A DNA stretch of 39,404 nt from Chloroflexota bacterium (GTDB lineage: Bacteria > Chloroflexota > Limnocylindria > P2-11E), in NCBI GenBank assembly GCA_009692785.1, contig SHYN01000003.1, positions 1 to 39,404 on the forward strand. The letters are read 5' to 3'. Made by a program: the position numbers and the translations under genes. How positions within the stretch are numbered: the first letter of the stretch is position 1; each line of letters opens with the position of its first letter. Below the pieces are notes generated by a model. It was given only the letters and a program-made list of their open reading frames with translations. It had not been told where the DNA came from and made no database searches. Shown here piece after piece: positions 1-39,404 of this stretch.

Positions 1-225
1 CGAGGCCTGAGCGGTCGTGCCCTTGAGCCAGCCCTGATCGCCGGTGTTCGAGAACCCGACGGCGAACTGCCCGCTCTGCCCCGGCGACAGCGAAAGGAAC
101 GAGCTTTCAGAGAAGTAGGCGGCGTGATATCCGGGCGCGGCCGCGGCCGGCGCCGCGAGCGCGAACGGCGCGAGGGCAAGCAGGAGCGCACCAAGGGACG
201 TCGCGAGCGTACGTGGGATCCTCAT
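1..225 (-). CDS. N-terminal part of a secreted protein (signal peptide plus NBR1/FW-like 'SLSPGQSGQFAVGFSNTGDQGWLKG' module); runs off the left edge
   Basis: Reverse-strand translation from ATG at 225: MRIPRTLATSLGALLLALAPFALAAPAAAAPGYHAAYFSESSFLSLSPGQSGQFAVGFSNTGDQGWLKGTTAQAS; GGAGG ribosome-binding site just upstream; clear paralog of the N-terminus of 33240..35762. Confidence 0.85.
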   Translation of the reverse strand, partial: MRIPRTLATSLGALLLALAPFALAAPAAAAPGYHAAYFSESSFLSLSPGQSGQFAVGFSNTGDQGWLKGTTAQAS

Positions 226-250
226 GCGAGCCTCCATTTCTGTGAGGGCG

Positions 251-1645
251 TCACTGCACCCCCCCGCGGGTCATGGGTAGCGGATCAAGCACGCGTCGGA
301 GATCCGGTTCCGGCATCACATTCTCCGCCAAACCGACCTCGAGCAGCGAGCGGCGCTCCGCGAGTGCCTTCTTCACGAGCGTGGCGGCGCGGTCATACCC
401 GATGTGCGGCGCCAGCGCCGTCACGACGAGCGATGGGCTGGCGTCGAGGAGCTCACGTGCCCGCTCGGCGTCCACCTCCATGCCCTCGACGCACCGCAGG
501 CGGAAGACGCGCGTCGCGTTCGTGAGGATCGTGGCCGAGAAGCACAGCGCAAAGGCCATGCCCGGCATCATGACGTTGAGCTCGAGCTGGCCGGCCTGCG
601 CGCCGAACGCCACGGCGGTGTCGTTGCCGATCACCTGGTAGCAGACCTGATCGACCATCTCGGCGATCGAGGGGTTGATCTTTCCTGGCATGATCGACGA
701 CCCCGGCTGCACAGCCGGGATCCGCAGCTCGCCGATGCCGGTGCGCGGGCCCGAAACGAGCAGCCGGATGTCGTTGGCGATCTTTGACAGCTCGAGGGCG
801 GCCGTCCGCATCTCGCCCGAGGCCCGCACGAATGCACCGGCCGACTGCATCGAGGCGAAGAGGTCCTTGGCCGGCACGATCAGCTGCCCGGTCCACGCCG
901 CGAGATACGCGCAGACCCGTCCGGCGTATTCCGGATCGGCGTTGAGTCCCGTCCCGGCGGCGGTGCCGCCGATGCCGAGCTGACCGAGCTCGGGCTTCGC
1001 GCCTCGGATGCGGGCGGCCGAGTCGCGGAGCATCGTCCCCCACGCGCCGATCTCCTGCCCAAAGGTCATCGGCACCGCGTCCTGGAGGTGGGTCCGTGCG
1101 GCCTTTGGGACCGTGGCCCAGAGGGCGGCCTTGGCGGCGAGCACATCGGCGAGCGCGTCGAGCTCCGCGCAGAGCGGGTCCACGAGCGCGAGCATCGCGA
1201 GCCGGATCGCGGATGGGGTCACGTCGTTCGTCGACTGCGCCATGTTCACGTGGTCGTTCGGATTGACTGGGGTGTACACGCCCCGCTTACCGCCGAGCCA
1301 CTCGTTCGCCAGGTTGGCGATGACCTCGTTGCAGTTCATGTTGTGCGAGGTCCCCGCCCCGGCCTGAAAGACGTCGACAACGAATGCCTCGCGGTGCCCT
1401 CCCGCGAGGATCTCGTCGCAGGCGGCGACGATGGCGTCGCGCATCACCTTGTCAAGGCGCCCCGCATCATGGTTCGCGCAGGCTGCCGCCTTCTTCAGGA
1501 GCACCGGAGCGTCGATGAACGCCGGAAAGGCCCGGTAGCCCGAGATCGGGTAGTTGTCGACGGCGCGCTGCGTCTGCGCGCCCCAGAGCGCGGTCTCGGG
1601 GACCATGACGTCGCCCAAACTGTCGCGCTCGCGACGGACGTTCAT
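251..1645 (-). CDS. aspA: Aspartate ammonia-lyase / class II fumarase family lyase
   Basis: Family motifs GAGTSHNMNCNEVIANLANE, NDHVNMAQSTND, GSSIMPGKINPSIAEMVDQVCYQVIGND. Start taken at internal MNVRRERDSLG. Aspartase versus fumarase is not resolved by eye. Confidence 0.88.
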   Translation of the reverse strand: MNVRRERDSLGDVMVPETALWGAQTQRAVDNYPISGYRAFPAFIDAPVLLKKAAACANHDAGRLDKVMRDAIVAACDEILAGGHREAFVVDVFQAGAGTSHNMNCNEVIANLANEWLGGKRGVYTPVNPNDHVNMAQSTNDVTPSAIRLAMLALVDPLCAELDALADVLAAKAALWATVPKAARTHLQDAVPMTFGQEIGAWGTMLRDSAARIRGAKPELGQLGIGGTAAGTGLNADPEYAGRVCAYLAAWTGQLIVPAKDLFASMQSAGAFVRASGEMRTAALELSKIANDIRLLVSGPRTGIGELRIPAVQPGSSIMPGKINPSIAEMVDQVCYQVIGNDTAVAFGAQAGQLELNVMMPGMAFALCFSATILTNATRVFRLRCVEGMEVDAERARELLDASPSLVVTALAPHIGYDRAATLVKKALAERRSLLEVGLAENVMPEPDLRRVLDPLPMTRGGVQ

Positions 1646-1672
1646 CTGGGTTGCTAGCATACGACCTGCGAC

Positions 1673-3586
1673 GTGCAACAAAACCATCTGACATGGATGA
1701 TCGGTGGCCCGCAAGGCTCCGGCATCAATGCCTCAGCCGAAGTCTTCGCCAAGGCCTGCAGCCGGGCAGGACTCCGTGTCTACGCGAACATCGAATACCA
1801 CTCGAACATCATGGGAAAGCACGCCTTTTACCGGGTGCGGGTCGGCGACGAGGACGTCCGCTCCTTCAAGGACAACACCGACATCCTCGTCGCCCTCGAC
1901 GACGAGACGCTGACCGGCGACGCGCACCACCGGCGCTGGGCCACCCACTACGGCCACCTCCACGAGGTGTCCGAGGGGGGCGGCGTCATCTACGACACGG
2001 AGACCGGCTACGACCACACGGCCGCGGTCCGGAAGGACCTCACCTTCTACCCGGTCCCCTTCATGGAGGTCATCAAGGCGGCGCTCACCGAGATCGGCAA
2101 GGGTTCACAGTTCCGGGCCTACGAGGTGATGAAGAACGTCGTCGCGCTCGGGGCGTCGCTCGCACTCTGCGACTTCCCCTTCGATCTGGTCGCGAGCGTC
2201 GTGCAGGACCAGTTCAAGGGCAAGCGTGAGGAGATCGGCGCGCTCAACGTCCGAGCCGCCCGGCTCGCCTTTGACCACGTTCGGGAGCACCTCGACGCGA
2301 AGAACTTCCCCTACCGCCTCGGCCCCGGCCCCGAGCCGAAGGCGAGGATCCTCGCAAAAGGCTACGAGATCATCGCGATCGCCAAGCTGCGTGCCGGCTG
2401 CGCCTTCCAGACCTATTACCCCATTTCGCCCGCGACCGACGAGAATGTCTTCCTCGAAAAGAACCAGCGCGCCTACGACCTCATGGTCGTGCAGTGTGAG
2501 GACGAGATCTCGGCGATCAACATGGCGGTGGGCGCCGCGCACATGGGTGTGCGTGCGGCGACCGCGACGAGCGGCCCGGGCTTTGCCCTGATGGTCGAGG
2601 GGATCGGCTTCGCCTCGATGACGGAGGCGCCGGGGCCGATCATCACGATGTACCAGCGAGGCGGCCCGTCCACCGGCCTTCCGACGCGTCAGGAGCAGGG
2701 TGACCTCCAGTTCGTTGTCCACCCCGCCCAAGGGGACTTCCCGCACATCGTCATTGCCCCAGGTGACCTTCGCGAGTGCTACCAGGACACGTTCTCCTCA
2801 TTCAACTGGGCAGACCGCTTCCAGCTTCCGGTCGTCGTCCTCGTCGACAAGAAGCTCGCCGCGATCTACACCACGATCGACAAGCTCGAGCTGAAATACG
2901 ACGCGATCGACCGAGGCAAGCGGTGGGACGGGGTCACCCCCACGGGCGCGGACGAGAAGGGGCCGAACGACGGCTTCGCCGCGAACGGCCAGGGCACACC
3001 GCACGACGAGTACCTCCGGTACGCGCTCACGGACGACGGCATCTCGCCGGTCAGCCATCCCGGCCAGGCCGGGGGGCGCTTCTGGTCCACGACCGACGAG
3101 CACGACCCGGACGGCCACATCACCGAGGGTGTCGCGATGCGGATGGCCATGATGGAGAAGCGCATGGGGAAGCTCGCGCGCATCACGGCGCACATCCCGG
3201 CGGACCAGCAATACGCCCTGCACGGCCCGGCGGAGGCCGAGCTCACCGTCGTGTCCTGGGGCTCTCCAAAGGGCACGATCCTCGATGCCCAGAAGATCCT
3301 GGCCACCGAGGGCAAGAGCATCAACTTCCTTCAGTGCCGCCTCATGAAGCCGTTTCCCGCCGCGGCGGTCGAAGCGATCCTCCGGAAGGCGAAGCGCCTC
3401 GTGCTCATCGAGGAGAACTACTCGGGCCAGCTCGGGGCGCTCATCGCGGAGCACACCGGGGTGCGCATCACGGAGCGCATCCTCAAGTACGACGGCAGAC
3501 CGGTCAGCGAGGATGAAATGGTCCGCGCGCTCGCGAACGTGTACGCGGGTGGCAGGGCCGAACCGGTGGTGACGCTTGTCCGTTGA
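1673..3586 (+). CDS. korA: 2-oxoglutarate (2-oxoacid):ferredoxin oxidoreductase, fused gamma-alpha subunit
   Basis: MIGGPQGSGINASAEVFAKA gamma-domain start; YYPISPATDEN and ATATSGPGFALMVEGIGFASMTEAP alpha-domain motifs; followed by the beta subunit. Confidence 0.93.
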   Translation: MQQNHLTWMIGGPQGSGINASAEVFAKACSRAGLRVYANIEYHSNIMGKHAFYRVRVGDEDVRSFKDNTDILVALDDETLTGDAHHRRWATHYGHLHEVSEGGGVIYDTETGYDHTAAVRKDLTFYPVPFMEVIKAALTEIGKGSQFRAYEVMKNVVALGASLALCDFPFDLVASVVQDQFKGKREEIGALNVRAARLAFDHVREHLDAKNFPYRLGPGPEPKARILAKGYEIIAIAKLRAGCAFQTYYPISPATDENVFLEKNQRAYDLMVVQCEDEISAINMAVGAAHMGVRAATATSGPGFALMVEGIGFASMTEAPGPIITMYQRGGPSTGLPTRQEQGDLQFVVHPAQGDFPHIVIAPGDLRECYQDTFSSFNWADRFQLPVVVLVDKKLAAIYTTIDKLELKYDAIDRGKRWDGVTPTGADEKGPNDGFAANGQGTPHDEYLRYALTDDGISPVSHPGQAGGRFWSTTDEHDPDGHITEGVAMRMAMMEKRMGKLARITAHIPADQQYALHGPAEAELTVVSWGSPKGTILDAQKILATEGKSINFLQCRLMKPFPAAAVEAILRKAKRLVLIEENYSGQLGALIAEHTGVRITERILKYDGRPVSEDEMVRALANVYAGGRAEPVVTLVR

Positions 3587-4526
3587 GACCGCGCCCGTCA
3601 AGCACACGCTCAAGGATTACAAGGTCGACCTTCACAACGATTGGTGTCCGGGCTGCGGCGATTTCGGCATCCTCACCTCGATCCAGATGGCCTTCGCGCA
3701 GCTGAACCTCGACCCCGACAAGGTCGCCGTGTTCAGCGGCATCGGCTGCTCCGGCAAGACCAGCCACTACGTGAACGCGTACGGCTTTCACACGCTCCAC
3801 GGTCGGGTCCTGCCGAGCGCGACCGGCGGCCGGCTCGCGAACAGCGCGGTCACGGTCGTGGCCCTGGGGGGCGACGGCGACGGCTACGGGATCGGTGCCG
3901 GCTACTTCGTGAACGCCGGTCGGCGCAACGTCGATCTCACGTACCTGGTGCACACCAACAACGTGTACGGCCTGACGAAGGGTCAGGCCGCCCCGACGCT
4001 GGCGAAGGGCCTCCGCACCAAGTCGATGCCCGAGGCGAACATCCAGGACGGCATCAATCCCATCGCGATGGCGGTCGCCGCTGGGTACACGTTCATCGCG
4101 CGCGGCTACGCGCTCGAGCCCAAGTACACCGCCGGGATCATCGCAAAGGCGATCCTCCACAAGGGCACAGCGCTCGTGGACATCCTCCAGACCTGCCCGA
4201 CGTACAACGACCTCTACACCAAGGAGTGGTACGACGGTGCCGACCTGCCGCAGAAGCGGTCGCGCCTGTACAAGCTCGAGGACAAGGGCTACGACGGCGT
4301 GGTGAAGGATCCGAGCGACCGCGAGGAGATCATCGCGAAGAAGGCCGCGGCCGTGATGCGCTCCTACGAGCAGGATCCGATCCCCACGGGGATCTACTAC
4401 CAGGTCTGCCTCCCGACGTATGAGGACGGCGTGAACGCACGGATCCCTGCGCTTGCGGCGAAGCCGCTCGCCGACCTCGATGTCTTCCACCGCAACGTGA
4501 CGCCGCTTCTGGAGGCGATGCGCTAG
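3576..4526 (+). CDS. korB: 2-oxoglutarate (2-oxoacid):ferredoxin oxidoreductase, beta subunit
   Basis: DWCPGCGDFGILTSIQMA, GIGCSGKTSHYVNAYGFHTLHGRVLP, TPP-binding GGDGDGYGIG; TTG start overlapping korA by 11 nt. Confidence 0.93.
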   Translation: MSVETAPVKHTLKDYKVDLHNDWCPGCGDFGILTSIQMAFAQLNLDPDKVAVFSGIGCSGKTSHYVNAYGFHTLHGRVLPSATGGRLANSAVTVVALGGDGDGYGIGAGYFVNAGRRNVDLTYLVHTNNVYGLTKGQAAPTLAKGLRTKSMPEANIQDGINPIAMAVAAGYTFIARGYALEPKYTAGIIAKAILHKGTALVDILQTCPTYNDLYTKEWYDGADLPQKRSRLYKLEDKGYDGVVKDPSDREEIIAKKAAAVMRSYEQDPIPTGIYYQVCLPTYEDGVNARIPALAAKPLADLDVFHRNVTPLLEAMR

Positions 4527-4533
4527 AGGCGCC

Positions 4534-5343
4534 CTAGCGACGCCGCCAGACGGAGGCCAGGGCGACCCCCCATTGGAAGTGGCGGGCGTGGTCGCGAAGC
4601 AGGAACTCGATATCGAAGTGCCGCAACGGGCGGAACTCGGGTTCGAGCACGCGGCGCTGGCCGTCGTAGACCCGGACCACCTTACCCGCGACCTTCTTTC
4701 CGCTGAGCCACTTGGCGCGCGGCGTGTAGCGCGCGAGCCACGAGTGCGGCGATGAGAGGACGAGCAGGCCTCCCGGCTTCACGAGCTGCTTCGTCCGCCG
4801 CAGAAATTTCGCCGGGTCGGGCAGGCGATCGAGGAGGTTGGCGCAGATGACGACGTCAAAGGTGCCGAGGTCGGCGCGCAGGTCCATCGCATTGCCCGCC
4901 TCGAACGACACCTTGCTCCGATCGACGCCGGCCGGGGCCTTGGCGATGCGCGGCGTCGTGACCTCTCCGTCCTCGACCGCGTTGTAGGCGACCCGCCCAC
5001 GCCTCGCGATCGTGTCGGCGGCCCTGATAAAGGTGCGCGACAGGTCGATGCCGGTGGCGTCAGCGCCGAGGCGCGCGAGCTCAAAAGTGGCGCGTCCGAC
5101 TGCGCAGCCGACATCGAGGGCGCGAGCGCCCTTGGGCAGGCGCTCCCTCCCCACCGTTTCGGTCACGACGCGGACCATGTAGTCCAGGCCGTGGCCCAAT
5201 CCTTTAGGCGGCGCGATCTCGGCCCTGGTCCCGTAGTGAAACAGCAGGTACTGCGAGAGGAAGGAGAGGCTCTCGTAGGTCTCACGCGCGGCCGCCGTGG
5301 CGGCGTTCGAGGTATCGGGTGAGGTGGGACGGGACCTAGGCAT
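4534..5343 (-). CDS. SAM-dependent methyltransferase resembling the OvoA C-terminal (putative 4-mercaptohistidine N1-methyltransferase) family
   Basis: YESLSFLSQYLLFHYG, ALDVGCAVGRATFELARLGADATGIDLSRTFI, FDVVICANLLDRLPDP, SPHSWLARYTPRAKWLSG, HFQWGVALASVWRRR. Confidence 0.8.
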   Translation of the reverse strand: MPRSRPTSPDTSNAATAAARETYESLSFLSQYLLFHYGTRAEIAPPKGLGHGLDYMVRVVTETVGRERLPKGARALDVGCAVGRATFELARLGADATGIDLSRTFIRAADTIARRGRVAYNAVEDGEVTTPRIAKAPAGVDRSKVSFEAGNAMDLRADLGTFDVVICANLLDRLPDPAKFLRRTKQLVKPGGLLVLSSPHSWLARYTPRAKWLSGKKVAGKVVRVYDGQRRVLEPEFRPLRHFDIEFLLRDHARHFQWGVALASVWRRR

Positions 5344-5391
5344 GCGGCGTACCTCCGGCGCTCTCTCTTCGGGATCCTTCGATCACCGCGT

Positions 5392-5865
5392 TCACGATGC
5401 GCTGCGGGCTCGAGCCGCGGCGAGGCGCTGAGCCTGACGCACCTCTCGCCGGCACCACGCCAGAAGCGCATCGAACATGCCGAGGATCGCCGCAAGCCGC
5501 ACGGGATCCTCGTCGTGGGCCTCGCAGTAGCCGAGGATGATCGCCTTGAGGCCCTCGGCCTGCGCAGGAAGCTCGGGCACCTCCGTGGCCTTGTCGGCAC
5601 CGTGGACGAGACGAGCCATGAGAACGAGCGCCTCGTCGGTGAGCGCGTACCTCAGCAGGATGGATTCAAAAGCGCAGCGGCCGTCGATGTCGCCCAACTC
5701 CGCGCCCGCTGTGTCAAAGGCGGTCGCACCGGTGCGCGCCGCGACGGCATCCACCTCGGCCGCCGCCGCGTAGAGGAACTCGGCCTCGCGGTCCACGAAG
5801 CGCAGGATGAGCCACGCCGACGCGAGGCGGTCGATCTTCGCATCGGAGCGCGTGAGCCACTTCAA
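5392..5865 (-). CDS. ChrB C-terminal-domain (chromate resistance) family protein
   Basis: MKWLTRSDAKIDRLASAWLILRFVDREAEFLYAAAAEVDAVAARTGATAFDTAGAELG... matches the ChrB_C pattern. Confidence 0.75.
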   Translation of the reverse strand: MKWLTRSDAKIDRLASAWLILRFVDREAEFLYAAAAEVDAVAARTGATAFDTAGAELGDIDGRCAFESILLRYALTDEALVLMARLVHGADKATEVPELPAQAEGLKAIILGYCEAHDEDPVRLAAILGMFDALLAWCRREVRQAQRLAAARARSAS

Positions 5866-5906
5866 CCGAGCGAGCCTAGGTCACGATCCGCGGTGGGGCA
5901 AACGGA

Positions 5907-6653
5907 CTACGACCGAGCGGGCGCGAACGCCGCGACGAGCGCGAGCCCGTAGGCCACCGAGCGCCCGATGAGTAACGCGAACAGGATGGTGCCGATGCCG
6001 ACGTCGCCGCCGAGCAGCCAGCCGACGCTGAGCACGATCACCTCGATGAGGAGGCGAACGCGGGCGATCGGCCAGCCGGTGCGGTCATGCGCCGCGGTCA
6101 TCCAGCCGTCGCGCGGACCGGGCCCGAGGCCGCAGGTCAGATAGAGGCCGCTGCCCAGCCCCACCAGGACGATCCCCGCGAGCGACATCACGAACTGGAA
6201 AGGCGGGTCGCTCTGCGGCGGGATCACGCGCACGCCGAACGAGAGCGCCACGGCGATGACGACGATGTTGAGCAACGTCCCCAGGCCCGGGCGCTCGCGG
6301 AGCGGGACCCAGAGCAGAAGGACGCCGATACCCACCGCGAGCGTGCTGAGCCCCAGATCGAGCCCGGTGCGGACGGTGATCCCCTGCGCCAGCACGGTCC
6401 AGGAGTCATTCCCAAGGCCCGCCTGCACCTGCATCGCCTGGCCCAGCCCGAACATCGAGAGGCCGGTGACGAGCATGACGAGGGTCAGAGCCTCCGGTCG
6501 CCAGCGCGAGGTCGCGGTCCAGCGGGCACGCGGCACTGTTGCCGAGCCGGTCAGCAGTCGGCGGAACGCGCCGTTCACCGCTCGGCTCGGGTCTGCACTC
6601 GGCTCCGCCCGACCGACCTCTCCGCCAGGATCGCGACGCGCGTCAGGGGCCAT
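5907..6653 (-). CDS. YczE/YitT-type multi-pass membrane protein
   Basis: Several hydrophobic helices; GLSMFGLGQAMQVQAGLGNDSWTVLAQGI and GSGLYLTCGLGPGPRDGWMTAAHDRTG are typical of the YczE family. Start uncertain. Confidence 0.7.
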   Translation of the reverse strand: MAPDARRDPGGEVGRAEPSADPSRAVNGAFRRLLTGSATVPRARWTATSRWRPEALTLVMLVTGLSMFGLGQAMQVQAGLGNDSWTVLAQGITVRTGLDLGLSTLAVGIGVLLLWVPLRERPGLGTLLNIVVIAVALSFGVRVIPPQSDPPFQFVMSLAGIVLVGLGSGLYLTCGLGPGPRDGWMTAAHDRTGWPIARVRLLIEVIVLSVGWLLGGDVGIGTILFALLIGRSVAYGLALVAAFAPARS

Positions 6654-6908
6654 GCGTCGACCCACCGATCGATCGAATCTGCTCGGCGTGGGCGCTGGCT
6701 CCCGACCGCCGATCTCTGACAGCGCGCGCCGCGCGACGCCGTCGCTCGCGTGCCGGGGTGCGGTCGTACCATCGTCACAGGGTAATCGCGGGTCGATCGT
6801 CGAACCGCACGCGCGTACGCGCTGCTCGCCGCGCACCCCGGACGCTGGACCGCGACCGAGGCCGTCGCCTGGCTCACCGCTCCCGCTCTTGCGACGGACC
6901 GCTGAGCG

Positions 6909-8471
6909 TTACCGCCCGAAGCACGATTCGCAGAGTTGGAACCATGGCGCGCTCGCCCTGCCGCAGCGACCGCAGGTGCCAAAGGTGTTCTTCACGAGCT
7001 GCCGGTCGATGAGCTGGCCCACGCGGGTGGCCGCCGCCACCTCCAGCGCATCGGCAGCCGCGGCGGTCAGGCCGCCCGCGCCTTTGAAGCGGCGCGCGAA
7101 CCAGCGCAGCACCGTGGCCTCGCCGGCAAGCTGCTCGGCCTCCTCGAGGGCCGCCACGCGGATCTGCCGCATCCGCTCACCCATCCTGATGCGCGCCTTC
7201 GTCGCGACCGACCGCGCGAGCATACCGATGAGGTTGCCCTGACGGTCCGCATCGATCGGTGCGCGGGCGAAGGCCCAGGCTTCGTCCGGTGAGAGCCGAG
7301 CGAGCAGCCGGGCGTCGATCGCAAGAAGCCGGCTGCGGATCGGGGAGACGTCGGCGATCCGGAGCCAGGGCACCGCGTCGGGCACGATCGCCTGGGCCTG
7401 GCGGGTCCACGACCCGAGCGCGCGGCTCCACTCGGTGACGGGCACGCCGTCAAAGTCCTCGGGGCTCGGCCCGAAGACGGCACTCGCGATCCGGCGGAAG
7501 GCGGGTGCGCCGGGCAGCCGGATCCCCGACCGCACGACGACCTCGCTCGGCTTGAGCCAGGACAGACCGACGAGCGTGCCGACCTCACCGGCATCGTGAT
7601 GCCCGAAGCGCCCGGCGCGTCCGGCGACCTGGGCGACCTCCCAGGGCTCGAGCGCCCGACGACCGACACCGTCGAACTTGTCGGTCTCGGCGAACAGGAT
7701 GGTGCGGCACGGCAGGTTCACCCCGTGTCCCAGAACGTCGGTGGCGACGAGAACGTCCGTTTCCCCGGACATGAAGCGCGCGATCTGGCGCCGCCGCTCG
7801 GCGAGGGGCATCGCGCCGTAGAGAGCACCCACCCTGCGTCCCACTTTCGCCAGGCTGAGCTCGCGCGTCAGGGCCAGCACCGCCTTGCGCGAGAAGGCGA
7901 CCACCACGGTCTGCGCTGCGACGGCGGCGAGCTTCGCGGGGCCGGTGAACTCGAGCGGGCCGAAGCGGGTGTAGATGCGCTTCTCGAACCAGGGGAAGGC
8001 CCGCTCGATGAGCGGCAGCGCGTCCTCGGAGCCGACCAGGTGGAGCTCGCGACACTCCGCCCCAAGCAGCAGGCGCGTCCACGCCTCACCGCGCTCGGGG
8101 TCCGCGGTCCAGTGCACCTCGTCGATGACGAGCACGTCCGTGCGGAGCGGCGCGAGCTCGACGGTGCAGGCGATCACGGGCGCGTGCTCGTTGATCCGCT
8201 CCTCGCCGGTGACGAGCCCCGCGTTGTCCGGTCCGAGCTCGAGGGCGAGACGCGCGTGCACCTCCTGAGCCAGCATGCGCAGCGGCGAGGCATAGGCGCC
8301 GCGTCCCGCAGCGACCAGCGCGGCGAGCGCGGCATGCGTTTTGCCGGAGTTCGTCGGTCCAAGGTGCGCGATGACCCGCGGGGTGCCCGACCGGAGCCGC
8401 AGGTTCACGCTGGCCGCCGGCGGAGCTGATCGGCCAGGCGTTGGTGCGACGGCCCCGAAGGACCGCCCCAC
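6909..8471 (-). CDS. Suv3-like superfamily 2 RNA helicase with C-terminal Cys4 motif
   Basis: HLGPTNSGKTHAAL, ASPLRMLAQEV, LVTGEERI, CTVEL, VLVIDEVHW, GEAWTRLLLGAECRELHLVG, VATDVLGHGVNLP, QVAGRAGRFG; C-terminal CGRCGRASAPWFQLCESC. Confidence 0.88.
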   Translation of the reverse strand: MGRSFGAVAPTPGRSAPPAASVNLRLRSGTPRVIAHLGPTNSGKTHAALAALVAAGRGAYASPLRMLAQEVHARLALELGPDNAGLVTGEERINEHAPVIACTVELAPLRTDVLVIDEVHWTADPERGEAWTRLLLGAECRELHLVGSEDALPLIERAFPWFEKRIYTRFGPLEFTGPAKLAAVAAQTVVVAFSRKAVLALTRELSLAKVGRRVGALYGAMPLAERRRQIARFMSGETDVLVATDVLGHGVNLPCRTILFAETDKFDGVGRRALEPWEVAQVAGRAGRFGHHDAGEVGTLVGLSWLKPSEVVVRSGIRLPGAPAFRRIASAVFGPSPEDFDGVPVTEWSRALGSWTRQAQAIVPDAVPWLRIADVSPIRSRLLAIDARLLARLSPDEAWAFARAPIDADRQGNLIGMLARSVATKARIRMGERMRQIRVAALEEAEQLAGEATVLRWFARRFKGAGGLTAAAADALEVAAATRVGQLIDRQLVKNTFGTCGRCGRASAPWFQLCESCFGR

Positions 8472-8728
8472 CCTCTTCGCTACGGCCGGATGGGGACCGC
8501 AGGACGCGCGGTGCTGCGAAGCATGTGTCGGCCCTCCATGAGTGTTGCCCTGGCGCGATCGCGTGCGGCATCGCCACGACCTCGCGCCGACTCACAAGCG
8601 TATCGGCCGCGCGATCCGCCGGTCAAGCCGATCGGGCAAGTCCAGTCGGATCGCAGCACGCTCCGGCGACGAGGCCCCAGCGCTTCGCTATCGTCGCTGG
8701 AAGGCTCGCGATCGAGCAGGAGGTCCGC

Positions 8729-9250
8729 ATGGCGACGCACTCCCCCCTCGGCGCGACCGTCTTCACCGACGGAGCGTGCTCGGGTAACCCCGGGCCGGGC
8801 GGCTGGGCCGCGGTCGTCGCCAGGCCGGAGGGACGCGTCCACGAGCTGGGCGGGTTCGCCCCGCAGACGACCAACAATCGCATGGAGATCATCGCGGCCA
8901 TCGAGGCCTTGACCGCGCTCGGGACGGACGCCGGTCCCGTCCTGCTCTGGACCGACTCCAAGTACGTCCTCGGCGCGGCTGGAGGCTGGATCGCCGGGTG
9001 GAAGCGGCGAGGCTGGCGCAAGGCCGATGGCATACCGGTCCTGAATCAGGATCTCTGGGAACGACTGGACCCGCTGCTCTCAGCGCGCATCGTCTGGCGG
9101 TACGTTCCCGGCCACGCCGGCAACCTCGGGAACACGCGCGCCGACGAGATCGCCGTGGCATTCTCCAAGGGTCGCCCGGTGACGCTGTACGACGGCCCGC
9201 GCGCGGCCTACCCGTACCTGGAGCGCGAGCCCCCGACCTCGGGGGCCTGA
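8729..9250 (+). CDS. rnhA: Ribonuclease HI
   Basis: FTDGACSGNPGPGGWAAVV, TNNRMEIIAAIEAL, WTDSKYV, VPGHAGNLGNTRADEIA; AGGAGG ribosome-binding site before ATG 8729. Confidence 0.95.
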   Translation: MATHSPLGATVFTDGACSGNPGPGGWAAVVARPEGRVHELGGFAPQTTNNRMEIIAAIEALTALGTDAGPVLLWTDSKYVLGAAGGWIAGWKRRGWRKADGIPVLNQDLWERLDPLLSARIVWRYVPGHAGNLGNTRADEIAVAFSKGRPVTLYDGPRAAYPYLEREPPTSGA

Positions 9251-9266
9251 GCCCGCGTGGCGGCTG

Positions 9267-9665
9267 CTAGCCGAACCAGCGTGCGCGCCGGCTGGATGCG
9301 AAGAGGACCTTCTCCGCGGCGATGAGGGCGGTCGGTGGGGTGAAGGCGCCGATCGGGTGTCCAGGCATGGAGAAGAAGTCGACATCGACGCGCGCCACCT
9401 CGTGCCGGCCGAACTCGATGTAGCACGAGCCGGTGCCGTCGTAGCCGGCCGGCACATCCGCGCCGCGGATCCGCGCGATCAGCTGATCGGCCACGACGCG
9501 CGCCGCGCCCTCGGCGAACACGCCGGCCTTGGCCGTGCCGACGCTCGTGACGTCACCGACCGCGTAGACGAACACGAAGGCTTCCGCACGATCGATGAGC
9601 GTGACCTCGACCTCGGCGCCGAGCGCCTCAGTGAGACGGGTCGAGAACTCAGGCCGCCGGAGTGC
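9267..9665 (-). pseudogene. Remnant of an FAD/NAD(P)-dependent (sulfide:quinone oxidoreductase-like) oxidoreductase; nucleotide-binding N-terminus and core missing
   Basis: LTEALGAEVEVTLIDRAEAFVF joined directly to VYAVGDVTSVGTAKAGVFAEGAARVVADQLIARI...YDGTGSCYIEFG...RRARWFG; no GxGxxG segment. Confidence 0.7.
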
Positions 9666-10218
9666 AGCCACGAGACGTGGCTCGAATCGATACCGCCTTC
9701 GAGCGCTTGCAGCCAGTTGCTCTCCTGCCAGCGCTTGGAGCTGTACGTCTGCTCCGAGGGAACCTCCACGAACTCAAATGCCGGCAAGGCGGGCCGCTTG
9801 GCCGGATCGCCCAGATAGGCCCAAAGGATGTCACCCACCTTGACCAACGAGTACGAGGCGAGCTTCACCTTCGACCTGAAGTTGCTGTTCTCGGGCTCGG
9901 AGGGCACTTCGACGCATTGGCCCGTGACGTCGTACTTCCATCCGTGGTAGGCGCAGCGCAGTCCCGACTCCTCGTTCCGACCGAACCAGAGCGACACCCC
10001 TCGGTGCGCGCAGAACTCATCGATCAGACCGTATCGGCCTCTGCTGTCACGGAAGGCGATCAGACGCTCCGAGAGGACCTTCACCCGGACCGGGGGCAGT
10101 CGTCCTCCGGCAGCTCTTCCGCGAGCAGAGCGGGAATCCAATACTGCCGGAACAGGTCACCCGTCCGAGTTCTGGGGCCGGTCTGGGTGAGCAACTCGTT
10201 GACGTCCTGCTTGAGCAC
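9655..10218 (-). pseudogene. Rieske [2Fe-2S] ring-hydroxylating oxygenase alpha subunit, frameshifted and C-terminally truncated
   Basis: N-terminus from GTG 10218: VLKQDVNELLTQTGPRTRTGDLFRQYWIPALLAEELPEDDCPRSG*. Continues after a -1 shift at a C5 run: PPVRVKVLSERLIAFRDSRGRYGLIDEFCAHRGVSLWFGRNEESGLRCAYHGWKYDVTG...GGIDSSHVSWLHSG, then lost. Confidence 0.82.
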
Positions 10219-10290
10219 AATGCGGACCTCCTCGTTCGACGAAGGGGCTGGCCGGACTGTCTGAACGGCCCAACGGACTGAGCCGAACAG

Positions 10291-12495
10291 TCAGTGGCCG
10301 TCGCGTGACACCGTGTAGACGTCGTGCACTGACTCGAGCTTTGCGAGGACCCGCGAGAGTTGGTCGACGCTCGTCACGAGCAGGGTCGCGTTAACGGTGG
10401 CGCTCTTGTCGGGATTGCCCGTGGCGGAGAGACTCGCGATCTGCACGGCGCTCTCGCTCATCACCCCGGCGACATCGCGGAGGAGCCCGGGACGGTCCCA
10501 GCCGTGGATCCTGATCGCGACGGGGTAGGTCCGCGTTGTACCACCCTGCTCCCACTCGACCTCGACCATCCGCTCCGGCTCGGGGCTCGTCCGGACGTTG
10601 ACGCAATCGGCGCGGTGCACGGTCACGCCGCGACCACGGGTGATGTAGCCGATGATCGTGTTGCCGGGCACCGGCTCGCAGCAGACGCCGATCCGCACCA
10701 GCAGGTCGTTCACACCCTTCACGCGCACGCCGCTCCGTGAGGTGGGCGGTGGTGCCGGGGGCGCCTGCTCGGGGATGGCGAACTTCGTATCGTCGACGAT
10801 CCCGAGCCGCCGGATGACCTGCGGCGGCGAGATCGCCCCATAGCCGAGCGAGGCGAAGAACGTGTCAAGGTCGGGCAGGTTGAGGGCAAGCGCGACCCGG
10901 CGCAGATCCTCGTCGGCGACCTCGGGGAGCGAGCGCTGCGCTATCTTCCGCAGCTCGCGGTCAAGAAGCTCCTTGCCATGCACGATGTTCTCGTCCCGCT
11001 CCTGCCGTTTGAACCACTGACGGATCTTCTCTCGGGCGCCGGCGGTGCGGACCAGGCCGAGCCAGTCGCGCGACGGTCCGCGTGCGGCCCGGCTCGTGAC
11101 GATCTCGACCACATCCCCGGACTGGAGCTTGTGGTCGAGCGGCGCGATCTGGCCGTTCACCTTCGCGCCGATACAGCGGTGACCGATATCGGTGTGGATG
11201 CGGTAGGCGAAGTCCACCGGCGTGGAACCCGCCGGGAGGTCCTTCACAAGACCCTTGGGCGTGAAGACGAAGACCTGGTCATGGAACACATCGACCTTGA
11301 GCGACTCGACGAACTCCTGGGCGTCGGCAACGTCGTGCTGCCACTCCATGAGCTGGCGCACCCAGGCGAGCTTCGACTCGTACCGGGGGTCGCCCTTGCC
11401 GCCCTCCTTGTAGCGCCAGTGCGCCGCCACCCCGTACTCCGCAAGCGTGTGCATCTCGTGGGTGCGGAGCTGGATCTCGAGCGGCTGACCGTCGGGTCCG
11501 ACGACGGCGGTGTGGAGCGACTGGTAGAGGTTCGACTTGGGGACCGCGATGTAATCGTCGAACTGGCCGGGGATCGGCGGCCAGAGCGTGTGCACGACAC
11601 CGAGCGCCGCATAGCACGAGGGCACATCGCTCACCACGACCCGCACCGCCAGGCTGTCGTAGATCTGCTCGAACGCGACCCCCTTGCGGCGCATCTTTCC
11701 GGCGATCGACCAGAGATGCTTCGCCCGCCCGGAGAGCTCCGCGCCGATCCCGGCCTTATCGAGCTCGAGCGCGAGGGTCGTCATCGCGCTGTCGATGTAC
11801 CGCTCGCGCACCTGCCGGCGCGCGTCGAGCTGTGCCGCGAGGTCGTGGTAGCTCTCCGGCTCCAGGACCTTGAAGGCGAGATCCTCGAGCTCCCACTTGA
11901 TCTGCCAGATCCCGAGCCGATGCGCGAGCGGCGCGTAGATCTCCATCGTTTGCTTCGCGATCCACACCTGCTTCTCGGCCGGCAGCGCCGCGAGGGTCCG
12001 CATGTTGTGGAGCCGGTCGCAGAGCTTGATGACCACGACCCGCAGGTCGTCTGCCATCGCGAGGAACATCTTCCGGATGTTCTCGGCCTGGTGCTCGTCG
12101 CTCGTCTTGCCCTGGAACTTGCCGAGCTTGGTGACCCCCTCGACCAGCCGCGCGATCTCCTCGCCAAAGGCGACGCGGATGTCCTCGCTTGAGCTCTTCG
12201 TGTCCTCAGGCACGTCGTGGAGCAGCGCGGCCGCGACCGTGGCGGGATCGGTGCCCAGCTCTGCGATGAGCAACGCCACCGCCGCGGGATGCTCGACGTA
12301 CGGTCCCCCAGAGGCTCTGAGCTGACCGGCGTGTGCCTCCGTCGCAAAGGCGTGCGCACGCCGCACGAGCTCCACGTCCGCCTCGGGGTCATGGCGGAGC
12401 ACCTCCGCGACCACCTCCTCGATCGCGACGCCGGTATCGCGATGCGGCCGCAGCCGGTCGGTAAGCCCGGCGATCCTCGCGCGCCGCGGGCTCAC
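10291..12495 (-). CDS. rel: Bifunctional (p)ppGpp synthetase/hydrolase (Rel/SpoT)
   Basis: HD domain (YVEHPAAVALLIAELG, ALLHDVPEDT), synthetase domain, TGS (VFTPKGLVKDLPAGSTPVDFAYRIHTDIGHRCIGAKVNG), C-terminal ACT. Confidence 0.96.
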   Translation of the reverse strand: MSPRRARIAGLTDRLRPHRDTGVAIEEVVAEVLRHDPEADVELVRRAHAFATEAHAGQLRASGGPYVEHPAAVALLIAELGTDPATVAAALLHDVPEDTKSSSEDIRVAFGEEIARLVEGVTKLGKFQGKTSDEHQAENIRKMFLAMADDLRVVVIKLCDRLHNMRTLAALPAEKQVWIAKQTMEIYAPLAHRLGIWQIKWELEDLAFKVLEPESYHDLAAQLDARRQVRERYIDSAMTTLALELDKAGIGAELSGRAKHLWSIAGKMRRKGVAFEQIYDSLAVRVVVSDVPSCYAALGVVHTLWPPIPGQFDDYIAVPKSNLYQSLHTAVVGPDGQPLEIQLRTHEMHTLAEYGVAAHWRYKEGGKGDPRYESKLAWVRQLMEWQHDVADAQEFVESLKVDVFHDQVFVFTPKGLVKDLPAGSTPVDFAYRIHTDIGHRCIGAKVNGQIAPLDHKLQSGDVVEIVTSRAARGPSRDWLGLVRTAGAREKIRQWFKRQERDENIVHGKELLDRELRKIAQRSLPEVADEDLRRVALALNLPDLDTFFASLGYGAISPPQVIRRLGIVDDTKFAIPEQAPPAPPPTSRSGVRVKGVNDLLVRIGVCCEPVPGNTIIGYITRGRGVTVHRADCVNVRTSPEPERMVEVEWEQGGTTRTYPVAIRIHGWDRPGLLRDVAGVMSESAVQIASLSATGNPDKSATVNATLLVTSVDQLSRVLAKLESVHDVYTVSRDGH

Positions 12496-14186
12496 GCCGG
12501 GACCATCGCGGCGGCGCTGCCGACGGCGCCGAAATCCTGGAGCTCGAGCTCCACCATGCCGCGGATCCCGTTCCCCACCGTCACCACGGCGTCGACGCGG
12601 CCCTCGCCCTCCATCGCCTCCGCCCGATCGCCGCGGCGAAAGGCCATCGCATCAAAGGTGAACCGGCCGACGGTGAGCTTGCAGCGGAGGTGGTCGAGGT
12701 CCGCACCGACCTGGCGGATCCCGTGGACGCGGACGTCGCGCAGGAGCAGGCGCGGCCTCGGATTCCCCGCCCCGCACGGCTCGAGGGCCGCGAGCTCGAG
12801 CGCGAGGCGGGCGGACAGCGTGTCCGCCCCGATCTCGGCGTCGACGACGAGCGTCGGCACCGGACGCACGCCGCCGAGCCGCTGGGCGACAAACGCATCG
12901 AGGCGGGCCGTCAGCTCGGGGATGCGCGAAGCGACCACCGAGAAGCCCGCCGCCATCGCGTGCCCGCCGTGGCGTACGAGCAGATCGTCGCAGGCATCGA
13001 GCGCCTCCGCGATGTGGACCCCCGCGATCGAGCGGCAGGAACCCTTCCCCTGGTCGCCATCGAGCGCGATGACGGCCGCGGGCCGCCCGTGATCCTCGAC
13101 CAGGCGTGACGCGGCGAGCCCGACGATCCCAGCAGGCCAGCCGGCGTCAGCGACCACCGTCGCCCAGGCCTCGGGCCGGAGCAGCGCCTGCGCTCGCGCA
13201 CCCGCGACGACCCCGCGCGTCAGCACCTGACGCTCCACGTTCCGCTGCTCAAGCCGGTCGGCGAGGCCCTTCGCCTCCCCGGTGTCCTCGGTCAGGAGAA
13301 GCCGGAGCGCCTCCTCCGCGTCGGTGATCCTGCCCGCGGCATTGAGCCTCGGCCCCAGGCCGAACGCGATGTCCGACGCGGTGACTCGCCCAAGCTTCAG
13401 GCCGGCGCGGTCCACAAGGGCGCGGACGCCGGTGAGCGGCGCGCGGTTGAGCGCCTCGAGGCCGGCGCGTGTGATCACGCGATTGGCGCCGACCAGCGGC
13501 ACAACGTCGGCGACGGTCGCGAGCGCCGCCAGCTGCACGAGGGCGTCCTCGTGCACCGCGAAGGCGACGTCGCCGAGCAGCTCACGCGCGAGGACGAGGG
13601 CGACCCCGGACCCCGAGAGGTCCTTATCACGGGAGGGATCTCCCGGCCGCCGCGGGTTCACCACCGCGAAGGCTTCGGGCAGCTTTTCGGGCGGATGGTG
13701 ATGGTCGGTGATGATGAGGTCCACGCCAAGCCGGCGCGCGATGGCCGCCTCACCGACCGCTGTCACGCCGCAGTCGACGGAAATGACGACCGTCGCCCCG
13801 TCGGCGGCGAGCTTCTCGAGCGCGTCGCCGTTCAGCCCATAGCCCTCCTCGTACCGATTGGGGATATACGCCGCGACGACGGTGCCAAGTGCGCGAAAGG
13901 CCCGCACGAGGATCGCGGTGCCGGCGATGCCGTCCACGTCGTAGTCGCCATAGACCACGATGCGCTCGCCGGCGGCGAGCGCGCGCCGAAGGCGGGTCAC
14001 GGCAAGCGCCAGATCCAGCATCGGCGGCCCACCCCGCGTGGGTCCGCCGGTCAGGAACGCCGCCATCGCGGCGGCGGGAATGCCCCGCGCGCCGAGGATC
14101 CTCGCGATCAGGTCCGGAATACCATCGGGCGCGTCCAAGCTCGCGACCTGCGGCAGGATCCAGCGACGGTGAGGAGCGAGCGGCAT
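12492..14186 (-). CDS. recJ: Single-stranded-DNA-specific exonuclease RecJ
   Basis: VVYGDYDVDGIAGTAIL, VISVDCGVTAV, IITDHHHPPEKLP, GLGPRLNAAGRI, RHGGHAMAAGFSV; 4-nt overlap with rel. Confidence 0.95.
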   Translation of the reverse strand: MPLAPHRRWILPQVASLDAPDGIPDLIARILGARGIPAAAMAAFLTGGPTRGGPPMLDLALAVTRLRRALAAGERIVVYGDYDVDGIAGTAILVRAFRALGTVVAAYIPNRYEEGYGLNGDALEKLAADGATVVISVDCGVTAVGEAAIARRLGVDLIITDHHHPPEKLPEAFAVVNPRRPGDPSRDKDLSGSGVALVLARELLGDVAFAVHEDALVQLAALATVADVVPLVGANRVITRAGLEALNRAPLTGVRALVDRAGLKLGRVTASDIAFGLGPRLNAAGRITDAEEALRLLLTEDTGEAKGLADRLEQRNVERQVLTRGVVAGARAQALLRPEAWATVVADAGWPAGIVGLAASRLVEDHGRPAAVIALDGDQGKGSCRSIAGVHIAEALDACDDLLVRHGGHAMAAGFSVVASRIPELTARLDAFVAQRLGGVRPVPTLVVDAEIGADTLSARLALELAALEPCGAGNPRPRLLLRDVRVHGIRQVGADLDHLRCKLTVGRFTFDAMAFRRGDRAEAMEGEGRVDAVVTVGNGIRGMVELELQDFGAVGSAAAMVPA

Positions 14187-15547
14187 TGACCTTTAAGTAT
14201 CTCGCATGCGTGCTCGCCGTCAGCGTGGTCGTCGCGTGCACCACACCGACCACCGTTGCGCCGCCGTCTCCTGGGGCTTCCGCGACCCCCTCGGCGACCC
14301 CTGCTTCAACGACACCGTCCTCGACCGCGTCACCACCCTCCGGCATGGAGCGAGTGGTGACCGCGACCGTTGGCGCAAAACGGAAGTGGTATCTGGTGCC
14401 CGACGGGCTGCAGACCACGGATGGGCTGAGCTTCACGGCGGCCGTCATCGGGGCGCAGTTCGACGGCGACGCGACCGCGGGAACACCCTTCGCGCGCCTC
14501 CGCGCGACCGGCCGCGAGTATCCGCTCATCGGACCCACGACCGGGCCGACATTCTTTCAAGCCGCGATCCCTCTCGCAGGTCTCGCACCAGGGCGCCAGG
14601 TCGTCGACATCCTCGAGCGCCTGACCGGCGGACGCGAGGCGGTCGTCGGAACGGCCGAGTTCGTGCTGTCCGCGCCGGAGTACGTGGTCTGGACGCTTGA
14701 CTTCGAGGGAGACGAGTCGGACGATCCCGAATTGGCGAACACCGCCGCGATCGCGGACGGCCTGCAGATCCCCATGGTCGTGATGTGGAACCCGCGCGTC
14801 TGGAACACGACCGAGGTGCGTCCGGCGCGCGCCGAAGCGATGCTCGCGTGGACGAAGGCGCGCGTGGCGAAGGGCGACGAGGTCGCGCTCCACCTCCACG
14901 GCTGGCTCGACTGGATCGCGGCCACCGGTGTCACGCCGCGAACGACGCCGAGCTGGGCCGGTCGTCGTGACGGCTACGACGTGCCGCTCTCCGCCTATCC
15001 CGAGAGCGAGACGAAGACGCTCCTTGACGCGGCGCTCCGGCAGATGGCCGAGCACGGCCTGCCCCGACCAACCTCGTTCCGGGCCGGAGGCCAGTTCGCG
15101 AGCGCGCCGAATCTCAAGGCGGTCGCGGCCGCGGGTTTCACCGTGGACTGCACCGCCGTCCCTGCAGGCACCTTGGGCTCGCTGCGCCTCCCCTGGACGT
15201 TACCGCGCGACGCTCAGCCGTACCGCCCCGCGGCCGACGACCCGAGCACGCCGGGCGACCTCCCACTCCTTGAATCACCGACGATCGGCGGCAACACCTA
15301 CGCGCACACGGCGGAGAGCATCCAGTCGATCGTCCGCGCGGACCTCGCGATGCTCACGCCCGCCGGCGAATTCGCGAAGGAGCGCCGCACGCTCAACGTC
15401 GTGAGCCACCCGGGCACGATCGTCCCCGCCGAACGCGCTGCGATCGAATCGCTCTTCCGCGCCTTCGAGCCGCTCCGCTTCGACCACGATGCGGGACCGC
15501 TGCGCTTCGTCACCCTGCAGCAACTCGCCCGGGCCTACGCCCGGTAG
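14186..15547 (+). CDS. Putative lipoprotein with polysaccharide deacetylase (NodB-like) domain
   Basis: LTFKYLACVLAVSVVVAC lipobox-like leader from TTG 14186 with upstream GAGGAG; LDFEGDESD, VALHLHGWLDW, SFRAGGQFASAPNLKAVAAAGFTVDCTA, SHPGTI. Confidence 0.65.
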   Translation: MTFKYLACVLAVSVVVACTTPTTVAPPSPGASATPSATPASTTPSSTASPPSGMERVVTATVGAKRKWYLVPDGLQTTDGLSFTAAVIGAQFDGDATAGTPFARLRATGREYPLIGPTTGPTFFQAAIPLAGLAPGRQVVDILERLTGGREAVVGTAEFVLSAPEYVVWTLDFEGDESDDPELANTAAIADGLQIPMVVMWNPRVWNTTEVRPARAEAMLAWTKARVAKGDEVALHLHGWLDWIAATGVTPRTTPSWAGRRDGYDVPLSAYPESETKTLLDAALRQMAEHGLPRPTSFRAGGQFASAPNLKAVAAAGFTVDCTAVPAGTLGSLRLPWTLPRDAQPYRPAADDPSTPGDLPLLESPTIGGNTYAHTAESIQSIVRADLAMLTPAGEFAKERRTLNVVSHPGTIVPAERAAIESLFRAFEPLRFDHDAGPLRFVTLQQLARAYAR

Positions 15548-15570
15548 GGCCTGCGCCTGGTCTCGGTCCT

Positions 15571-15621
15571 GCGGCGGGTCGCTCGTTCGCCGCGTCCGGC
15601 GGCGGGCTGCTCGTTCGCCGC
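15571..15621. repeat. Two 23-bp near-identical hairpin-forming direct repeats in a convergent intergenic region
   Basis: GCGGCGGGTCGCTCGTTCGCCGC (15571-15593) and GCGGCGGGCTGCTCGTTCGCCGC (15599-15621); each has GCGGCG...CGCCGC arms. Confidence 0.75.
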
Positions 15622-15671
15622 AGCGCACGGCAGACGGGCACTGCCGCCCGCGGCTGCGCCAGCAACGATGC

Positions 15672-16715
15672 TCAGCCGGCGACGCGCATGACCTCGATCG
15701 CGCAGCCGAGGAGCCCCACCAGCTCGCCGATGACGAAGAGCGGACCACGCCCGCGGTCTCCGGCCACCACCTCCGCGTGCTGGATGAGGGCGGGCGCTGC
15801 GAGGCGGAAGGAGCCGGTGCGCGGCGCGTCGCGCGCGGCCTCCGCCTCCGCGATGGGCTCGTAATTGTCGTCGGGATCGTGGATCCAGAACACCGGAGGC
15901 GCCACTTCAGACCACCGCGAGCGTGGCGAGAGCGCGTCGAACAGGACACGGTCGGCCTGCGGTAGGGCGCGAAGCCGCGAGAGCGCCGCGTGATGGTCGG
16001 AGCCAAGGAGGGCACCCTCGAGGCCCGGCCGACCCGCGGGCGACACCGCCGCGAGCGCGGCAAGCGGAAGCCGCTCGCGGACCTCGGCGCTGGGCCGCCA
16101 GGGCACCACCGCGCCCGCCCGGGTCTGGGCACCGCTCGCGACGCTCGCGACATAGGTATCGAGGTCGAAGTAGGCACCGAGGACGATGAGCTCGTCCGCG
16201 GACCGAAGCGCTTGTCCGCGGGACGCGGCGGCGAGGAGCAGCCCGCCCCCGATCGACGAGCCAAAGGCGCCGGCATGCTCCCCTGCCGCCGCGCCCCGCA
16301 CCGCGGCAAAGGCCGAATCGAGCTGCCCGAGCGCAGCCTCCTCGAACCGCGCTTCCTTGAGGAACGGGAACTCCGGGAGCACCGCGAGGAACCCGGCCCG
16401 CGCGAGCGCGCGGCCGAACTGGCGGGTCAGCGCGTTGTCGTTCCCGGCCGGCGAGGCGCCGTTCACGATGAGGAGCGCGGGGTGCCGGTCACCCCAGCCG
16501 GGCTCCCAGGTCGTAACGCGCATGCTCACTCCATCGAACGAGCCCGTGCCCTCGCGCACCCGAGGCAGAGGCGAAACGAGGGATGCGAGATCCGTGCCGA
16601 CGAGGCCGCTGAACAGGTCGAGAAGGAGGACCGTCGCCCGTCCCGCCGGTCGGATGAGGGGACCCCAGAGGAGCACCAGAGCGAGGGCAGCGGCGAGCGC
16701 GAGACGGCGGCGCAC
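15672..16715 (-). CDS. Alpha/beta hydrolase with N-terminal membrane anchor
   Basis: N-terminal hydrophobic segment; ALLIVNGASPAGNDN, GAFGSSIGGGLLLAAA nucleophile elbow, FWIHDPDDNYEPI. Confidence 0.7.
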   Translation of the reverse strand: MRRRLALAAALALVLLWGPLIRPAGRATVLLLDLFSGLVGTDLASLVSPLPRVREGTGSFDGVSMRVTTWEPGWGDRHPALLIVNGASPAGNDNALTRQFGRALARAGFLAVLPEFPFLKEARFEEAALGQLDSAFAAVRGAAAGEHAGAFGSSIGGGLLLAAASRGQALRSADELIVLGAYFDLDTYVASVASGAQTRAGAVVPWRPSAEVRERLPLAALAAVSPAGRPGLEGALLGSDHHAALSRLRALPQADRVLFDALSPRSRWSEVAPPVFWIHDPDDNYEPIAEAEAARDAPRTGSFRLAAPALIQHAEVVAGDRGRGPLFVIGELVGLLGCAIEVMRVAG

Positions 16716-16724
16716 CGCTGGAGG

Positions 16725-17645
16725 CTAGACGGCCGCGCTCGCGGTGGAACGGTGACGGATGCGGTCCTCGGTCTCCTGCCAGAGCGAAACGATCTGACTC
16801 GCGTTGAAGATCGAGGAGTAGGTGCCCGAGACGATCCCGACGAGGAGCGCCAGGGCGAAATTGCGCATCGAGAATCCACCAAAGAGGTACAGCGCGAGGA
16901 GCGTCAGGACGACGGTCAGCGACGTGATCACCGACCGCGCCAGCGTCTGCATGATCGAGAAGTTGATGACCGCATTGAGCGCTTCGCCGGGATTGAGCCG
17001 GAGGTTCTCGCGGATCCGGTCAAAGACGACGATCGTGTCGTGGACCGAGAAGCCGATGATCGTGAGCACCGCCGTCACAAAGAGACTGTCCACCTCGACG
17101 TTGAAGAAGTATCCCAGGAAGGCGAACAGGCCCAGAACGACGAGCGCGTCGTGCAGCAGCGCGATGATCGCCGCGATCCCGTAGCGGAAGGCGCCCCAGC
17201 CGAACGACCGGAAGGCGAACGCGATGAGGAACACGATCATGATCGACGCGACCGTGATCGCACCGATCGCATTCTGGATGAGCTCGCCGCTGAAGGATGG
17301 GCTCACGACGGAGGTCGAGAGGTCCTTGAAGCGCGTTCCGTACTGTGACGTGATCGTGCGCTGGACCAGGCCGAGCTCCTCGGCCTGCATCTCACCCGTC
17401 CGGATCTGAAGACGACCGCCCTCAGCACCCTGGACCACAGCCTCCGGGTGCCCGAGCTTCGCGAACAGGTCCTTCATCTCGGCAACTTGCGGTGCCGTGT
17501 CGAACCGCGCGTCGAGGAGGCTCCCGCCGCGGAACTCGACCCCCAGCTTCAGGCCTCCCGCGAGGAGAAAGAACAATCCGGGAAGGATGAGCGCGCCCGA
17601 GATGAGGAAGTACCACTTCTTGCGCTCGACGATCTTGAACAGCAT
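16725..17645 (-). CDS. secF: Protein translocase subunit SecF
   Basis: GVEFRGGSLL, SVHDTIVVFDRIRENLR, LARSVITSLTVVLTLLALYLFGG; downstream of secD. Confidence 0.95.
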   Translation of the reverse strand: MLFKIVERKKWYFLISGALILPGLFFLLAGGLKLGVEFRGGSLLDARFDTAPQVAEMKDLFAKLGHPEAVVQGAEGGRLQIRTGEMQAEELGLVQRTITSQYGTRFKDLSTSVVSPSFSGELIQNAIGAITVASIMIVFLIAFAFRSFGWGAFRYGIAAIIALLHDALVVLGLFAFLGYFFNVEVDSLFVTAVLTIIGFSVHDTIVVFDRIRENLRLNPGEALNAVINFSIMQTLARSVITSLTVVLTLLALYLFGGFSMRNFALALLVGIVSGTYSSIFNASQIVSLWQETEDRIRHRSTASAAV

Positions 17646-18985
17646 CAGGCCGGGGCCCCCGCACGTTCCGCATCGGAGAGACGCTCCTCAACGCCATACA
17701 GCTGCCGGCGACGCAGCGAGGTGAACTCCATGGCCGCGTGCAGCAGCATCTGGGTGACCACCACCGCGGTGAAGAACGAGACGATCACGCCGAGCGCGAG
17801 GGTGAGGGCAAAGCCCTTGACGGTGCCGGTGCCGAAGTAGAAGAGGATGGCCGCGGTCATCACCGTCGCGAGGTTCGAGTAGAGGATCGAGGGGAAGGCA
17901 CGGCGGCGACCCTCCTCAAGCGCCTTCCGGAGCGACTTCCCCGTCCGGAGCTCTTCCTTGAGCCGCTCGAAGGTGAGGACATTCGCGTCAACAGCCATGC
18001 CGATCGAAAGGATGAACCCGGCGATGCCGGCGAGGGTCAGCGTGACCGGGATGAGGCGGAAGAGTGCGTAGACGAGCGCAGTGTAGAAGAGCAACGCCAG
18101 CACGGCGATGACCCCCGGGAGCCGGTAATACGCGATCATGAAGACCGCCACGAGAAGCAGACCCATCAGACCGGCGACGAGACTCCGGTTCACCGAGTCG
18201 CGACCGAGCGTCGGTTCGACCCTCGTGGACTGGATGACCTCGAGCGGGACCGGCAGCGCTCCGGAGTTCAGCAGGAGGCTCAGATCCTTGGCGGTCGCGG
18301 AGGTGAAGCCGCCCTCGATGATCCCGTTTCCCGACGAAAAGACCTCGCGGATCTGCGGCGCAGAGATCTGGCGGCCGTCGAGCGTGATCTGGATCTGCTG
18401 CCGGACGAAGTCCTTCGACATCTGCACCCACCGCGAGCCGTCGGGCTCGTTGAAGTCAAAGTGCACGACCGGCGAGTTCCCCTGGATCCGAACATCGGTG
18501 GGCTTGAGGTTCGAGCCGTTGAGCGGCGGCTCGAGGGACTTGTACTGGCCGGGCTTGTCCTTGTCGGGCACCTTGAACTCGAGGAAGGCCTGACGCGTCG
18601 CGAGCTCCTTCGCCTGCTCAAGGTCCGAGATCCCAGGGAGCTCGATGAGGATCTTGTCATTGCCGGCGGCCTGGATGACCGGCTCGGAGACGCCAAGGGC
18701 GTTGATCCGCTTGTCGATGACCCTGATCGTCTGGGTCTGGAGGTCGCGACCTGAGATATTCGAGCCGGGCGGCAGCTGCTCGGTGCGGAGCCGCAGGATG
18801 AGCTGGGTGCCGCCCTGGAGGTCCAGCCCGAGGTGGGTCTTGATCTCCTGATCCACGTTGAGCCCGCCAACGCGCAGGCAGATTCCCGGGCAGTTGAAGG
18901 GGAACGAGAACTGGTGCTTCGGAATGTCGACCCACACGGCCAGAAGAGCCGTGACGGCGACGATCCAAGGCCAAAGGCGAGCCAT
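17645..18985 (-). CDS. secD: Protein translocase subunit SecD
   Basis: LGLDLQGGTQLIL, RIQGNSPVVHF, SIGMAVDANVLTFERLKEELRTGKSLRKALEEG. Confidence 0.96.
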   Translation of the reverse strand: MARLWPWIVAVTALLAVWVDIPKHQFSFPFNCPGICLRVGGLNVDQEIKTHLGLDLQGGTQLILRLRTEQLPPGSNISGRDLQTQTIRVIDKRINALGVSEPVIQAAGNDKILIELPGISDLEQAKELATRQAFLEFKVPDKDKPGQYKSLEPPLNGSNLKPTDVRIQGNSPVVHFDFNEPDGSRWVQMSKDFVRQQIQITLDGRQISAPQIREVFSSGNGIIEGGFTSATAKDLSLLLNSGALPVPLEVIQSTRVEPTLGRDSVNRSLVAGLMGLLLVAVFMIAYYRLPGVIAVLALLFYTALVYALFRLIPVTLTLAGIAGFILSIGMAVDANVLTFERLKEELRTGKSLRKALEEGRRRAFPSILYSNLATVMTAAILFYFGTGTVKGFALTLALGVIVSFFTAVVVTQMLLHAAMEFTSLRRRQLYGVEERLSDAERAGAPA

Positions 18986-19014
18986 CGGTTAGGGGTGGAC
19001 CTCCAACAGTGCGC

Positions 19015-19037
19015 GAAAAAAGCGCCTCGCGGCGCTT
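19015..19037 (-). terminator. Rho-independent terminator downstream of the Tat gene and upstream of secD
   Basis: On the minus strand AAGCGCC-GCGA-GGCGCTT followed by a T-run (TTTTTTCG); 7-bp perfect stem, 4-nt loop. Confidence 0.8.
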
Positions 19038-19059
19038 ATCACCGAAAGTATACGGGTGT

Positions 19060-19473
19060 TCAGGCGGCGGGTGCCACGGGGCCCGCCGCGGCCGCCTTGT
19101 CCTCGGGTGCAGGAGGGGCCGCCGGGTCCGCCACGGCCACCGTCTCCACCGCTGGCGCATTCAGCGCTTGAAGGCGCTCGCGCGCCTCGCGGATCTCGCG
19201 GTCGAAGACCGTTTCCACCGGTGCCGACGGAACGGAGTCCGCGAGCTCGGGAGCCCGTGCGCCGGGCGGAGCGATGACCGGCTCAACGGTGATCGCCTCC
19301 TTGATCAGGTGGTCGGCGTTCAGGAACTCCGCACGCAGCTCGTCCGACGTGCGACGGAGGTCGTTCATGACCTTCCCCACGTCACGCGCCATCTTGGGCA
19401 TCCGCTCGGGCCCGAGCACGAGCAGCGCGAGGAAGAGCAGGAGGAGGAGCTCCCCGGTGCCGATACCGAACAT
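19060..19473 (-). CDS. tatB: Sec-independent (Tat) translocase TatA/TatB-family protein
   Basis: MFGIGTGELLLLLFLALLVLGPERMPKMARDVGKVMNDLRR followed by an amphipathic helix and Ala/Pro-rich tail. Confidence 0.88.
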   Translation of the reverse strand: MFGIGTGELLLLLFLALLVLGPERMPKMARDVGKVMNDLRRTSDELRAEFLNADHLIKEAITVEPVIAPPGARAPELADSVPSAPVETVFDREIREARERLQALNAPAVETVAVADPAAPPAPEDKAAAAGPVAPAA

Positions 19474-19483
19474 CGCTCGAATC

Positions 19484-20308
19484 CTAGGACGCGTCCGCGA
19501 CCGCGTCGCGCGCCTGGTTCGCGAGATCCCTGAGCGCGCGCGCCGCACGGGCCGCGGCGGTCTCGAAGTCCGAGCCGCGGGAGGCATACGTCACGGAGCG
19601 CGATGCGGCGAGGAGCACCCCACCACCGCGCGCGTCGAGCGCGGCCCGCACGGCGGCGGTGCCGTCTCCGCCCTGCGAGCCCACGCCGGGCATGAGAAAC
19701 AACCGATCGGGGGCGAGCAGGCGGAGCCGGCGGGCCTCGTCCGGGTAGGTCGCGCCGACGACGAACCCGCACCGCTCTGCGGGGAAGGCAGCCGCGCAGC
19801 GCCGGACCACCTCCTCGTAGAGCGGTCGTCCCTCGACCAGAAGGTCCTGGAAGTCACCCGCGCCCGGGTTGGAGGTTCGTGCGAGTACGAAGGCGTAGCG
19901 ACCTTCGCTGCAGAACGGCAGGATCGCGTCCAGGCCGAGGTAGGGTGCCGCCGTGACGGCATCGGCCCCGAACCGTTCAAAAAGCGCCCTGGCGTAGGCC
20001 CCCGCGGTGTTCGGAACATCGCCGCGCTTGGCGTCCAGGATGATCGGGATGCCCGCCGGCACAGCCTGGACGGTCAGGCTCAGCACGTCCAGCGCCGCGG
20101 CGCCGTACTGCTCGAAGAACGCGAGGTTTGGCTTGTAGGCACAGGCGTGCTCGGCGGTGGCGCAGATGACCTTGCGGAGGAACCGGACCGCCGCCTGGGG
20201 TCCGGCCCCGAGCGTCGGGGGAATGAGCTCCGGCTCGGGATCGAGCCCGATACAGACGATGCTGCCGCTCCGCGCCATGGACGCCGAGAGGCGATCGAGA
20301 AAGGGCAT
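19484..20308 (-). CDS. pyrF: Orotidine 5'-phosphate decarboxylase (type 2)
   Basis: IVCIGLDPEPELIP, YKPNLAFFEQYG, IILDAKRGDVPNTAGAYA, APYLGLDAI, MPGVGSQGGD. Confidence 0.93.
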   Translation of the reverse strand: MPFLDRLSASMARSGSIVCIGLDPEPELIPPTLGAGPQAAVRFLRKVICATAEHACAYKPNLAFFEQYGAAALDVLSLTVQAVPAGIPIILDAKRGDVPNTAGAYARALFERFGADAVTAAPYLGLDAILPFCSEGRYAFVLARTSNPGAGDFQDLLVEGRPLYEEVVRRCAAAFPAERCGFVVGATYPDEARRLRLLAPDRLFLMPGVGSQGGDGTAAVRAALDARGGGVLLAASRSVTYASRGSDFETAAARAARALRDLANQARDAVADAS

Positions 20309-20358
20309 CGTCGAGACTATGATAATCGCGCTTCCGCTTAATGGGTAAGGAGGAGTCA

Positions 20359-21399
20359 ATGCTTCGCAGGTTCCGCGGGTCCCTTGTGGTGACCATGGCT
20401 GCCACAGTGATCATCGCCGCCTGCGGTGGTGGATCGACCGCGACCGCGCCGGCCGCCGCGCCGGCCGCCCCCGCCACGCCGAGCGCTCTGCGCATCGGAT
20501 CGTTCGACCGTCCGATCGTTCTCGCGTTCACGCCCTCCGCCGAGGTGGCGAAGCTCACCACGACCGGCAACGCCATCGCCTCCGCGCTCGGATCGGCCAC
20601 CGGCCTCCGCTGGAAGGTCGTCGTCCCCACGTCGTACGCCGCGGAGATCGAATCGATGTGCGCCGGCCAGACGGACGTCGCGTTCCTCGCCTCGCTCCAG
20701 ATGACGCTCCTGCTCGACAAGGCCTGCGGGTCGCCGATCCTCGCCGCGCTCCGCAAGGACGAGACCGGCAAGCTCTCGACGACCTACAACTCTCAGATCC
20801 TCGTCCGCAGCGACAGCGGGATCACGGACCTCAACGGGCTCAAGGGCAAGAAGTTCGCGTTCGTCGACGCCCTGTCGGCATCCGGCTTCCTCTTCCCCGC
20901 CCTGACGATCAAGCAGAAGACCGGCCAGGACCCCAAGACGTTCTTCGCCTCCACGATCAACGCCGGCGGCCACCCGCAGTCCGTCCTGGCCCTCTACAAC
21001 GGGCAGGTCGACGGCGCGGCATCCTTCGTTGACGCCCGCGTCACCATTCCTGGTGGAACGATCCTCAACGCTGGCATGCCCGCCGACATTCTGGAAAAGA
21101 CGAGGGTCATCTCGACCGCCGGCCCGATCCCGAACGACGGCATCGCGCTGTCAAAGGGCTTCCCCGCGGACATCGGTGCCCAGGTCAAGAAGGCGCTCAT
21201 CGACTACTCAAAGACCGACTCCGGTAAGAAGGACCTCCTGACGCTCTTCCAATGGGACGACATGCAGGAGGTCTCCGCGAGCTTCTACGACAGCGTCCGC
21301 GAAGCGGCAAAGCTCGGCGGCGTGGACGTTGCCGGCGAAGCCGCCAAGACCCCCCGGCCGGCGGCCACTCCCGCACCGAGCCCGAGCAAGGCGCCCTGA
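20359..21399 (+). CDS. phnD: PhnD-like phosphate/phosphite/phosphonate ABC transporter substrate-binding lipoprotein
   Basis: Lipobox IIAACGGG; VVVPTSYAAEIESMCAGQTDVAFLASLQ, LNGLKGKKFAFVDALSASGFLFPALT, NAGGHPQSVLALYNGQVDGAASF; AAGGAGG ribosome-binding site before ATG 20359. Confidence 0.9.
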   Translation: MLRRFRGSLVVTMAATVIIAACGGGSTATAPAAAPAAPATPSALRIGSFDRPIVLAFTPSAEVAKLTTTGNAIASALGSATGLRWKVVVPTSYAAEIESMCAGQTDVAFLASLQMTLLLDKACGSPILAALRKDETGKLSTTYNSQILVRSDSGITDLNGLKGKKFAFVDALSASGFLFPALTIKQKTGQDPKTFFASTINAGGHPQSVLALYNGQVDGAASFVDARVTIPGGTILNAGMPADILEKTRVISTAGPIPNDGIALSKGFPADIGAQVKKALIDYSKTDSGKKDLLTLFQWDDMQEVSASFYDSVREAAKLGGVDVAGEAAKTPRPAATPAPSPSKAP

Positions 21400-21516
21400 C
21401 CGCAAGGCCCACCTTCCGCCGGATCCAGCGCGAATGGAGGCTGCCGCAGGGCGGCCTTTATTCGTTCTGCCCGGGACCGAGCGGACGGCAGGCCATTGGA
21501 AATATGCTGCCGAACG

Positions 21517-22308
21517 ATGTCGGCTCAGCTCCGGATCACGGATCTCATCAAGGTCTACCGCGGCGGCACGCGCGCCCTCGACGGCATTTCGCTCGAGATC
21601 ACACGGGGCGAGTTCGTCGTGCTCATCGGACTCTCCGGCTCCGGCAAATCGACCCTGCTCCGCTGCATCAACCGGCTCGTCGAGCCGACGAGCGGCCGCG
21701 TCGAGCTTGACGACATCGATGTCACCGCCGCCGGAGGCGGCGAGTTGCGGCGCATCCGCCGCAGGATCGGGATGATCTTCCAGCAGTTCAACCTCGTCCG
21801 CCGCTCGACGGTCTTCGCGAACGTGCTCGCCGGACGGCTTGGCTACCGCTCGGTCTGGCGCACGCTGGTATTCCAGCCCACCCATCACGACATCGACCTT
21901 GCGTTCGAGAACCTCCAGCGCGTCGGCATCCTCGACAAGGCCTACAGCCGCGCCGATGCGCTCTCCGGCGGTCAGCAGCAGCGGGTCGGTATCGCACGGG
22001 CGCTCATGCAGCGGCCGGACGTCATGCTCGCCGACGAGCCCGTCGCCTCGCTCGACCCGGCCACCAGCCATTCGGTCATGAAGTATCTGGAGGAGATCAA
22101 CAAAAAGGACGGCATCACCGTTATCTGCTCGCTCCACTTTCTTTCGCTCGCGCGCCGGTACGGAACGCGGGTCATCGCGCTGAAGGACGGCCGTGTCGCC
22201 TTCGACGGCCTGCCCGCGGAGATCGACGAGGCGCGCTTCAAGGAGATCTACGGCCTGGATGCGGTCGAGGTTGAGATCGGCGTCGCGAAGGTGCGGGGCG
22301 AGGCCTGA
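21517..22308 (+). CDS. phnC: Phosphonate ABC transporter ATP-binding protein
   Basis: IGLSGSGKSTLLRCINRL (Walker A), GMIFQQFNLV, ALSGGQQQRVGIARAL, VMLADEPVASLDP. Confidence 0.94.
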   Translation: MSAQLRITDLIKVYRGGTRALDGISLEITRGEFVVLIGLSGSGKSTLLRCINRLVEPTSGRVELDDIDVTAAGGGELRRIRRRIGMIFQQFNLVRRSTVFANVLAGRLGYRSVWRTLVFQPTHHDIDLAFENLQRVGILDKAYSRADALSGGQQQRVGIARALMQRPDVMLADEPVASLDPATSHSVMKYLEEINKKDGITVICSLHFLSLARRYGTRVIALKDGRVAFDGLPAEIDEARFKEIYGLDAVEVEIGVAKVRGEA

Positions 22309-23159
22309 TGGCAAGCTACTTCCGCAGCCGCGGCCTGCCGGTCCCGCGCGAGCTGTCGCGGAACCCCCTGACCGATTGGCAGCGCTGGGGGACCCTTGCC
22401 GTCACCATCGCAGTGCTCTACGTCGGCGTGAAGGTCCTGGACATCGATGTTTCGCGCGCCAACCCGCAGTACGCCTGGGGCGTGGTGCGCAAGCTCCTCG
22501 AATGGGACTTCGACATCATGACCCCGCAGAACGAGTACGAGACGTTCTGGGATACCTCCCCCGGCCTCATGCTCACGACGATCCTCCTCGGGGTCGTGGC
22601 GACCGCGCTGTCGCTGCTCCTCGCGCTGCCTCTCGCATTCCTCGGCGCGCGGAACATCATGACCGGCCACCCCGTGACCGCCGTGATCTATACGTTCGTG
22701 CGGATCCTTTTCACCATCGTCCGTTCCATCGACGTCCTCATCGTCGTCATCGTGTTCGCGATCATCTTCGGCCTTGGGAGCGCGGCCGGCGTCTTTGGCC
22801 TCGCCTTCCACAACATTGGTGTCCTGGGCAAGCTCTACTCCGAGGCGATCGAGGGCATCGACCCGGGTCCCGGCGAGGCGATCACCGCCACCGGCGCGAA
22901 TCGCGTCCAGGTCATCTGGACCGCGGTGCTGCCGCAGATCTTCAACCCGTTCGTCTCGTTCACGATCTACCGGCTCGACGCCAACGTCCGGCTCGCACCG
23001 GTCCTCGGCTTCGTCGGCGGTGGCGGGATCGGCCAGCAGCTCTTCCAGACCATCCAGCTCTTCCAGTACCAGAAAGCCGGGCTCATCATCTTCATGATCG
23101 TCCTCGTCGTCGCAACGATGGACTTCGCCTCAGCCCAGGTCCGCAAGAAGCTGAGCTAG
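22308..23159 (+). CDS. phnE: Phosphonate ABC transporter permease
   Basis: FLGARNIM, VRSIDVLIVVIVF, LYSEAIEGIDPGPGEAITATGANRVQVIWTAVLPQI, VLGFVGGGGIGQQL; 1-nt overlap with phnC. Confidence 0.93.
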   Translation: MASYFRSRGLPVPRELSRNPLTDWQRWGTLAVTIAVLYVGVKVLDIDVSRANPQYAWGVVRKLLEWDFDIMTPQNEYETFWDTSPGLMLTTILLGVVATALSLLLALPLAFLGARNIMTGHPVTAVIYTFVRILFTIVRSIDVLIVVIVFAIIFGLGSAAGVFGLAFHNIGVLGKLYSEAIEGIDPGPGEAITATGANRVQVIWTAVLPQIFNPFVSFTIYRLDANVRLAPVLGFVGGGGIGQQLFQTIQLFQYQKAGLIIFMIVLVVATMDFASAQVRKKLS

Positions 23160-23183
23160 CGGAGAACGCCGACGGGCCCCCGG

Positions 23184-24233
23184 TCAGTTGGCCCAGGCTG
23201 GACGGCTGTCGCCGTCAACGCCCTCACCGTGGGTGACCTTCCGCGGGGAGCGCGAGGCGCCGCCGGCGAGCGCCTCGCCGAGCTCCAGCGCCCAGAGATC
23301 GATCACGCCACCCTCTGAGCGGAGATAGGCGAGCCATTTCCCGTCGGGACTCAGAACGCCGTTCCACGACCGGCCGTCGCTCGTAAGCGTGACGTCGCGC
23401 CCTGTCGCAAGCTCCTGGGCGTGCACGTCGTTCCGATCGCCGCTGCGCAGCGTGTAGGCGAGCCAGCGTCCGTCGGCGGAAAAGGACGGTCGGTAGGCGT
23501 CGCCCGGGGCAACGGTCCGCAGCCGCTGCGGCGCGGTCCTCCCATCGACAGGCCAGAGCAGAAGCCCCGCGGTGTCGGTGTTGTACGACGTGACCGCGAT
23601 CGTCCTGCCGTCCGGCGACCACGAGGCGTCGGCGAGCTGAGCGCCGGTCGACAGGATCGTCACGGGCCGGCGGCCGGGTGTGGAGAGGTCGATGACCTCA
23701 AGGTCCGACGCACCGTCGCCATCGTCTTCCGTGAGCGCGAGCCGCTTCCCGTCCGGCGAAAGCGCGGGACCGAGATACCAGGACACGAGGTGCTGCCCGT
23801 TCTGCGCCCGCTGCCGGAGACCCTCCACGAGGACCTCCTCGGCGCCCCCGCCGGTCGGCTTGCGCACGATGCGGGTGAAGGCGAGCTCAGCCGGGACCGC
23901 ACGACCGTCAACGACGCGGGTTCCCGGCAGCGTCTCGACGCGGGCGAAGACGAGCGCCGTGCCGTCCGCCGACAGCGCGGGTTGGATCGACCGACCCTCC
24001 ACGGTGGCCGGGCGATACGCCCCATCGGCAACGACGTAGACGTCACCGCCAAGTGTGAAGGCGATGCGGCCCGGGAGCGCGACCTGGGTCGACACCGGCG
24101 TCGCCGGCTTGGCCGGGGTGGCGACCGCGGAGGTGCTGGCGAGTAGCAGAGGCAGCACCCGAGTGCCGAGCGCGCCATAGCCAACGATGAGGATCGCGGC
24201 GGCAGACCCGAAGATCAGTTCGCGGCCGCGCAC
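23184..24233 (-). CDS. Secreted TolB/PD40-type beta-propeller protein
   Basis: N-terminal signal/anchor; repeated ALSPDGKRLAL, SWSPDGRTIAVTS, SFSADGRWLAYT, VLSPDGKWLAYL units. Confidence 0.85.
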   Translation of the reverse strand: MRGRELIFGSAAAILIVGYGALGTRVLPLLLASTSAVATPAKPATPVSTQVALPGRIAFTLGGDVYVVADGAYRPATVEGRSIQPALSADGTALVFARVETLPGTRVVDGRAVPAELAFTRIVRKPTGGGAEEVLVEGLRQRAQNGQHLVSWYLGPALSPDGKRLALTEDDGDGASDLEVIDLSTPGRRPVTILSTGAQLADASWSPDGRTIAVTSYNTDTAGLLLWPVDGRTAPQRLRTVAPGDAYRPSFSADGRWLAYTLRSGDRNDVHAQELATGRDVTLTSDGRSWNGVLSPDGKWLAYLRSEGGVIDLWALELGEALAGGASRSPRKVTHGEGVDGDSRPAWAN

Positions 24234-24895
24234 AGTGCCTCCACCTGGAGCGCGACGCGCTCGAGAGCCACAGCAAGGTCCGGGCCGTTCACCACCTCGA
24301 GGTGGCCGCCGGCCGGCGCCTCGAAGGGCTGGGCCCGCATCCGCTCGTAGATCGTGCGATCGGCGTCCGAGTGGTCGTGCTGAGCGCGTTCCACCTGGCG
24401 CCGACCGAGCCGCTCGAGCGTCGCGGCCTCATCGGCGATGACCCGCAGCCAGATGAGCGGCACCCCACATCGCGCCGCGGTGGCCTCCGGCGCGAGGCGG
24501 CCTGCTGCGGTCAGGTGCGTCGCATCAAGGACGACCCGATGACGCTCACGGAGCAGCCCTTCGACGAGCGCGTCGAGACACGCGAAGACGGCGCTGTTCT
24601 CCGGTGGCGCATAGGAGGCAGCGACGAAGAGTCGGCGCCGGAGGTGATCACTAGCGACATGCGCCGCGCCGAGACGGGCGGCGAGGATCCGTGCCGAGTG
24701 GGTCTTCCCCGACCCGGGGAGACCGATGAGCGCAATGAGCGCCGGCGCACCCTGGGGGCCGTCGGGGGGCGCCCAGATCTCGGCCCGCAGCTGCCGCGCG
24801 AGATCCTCCCTCCGCTCCGCATAGTGGCGCGTCTGCGCCGCCACCCCGGCGCCGTTCGAGGCCCGGAACAGTCCGCCCGGCCGCTTGGCGCTCAC
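24215..24895 (-). CDS. AAA_33/zeta-like P-loop kinase family ATPase
   Basis: LIGLPGSGKTHSARILAARLGA Walker A, VASDHLRRRLF, RVVLDATHL, VPLIWLRVIADE. Confidence 0.75.
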   Translation of the reverse strand: MSAKRPGGLFRASNGAGVAAQTRHYAERREDLARQLRAEIWAPPDGPQGAPALIALIGLPGSGKTHSARILAARLGAAHVASDHLRRRLFVAASYAPPENSAVFACLDALVEGLLRERHRVVLDATHLTAAGRLAPEATAARCGVPLIWLRVIADEAATLERLGRRQVERAQHDHSDADRTIYERMRAQPFEAPAGGHLEVVNGPDLAVALERVALQVEALCAAAN

Positions 24896-26397
24896 GACTT
24901 CGCGTGGCCGAGCGCGCGAAGAGCGTCGCGAGCGGTCGCCGCCTCGTCATAGGGCCTCGCCACCTCGCCCGTGATGATCGAGCGCTCATGGCCCTTGCCA
25001 GCGAGCAGCACCGTGTCGCCCGCCTTGGCCTGTCCGATGGCGGACGTCACCGCCGCCACCCGGTCGCCGATGACGAGATAGTCCGTTCCGAGGCGCTTCC
25101 CCGCTTCGCGAGCGCCCGCCGCGATCTCCGCGAGGATGACCTTGGGATCCTCGAGCCGCGGGTCCTCCTCGGTGATGATGAAGAGATCGGCGTGACGCCC
25201 CGCGGCCTGCGCGAGAAGCGGTCGCTTCGCGCGGTCCCGCTCGCCGGCGCTGCCGAAGACCGCGATGAGCCTGCCGGGGGTCAGGGGTCGAAGGAGCGCA
25301 AGCACATTGCCGAGCGCCTCGGGCGTGTGCGCGTAATCGACGATGACAGTGAACGGCTGGCCCTCGGCCACGCGTTCCATGCGCCCGCGGACCGCTCGCG
25401 CCCGCTCCAGTGCCGTTCGCGCGTGAGCGAGGGTCGCCCCGGTCGCGAGCCCCGTCGCGGCGGCAGCGAGCGCGTTGGCGATGTTGAAGCGACCCACGAG
25501 CGGCAGAAAGAACTCGATCCTCTCACTGCCGGTGGCGATCTGGATCCGCGAGCCTTTGGCATCCGCGCTCAACACCGTGCCCTGCACGTCCGCGAGCGCG
25601 TTGAGCCCGTAGGTGATGACGCGCGCGCCGGCCACGCGATCGGCGAGGTAGCGCCAGTGCGGGTCATCCGCATTCAGCACCGCTGCCTTCGCGACGCCTT
25701 TTGCCGGGCCATCGGCAAGCGCCTCGAACAGCAACCCCTTTGCTTCGAGATACCGCTGCAGCGTGCCGTGAAAGTCGAGGTGCTCGGGCGAAAGGTTGGT
25801 GAAGACCGCCACGTCCACCCAGGTGCCACGCAGTTTCTGCAGCGCGAGCGCATGCGAGGTTGCCTCGAGGACCGCCCAGGTGCCACCGGCGACGAGCAGC
25901 TCAGCGCAGAACTCCTGCACCTCGACCGCCTCCTGGGTGCTCTGGCGGGAATCGTTCGACCAGCTCTGCCCGGCGCTCTTGAAATCGACGGTCGTGGCGT
26001 AGCCGGTCGTCTCACCCGCGGCCTCTAGCACATCGGAGATCAGGTGAGTGGTCGTGGTCTTGCCGTCGGTGCCGGTCACGCCGACGACGCGGAGCCGCGC
26101 CGTCGGGTGATCGTAGAGCTCTGCCGCGAGATCCGCGAGACTTGCGCGAGCGTCCTCGGTCACCGCAACGGGCGCGGAGAGGCCCCCGAGCTCGCCCTCC
26201 GCGACGACGGCGACGGCACCACGCGCCACCGCGTCTGCCGCGAACTGCGCGCCGTCGCGGTGGAATCCCGGGATCGCGACGAAGAGCGACCCCGCTCCCG
26301 CCTTGCGCGAGTCGTAGACGATCCGCGCGACCTCGAGATCGGCGGCGCCCGCCGGCGCGGCGAGGCCGCAGGCTCCCAGGAGCGGGCCGAGCCTCAC
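24892..26397 (-). CDS. murE: UDP-N-acetylmuramoyl-tripeptide synthetase MurE
   Basis: IVYDSRKAGAGSLFVAIPGFHRDGAQF, GVTGTDGKTTTTHL, EATSHALALQKLRGTWVDVAVFTNLSPEHLDFHG, IVDYAHTPEAL, GSAGERDRAKRPLLA. Confidence 0.93.
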   Translation of the reverse strand: MRLGPLLGACGLAAPAGAADLEVARIVYDSRKAGAGSLFVAIPGFHRDGAQFAADAVARGAVAVVAEGELGGLSAPVAVTEDARASLADLAAELYDHPTARLRVVGVTGTDGKTTTTHLISDVLEAAGETTGYATTVDFKSAGQSWSNDSRQSTQEAVEVQEFCAELLVAGGTWAVLEATSHALALQKLRGTWVDVAVFTNLSPEHLDFHGTLQRYLEAKGLLFEALADGPAKGVAKAAVLNADDPHWRYLADRVAGARVITYGLNALADVQGTVLSADAKGSRIQIATGSERIEFFLPLVGRFNIANALAAAATGLATGATLAHARTALERARAVRGRMERVAEGQPFTVIVDYAHTPEALGNVLALLRPLTPGRLIAVFGSAGERDRAKRPLLAQAAGRHADLFIITEEDPRLEDPKVILAEIAAGAREAGKRLGTDYLVIGDRVAAVTSAIGQAKAGDTVLLAGKGHERSIITGEVARPYDEAATARDALRALGHAKS

Positions 26398-27413
26398 CGC
26401 TGGCCCGGTCCGCCACGCAGCTGCAGTGCCCGGGTGTAGATCGGCGCGATGGTCCGGTAGGCCCGGTAGGCGAGCGCGCTAGGGGCAACGTCGTGCGCCC
26501 CCGCGAAGCGGAGGTACCGCCCGCCGAACCCTTTCTTGAACAGCGCCGGCCCGTGCATCGGATCGTCGGGCCGCGACGGCTCCAACGGCACGCCACCAAG
26601 GTCGTAGCGGGTGGCGCCGCGGCGCCGAGCGGCGAGGATGCACTCCCATTGAAGAGCGTAGGCAGCGAGCGCCCGCCGACCCGCATCGCTCGTCGCACCG
26701 TACATATAGAGGTCGCGGTCGCCGCAGTGCCAGATCATCGCCGCCGCGACCGCCTGGCCATCCACCTCCGCGAAACGCAGAGTCGCTAGCCCCGCCTCGA
26801 TGAGGGTGGACCAGACGAGGCGGTAGTAGGCCCAGGTCCGCGTGATGAATCCCGCCCGCGCGCCGGTGCCCGCGTAGAGCACATGGAACGACCGGAGATC
26901 CGCGTCGCCCCGCGCGACCCGAATGGACACGCCGCGCTTCGCCTCCTGCCGAATGCTCCATCGCGTGTCCTTGTCGCATCCCGCGAGCAACGCGTCCTCG
27001 GACAGGGCGAGGTCGAGCTCGAGGGTCGCGAGCACCGGCTGCACATCCGGCGCGCGCCGGAAGCCCGCGGCGGCGAAGGCGGGAGCGGCCACCTCGGGCG
27101 CCACCTCCGGATCGACCTTCAGGAACAGCGCGCCGCGTTCGCGCGCGAGCGCGGCAAGGGCCACGAGCGCCGCCGCGAGCCCCCCGGAGGGATCGCCGGT
27201 GGCAAGGACCGGTCCGCGCGGGACGTAGGCCATCGCTTGCCCGAGGACCGTGCGCCAGAGCACGAGCGCCACCGGTAGCGGATCGCCGAACCGCACGTAT
27301 TCGGCGCGCCACCCCTGCGCCTCGCGGATCGTCCCCCAGGCGCTCGATTGCAGCACGTGCCCGCGCGCGGCGCGGACGGCGACCTCATCCCAGCCAGATG
27401 GTGCGGCCGTCAC
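26394..27413 (-). CDS. FemAB/FemX-type peptidoglycan bridge-forming aminoacyltransferase (copy 1)
   Basis: QSSAWGTIREAQGW, AYVPRGPVLATGD, DKDTRWSIRQEAKRGV, LYMYGATSD, YALQWECILAARRRGATRYDLGGVP, FKKGFGG. Confidence 0.9.
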   Translation of the reverse strand: MTAAPSGWDEVAVRAARGHVLQSSAWGTIREAQGWRAEYVRFGDPLPVALVLWRTVLGQAMAYVPRGPVLATGDPSGGLAAALVALAALARERGALFLKVDPEVAPEVAAPAFAAAGFRRAPDVQPVLATLELDLALSEDALLAGCDKDTRWSIRQEAKRGVSIRVARGDADLRSFHVLYAGTGARAGFITRTWAYYRLVWSTLIEAGLATLRFAEVDGQAVAAAMIWHCGDRDLYMYGATSDAGRRALAAYALQWECILAARRRGATRYDLGGVPLEPSRPDDPMHGPALFKKGFGGRYLRFAGAHDVAPSALAYRAYRTIAPIYTRALQLRGGPGQR

Positions 27414-27453
27414 TCCGTTGCCTTCACGCCGACGACGGCGCGGCGCGCCCGCA

Positions 27454-28416
27454 TCACGCGAGTGCGGTCCTCGCGAGGCGGTGCCGTCCCAGCATGCGCC
27501 AGATCGGCCAGAGCAACGGCGTCACCGGCGCCTCGAGCATTCCGACCCAGGTCGCCATCTCGCCGCCAAAGCCTCGCTTGAAGCGCTCCACTCCGGCCAG
27601 GCTGCCGTCCTCGTCGAGGCCCCACATGTCGTAGCGCCGGACGCCGAGCGCGCGCAGGCGGAGCAGTGCCCGCCACTTGAGCAGATGGAACGGCCGATGC
27701 TCGGGCGCGACCCCGCTCCAGCCGCCGTAGAGCTCCCAGGCGCGGTCTCCGAAACGGACGACGAGCAGGGCACCCGCGTCCACGCCATCGACCGTGGCGA
27801 AGAAGAGGTGCAATCGGTCGCCGAAGATCGCACGCAGCGCGCGGAAGTAGGCGGCATCGTGGACCGCAAAGGCATCGCGCGCGGCCACGCGGCGCAAGAC
27901 CCGAACGAAGCGCTCGATATCGTCCGACTCAAGGGTCACCACGCCGGCGCGCTCCGCCTTGTGGATGTACTGACGGGTCTTCTTGGCCATCGCCGCCAGA
28001 AGCTCGCGGGGCTCGGCGGTCAGGCCGATCAGGAGGGTCCGCCGCGGCTGGATGTAGACCGGCGATCGGGCCGCCCCGCTCTGGCTCACCCCGTCGAGCG
28101 TCGCCGCGTCCTCGGGCGCCTCGGGGTCGGCGAGCAGGCAGACCGCGCGCTCGCGGCCGAGCGCCTTCCGCAGCGCCGCGAGCGCGGGCCCGAGCGACGC
28201 CGGCGCGACAAGCGGGCCGCGCGGCACGTACGCGAGGGTGAGCCCGAGCGGGAGCCGGCGCACGAGGACCTGAGCGAGCCCGACGGTGTGGTCGCCCTCG
28301 CGAAGGAGATAGCGCTGGCATTCCCACCCGGCCGCCGCCTTGATCGTGGCCCAACCGGCGGTCTGAAGGAGATGCGGTTCGTCGGCGAGCGCGACGAGCT
28401 CGTCCCAGCGTGCCAC
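27454..28416 (-). CDS. FemAB/FemX-type peptidoglycan bridge-forming aminoacyltransferase (copy 2)
   Basis: QTAGWATIKAAAGWE, AYVPRGPLVAPAS, MAKKTRQYIHKAERAGV, ELYGGWSGV, LLKWRALLRLRALGVRRYDMWGL, FKRGFGG. Confidence 0.9.
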   Translation of the reverse strand: MARWDELVALADEPHLLQTAGWATIKAAAGWECQRYLLREGDHTVGLAQVLVRRLPLGLTLAYVPRGPLVAPASLGPALAALRKALGRERAVCLLADPEAPEDAATLDGVSQSGAARSPVYIQPRRTLLIGLTAEPRELLAAMAKKTRQYIHKAERAGVVTLESDDIERFVRVLRRVAARDAFAVHDAAYFRALRAIFGDRLHLFFATVDGVDAGALLVVRFGDRAWELYGGWSGVAPEHRPFHLLKWRALLRLRALGVRRYDMWGLDEDGSLAGVERFKRGFGGEMATWVGMLEAPVTPLLWPIWRMLGRHRLARTALA

Positions 28417-28445
28417 CTCGGTGGCGCTCGCGAGGACGGCGATCG

Positions 28446-30755
28446 TCAGGAGGGCTCCCCTGCGGCCACCGCCGCCGGCTGACGTGCCCGGCCCGAGGCC
28501 CGGGTCACCCTTGGCGCCTTGGGCTCCCTGGGCGCTTTGGGTTCCTCTGGCTCAAGCGTCCGCTGCGTATGCGTGCACTCCGGGTACCGCTCGCAGCCGT
28601 AGAAGAAGGATCGGAACTTGCCCTTCCGCTGGACCAGGAAGCCCTCACCGCAGGTGGGACACCGCACTTCGGTCCGATTGACCGTCTTCTTGATGTACTT
28701 GCAGGCCGGATAGCCGGTGCAGCCGATGAATGGGCCGTACCGACCTGTGCGTCGCGCGACCGGCTTGCCACATTCCAGGCAGACCTCGCCCTCGATGATC
28801 TCCGGGCCGGCGGGCTCGCCCTCGAGTGGACCGGAGTAGTCGCATGAGCCTTCAGCCGCGGGCTGCCCCTTCTTGCCCTTGATGAATCCGGTGCATGAAT
28901 AGAACCGACCGAACTTCCCAAGCTTGATGATCAGCGGCTTGGCACAGACCGGGCACGTCTTGTCGGTCTTCTCTTCGGTGACGTCCGACTTCTTGACCGT
29001 CTTCGCCTTGATGGCGAGCAGCGCCTTAAAGGGCTCGTAGAAATCGCGAACCACCGGCGCCCAGGCGGCTTCGCCTTCGGCGATCCGATCGAGGTCGAGC
29101 TCCATGCGAGCGGTGAAGCCGGGATCCACGATGTCGGGAAAGTGGGCCTTGAGCACGTCGGTGACGACGCAGCCCATGTCGGTCGGAATGAGCGCGCGAC
29201 CTTCTTTCGTCACGTACTTCGCCGTGAGCGTGGAGATCGTCGGCGCGTACGTGGACGGCCGCCCGATCCCGAACTCCTCGAGCGCCTTCACGAGCGACGC
29301 TTCGGTGAACCGGCCGGGAGGCTGGGTGAAATGCTGGTGCTCGGCAAGGCTCTGGAGTGTGAGCCGCTCGCCCTGGGCGAGATCAGGCAGCGGATCGACC
29401 TGCTGCTCGGGCTCGTCAGTGGCTTCGCTGTAGACCCTGAGATACCCATCGAAGAGGAGCCTCCGACCGGTCGCCCGCAGCACGTAGAGGTCGGCGGCGA
29501 CATCAGCCCGCGTGCCCTCGTACCGAGCCGGCGGCATCTGCGACGCGACCATCCGCTGCCAGATGAGGGTGTAGAGACGCAGCTGGTCAGGCTTCAGATA
29601 CGGCGCGATCCGCGCCGGCGATCGCGAGAGGTCCGTGGGACGGATCGCCTCGTGCGCCTCCTGTGCGCCCTTGCTCTTCGTCTTGAAGTGCCGCGGCTTG
29701 TCGAGCGCGTAACGCTCTCCGAACTCGGCGAGGATCACCTCGCGCGTCTGCTTCAAGGCACCCTCGGCAACGTGGAGCGAGTCGGTTCGCATGTAGGTGA
29801 TGAGTCCGACGGTCCCCTCGGCCACGGCGATGCCTTCGTAGAGCTGCTGCGCGAGGACCATCGTCCGGCGCAGCGTGTAGCCGAGCTTCCGCGAGGCGTC
29901 CTGCTGCAGCGTCGAGGTCGTGAAGGGCGCGGCGGCGTTCCGGGAGGACTCGCGCTTCTCAACGCTCTGCACGGTGTAGGTCGCGTCCTGCAGGGCGGCG
30001 CGGTGCTCCGCGGCCTCGGTGGCCGAGCCGATGGCGAGCTTCTTGCCCTTGTGCTGCACGACCTCGGCGGCAAAGGCCTCGCCGTCGTGGTTGGCGAGGA
30101 CCGCGTCCAGGCTCCAGTACTCCAGCGGCGTGAAGGCTTTGATCTCCCGTTCGCGATCGACGATGATCCGGAGCGCCACCGACTGGACCCGGCCGGCCGA
30201 CAGGCCGAACGCGATCTTGCTCCAGAGGAACGGCGAGAGCTTGTAGCCGACCAGACGGTCGACGACCCGTCGCGCCTGCTGCGCGCTCACGAGGTTCTGG
30301 TCGATCTCGCGAGGATGCTTGAAGGCATCCGCGATCGCCTCGGCCGTGATCTCGTGGAAGGTCACTCGCTGGAACTTCTCCTCGGGCGCCTCGAGGAGTC
30401 GCGCGACGTGCCAGGCGATCGCCTCTCCCTCGCGGTCGAGGTCCGAGGCGAGCCAGATCGTTCCCGCGTCCGCTGCTTCCCTTTTTAGGAGCGCGACGGT
30501 CTTCCGGGAGTCCTCCGGGACCTCGTAGAAGGGGACGAACGTCTCCTCATCGACACCGAGTTTGGACTTTGGCAGGTCCGCAATGTGGCCGAACGAGGCC
30601 TCCACCCGAAAGCCGGGGCCGAGCATCCGGCCGAGGGTCCTGGCCTTCGTGGGGGATTCGACAATGACGAGATCGGGCCCGGTTCCAGCCCGTTTCTTCA
30701 CGGTCCGGCGGGCGGGGCGCTTCTTTTTGGGCCCTACCGAGGTCTCGACGGTCAA
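28446..30755 (-). CDS. topA: DNA topoisomerase I with C-terminal zinc-finger repeats
   Basis: LVIVESPTKARTLGRMLG, LASDLDREGEAIAWH, GLITYMRTDSLHVAEGAL, HEAIRPTD, C-terminal CPVC/CLEC/CPTC modules. TTG start at 30755 inferred. Confidence 0.95.
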   Translation of the reverse strand: MTVETSVGPKKKRPARRTVKKRAGTGPDLVIVESPTKARTLGRMLGPGFRVEASFGHIADLPKSKLGVDEETFVPFYEVPEDSRKTVALLKREAADAGTIWLASDLDREGEAIAWHVARLLEAPEEKFQRVTFHEITAEAIADAFKHPREIDQNLVSAQQARRVVDRLVGYKLSPFLWSKIAFGLSAGRVQSVALRIIVDREREIKAFTPLEYWSLDAVLANHDGEAFAAEVVQHKGKKLAIGSATEAAEHRAALQDATYTVQSVEKRESSRNAAAPFTTSTLQQDASRKLGYTLRRTMVLAQQLYEGIAVAEGTVGLITYMRTDSLHVAEGALKQTREVILAEFGERYALDKPRHFKTKSKGAQEAHEAIRPTDLSRSPARIAPYLKPDQLRLYTLIWQRMVASQMPPARYEGTRADVAADLYVLRATGRRLLFDGYLRVYSEATDEPEQQVDPLPDLAQGERLTLQSLAEHQHFTQPPGRFTEASLVKALEEFGIGRPSTYAPTISTLTAKYVTKEGRALIPTDMGCVVTDVLKAHFPDIVDPGFTARMELDLDRIAEGEAAWAPVVRDFYEPFKALLAIKAKTVKKSDVTEEKTDKTCPVCAKPLIIKLGKFGRFYSCTGFIKGKKGQPAAEGSCDYSGPLEGEPAGPEIIEGEVCLECGKPVARRTGRYGPFIGCTGYPACKYIKKTVNRTEVRCPTCGEGFLVQRKGKFRSFFYGCERYPECTHTQRTLEPEEPKAPREPKAPRVTRASGRARQPAAVAAGEPS

Positions 30756-30961
30756 ATTGCACCCTTTCGGCGCGTGCGATCGGGCCCCTGTCGGAGACTG
30801 GCCTCGTAGACACTCTACCAATGACGTCGAGACGCCTTTGATCAGCCCGGTCCAGCCGGCACCCCTGGGGCCGGAATCGTTGCCCGGCACAAGGGGTGGA
30901 CCCGCCCCGCGGATGTTGCCCCCCACGGGGCCGCCGGGACAGGCCGGGCAAAGCCACTGGA

Positions 30962-32032
30962 CTAAAGGAGGTCGGGCCGCTCCTCCCGCCGCAGGCGGTC
31001 CACGACCGTCCTGACCTCCTCGGCGCGGTCCCTGGTGGTGATGAGGAGGACGTCCGCGGTGTCCACCACGATCAGATCGGAAACCCCGATGAGGGCTACG
31101 GCCTTGCCGGGGGCCCAGACGAAGTTACCGGGGGCTTCGACCGCGTACTGCTCGGCCTGGGCCCAGCTCCCGGACGAGGCCACGACGTCGGCGAGGCGAG
31201 ACCAGGAGCCGATGTCCTCCCACCCGATATCCGCCGGCACGACCGCGCGGTCCGTGGCCTTCTCGACGATGCCGTAGTCGATCGTCGTGCGGTCGGTCTG
31301 CTCCCAGACCTCGCTCAGAACGGTCTCGTAGCGCTCGCTACCGGCCGCCGCCCCGAGGAGGTCGAGCGCCGCTGCGGTCTTCGGCAGGAATTGCCGATAG
31401 AGCGCAAGGATGGTGGCGACGCGCCAGACGAAGATGCCGGCATTCCAGTAGTGGCCGCCGGCGGCGATCATCCGTTCGGCCTCGGGCACGGCCGGCTTCT
31501 CGATGAACCGGAGGACCTCGCGGACCGGAACGGGAGCATCGACGGCGAGGACGGCGCCGGCATGGATGTAGCCGAGGCCGCCGTCCGCCCGGGTCGGCTC
31601 GATGCCGAGCGTCACGAGGCGCCCCTGCTCCGCGGCGGCGGTCGCGGCGATGAGCACGCTGCGGAAGGCATCGCGCTTCTGGATGAGGTGGTCCGCTGGA
31701 AGCACCGCGACGACGGCCTCCGGGTCAAAGCCATGGAGCACGGCCATCGCGAGGCCGATCGCCGCCGCGTTTCCGCGCGGGTACGGCTCGATGACAAGGT
31801 GATCCGCACGGAGCTCGGGCAGCTGCTCGTGGATGAGCGCGCGATGCTCCGGTGGCGCGACCACAAAGATCCGCTCGTTCGGGATGAAGTCCGCCACGCG
31901 ATCGACGGTTTCCTGGAGCATCGTCCGGCTTCCGGTGAGCTCGAGGAACTGCTTGGGCCTCCCCTGCCGCGAGAGCGGCCAGAGCCGCGTTCCCGCGCCG
32001 CCGGAGAGCACAAGCGCGTAGAGCCGGGGCAT
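30962..32032 (-). CDS. manC: Mannose-1-phosphate guanylyltransferase
   Basis: ALVLSGGAGTRLWPLSRQGRPKQFLEL, VIEPYPRGNAAAIGLA, VLPADHLI, FIEKP, WNAGIFVWR, IDYGIVEKA. Confidence 0.93.
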   Translation of the reverse strand: MPRLYALVLSGGAGTRLWPLSRQGRPKQFLELTGSRTMLQETVDRVADFIPNERIFVVAPPEHRALIHEQLPELRADHLVIEPYPRGNAAAIGLAMAVLHGFDPEAVVAVLPADHLIQKRDAFRSVLIAATAAAEQGRLVTLGIEPTRADGGLGYIHAGAVLAVDAPVPVREVLRFIEKPAVPEAERMIAAGGHYWNAGIFVWRVATILALYRQFLPKTAAALDLLGAAAGSERYETVLSEVWEQTDRTTIDYGIVEKATDRAVVPADIGWEDIGSWSRLADVVASSGSWAQAEQYAVEAPGNFVWAPGKAVALIGVSDLIVVDTADVLLITTRDRAEEVRTVVDRLRREERPDLL

Positions 32033-32126
32033 GCCTACTCAAGCACCCGGCTGCGCCGGTGTGCCACGCTCGGGGCTGGTTGACTCGCTCGCCACCGCGC
32101 TGGCGCAGCTCCTTGCTCGCATCTCG

Positions 32127-33173
32127 CTAGAGCCCGAAGTAATCGAGCCGCATCGCCGAGCGGACGGCGTGCAGGGTCGCGGTCGCTTCGGCCCGCGCGC
32201 GCCGGCTGCCCTCGTGGATGATCTCGTCGATAAAGCCAGGAGCGGCGGCGAAGCGGGCGCGCCGCTCGCGGATCGGCTCAAGGAAGGCTTCGAGCGCGAC
32301 GACGAGCCGTTGCTTCACCTCGACGTCGCCCACCTTGCCCGCGCGGTAGCGCTCCTTCAGGTCGACGACCTCCGCAAGGTCCCGATTGAAGCTGTCGTGG
32401 TAGACGAACACGGGATTGCCCTCGACCGTGCCCGGGTCGGTCGGCCGAAGGCGGTTCGGGTCGGTGTACATGCTCATGACCTTTTTTGCGACGGTGCGCG
32501 GGTCATCGGCGAAGTTGATCGCGTTCCCGAGACTCTTCCCCATTTTCTCGCGGCCATCGGTGCCCGGGAGGAGCCCGACCTCCGGGATGAGGGACGCGGG
32601 CACGGGGAACACCTCACCGAAGAGCTCGTTGAAACGTCGCGCGATCTCACGGGTGAGCTCGACATGCGATTCGTTGTCGCGGCCCACCGGCACAAGGTCT
32701 CCTCGAACAGAGAGGATGTCCGCGGCCTGGAGGATCGGATAACCGAGGAGCCCGTAGGTCGGCTCCCTGAGGCTGTGATCGCGCAGCTGGTCCTTGAGCG
32801 TTGGGATGCGCTGCATCCGCGGCACCGAGACGAGCATCGAGAAGTACACGTGAAGCTGCGGGATCTCCGGGATGAGCGACTGAAGAAAGATCGTGACCTT
32901 TTCCGGATCGACACCTACCGCGAGGTTGTCGAGGACGTCGTCTCGGATGTTCTGCCCGATCTCGTGAAGATCCGCGAGGCGCGTCGTGAGCATGTGATAG
33001 TCGGCGACGAGAAGAAACGTCTCGTACTCGTCCTGAAGCCGGACCCGATTGGCGAGCGTGCCGACGTAGTGGCCGATGTGGAGCGGCCCGGTCGGGCGAT
33101 CCCCGGTCAGGATCCGCTTCCGCGTCTTCGGCGCGGCGGTTGAGGGCGGCGGGGCGGCGATCGGTGTGGTCAT
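32127..33173 (-). CDS. trpS: Tryptophanyl-tRNA synthetase
   Basis: TGDRPTGPLHIGHYVGTL, LGYPILQAADIL, VPVGRDNESHVELTREIARRFN, DGREKMGKSLGNAI. Confidence 0.95.
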   Translation of the reverse strand: MTTPIAAPPPSTAAPKTRKRILTGDRPTGPLHIGHYVGTLANRVRLQDEYETFLLVADYHMLTTRLADLHEIGQNIRDDVLDNLAVGVDPEKVTIFLQSLIPEIPQLHVYFSMLVSVPRMQRIPTLKDQLRDHSLREPTYGLLGYPILQAADILSVRGDLVPVGRDNESHVELTREIARRFNELFGEVFPVPASLIPEVGLLPGTDGREKMGKSLGNAINFADDPRTVAKKVMSMYTDPNRLRPTDPGTVEGNPVFVYHDSFNRDLAEVVDLKERYRAGKVGDVEVKQRLVVALEAFLEPIRERRARFAAAPGFIDEIIHEGSRRARAEATATLHAVRSAMRLDYFGL

Positions 33174-33239
33174 GGGAGAGGTCAGTCTACCCGCCGGACC
33201 TCTCCCCAGATGCGCGCCGTCTCCCGGACCTCGCCCCGG

Positions 33240-35762
33240 TCAATAGGATCTGGTCTGCGTGGTCGGGCTGATGATGTTGCCGTTCGCGTCGGCCACATTT
33301 CGGACCGCCACAAGGTAGGCGCCGGTACCGCCGGGCGCGGGTGCCGAGGGGTTGTAGTTCGAAGTGTACCCGCCTGTGCCGACGCAGGTCACCGTCCAGA
33401 CCGTGCCACCGGTGGTCGAGTTGATCGACGGGATCCCGACCGTGCAGAGGGTGCCGAAGGTCCCGTTGTTGAGCGAGTAGTTCACGATGTTGCCCGCCGA
33501 GTTGGTGGGGCTGGAGCCCCCCGTCATCGCCTTGCTGAACGTGACGCTGAACGAGTCGCCCGAGATGTAGGTCGCGCCGGTGAACGAGGGGGCCGTGGTG
33601 TCGGCATAGGACACGGTCACCGTGGTGGGGTTCGGACTCAACAGGTTGCCGGCCGGATCGGTGACCGAGAGGACGACGAGCGTGTAGGTGCCGCCGCCGA
33701 GGGTCGTGCCGGTCGTGAAGTTGACGCAGCGGCCGTCGGTGGAGACGTTGTAGTTGTTCGCGGCGTTCCTCGTCGAGCTGAGGGCGATGACCGCTCCGCC
33801 AGACGCGGTGAATGAATAATTCGCCGTGTTCGAGGCGGTCGTGTTCGACTGGAACGCGCCGGGCGCCGCGGTCACCGAAGCGAACATCGACTTGCTGTAG
33901 CAGACCGAGAGCGTGGTGGCCGAGGTCGAAGCGCTTGCCACGGTCAGGGCAGCCGTGTCCGAGCTGTCAGACACCGTGATGAGGGCCGGGTTCGGGTTGA
34001 GGGCGTTGCCGGCCTGATCGAGGAGGTTGTTCGCGGAAAGCGTGTACTGACAGCCATTCGCGAGAAGAGCGCTCAGCGTGAGGCGCACTCCGCGAAGCTC
34101 CCAGCGCTCGTCGGTGTCATCGGTGAGCGCGCCGACCGGCGGCGAACTCACCACCGTGATCGCGGTCGTGCCGCCCGAGGCGCAGCTCGTCGTCGCGGAG
34201 GAGCCATCCGGGTTCGCAAGGGTGTAGTTGGCGGAGTTGTCGATCGCATTCGTCGCACCCCAGCCCGCGGTCGTGCGCATGCCCTCGCTGAACGTCACGA
34301 GGATGTTCTGCAGGTAGGCCGCGCCGGTCCCGGCACTCGCGAGGTTCGTGTCGGCTCGCCGTGCCAATGCAGAGACGACGCTGGGACGCGTGGCGTCGGA
34401 GGGCACCGTGATGCTGAACGAGGTCGGGCTCGGCGAGATCGCGAGGCCCGCGGCGTCGGTGACGCCGGAGATGTCGAGCGAGTGCACGCCCACCGCGGTC
34501 AGGCCGGTCCCGGTGTTGAAGGCGAGTCGCACCTGGCGATTCAGGCCCGCGGTCGAGCCGCGCAGGGTCAGGATGCCGGGGAAGCTGGCCGAGTCCCACT
34601 TGAAGTTGGAGGCAATCGCCGTGGCGGGAGTCAGCGCCTCACTGAAGGTCACGATGACCTCCTGCGTGCCCGGCTGCGTAAAGCCGCTCGCGGTCGGCAC
34701 CGTGGAGTCCGTCGCGGTGAACGAGAACGTGCTGGCCGCGGCGATCGCATTGCCAGCGGAGTCGCTGACGGTGCTCACCGTCAGGCTGTAAGTCGAGTTG
34801 GCGACGAAGGTCGCGGTGTCGAGGACGAAGAGCACGCACCTGCCGTCGGCGCTCGCGACGAGCGAGCTGGCCGGCTGACCCGTCCCGGTCTGCGTGCCGA
34901 GCGTGATGCTCGAGAGCGTGTAGCTGCCGATGGCCGTGATGGACCCCGTGCCGGTCGTCGCCATCACCTTGCTGTAGCAGACGTTCATGCGCTTGAGACC
35001 CTGGGCGGTGTCGACGCTCTGGATGGTCGGAGCACCGGTGTCGACCGTGTAGCTGAACACGTTCGAGGTGCCCTGACCGGGTGCGGTCGCGGTGAGCGAG
35101 TGGGCTCCCGCGGTGAGCGCGGTGGTGAGGCAGGCGAACGTGCCCGTCAGGGTGGCGGTCGTCGTGCAGAGGACGGCCGAGCCTTCCTGCACGGTCACCG
35201 TGCTCAGCGCGGTCGCGCCGGTGCCGGAGATCGACGGCGTCGTGGTCGTGGAAGGGCTCGCGGGCGACGAGGCCGTGATCTGGAGCGTCGAGGCGATGAC
35301 CGTCACCACCTGGAAATACCCATAGTCCTCGAGCGGAGCGCCGCCGGCCCACTCGAGCCCGGTGAACTGCTGCGCGCCCTGAGGAGCGTTCGCGGGAACC
35401 TGGACGTTGTAGATGAAGAAGCCCACCTGCCCGGGGGCGACGAGGTCGCTGGCCTGATTCGCGTAGATGGTCGGGGCGGTCCAGTTCACCGCCCAGCCAG
35501 CGGCCGACAGGAGCGAATTGCCACGCGTCCGGAGCGAGGCCTGCGCCACGGCGTCGCCCTTCACCCAGGCGAGATCACCGGTGTTCCCGTAGCCGACCGC
35601 GAACTGTCCGGTCTGCCCGGGAGCGAGGGACAGGAACGAGCTCTCGGAGAAGTAGGCGCCGTGGTAGCCGGGCGCCGACAAGGCCGGCGCCGAAAGGGAG
35701 AGCATGCCGAAGGCCAGAGCGCTCACGACGGCTCCGTTCAACAGGATCCTCTTCATTCGCAC
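33240..35762 (-). CDS. Large secreted protein: signal peptide, NBR1/FW-like N-terminal module, tandem SbsA/SwmB-type Ig-like repeats
   Basis: Signal-like N-terminus ending APALSAPGYHGAYFSESSFLSLAPGQTGQFAVGYGNTGDLAWVKG; repeated TFSEAL/TFSEGM/CYSKVM/CYSKSM/TFSKAM ... VTDxAGN cores. Confidence 0.88.
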   Translation of the reverse strand: MRMKRILLNGAVVSALAFGMLSLSAPALSAPGYHGAYFSESSFLSLAPGQTGQFAVGYGNTGDLAWVKGDAVAQASLRTRGNSLLSAAGWAVNWTAPTIYANQASDLVAPGQVGFFIYNVQVPANAPQGAQQFTGLEWAGGAPLEDYGYFQVVTVIASTLQITASSPASPSTTTTPSISGTGATALSTVTVQEGSAVLCTTTATLTGTFACLTTALTAGAHSLTATAPGQGTSNVFSYTVDTGAPTIQSVDTAQGLKRMNVCYSKVMATTGTGSITAIGSYTLSSITLGTQTGTGQPASSLVASADGRCVLFVLDTATFVANSTYSLTVSTVSDSAGNAIAAASTFSFTATDSTVPTASGFTQPGTQEVIVTFSEALTPATAIASNFKWDSASFPGILTLRGSTAGLNRQVRLAFNTGTGLTAVGVHSLDISGVTDAAGLAISPSPTSFSITVPSDATRPSVVSALARRADTNLASAGTGAAYLQNILVTFSEGMRTTAGWGATNAIDNSANYTLANPDGSSATTSCASGGTTAITVVSSPPVGALTDDTDERWELRGVRLTLSALLANGCQYTLSANNLLDQAGNALNPNPALITVSDSSDTAALTVASASTSATTLSVCYSKSMFASVTAAPGAFQSNTTASNTANYSFTASGGAVIALSSTRNAANNYNVSTDGRCVNFTTGTTLGGGTYTLVVLSVTDPAGNLLSPNPTTVTVSYADTTAPSFTGATYISGDSFSVTFSKAMTGGSSPTNSAGNIVNYSLNNGTFGTLCTVGIPSINSTTGGTVWTVTCVGTGGYTSNYNPSAPAPGGTGAYLVAVRNVADANGNIISPTTQTRSY

Positions 35763-35999
35763 GGTCGGACGACCTTTCAGGGCCGCGACCTCTCATGGCA
35801 CGAACCCGAGGTCGGGACCCGGCGTACTCCCACCAAACGCTGGTGCGCCATTTGTATACCTCTTCTGGTCCGTCGGTGTTTCGCGTGCCGTGGATTGCAT
35901 CCTGCTCGCGGTCCCGTAGGATTTCGAGCATCGCGCGGAACACATCGCGGCCACGGTGCGAAGATCCAGCACCCATACGGCCTCGCGGAGGAGTCAAGA

Positions 36000-36827
36000 G
36001 TGGCGACAACCGCCGCGGTCCCCGACGAGCGTCGTGAAACCGTCGCCGCGGTCCGGCTCCTCGCAACCGAGGTGGGACCTCGCGACGAGGCGATGGGACT
36101 GCTGCTGGGGCGCTTCGCCGAGGCTGTCGAAGAGCGGCGCCCCGACGAGGCCAAGGCCTACGCGGCGGTGCTCGAGCCGCGGGTCATCGCGGAGTCGCTG
36201 CTCGGCGGCACGTCCGGGATCTGGAGCGTGTTCGAGGTGGCGAGGAACGTCGTGATCTTCCTTCCCATCGCCGTGACCTGGTACGGGCTCGCCACCGCGA
36301 GCGCCGGTTACGCGGAGCTGCTCACAAAGGATCCCAGCCTCGCCGGGCTGCCGTTCCTGCTCCTCTGGCAGGAGAGCTTCCGTGGCGCCGGTTCGGTCAT
36401 CAGCTTCAGCACCCTCGCGACGATCGACGCCAGCCTCATCGGCCTCCTCATCGCGCTCTCGCTCGCGCTCAACGCCCACAGCGAGGTGCGCGACACGCGG
36501 CTCCGGTCGCGCATCCTGCTGCGCGAATCGGAGATCCGCGGCCTGGTCGGCCACGCCCTGAGCCTGGCCAGCACCTCGGACCTGGACGCGGTCGAGTCGG
36601 GGGCGGTCCTGGATCAGATGATCGCCGAGGAGCGGCGGATCTACGAAAGGGCCCGCGAGGGCGAGCAGCAGCTGTTCCAGCTCGAGGCCGCCGTCGGCGA
36701 GCTTCGCCAGGCGGCCATGGAGCTGACGCGAGCCGCCGGCGCACTGAACGCCCGCATCGACCTGCCCTCGAGCCACGAGCGCCCGCCATCCACCGCGGCC
36801 GGTCGGACCGGCCAGGACCCCAGGTGA
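36000..36827 (+). CDS. Membrane protein with TolQ/ExbB/MotA-like topology and C-terminal coiled coil
   Basis: GTG start with upstream GGAGGAG; TM NVVIFLPIAVTWYGLATASAGYAEL, TM ISFSTLATIDASLIGLLIALSLALN, heptad-like helical tail. Family assignment is inference. Confidence 0.65.
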   Translation: MATTAAVPDERRETVAAVRLLATEVGPRDEAMGLLLGRFAEAVEERRPDEAKAYAAVLEPRVIAESLLGGTSGIWSVFEVARNVVIFLPIAVTWYGLATASAGYAELLTKDPSLAGLPFLLLWQESFRGAGSVISFSTLATIDASLIGLLIALSLALNAHSEVRDTRLRSRILLRESEIRGLVGHALSLASTSDLDAVESGAVLDQMIAEERRIYERAREGEQQLFQLEAAVGELRQAAMELTRAAGALNARIDLPSSHERPPSTAAGRTGQDPR

Positions 36828-36838
36828 ACGACAGCTAG

Positions 36839-37336
36839 GTGCTCGGAGCGAACCGAGGCGTCAGCATCTCGCTCGTCGGCTGGCTCTGGGCTGACATCCT
36901 CCTGGGCCTGTTCGTCATCTTCCTTGCCGCATCGAGCGCACCGACGCCGGTGGTGAAGGCGACCCCGACGCCCAGCGCGTCGGCGAGCGCGACCTCCGCC
37001 CCGGGCATCGACCCACAGCCGTTCACCCTGGCGCGATTCCCGGTGAACGGGGCGTCGCTGCTCAGCAACGATCCGGTGCTCGTGGCCGCAGAGCAGCAGC
37101 GGATCGCAACGGAGCTCAGCGCGAAGCTCGCCGCGGCTCAGCCGGGTCGGCGGGCGGCCATGGTCCTTGCTTACGGCGCACACGAGGATCCGGTTCAGGG
37201 CGATCGTCTCGTGCGAGCGGCGACCCAGGGTCTCCGCTCGGGTCCGTTCGACGGCTCGACGATCAAGACGTATCACGAGCTCGTCACCGGTGACCGTGGA
37301 AGCACGATCACGGTGGAGGTGTACCTCTATCGATAG
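36839..37336 (+). CDS. Single-TM protein with TolR/ExbD/MotB-like layout and C-terminal globular (possibly OmpA-like) domain
   Basis: ISLVGWLWADILLGLFVIFLAASS with an Asp inside the TM, Pro/Ala/Ser linker, then beta-alpha-beta-type domain (AAMVLAYGAHEDPVQGDRLVRAATQGL...STITVEVYLYR). Confidence 0.65.
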   Translation: MLGANRGVSISLVGWLWADILLGLFVIFLAASSAPTPVVKATPTPSASASATSAPGIDPQPFTLARFPVNGASLLSNDPVLVAAEQQRIATELSAKLAAAQPGRRAAMVLAYGAHEDPVQGDRLVRAATQGLRSGPFDGSTIKTYHELVTGDRGSTITVEVYLYR

Positions 37337-37343
37337 CCAGGGC

Positions 37344-38345
37344 GTGGGTGGCGTCGGGCCCACGACTCCGCCGGATCTGGCGGAGGGTCTCCTCACCGCG
37401 CGTCGCTCGATGCTTGGCCGCGCGCTCCGGTCCGGTTCGGCCGCAGCCGTTGCCCGGGCCGCAGCCCGCCTGCGACTTCGCACCGCCGAGCTCGAGCCGA
37501 CCGACGCCTCCGCCGCGCGGCGGGCGACCATGCGACTCGGACACCTTCTCCGCGAGGAGCGTTTTCGGCGACGCGTCGTGACGCCCGCGACGACCGGGGG
37601 CAGGGTCACCTCAAGCCGGCTCCGACCACGGTCCTCCCCGGTCCCCCGACTCCTTCGCGCGTTGACGCTCGCGAGCGTCGTGCTGCTGGCCGCAGCCGCG
37701 ATCGCGTCCGCCTGGCCGAGACCCGACGCGCGCCGCGGCGCACCGGTCGGCGGACCGGCGGACGAGCCGGCGGTGGGCGCGAGCGTCGCGTCGCTCACCT
37801 CACCCCCACCGGCGAGCACCGCCGAGCCGGCGCCGTTCGCTCTTCCGGTGACCCTCGGCCTCACCGGCATCACGAGCCCGACCTATGTCGCTCCCGTGGT
37901 GCCGATCCGCACCTCCGCGCCCGCGCCGCCCACCGCGGCACCCGGGCCTGCCGCGCCACAGCCGGGTGGCAGAGTTGGAGGCGGAGGACCCCCGCCGACG
38001 GCCACACCCCCACCAGCGCCGAGCTCGGCGGTCTTTCTCCCAGCGAACGGTCTCGTCGGCCTGCGGCCGCTGCAGCCGGGCGAGCGGCGCTGGCAGGGGC
38101 TTGTCGTGGGAGCCGATGGACTGGCCATCGCGGACGTCTGCATCGAGATCGGGCCGCGCTCGTGCCAACCGATCTCGTCGCGCTCCGACTCATTCGGGTC
38201 GTGGTACTTCGATCTCCCCGCGATCGCGCTCATCTGGGACGTGCGCTTCGTGAAGGCCGGCTACACGACCATCACCATGCAGATCAACTCCGGAGCCAAC
38301 GCGCAGAGCCTCATGGTCATCCGCCTCGCGAAGAGCACGCCGTGA
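37344..38345 (+). CDS. Single-TM protein with Pro-rich extracytoplasmic linker and C-terminal carboxypeptidase-regulatory-like domain
   Basis: Basic N-terminal region, TM LLRALTLASVVLLAAAAIASAW, long Pro/Ala/Gly-rich linker, VVGADGLAIADVCIEIG...SDSFGSWYFDLP...VRFVKAGYTTITMQI. GTG start 37344 inferred. Confidence 0.65.
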   Translation: MGGVGPTTPPDLAEGLLTARRSMLGRALRSGSAAAVARAAARLRLRTAELEPTDASAARRATMRLGHLLREERFRRRVVTPATTGGRVTSSRLRPRSSPVPRLLRALTLASVVLLAAAAIASAWPRPDARRGAPVGGPADEPAVGASVASLTSPPPASTAEPAPFALPVTLGLTGITSPTYVAPVVPIRTSAPAPPTAAPGPAAPQPGGRVGGGGPPPTATPPPAPSSAVFLPANGLVGLRPLQPGERRWQGLVVGADGLAIADVCIEIGPRSCQPISSRSDSFGSWYFDLPAIALIWDVRFVKAGYTTITMQINSGANAQSLMVIRLAKSTP

Positions 38346-38356
38346 TCGCTCCGTAA

Positions 38357-38740
38357 GTGGCCGCGCTAGGCGTTCGCCTCGCGGCGCCACACGTCGAAAC
38401 GCTGCTCGATGCGCTGGCGACACGTGACGCCGCGGTCGCGGATTTCGCGCGGGTGTTCCGGGGGGCGGACGTCATCGTCACGGTCTCGCGCACCTCGACG
38501 GCGCCGCGACTCGACCAGCCCCGCGCGCCGCGCTCGACCGACTCGATATCGGACCTCCTGCGGGCGGCCGCGAATCTGGCGGGCCTCCCAGGCGTGAGCT
38601 TCCCCTGCGGCCTCGCGACCGACGGACTGCCGGTCGGCCTGCAGCTCATTGGGCCGGCCCGCTCGGAGCCGCTGCTCCTCGCCATCGCGAGCGCTTATCA
38701 GCGCGCGACGGACCACCATCTGCGGCGGCCGCCGGTCTGA
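38357..38740 (+). pseudogene. C-terminal fragment of an amidase / GatA-like protein
   Basis: AAANLAGLPGVSFPCGLATDGLPVGLQLIGPARSEPLLLAIASAYQRATDHH matches the amidase-signature C-terminus; catalytic Ser-Ser-Lys region absent. Confidence 0.78.
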
Positions 38741-38800
38741 CGCGCGGCGACCGCAGGATGCCGCCGCAGCGGAGCGGCAGGCCTGCACCCGACCGCTGTG

Positions 38801-39404
38801 TCAAGCGCAGCGCGCGATGCGGCCGTCGCCGGTCAGCACGATCTCGCCACGGAGCAGCGCGGTGGCGAGAAGCGTCGCGGCCTCGGCCGGCGCAAGGCGC
38901 AGCTGTGCGCCGAGGGCGTCCGCCGAGAGCGGGCCGGCGGCGAGAAGCTCGCGAAGCGCGGCGCCCACGCCGGTCCCAGCCCCTTGGGGGGCAGGCTCGA
39001 TCGAGCGCAGGCCGAGCGCTTCGAGGAGCATCGGGGCGCCGGTGAGCGCGCGGGCGGTGCCCGAGGCGATCAGGCTGTTCGTTCCCTCCGAACGCATCGC
39101 GCCGAGCGGGCCCGGAATGGCGTAGAGCGGGCGCCCGAGCTGCGCGGCCTCGGCAGCGGTGATGAGCGCGCCGGAGCGCTCCCCCGCCTCAACGATGACC
39201 ACCACGTCGGCCAGGGCGGCGATGGTCGCGTTGCGCCTCGCGAACATCCAACCCTGTGCGCGAAGGCCCGGTGCGTACTCGGAAACGAGAGCGCCGTGCT
39301 GCCGCAGCCGCGTCGCGAGGTGCCGCCGGCGACCGCGCACGCCGGCATCGAATGCGGTGAGCCCCTCGCCGAGCACGGCGATCGAGGAAGCGCCGGCCTC
39401 GAGC
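38801..39404 (-). CDS. dprA: DNA processing protein DprA (N-terminus beyond right edge)
   Basis: SSIAVLGEGLTAFDAG, ALVSEYAPG, FARRNATIAALADVVVIVEAGERSGALITAAEAAQLGRPLYAIPGPLGAMRSEGTNSLIASG, C-terminal winged-helix-like segment. Confidence 0.93.
   Translation of the reverse strand, partial: LEAGASSIAVLGEGLTAFDAGVRGRRRHLATRLRQHGALVSEYAPGLRAQGWMFARRNATIAALADVVVIVEAGERSGALITAAEAAQLGRPLYAIPGPLGAMRSEGTNSLIASGTARALTGAPMLLEALGLRSIEPAPQGAGTGVGAALRELLAAGPLSADALGAQLRLAPAEAATLLATALLRGEIVLTGDGRIARCA

Follow-up and report, generated by a model that had tools for sequence, protein, structure and literature searches.

The window analyzed here, a stretch of 39,404 nucleotides from a Chloroflexota MAG (66.8% complete), carries at positions 36000-38345 three genes on the same strand, hereafter g1 (36000..36827, plus strand; 275 aa), g2 (36839..37336, plus strand; 165 aa), and g3 (37344..38345, plus strand; 333 aa), which are separated by gaps of 11 nt and 7 nt. 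All three genes start with GTG, and their third-position GC (GC3; 0.91, 0.83, and 0.83, respectively) is the coding signature of the genome. The first-pass annotation of the window had pointed to three closely spaced ORFs in this arrangement; the coordinates and gaps match that description, and each of the genes has conserved homologs. Searches of Pfam, NCBIfam, and PADLOC identified no family covering g1, g2, or g3, no matches to named plasmids were found, and a scan for sigma-70 promoters, which is uninformative at this GC, detected none. As argued below, we consider g1 a putative A (channel/wheel) subunit, g2 a putative B (axle) subunit, and g3 a putative output arm.

Directly after g3, the plus strand encodes 127 aa from the C-terminus of an amidase/GatA-type protein (38357-38740; PF01425 positions 347-445); the N-terminal part is missing, and the ORF looks like a gene remnant. 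Elsewhere in the window, there are a gene for a GDP-mannose-type nucleotidyltransferase (30962-32032) and, on the minus strand (26394-28416), two neighboring FemAB-family genes beside a Mur ligase gene, a grouping that points to peptidoglycan bridge synthesis.

The two-helix membrane protein g1

The predicted g1 protein consists of a cytoplasmic helical N-terminal domain (residues 7-85), TM1 (88-110), an amphipathic outer segment (PFLLLW..GF, 118-128), and TM2 (136-158), which in the AF2 model (pLDDT 87) continues into cytoplasmic helices up to residue 253. Hydropathy indicates two TM helices, in agreement with the AlphaFold helices at 88-110 and from 136 onward, so that of the two to three TMs originally proposed, two are retained and the third is dropped.

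Across 58 g1 cores, the invariant or nearly invariant positions are R82, P89, T93, W94, A100, Y104, F119, W123, F127, A140, and D143, the last of which is present in 97% of the cores; TM1 carries T93, A100, and Y104, and TM2 carries D143 and S/T154. In each TM helix, the conserved positions are restricted to a single face, as measured by the conservation moment at 100 degrees in comparison with shuffles: for TM1, the moment is 0.54 (mean of the shuffles, 0.20), and none of 5000 shuffles was as high (p<0.0002); for TM2, it is 0.38 (mean of the shuffles, 0.15; p=0.0006). The conserved faces are centered on T93 in TM1 and S/T154 in TM2, with D143 also located on the TM2 face. T93 and S/T154 are each set back by about 5 residues from the cytoplasmic end of their helix, and Asp19 of g2 (see below) is 7 residues in, such that, if both proteins are oriented N-in, the three positions would lie at a similar depth close to the cytoplasm.

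The label TolQ/MotA-like initially attached to g1 holds as an analogy at most. There is no Pfam match of g1 to PF01618 (MotA/TolQ/ExbB), a profile that does find other Chloroflexota MotA genes; hhalign of g1 with Chloroflexota MotA gives a probability of 0.2%; the g1 profile has no significant match among PDB sequences; and Foldseek with the g1 model yields a best E of 0.19, with ExbB only among the noise. Matches of the full g1 alignment to spike and hemagglutinin constructs were rejected as coiled-coil artefacts. Members of PF01618 have three or four TM helices, two of which line the pore; g1, with its two TMs, departs from this plan, although its TM pair carries polar residues on conserved faces.

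By analogy of topology, GldL is a closer match for g1 than TolQ or MotA. An A subunit with just two TMs has a precedent in GldL, whose TM2 carries a strictly conserved acid (E49; D143 in g1); in both proteins, TM1 runs in-out and TM2 out-in, and a cytoplasmic helical tail follows (PMC8986121). The sequence-family test for GldL and GldM in Pfam gave no GldL match and one stray match to GldM_1st (E 0.03). The g1-g2 pair differs from GldL-GldM in the phylum and in the partners, and in that g2 combines a TM Asp with a probably OmpA-like domain in place of the GldM periplasmic domains.

The Asp-bearing protein g2 and the third protein g3

The g2 protein starts with a short N-in tail followed by a single TM helix (residues 12-30; GWLWADILLGLFVIFL) that includes the buried Asp19 (codon gac, 36893..36895, plus strand), the predicted ion-carrying residue; next come a linker rich in Pro, Ala, Ser, and Thr (35-56) and an outer domain (57-165). 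The TM contains the motif GWLWAD (GWLxAD in the family; G14, W15, L16, A18, D19), of which G14, W15, A18, and D19 are invariant in 52 of the 52 rows of the g2 alignment, and the Asp singled out at first pass is thus conserved throughout. When the position of Asp19 was left open in a scan, 44 of the 45 distinct segments had D there; the remaining one, in L096, is not located near g1.

In the AlphaFold model of g2 (pLDDT 88), one long TM helix is followed by a disordered linker and a beta-alpha-beta-alpha-beta-beta domain, so that the earlier description of one TM with a buried Asp, a Pro/Ala/Ser linker, and a compact C-terminal domain is recovered in both sequence and model. This succession is the strand-helix order of the OmpA/MotB fold. 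Foldseek matched the g2 model to the OmpA C-terminal domain 4rha with a probability of 1.00 and a TMt of 0.53, at an E of only 9e-3; the OmpA matches have probabilities of 0.98-1.00, none of them reaches E<=0.001, and Rid-family proteins score alike. Because of this E value and the comparable Rid-family scores, we regard an OmpA/MotB-like fold of the modelled outer domain as probable rather than certain; peptidoglycan-binding residues, sought in the g2 alignment, could not be identified.

A profile of 29 g2 sequences, compared with the whole PDB with targets not preselected, has E. coli ExbD as the best match (E=0.011) and Serratia ExbD as the next motor protein, and in a repeat search with a 25-sequence profile, E. 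coli ExbD was again the best (E=0.013). In the profile searches of the PDB, Asp19 aligns with Asp25 of ExbD, which is an essential residue (PMC12905483). With the TM of g2 as the only query, four PDB matches at E<=10 were obtained, three of which are B subunits (ZorB 8qyd and ExbD twice) with the Asp aligned; the TM profile of g3, used as a negative control, matches no such B subunits. Because block-shuffled TM segments score similarly, reaching about 11 bits, with MotB below the best shuffles, the TM-only scores are not proof, and the evidence lies in the enrichment rather than in single scores. At the level of family profiles, hhalign of g2 with Chloroflexota MotB is not significant (2.7%), and the g2 homologs have no match to ExbD, MotB_plug, or OmpA in Pfam. 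Thus, of the features expected of a B subunit, g2 has the single N-terminal TM with the invariant Asp and lacks a significant family-profile match, the best being that to ExbD in the PDB (E 0.011-0.013). The PDB searches and the model support a resemblance of g2 to the B subunit of an ion-driven motor, and the designation TolR/MotB-like is well taken given the alignment of the invariant TM Asp with ExbD Asp25 and the OmpA/MotB-like order of strands and helices.

Some g2 homologs have additional outer regions. In those of family f76 (L150-L177), the TM helix is followed by very long repeats rich in Ala, Thr, and Gln, which suggests an extended outer rod, and five others (L083, L087, L089, L091, L093) have an extra beta-rich domain (GSFTF...W.C) between the TM and the C-terminal domain. 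One g2 homolog weakly matches BACON_2 (E 0.015).

The g3 protein comprises an Arg-rich, helical-looking cytoplasmic domain of about 100 residues (1-102) that was absent from the initial description, a TM (103-121), a Pro/Gly-rich linker (122-240), and a CarboxypepD_reg-like outer domain (~245-333). The one TM, long Pro-rich linker, and carboxypeptidase-regulatory-like domain noted earlier are present, with CarboxypepD_reg matched in 3 of 14 g3 homologs (best 2e-6); Cys 266 and Cys 274 of the outer domain are kept in 13 of the 14. It accompanies the pair as a third protein and, with its one TM and Pro-rich linker, recalls TonB and TolA; to this extent, the name TonB-like is apt. The likeness does not extend to the cytoplasmic domain or to the outer domain: the g3 proteins have no match to the TonB C-terminal domain, and the TonB-receptor plug domain is found in none of the 28 genomes of the window's family. 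In L079, the gene that precedes g1 was compared by hhalign with the N-terminal domain of g3, and a relationship between the two was rejected.

Conservation of the pair in Chloroflexota

Beyond the window, g1 was identified in 14 genomes from its family and order (E<=1e-9 or better; full length or pieces). Where the contig reaches far enough, g2 comes after g1, within a few bases or overlapping it, and is followed by a g3-type gene, which is present as a tandem duplicate in L023 and L024. A class-wide search for g2 recovered the same genomes as the g1 search and, in addition, G439, which has a divergent g1 beside g2; no genome of the class had a g2 match without an adjacent match to g1. G020 is the single case in the family of a g1 that lacks a g2, and there the contig stops at the end of g1.

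Relatives detected with the g1 profile occur in 29 of 400 sampled Chloroflexota genomes and, by class, in 18 of the 47 genomes of one and 30 of the 158 of another. At roughly 320-700 aa, the g1 proteins of distant relatives exceed the window's g1 in length, and they have long coiled tails; most of the distant g1 genes read are followed by a gene for a GWLFADLLLGL protein. In the species collection, an alignment-based scan yielded 13 Chloroflexi MAG loci and a single-protein scan yielded none; all the matches are titled 'Chloroflexi' or 'Chloroflexota bacterium'. Judging by sequence, the g1-g2 pair is widespread in Chloroflexota. The co-occurrence on which the first-pass annotation had staked its proposal is apparent in all same-family and same-order relatives with enough contig and in most of the distant loci read.

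Second, more divergent copies of g1 are present in large-genome Chloroflexota (L141, L145-L148), with no GWLFAD partner in the DNA examined. A role as the general gliding motor of filamentous Chloroflexota is unlikely because the family is absent from two closed genomes of genus g71 (inferred to be Chloroflexus). PF01618 is found in none of the 28 genomes of the window's family.

A predicted ion-driven motor and competing readings

The best reading of these observations, to which we assign a probability of roughly 0.6, is that g1-g2 works like a 5:2-type ion-driven membrane motor of an uncharacterised Chloroflexota branch, a function predicted from sequences and models. The pair would work like ExbBD, ZorAB, and GldLM, yet is not placeable in those families: because tests for PF01618, ExbD, Zorya, and GldLM found defining features missing, we file it in none of them. 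The combination of a multi-TM and a single-TM gene, the latter with its TM Asp aligned to ExbD Asp25, likens the pair to ExbB-ExbD and TolQ-TolR, and the Thr in both TMs of g1 recalls Thr148 and Thr181 of ExbB (PMC12905483); in contrast, g1 has two TMs, and the outer domain of g2 is modelled as OmpA-like and is unmatched to ExbD. With MotB, g2 shares the layout of TM Asp, linker, and, probably, OmpA-like domain, whereas the hhalign results, the lack of a flagellar context, and the absence of MotA from all 28 genomes of the family separate the pair from MotA-MotB.

Under the motor reading, the g1 oligomer would form a wheel around the axle of a g2 dimer, an ion would be passed between Asp19 of g2 and polar residues of g1, and protonation would drive relative movement, with the outer domain of g2 anchored by the wall; ions admitted to the cell would in this way power motion in the envelope. 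Docked at the g1 side, g3 could transmit the movement or a conformational signal to a polysaccharide or surface layer. The machine would probably be engaged in envelope work tied to surface glycans in the window's lineage, and in other Chloroflexota, the same pair might serve NTP-dependent regulatory or defense-like operons.

In some large-genome lineages, DO-GTPase2 and GAP1-N2/GAP1-M genes immediately precede distant g1-g2 pairs, as in L084 (2158-6532) and L087 (1704-6068); in L082 (1492-4701), GAP1-N2 alone was matched directly upstream. A PP2C phosphatase gene (L080) and a gene for a kinase-like protein (L079) also occur upstream of distant g1. Kaur et al. 2020 (PMC7159879) defined GAP1-N2 within predicted membrane-proximal conflict systems, which often carry SLATT 2TM pore effectors; the word MotA is absent from that paper, and its passages drawn on here describe no pair of the g1-g2 type. 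This association raises the possibility of a static or signaling membrane complex in which g1 would be a pore or two-TM effector comparable to the SLATT and retron-Ec48 2TM effectors and g2 its gating partner, with no rotary or ion-driven work. The weak match of 4 of the 58 g1 cores to the retron Ec48 2TM effector model (best E 0.011) points in the same direction. We nevertheless consider this option unlikely: an effector would be expected to vary around a constant core, whereas the pair persists in many lineages that lack GTPase genes, including the window's family, where none of the conflict-system genes was found (GAP1-N2 in 0 of 28 genomes), and the invariant TM Asp of the second subunit, along with its alignment to ExbD Asp25, would be left unexplained.

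In several members of the family, the trio is found near genes for an ABC-2 permease, a Wzt_C-type ATPase, a glycosyltransferase, a methyltransferase, and a Wzy-type ligase; in genus g7, the neighbors differ from this glycan set in most cases. The export, glycosyltransferase, and ligase neighbors, the adhesive-looking CarboxypepD_reg domain of g3, and the FemAB and Mur ligase genes located 8-11 kb from the trio in the window would all be compatible with g1-g2-g3 serving as the passive scaffold, extending from the cytoplasm to the wall, of a complex that assembles cell-surface glycans or an S-layer. We find this improbable: a scaffold has no need for a buried invariant Asp or for conserved polar faces of TM1 and TM2, and one genus (L028-L030, L033) has the trio without glycan neighbors.

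The least credible option, that g1-g2 is a divergent ZorAB that senses phage-induced envelope stress, draws on the ZorB TM among the four matches of the g2 TM profile, the alignment of the motif YADLM...FLV with FADLL...FLA, the probably OmpA-like outer domain, and the coiled cytoplasmic tails of 400-600 aa in distant g1 relatives, which resemble the elongated ZorA tail (PMC11890865), but the tail of the window's g1 is short, the PADLOC models of ZorA and ZorB match neither g1 and g2 nor 29 g2 homologs, and the neighborhood is a different one, in which, as the initial annotation had remarked when raising Zorya as an alternative, there is no ZorC/D/E-like gene, the only matches to PADLOC models being the housekeeping TopA and DprA.

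The motor reading can be taken a step further, to a proposal that we offer as a tentative one: a separate motor class present across Chloroflexota, with a two-TM GldL-like wheel that has an acid of its own and an Asp-bearing, MotB/ZorB-like axle of the OmpA type, which in some lineages would act on the envelope or on glycans and in others would be the membrane motor within GAP1-N2/DO-GTPase conflict systems. Should this be the case, a mostly uncultured environmental phylum owns an ion-powered machine missed by current profile libraries, and its siting beside GAP1-N2/DO-GTPase genes gives these predicted conflict systems a concrete membrane device. The hybrid design would also bear on the kinship of the flagellar stator, Ton, Tol, gliding, and Zorya motors, among which a 2025 survey (PMC12505986) treats ZorAB and GldLM as remote homologs still to be placed.

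Transcribed divergently from g1, on the minus strand (33240..35762), is a gene for a secreted protein of 840 aa with Ig-like (Big_13) repeats, a possible envelope partner of the trio. Pieces of the N-terminal region of this protein match sequence near g1 in three other loci (L021, L023, L031).
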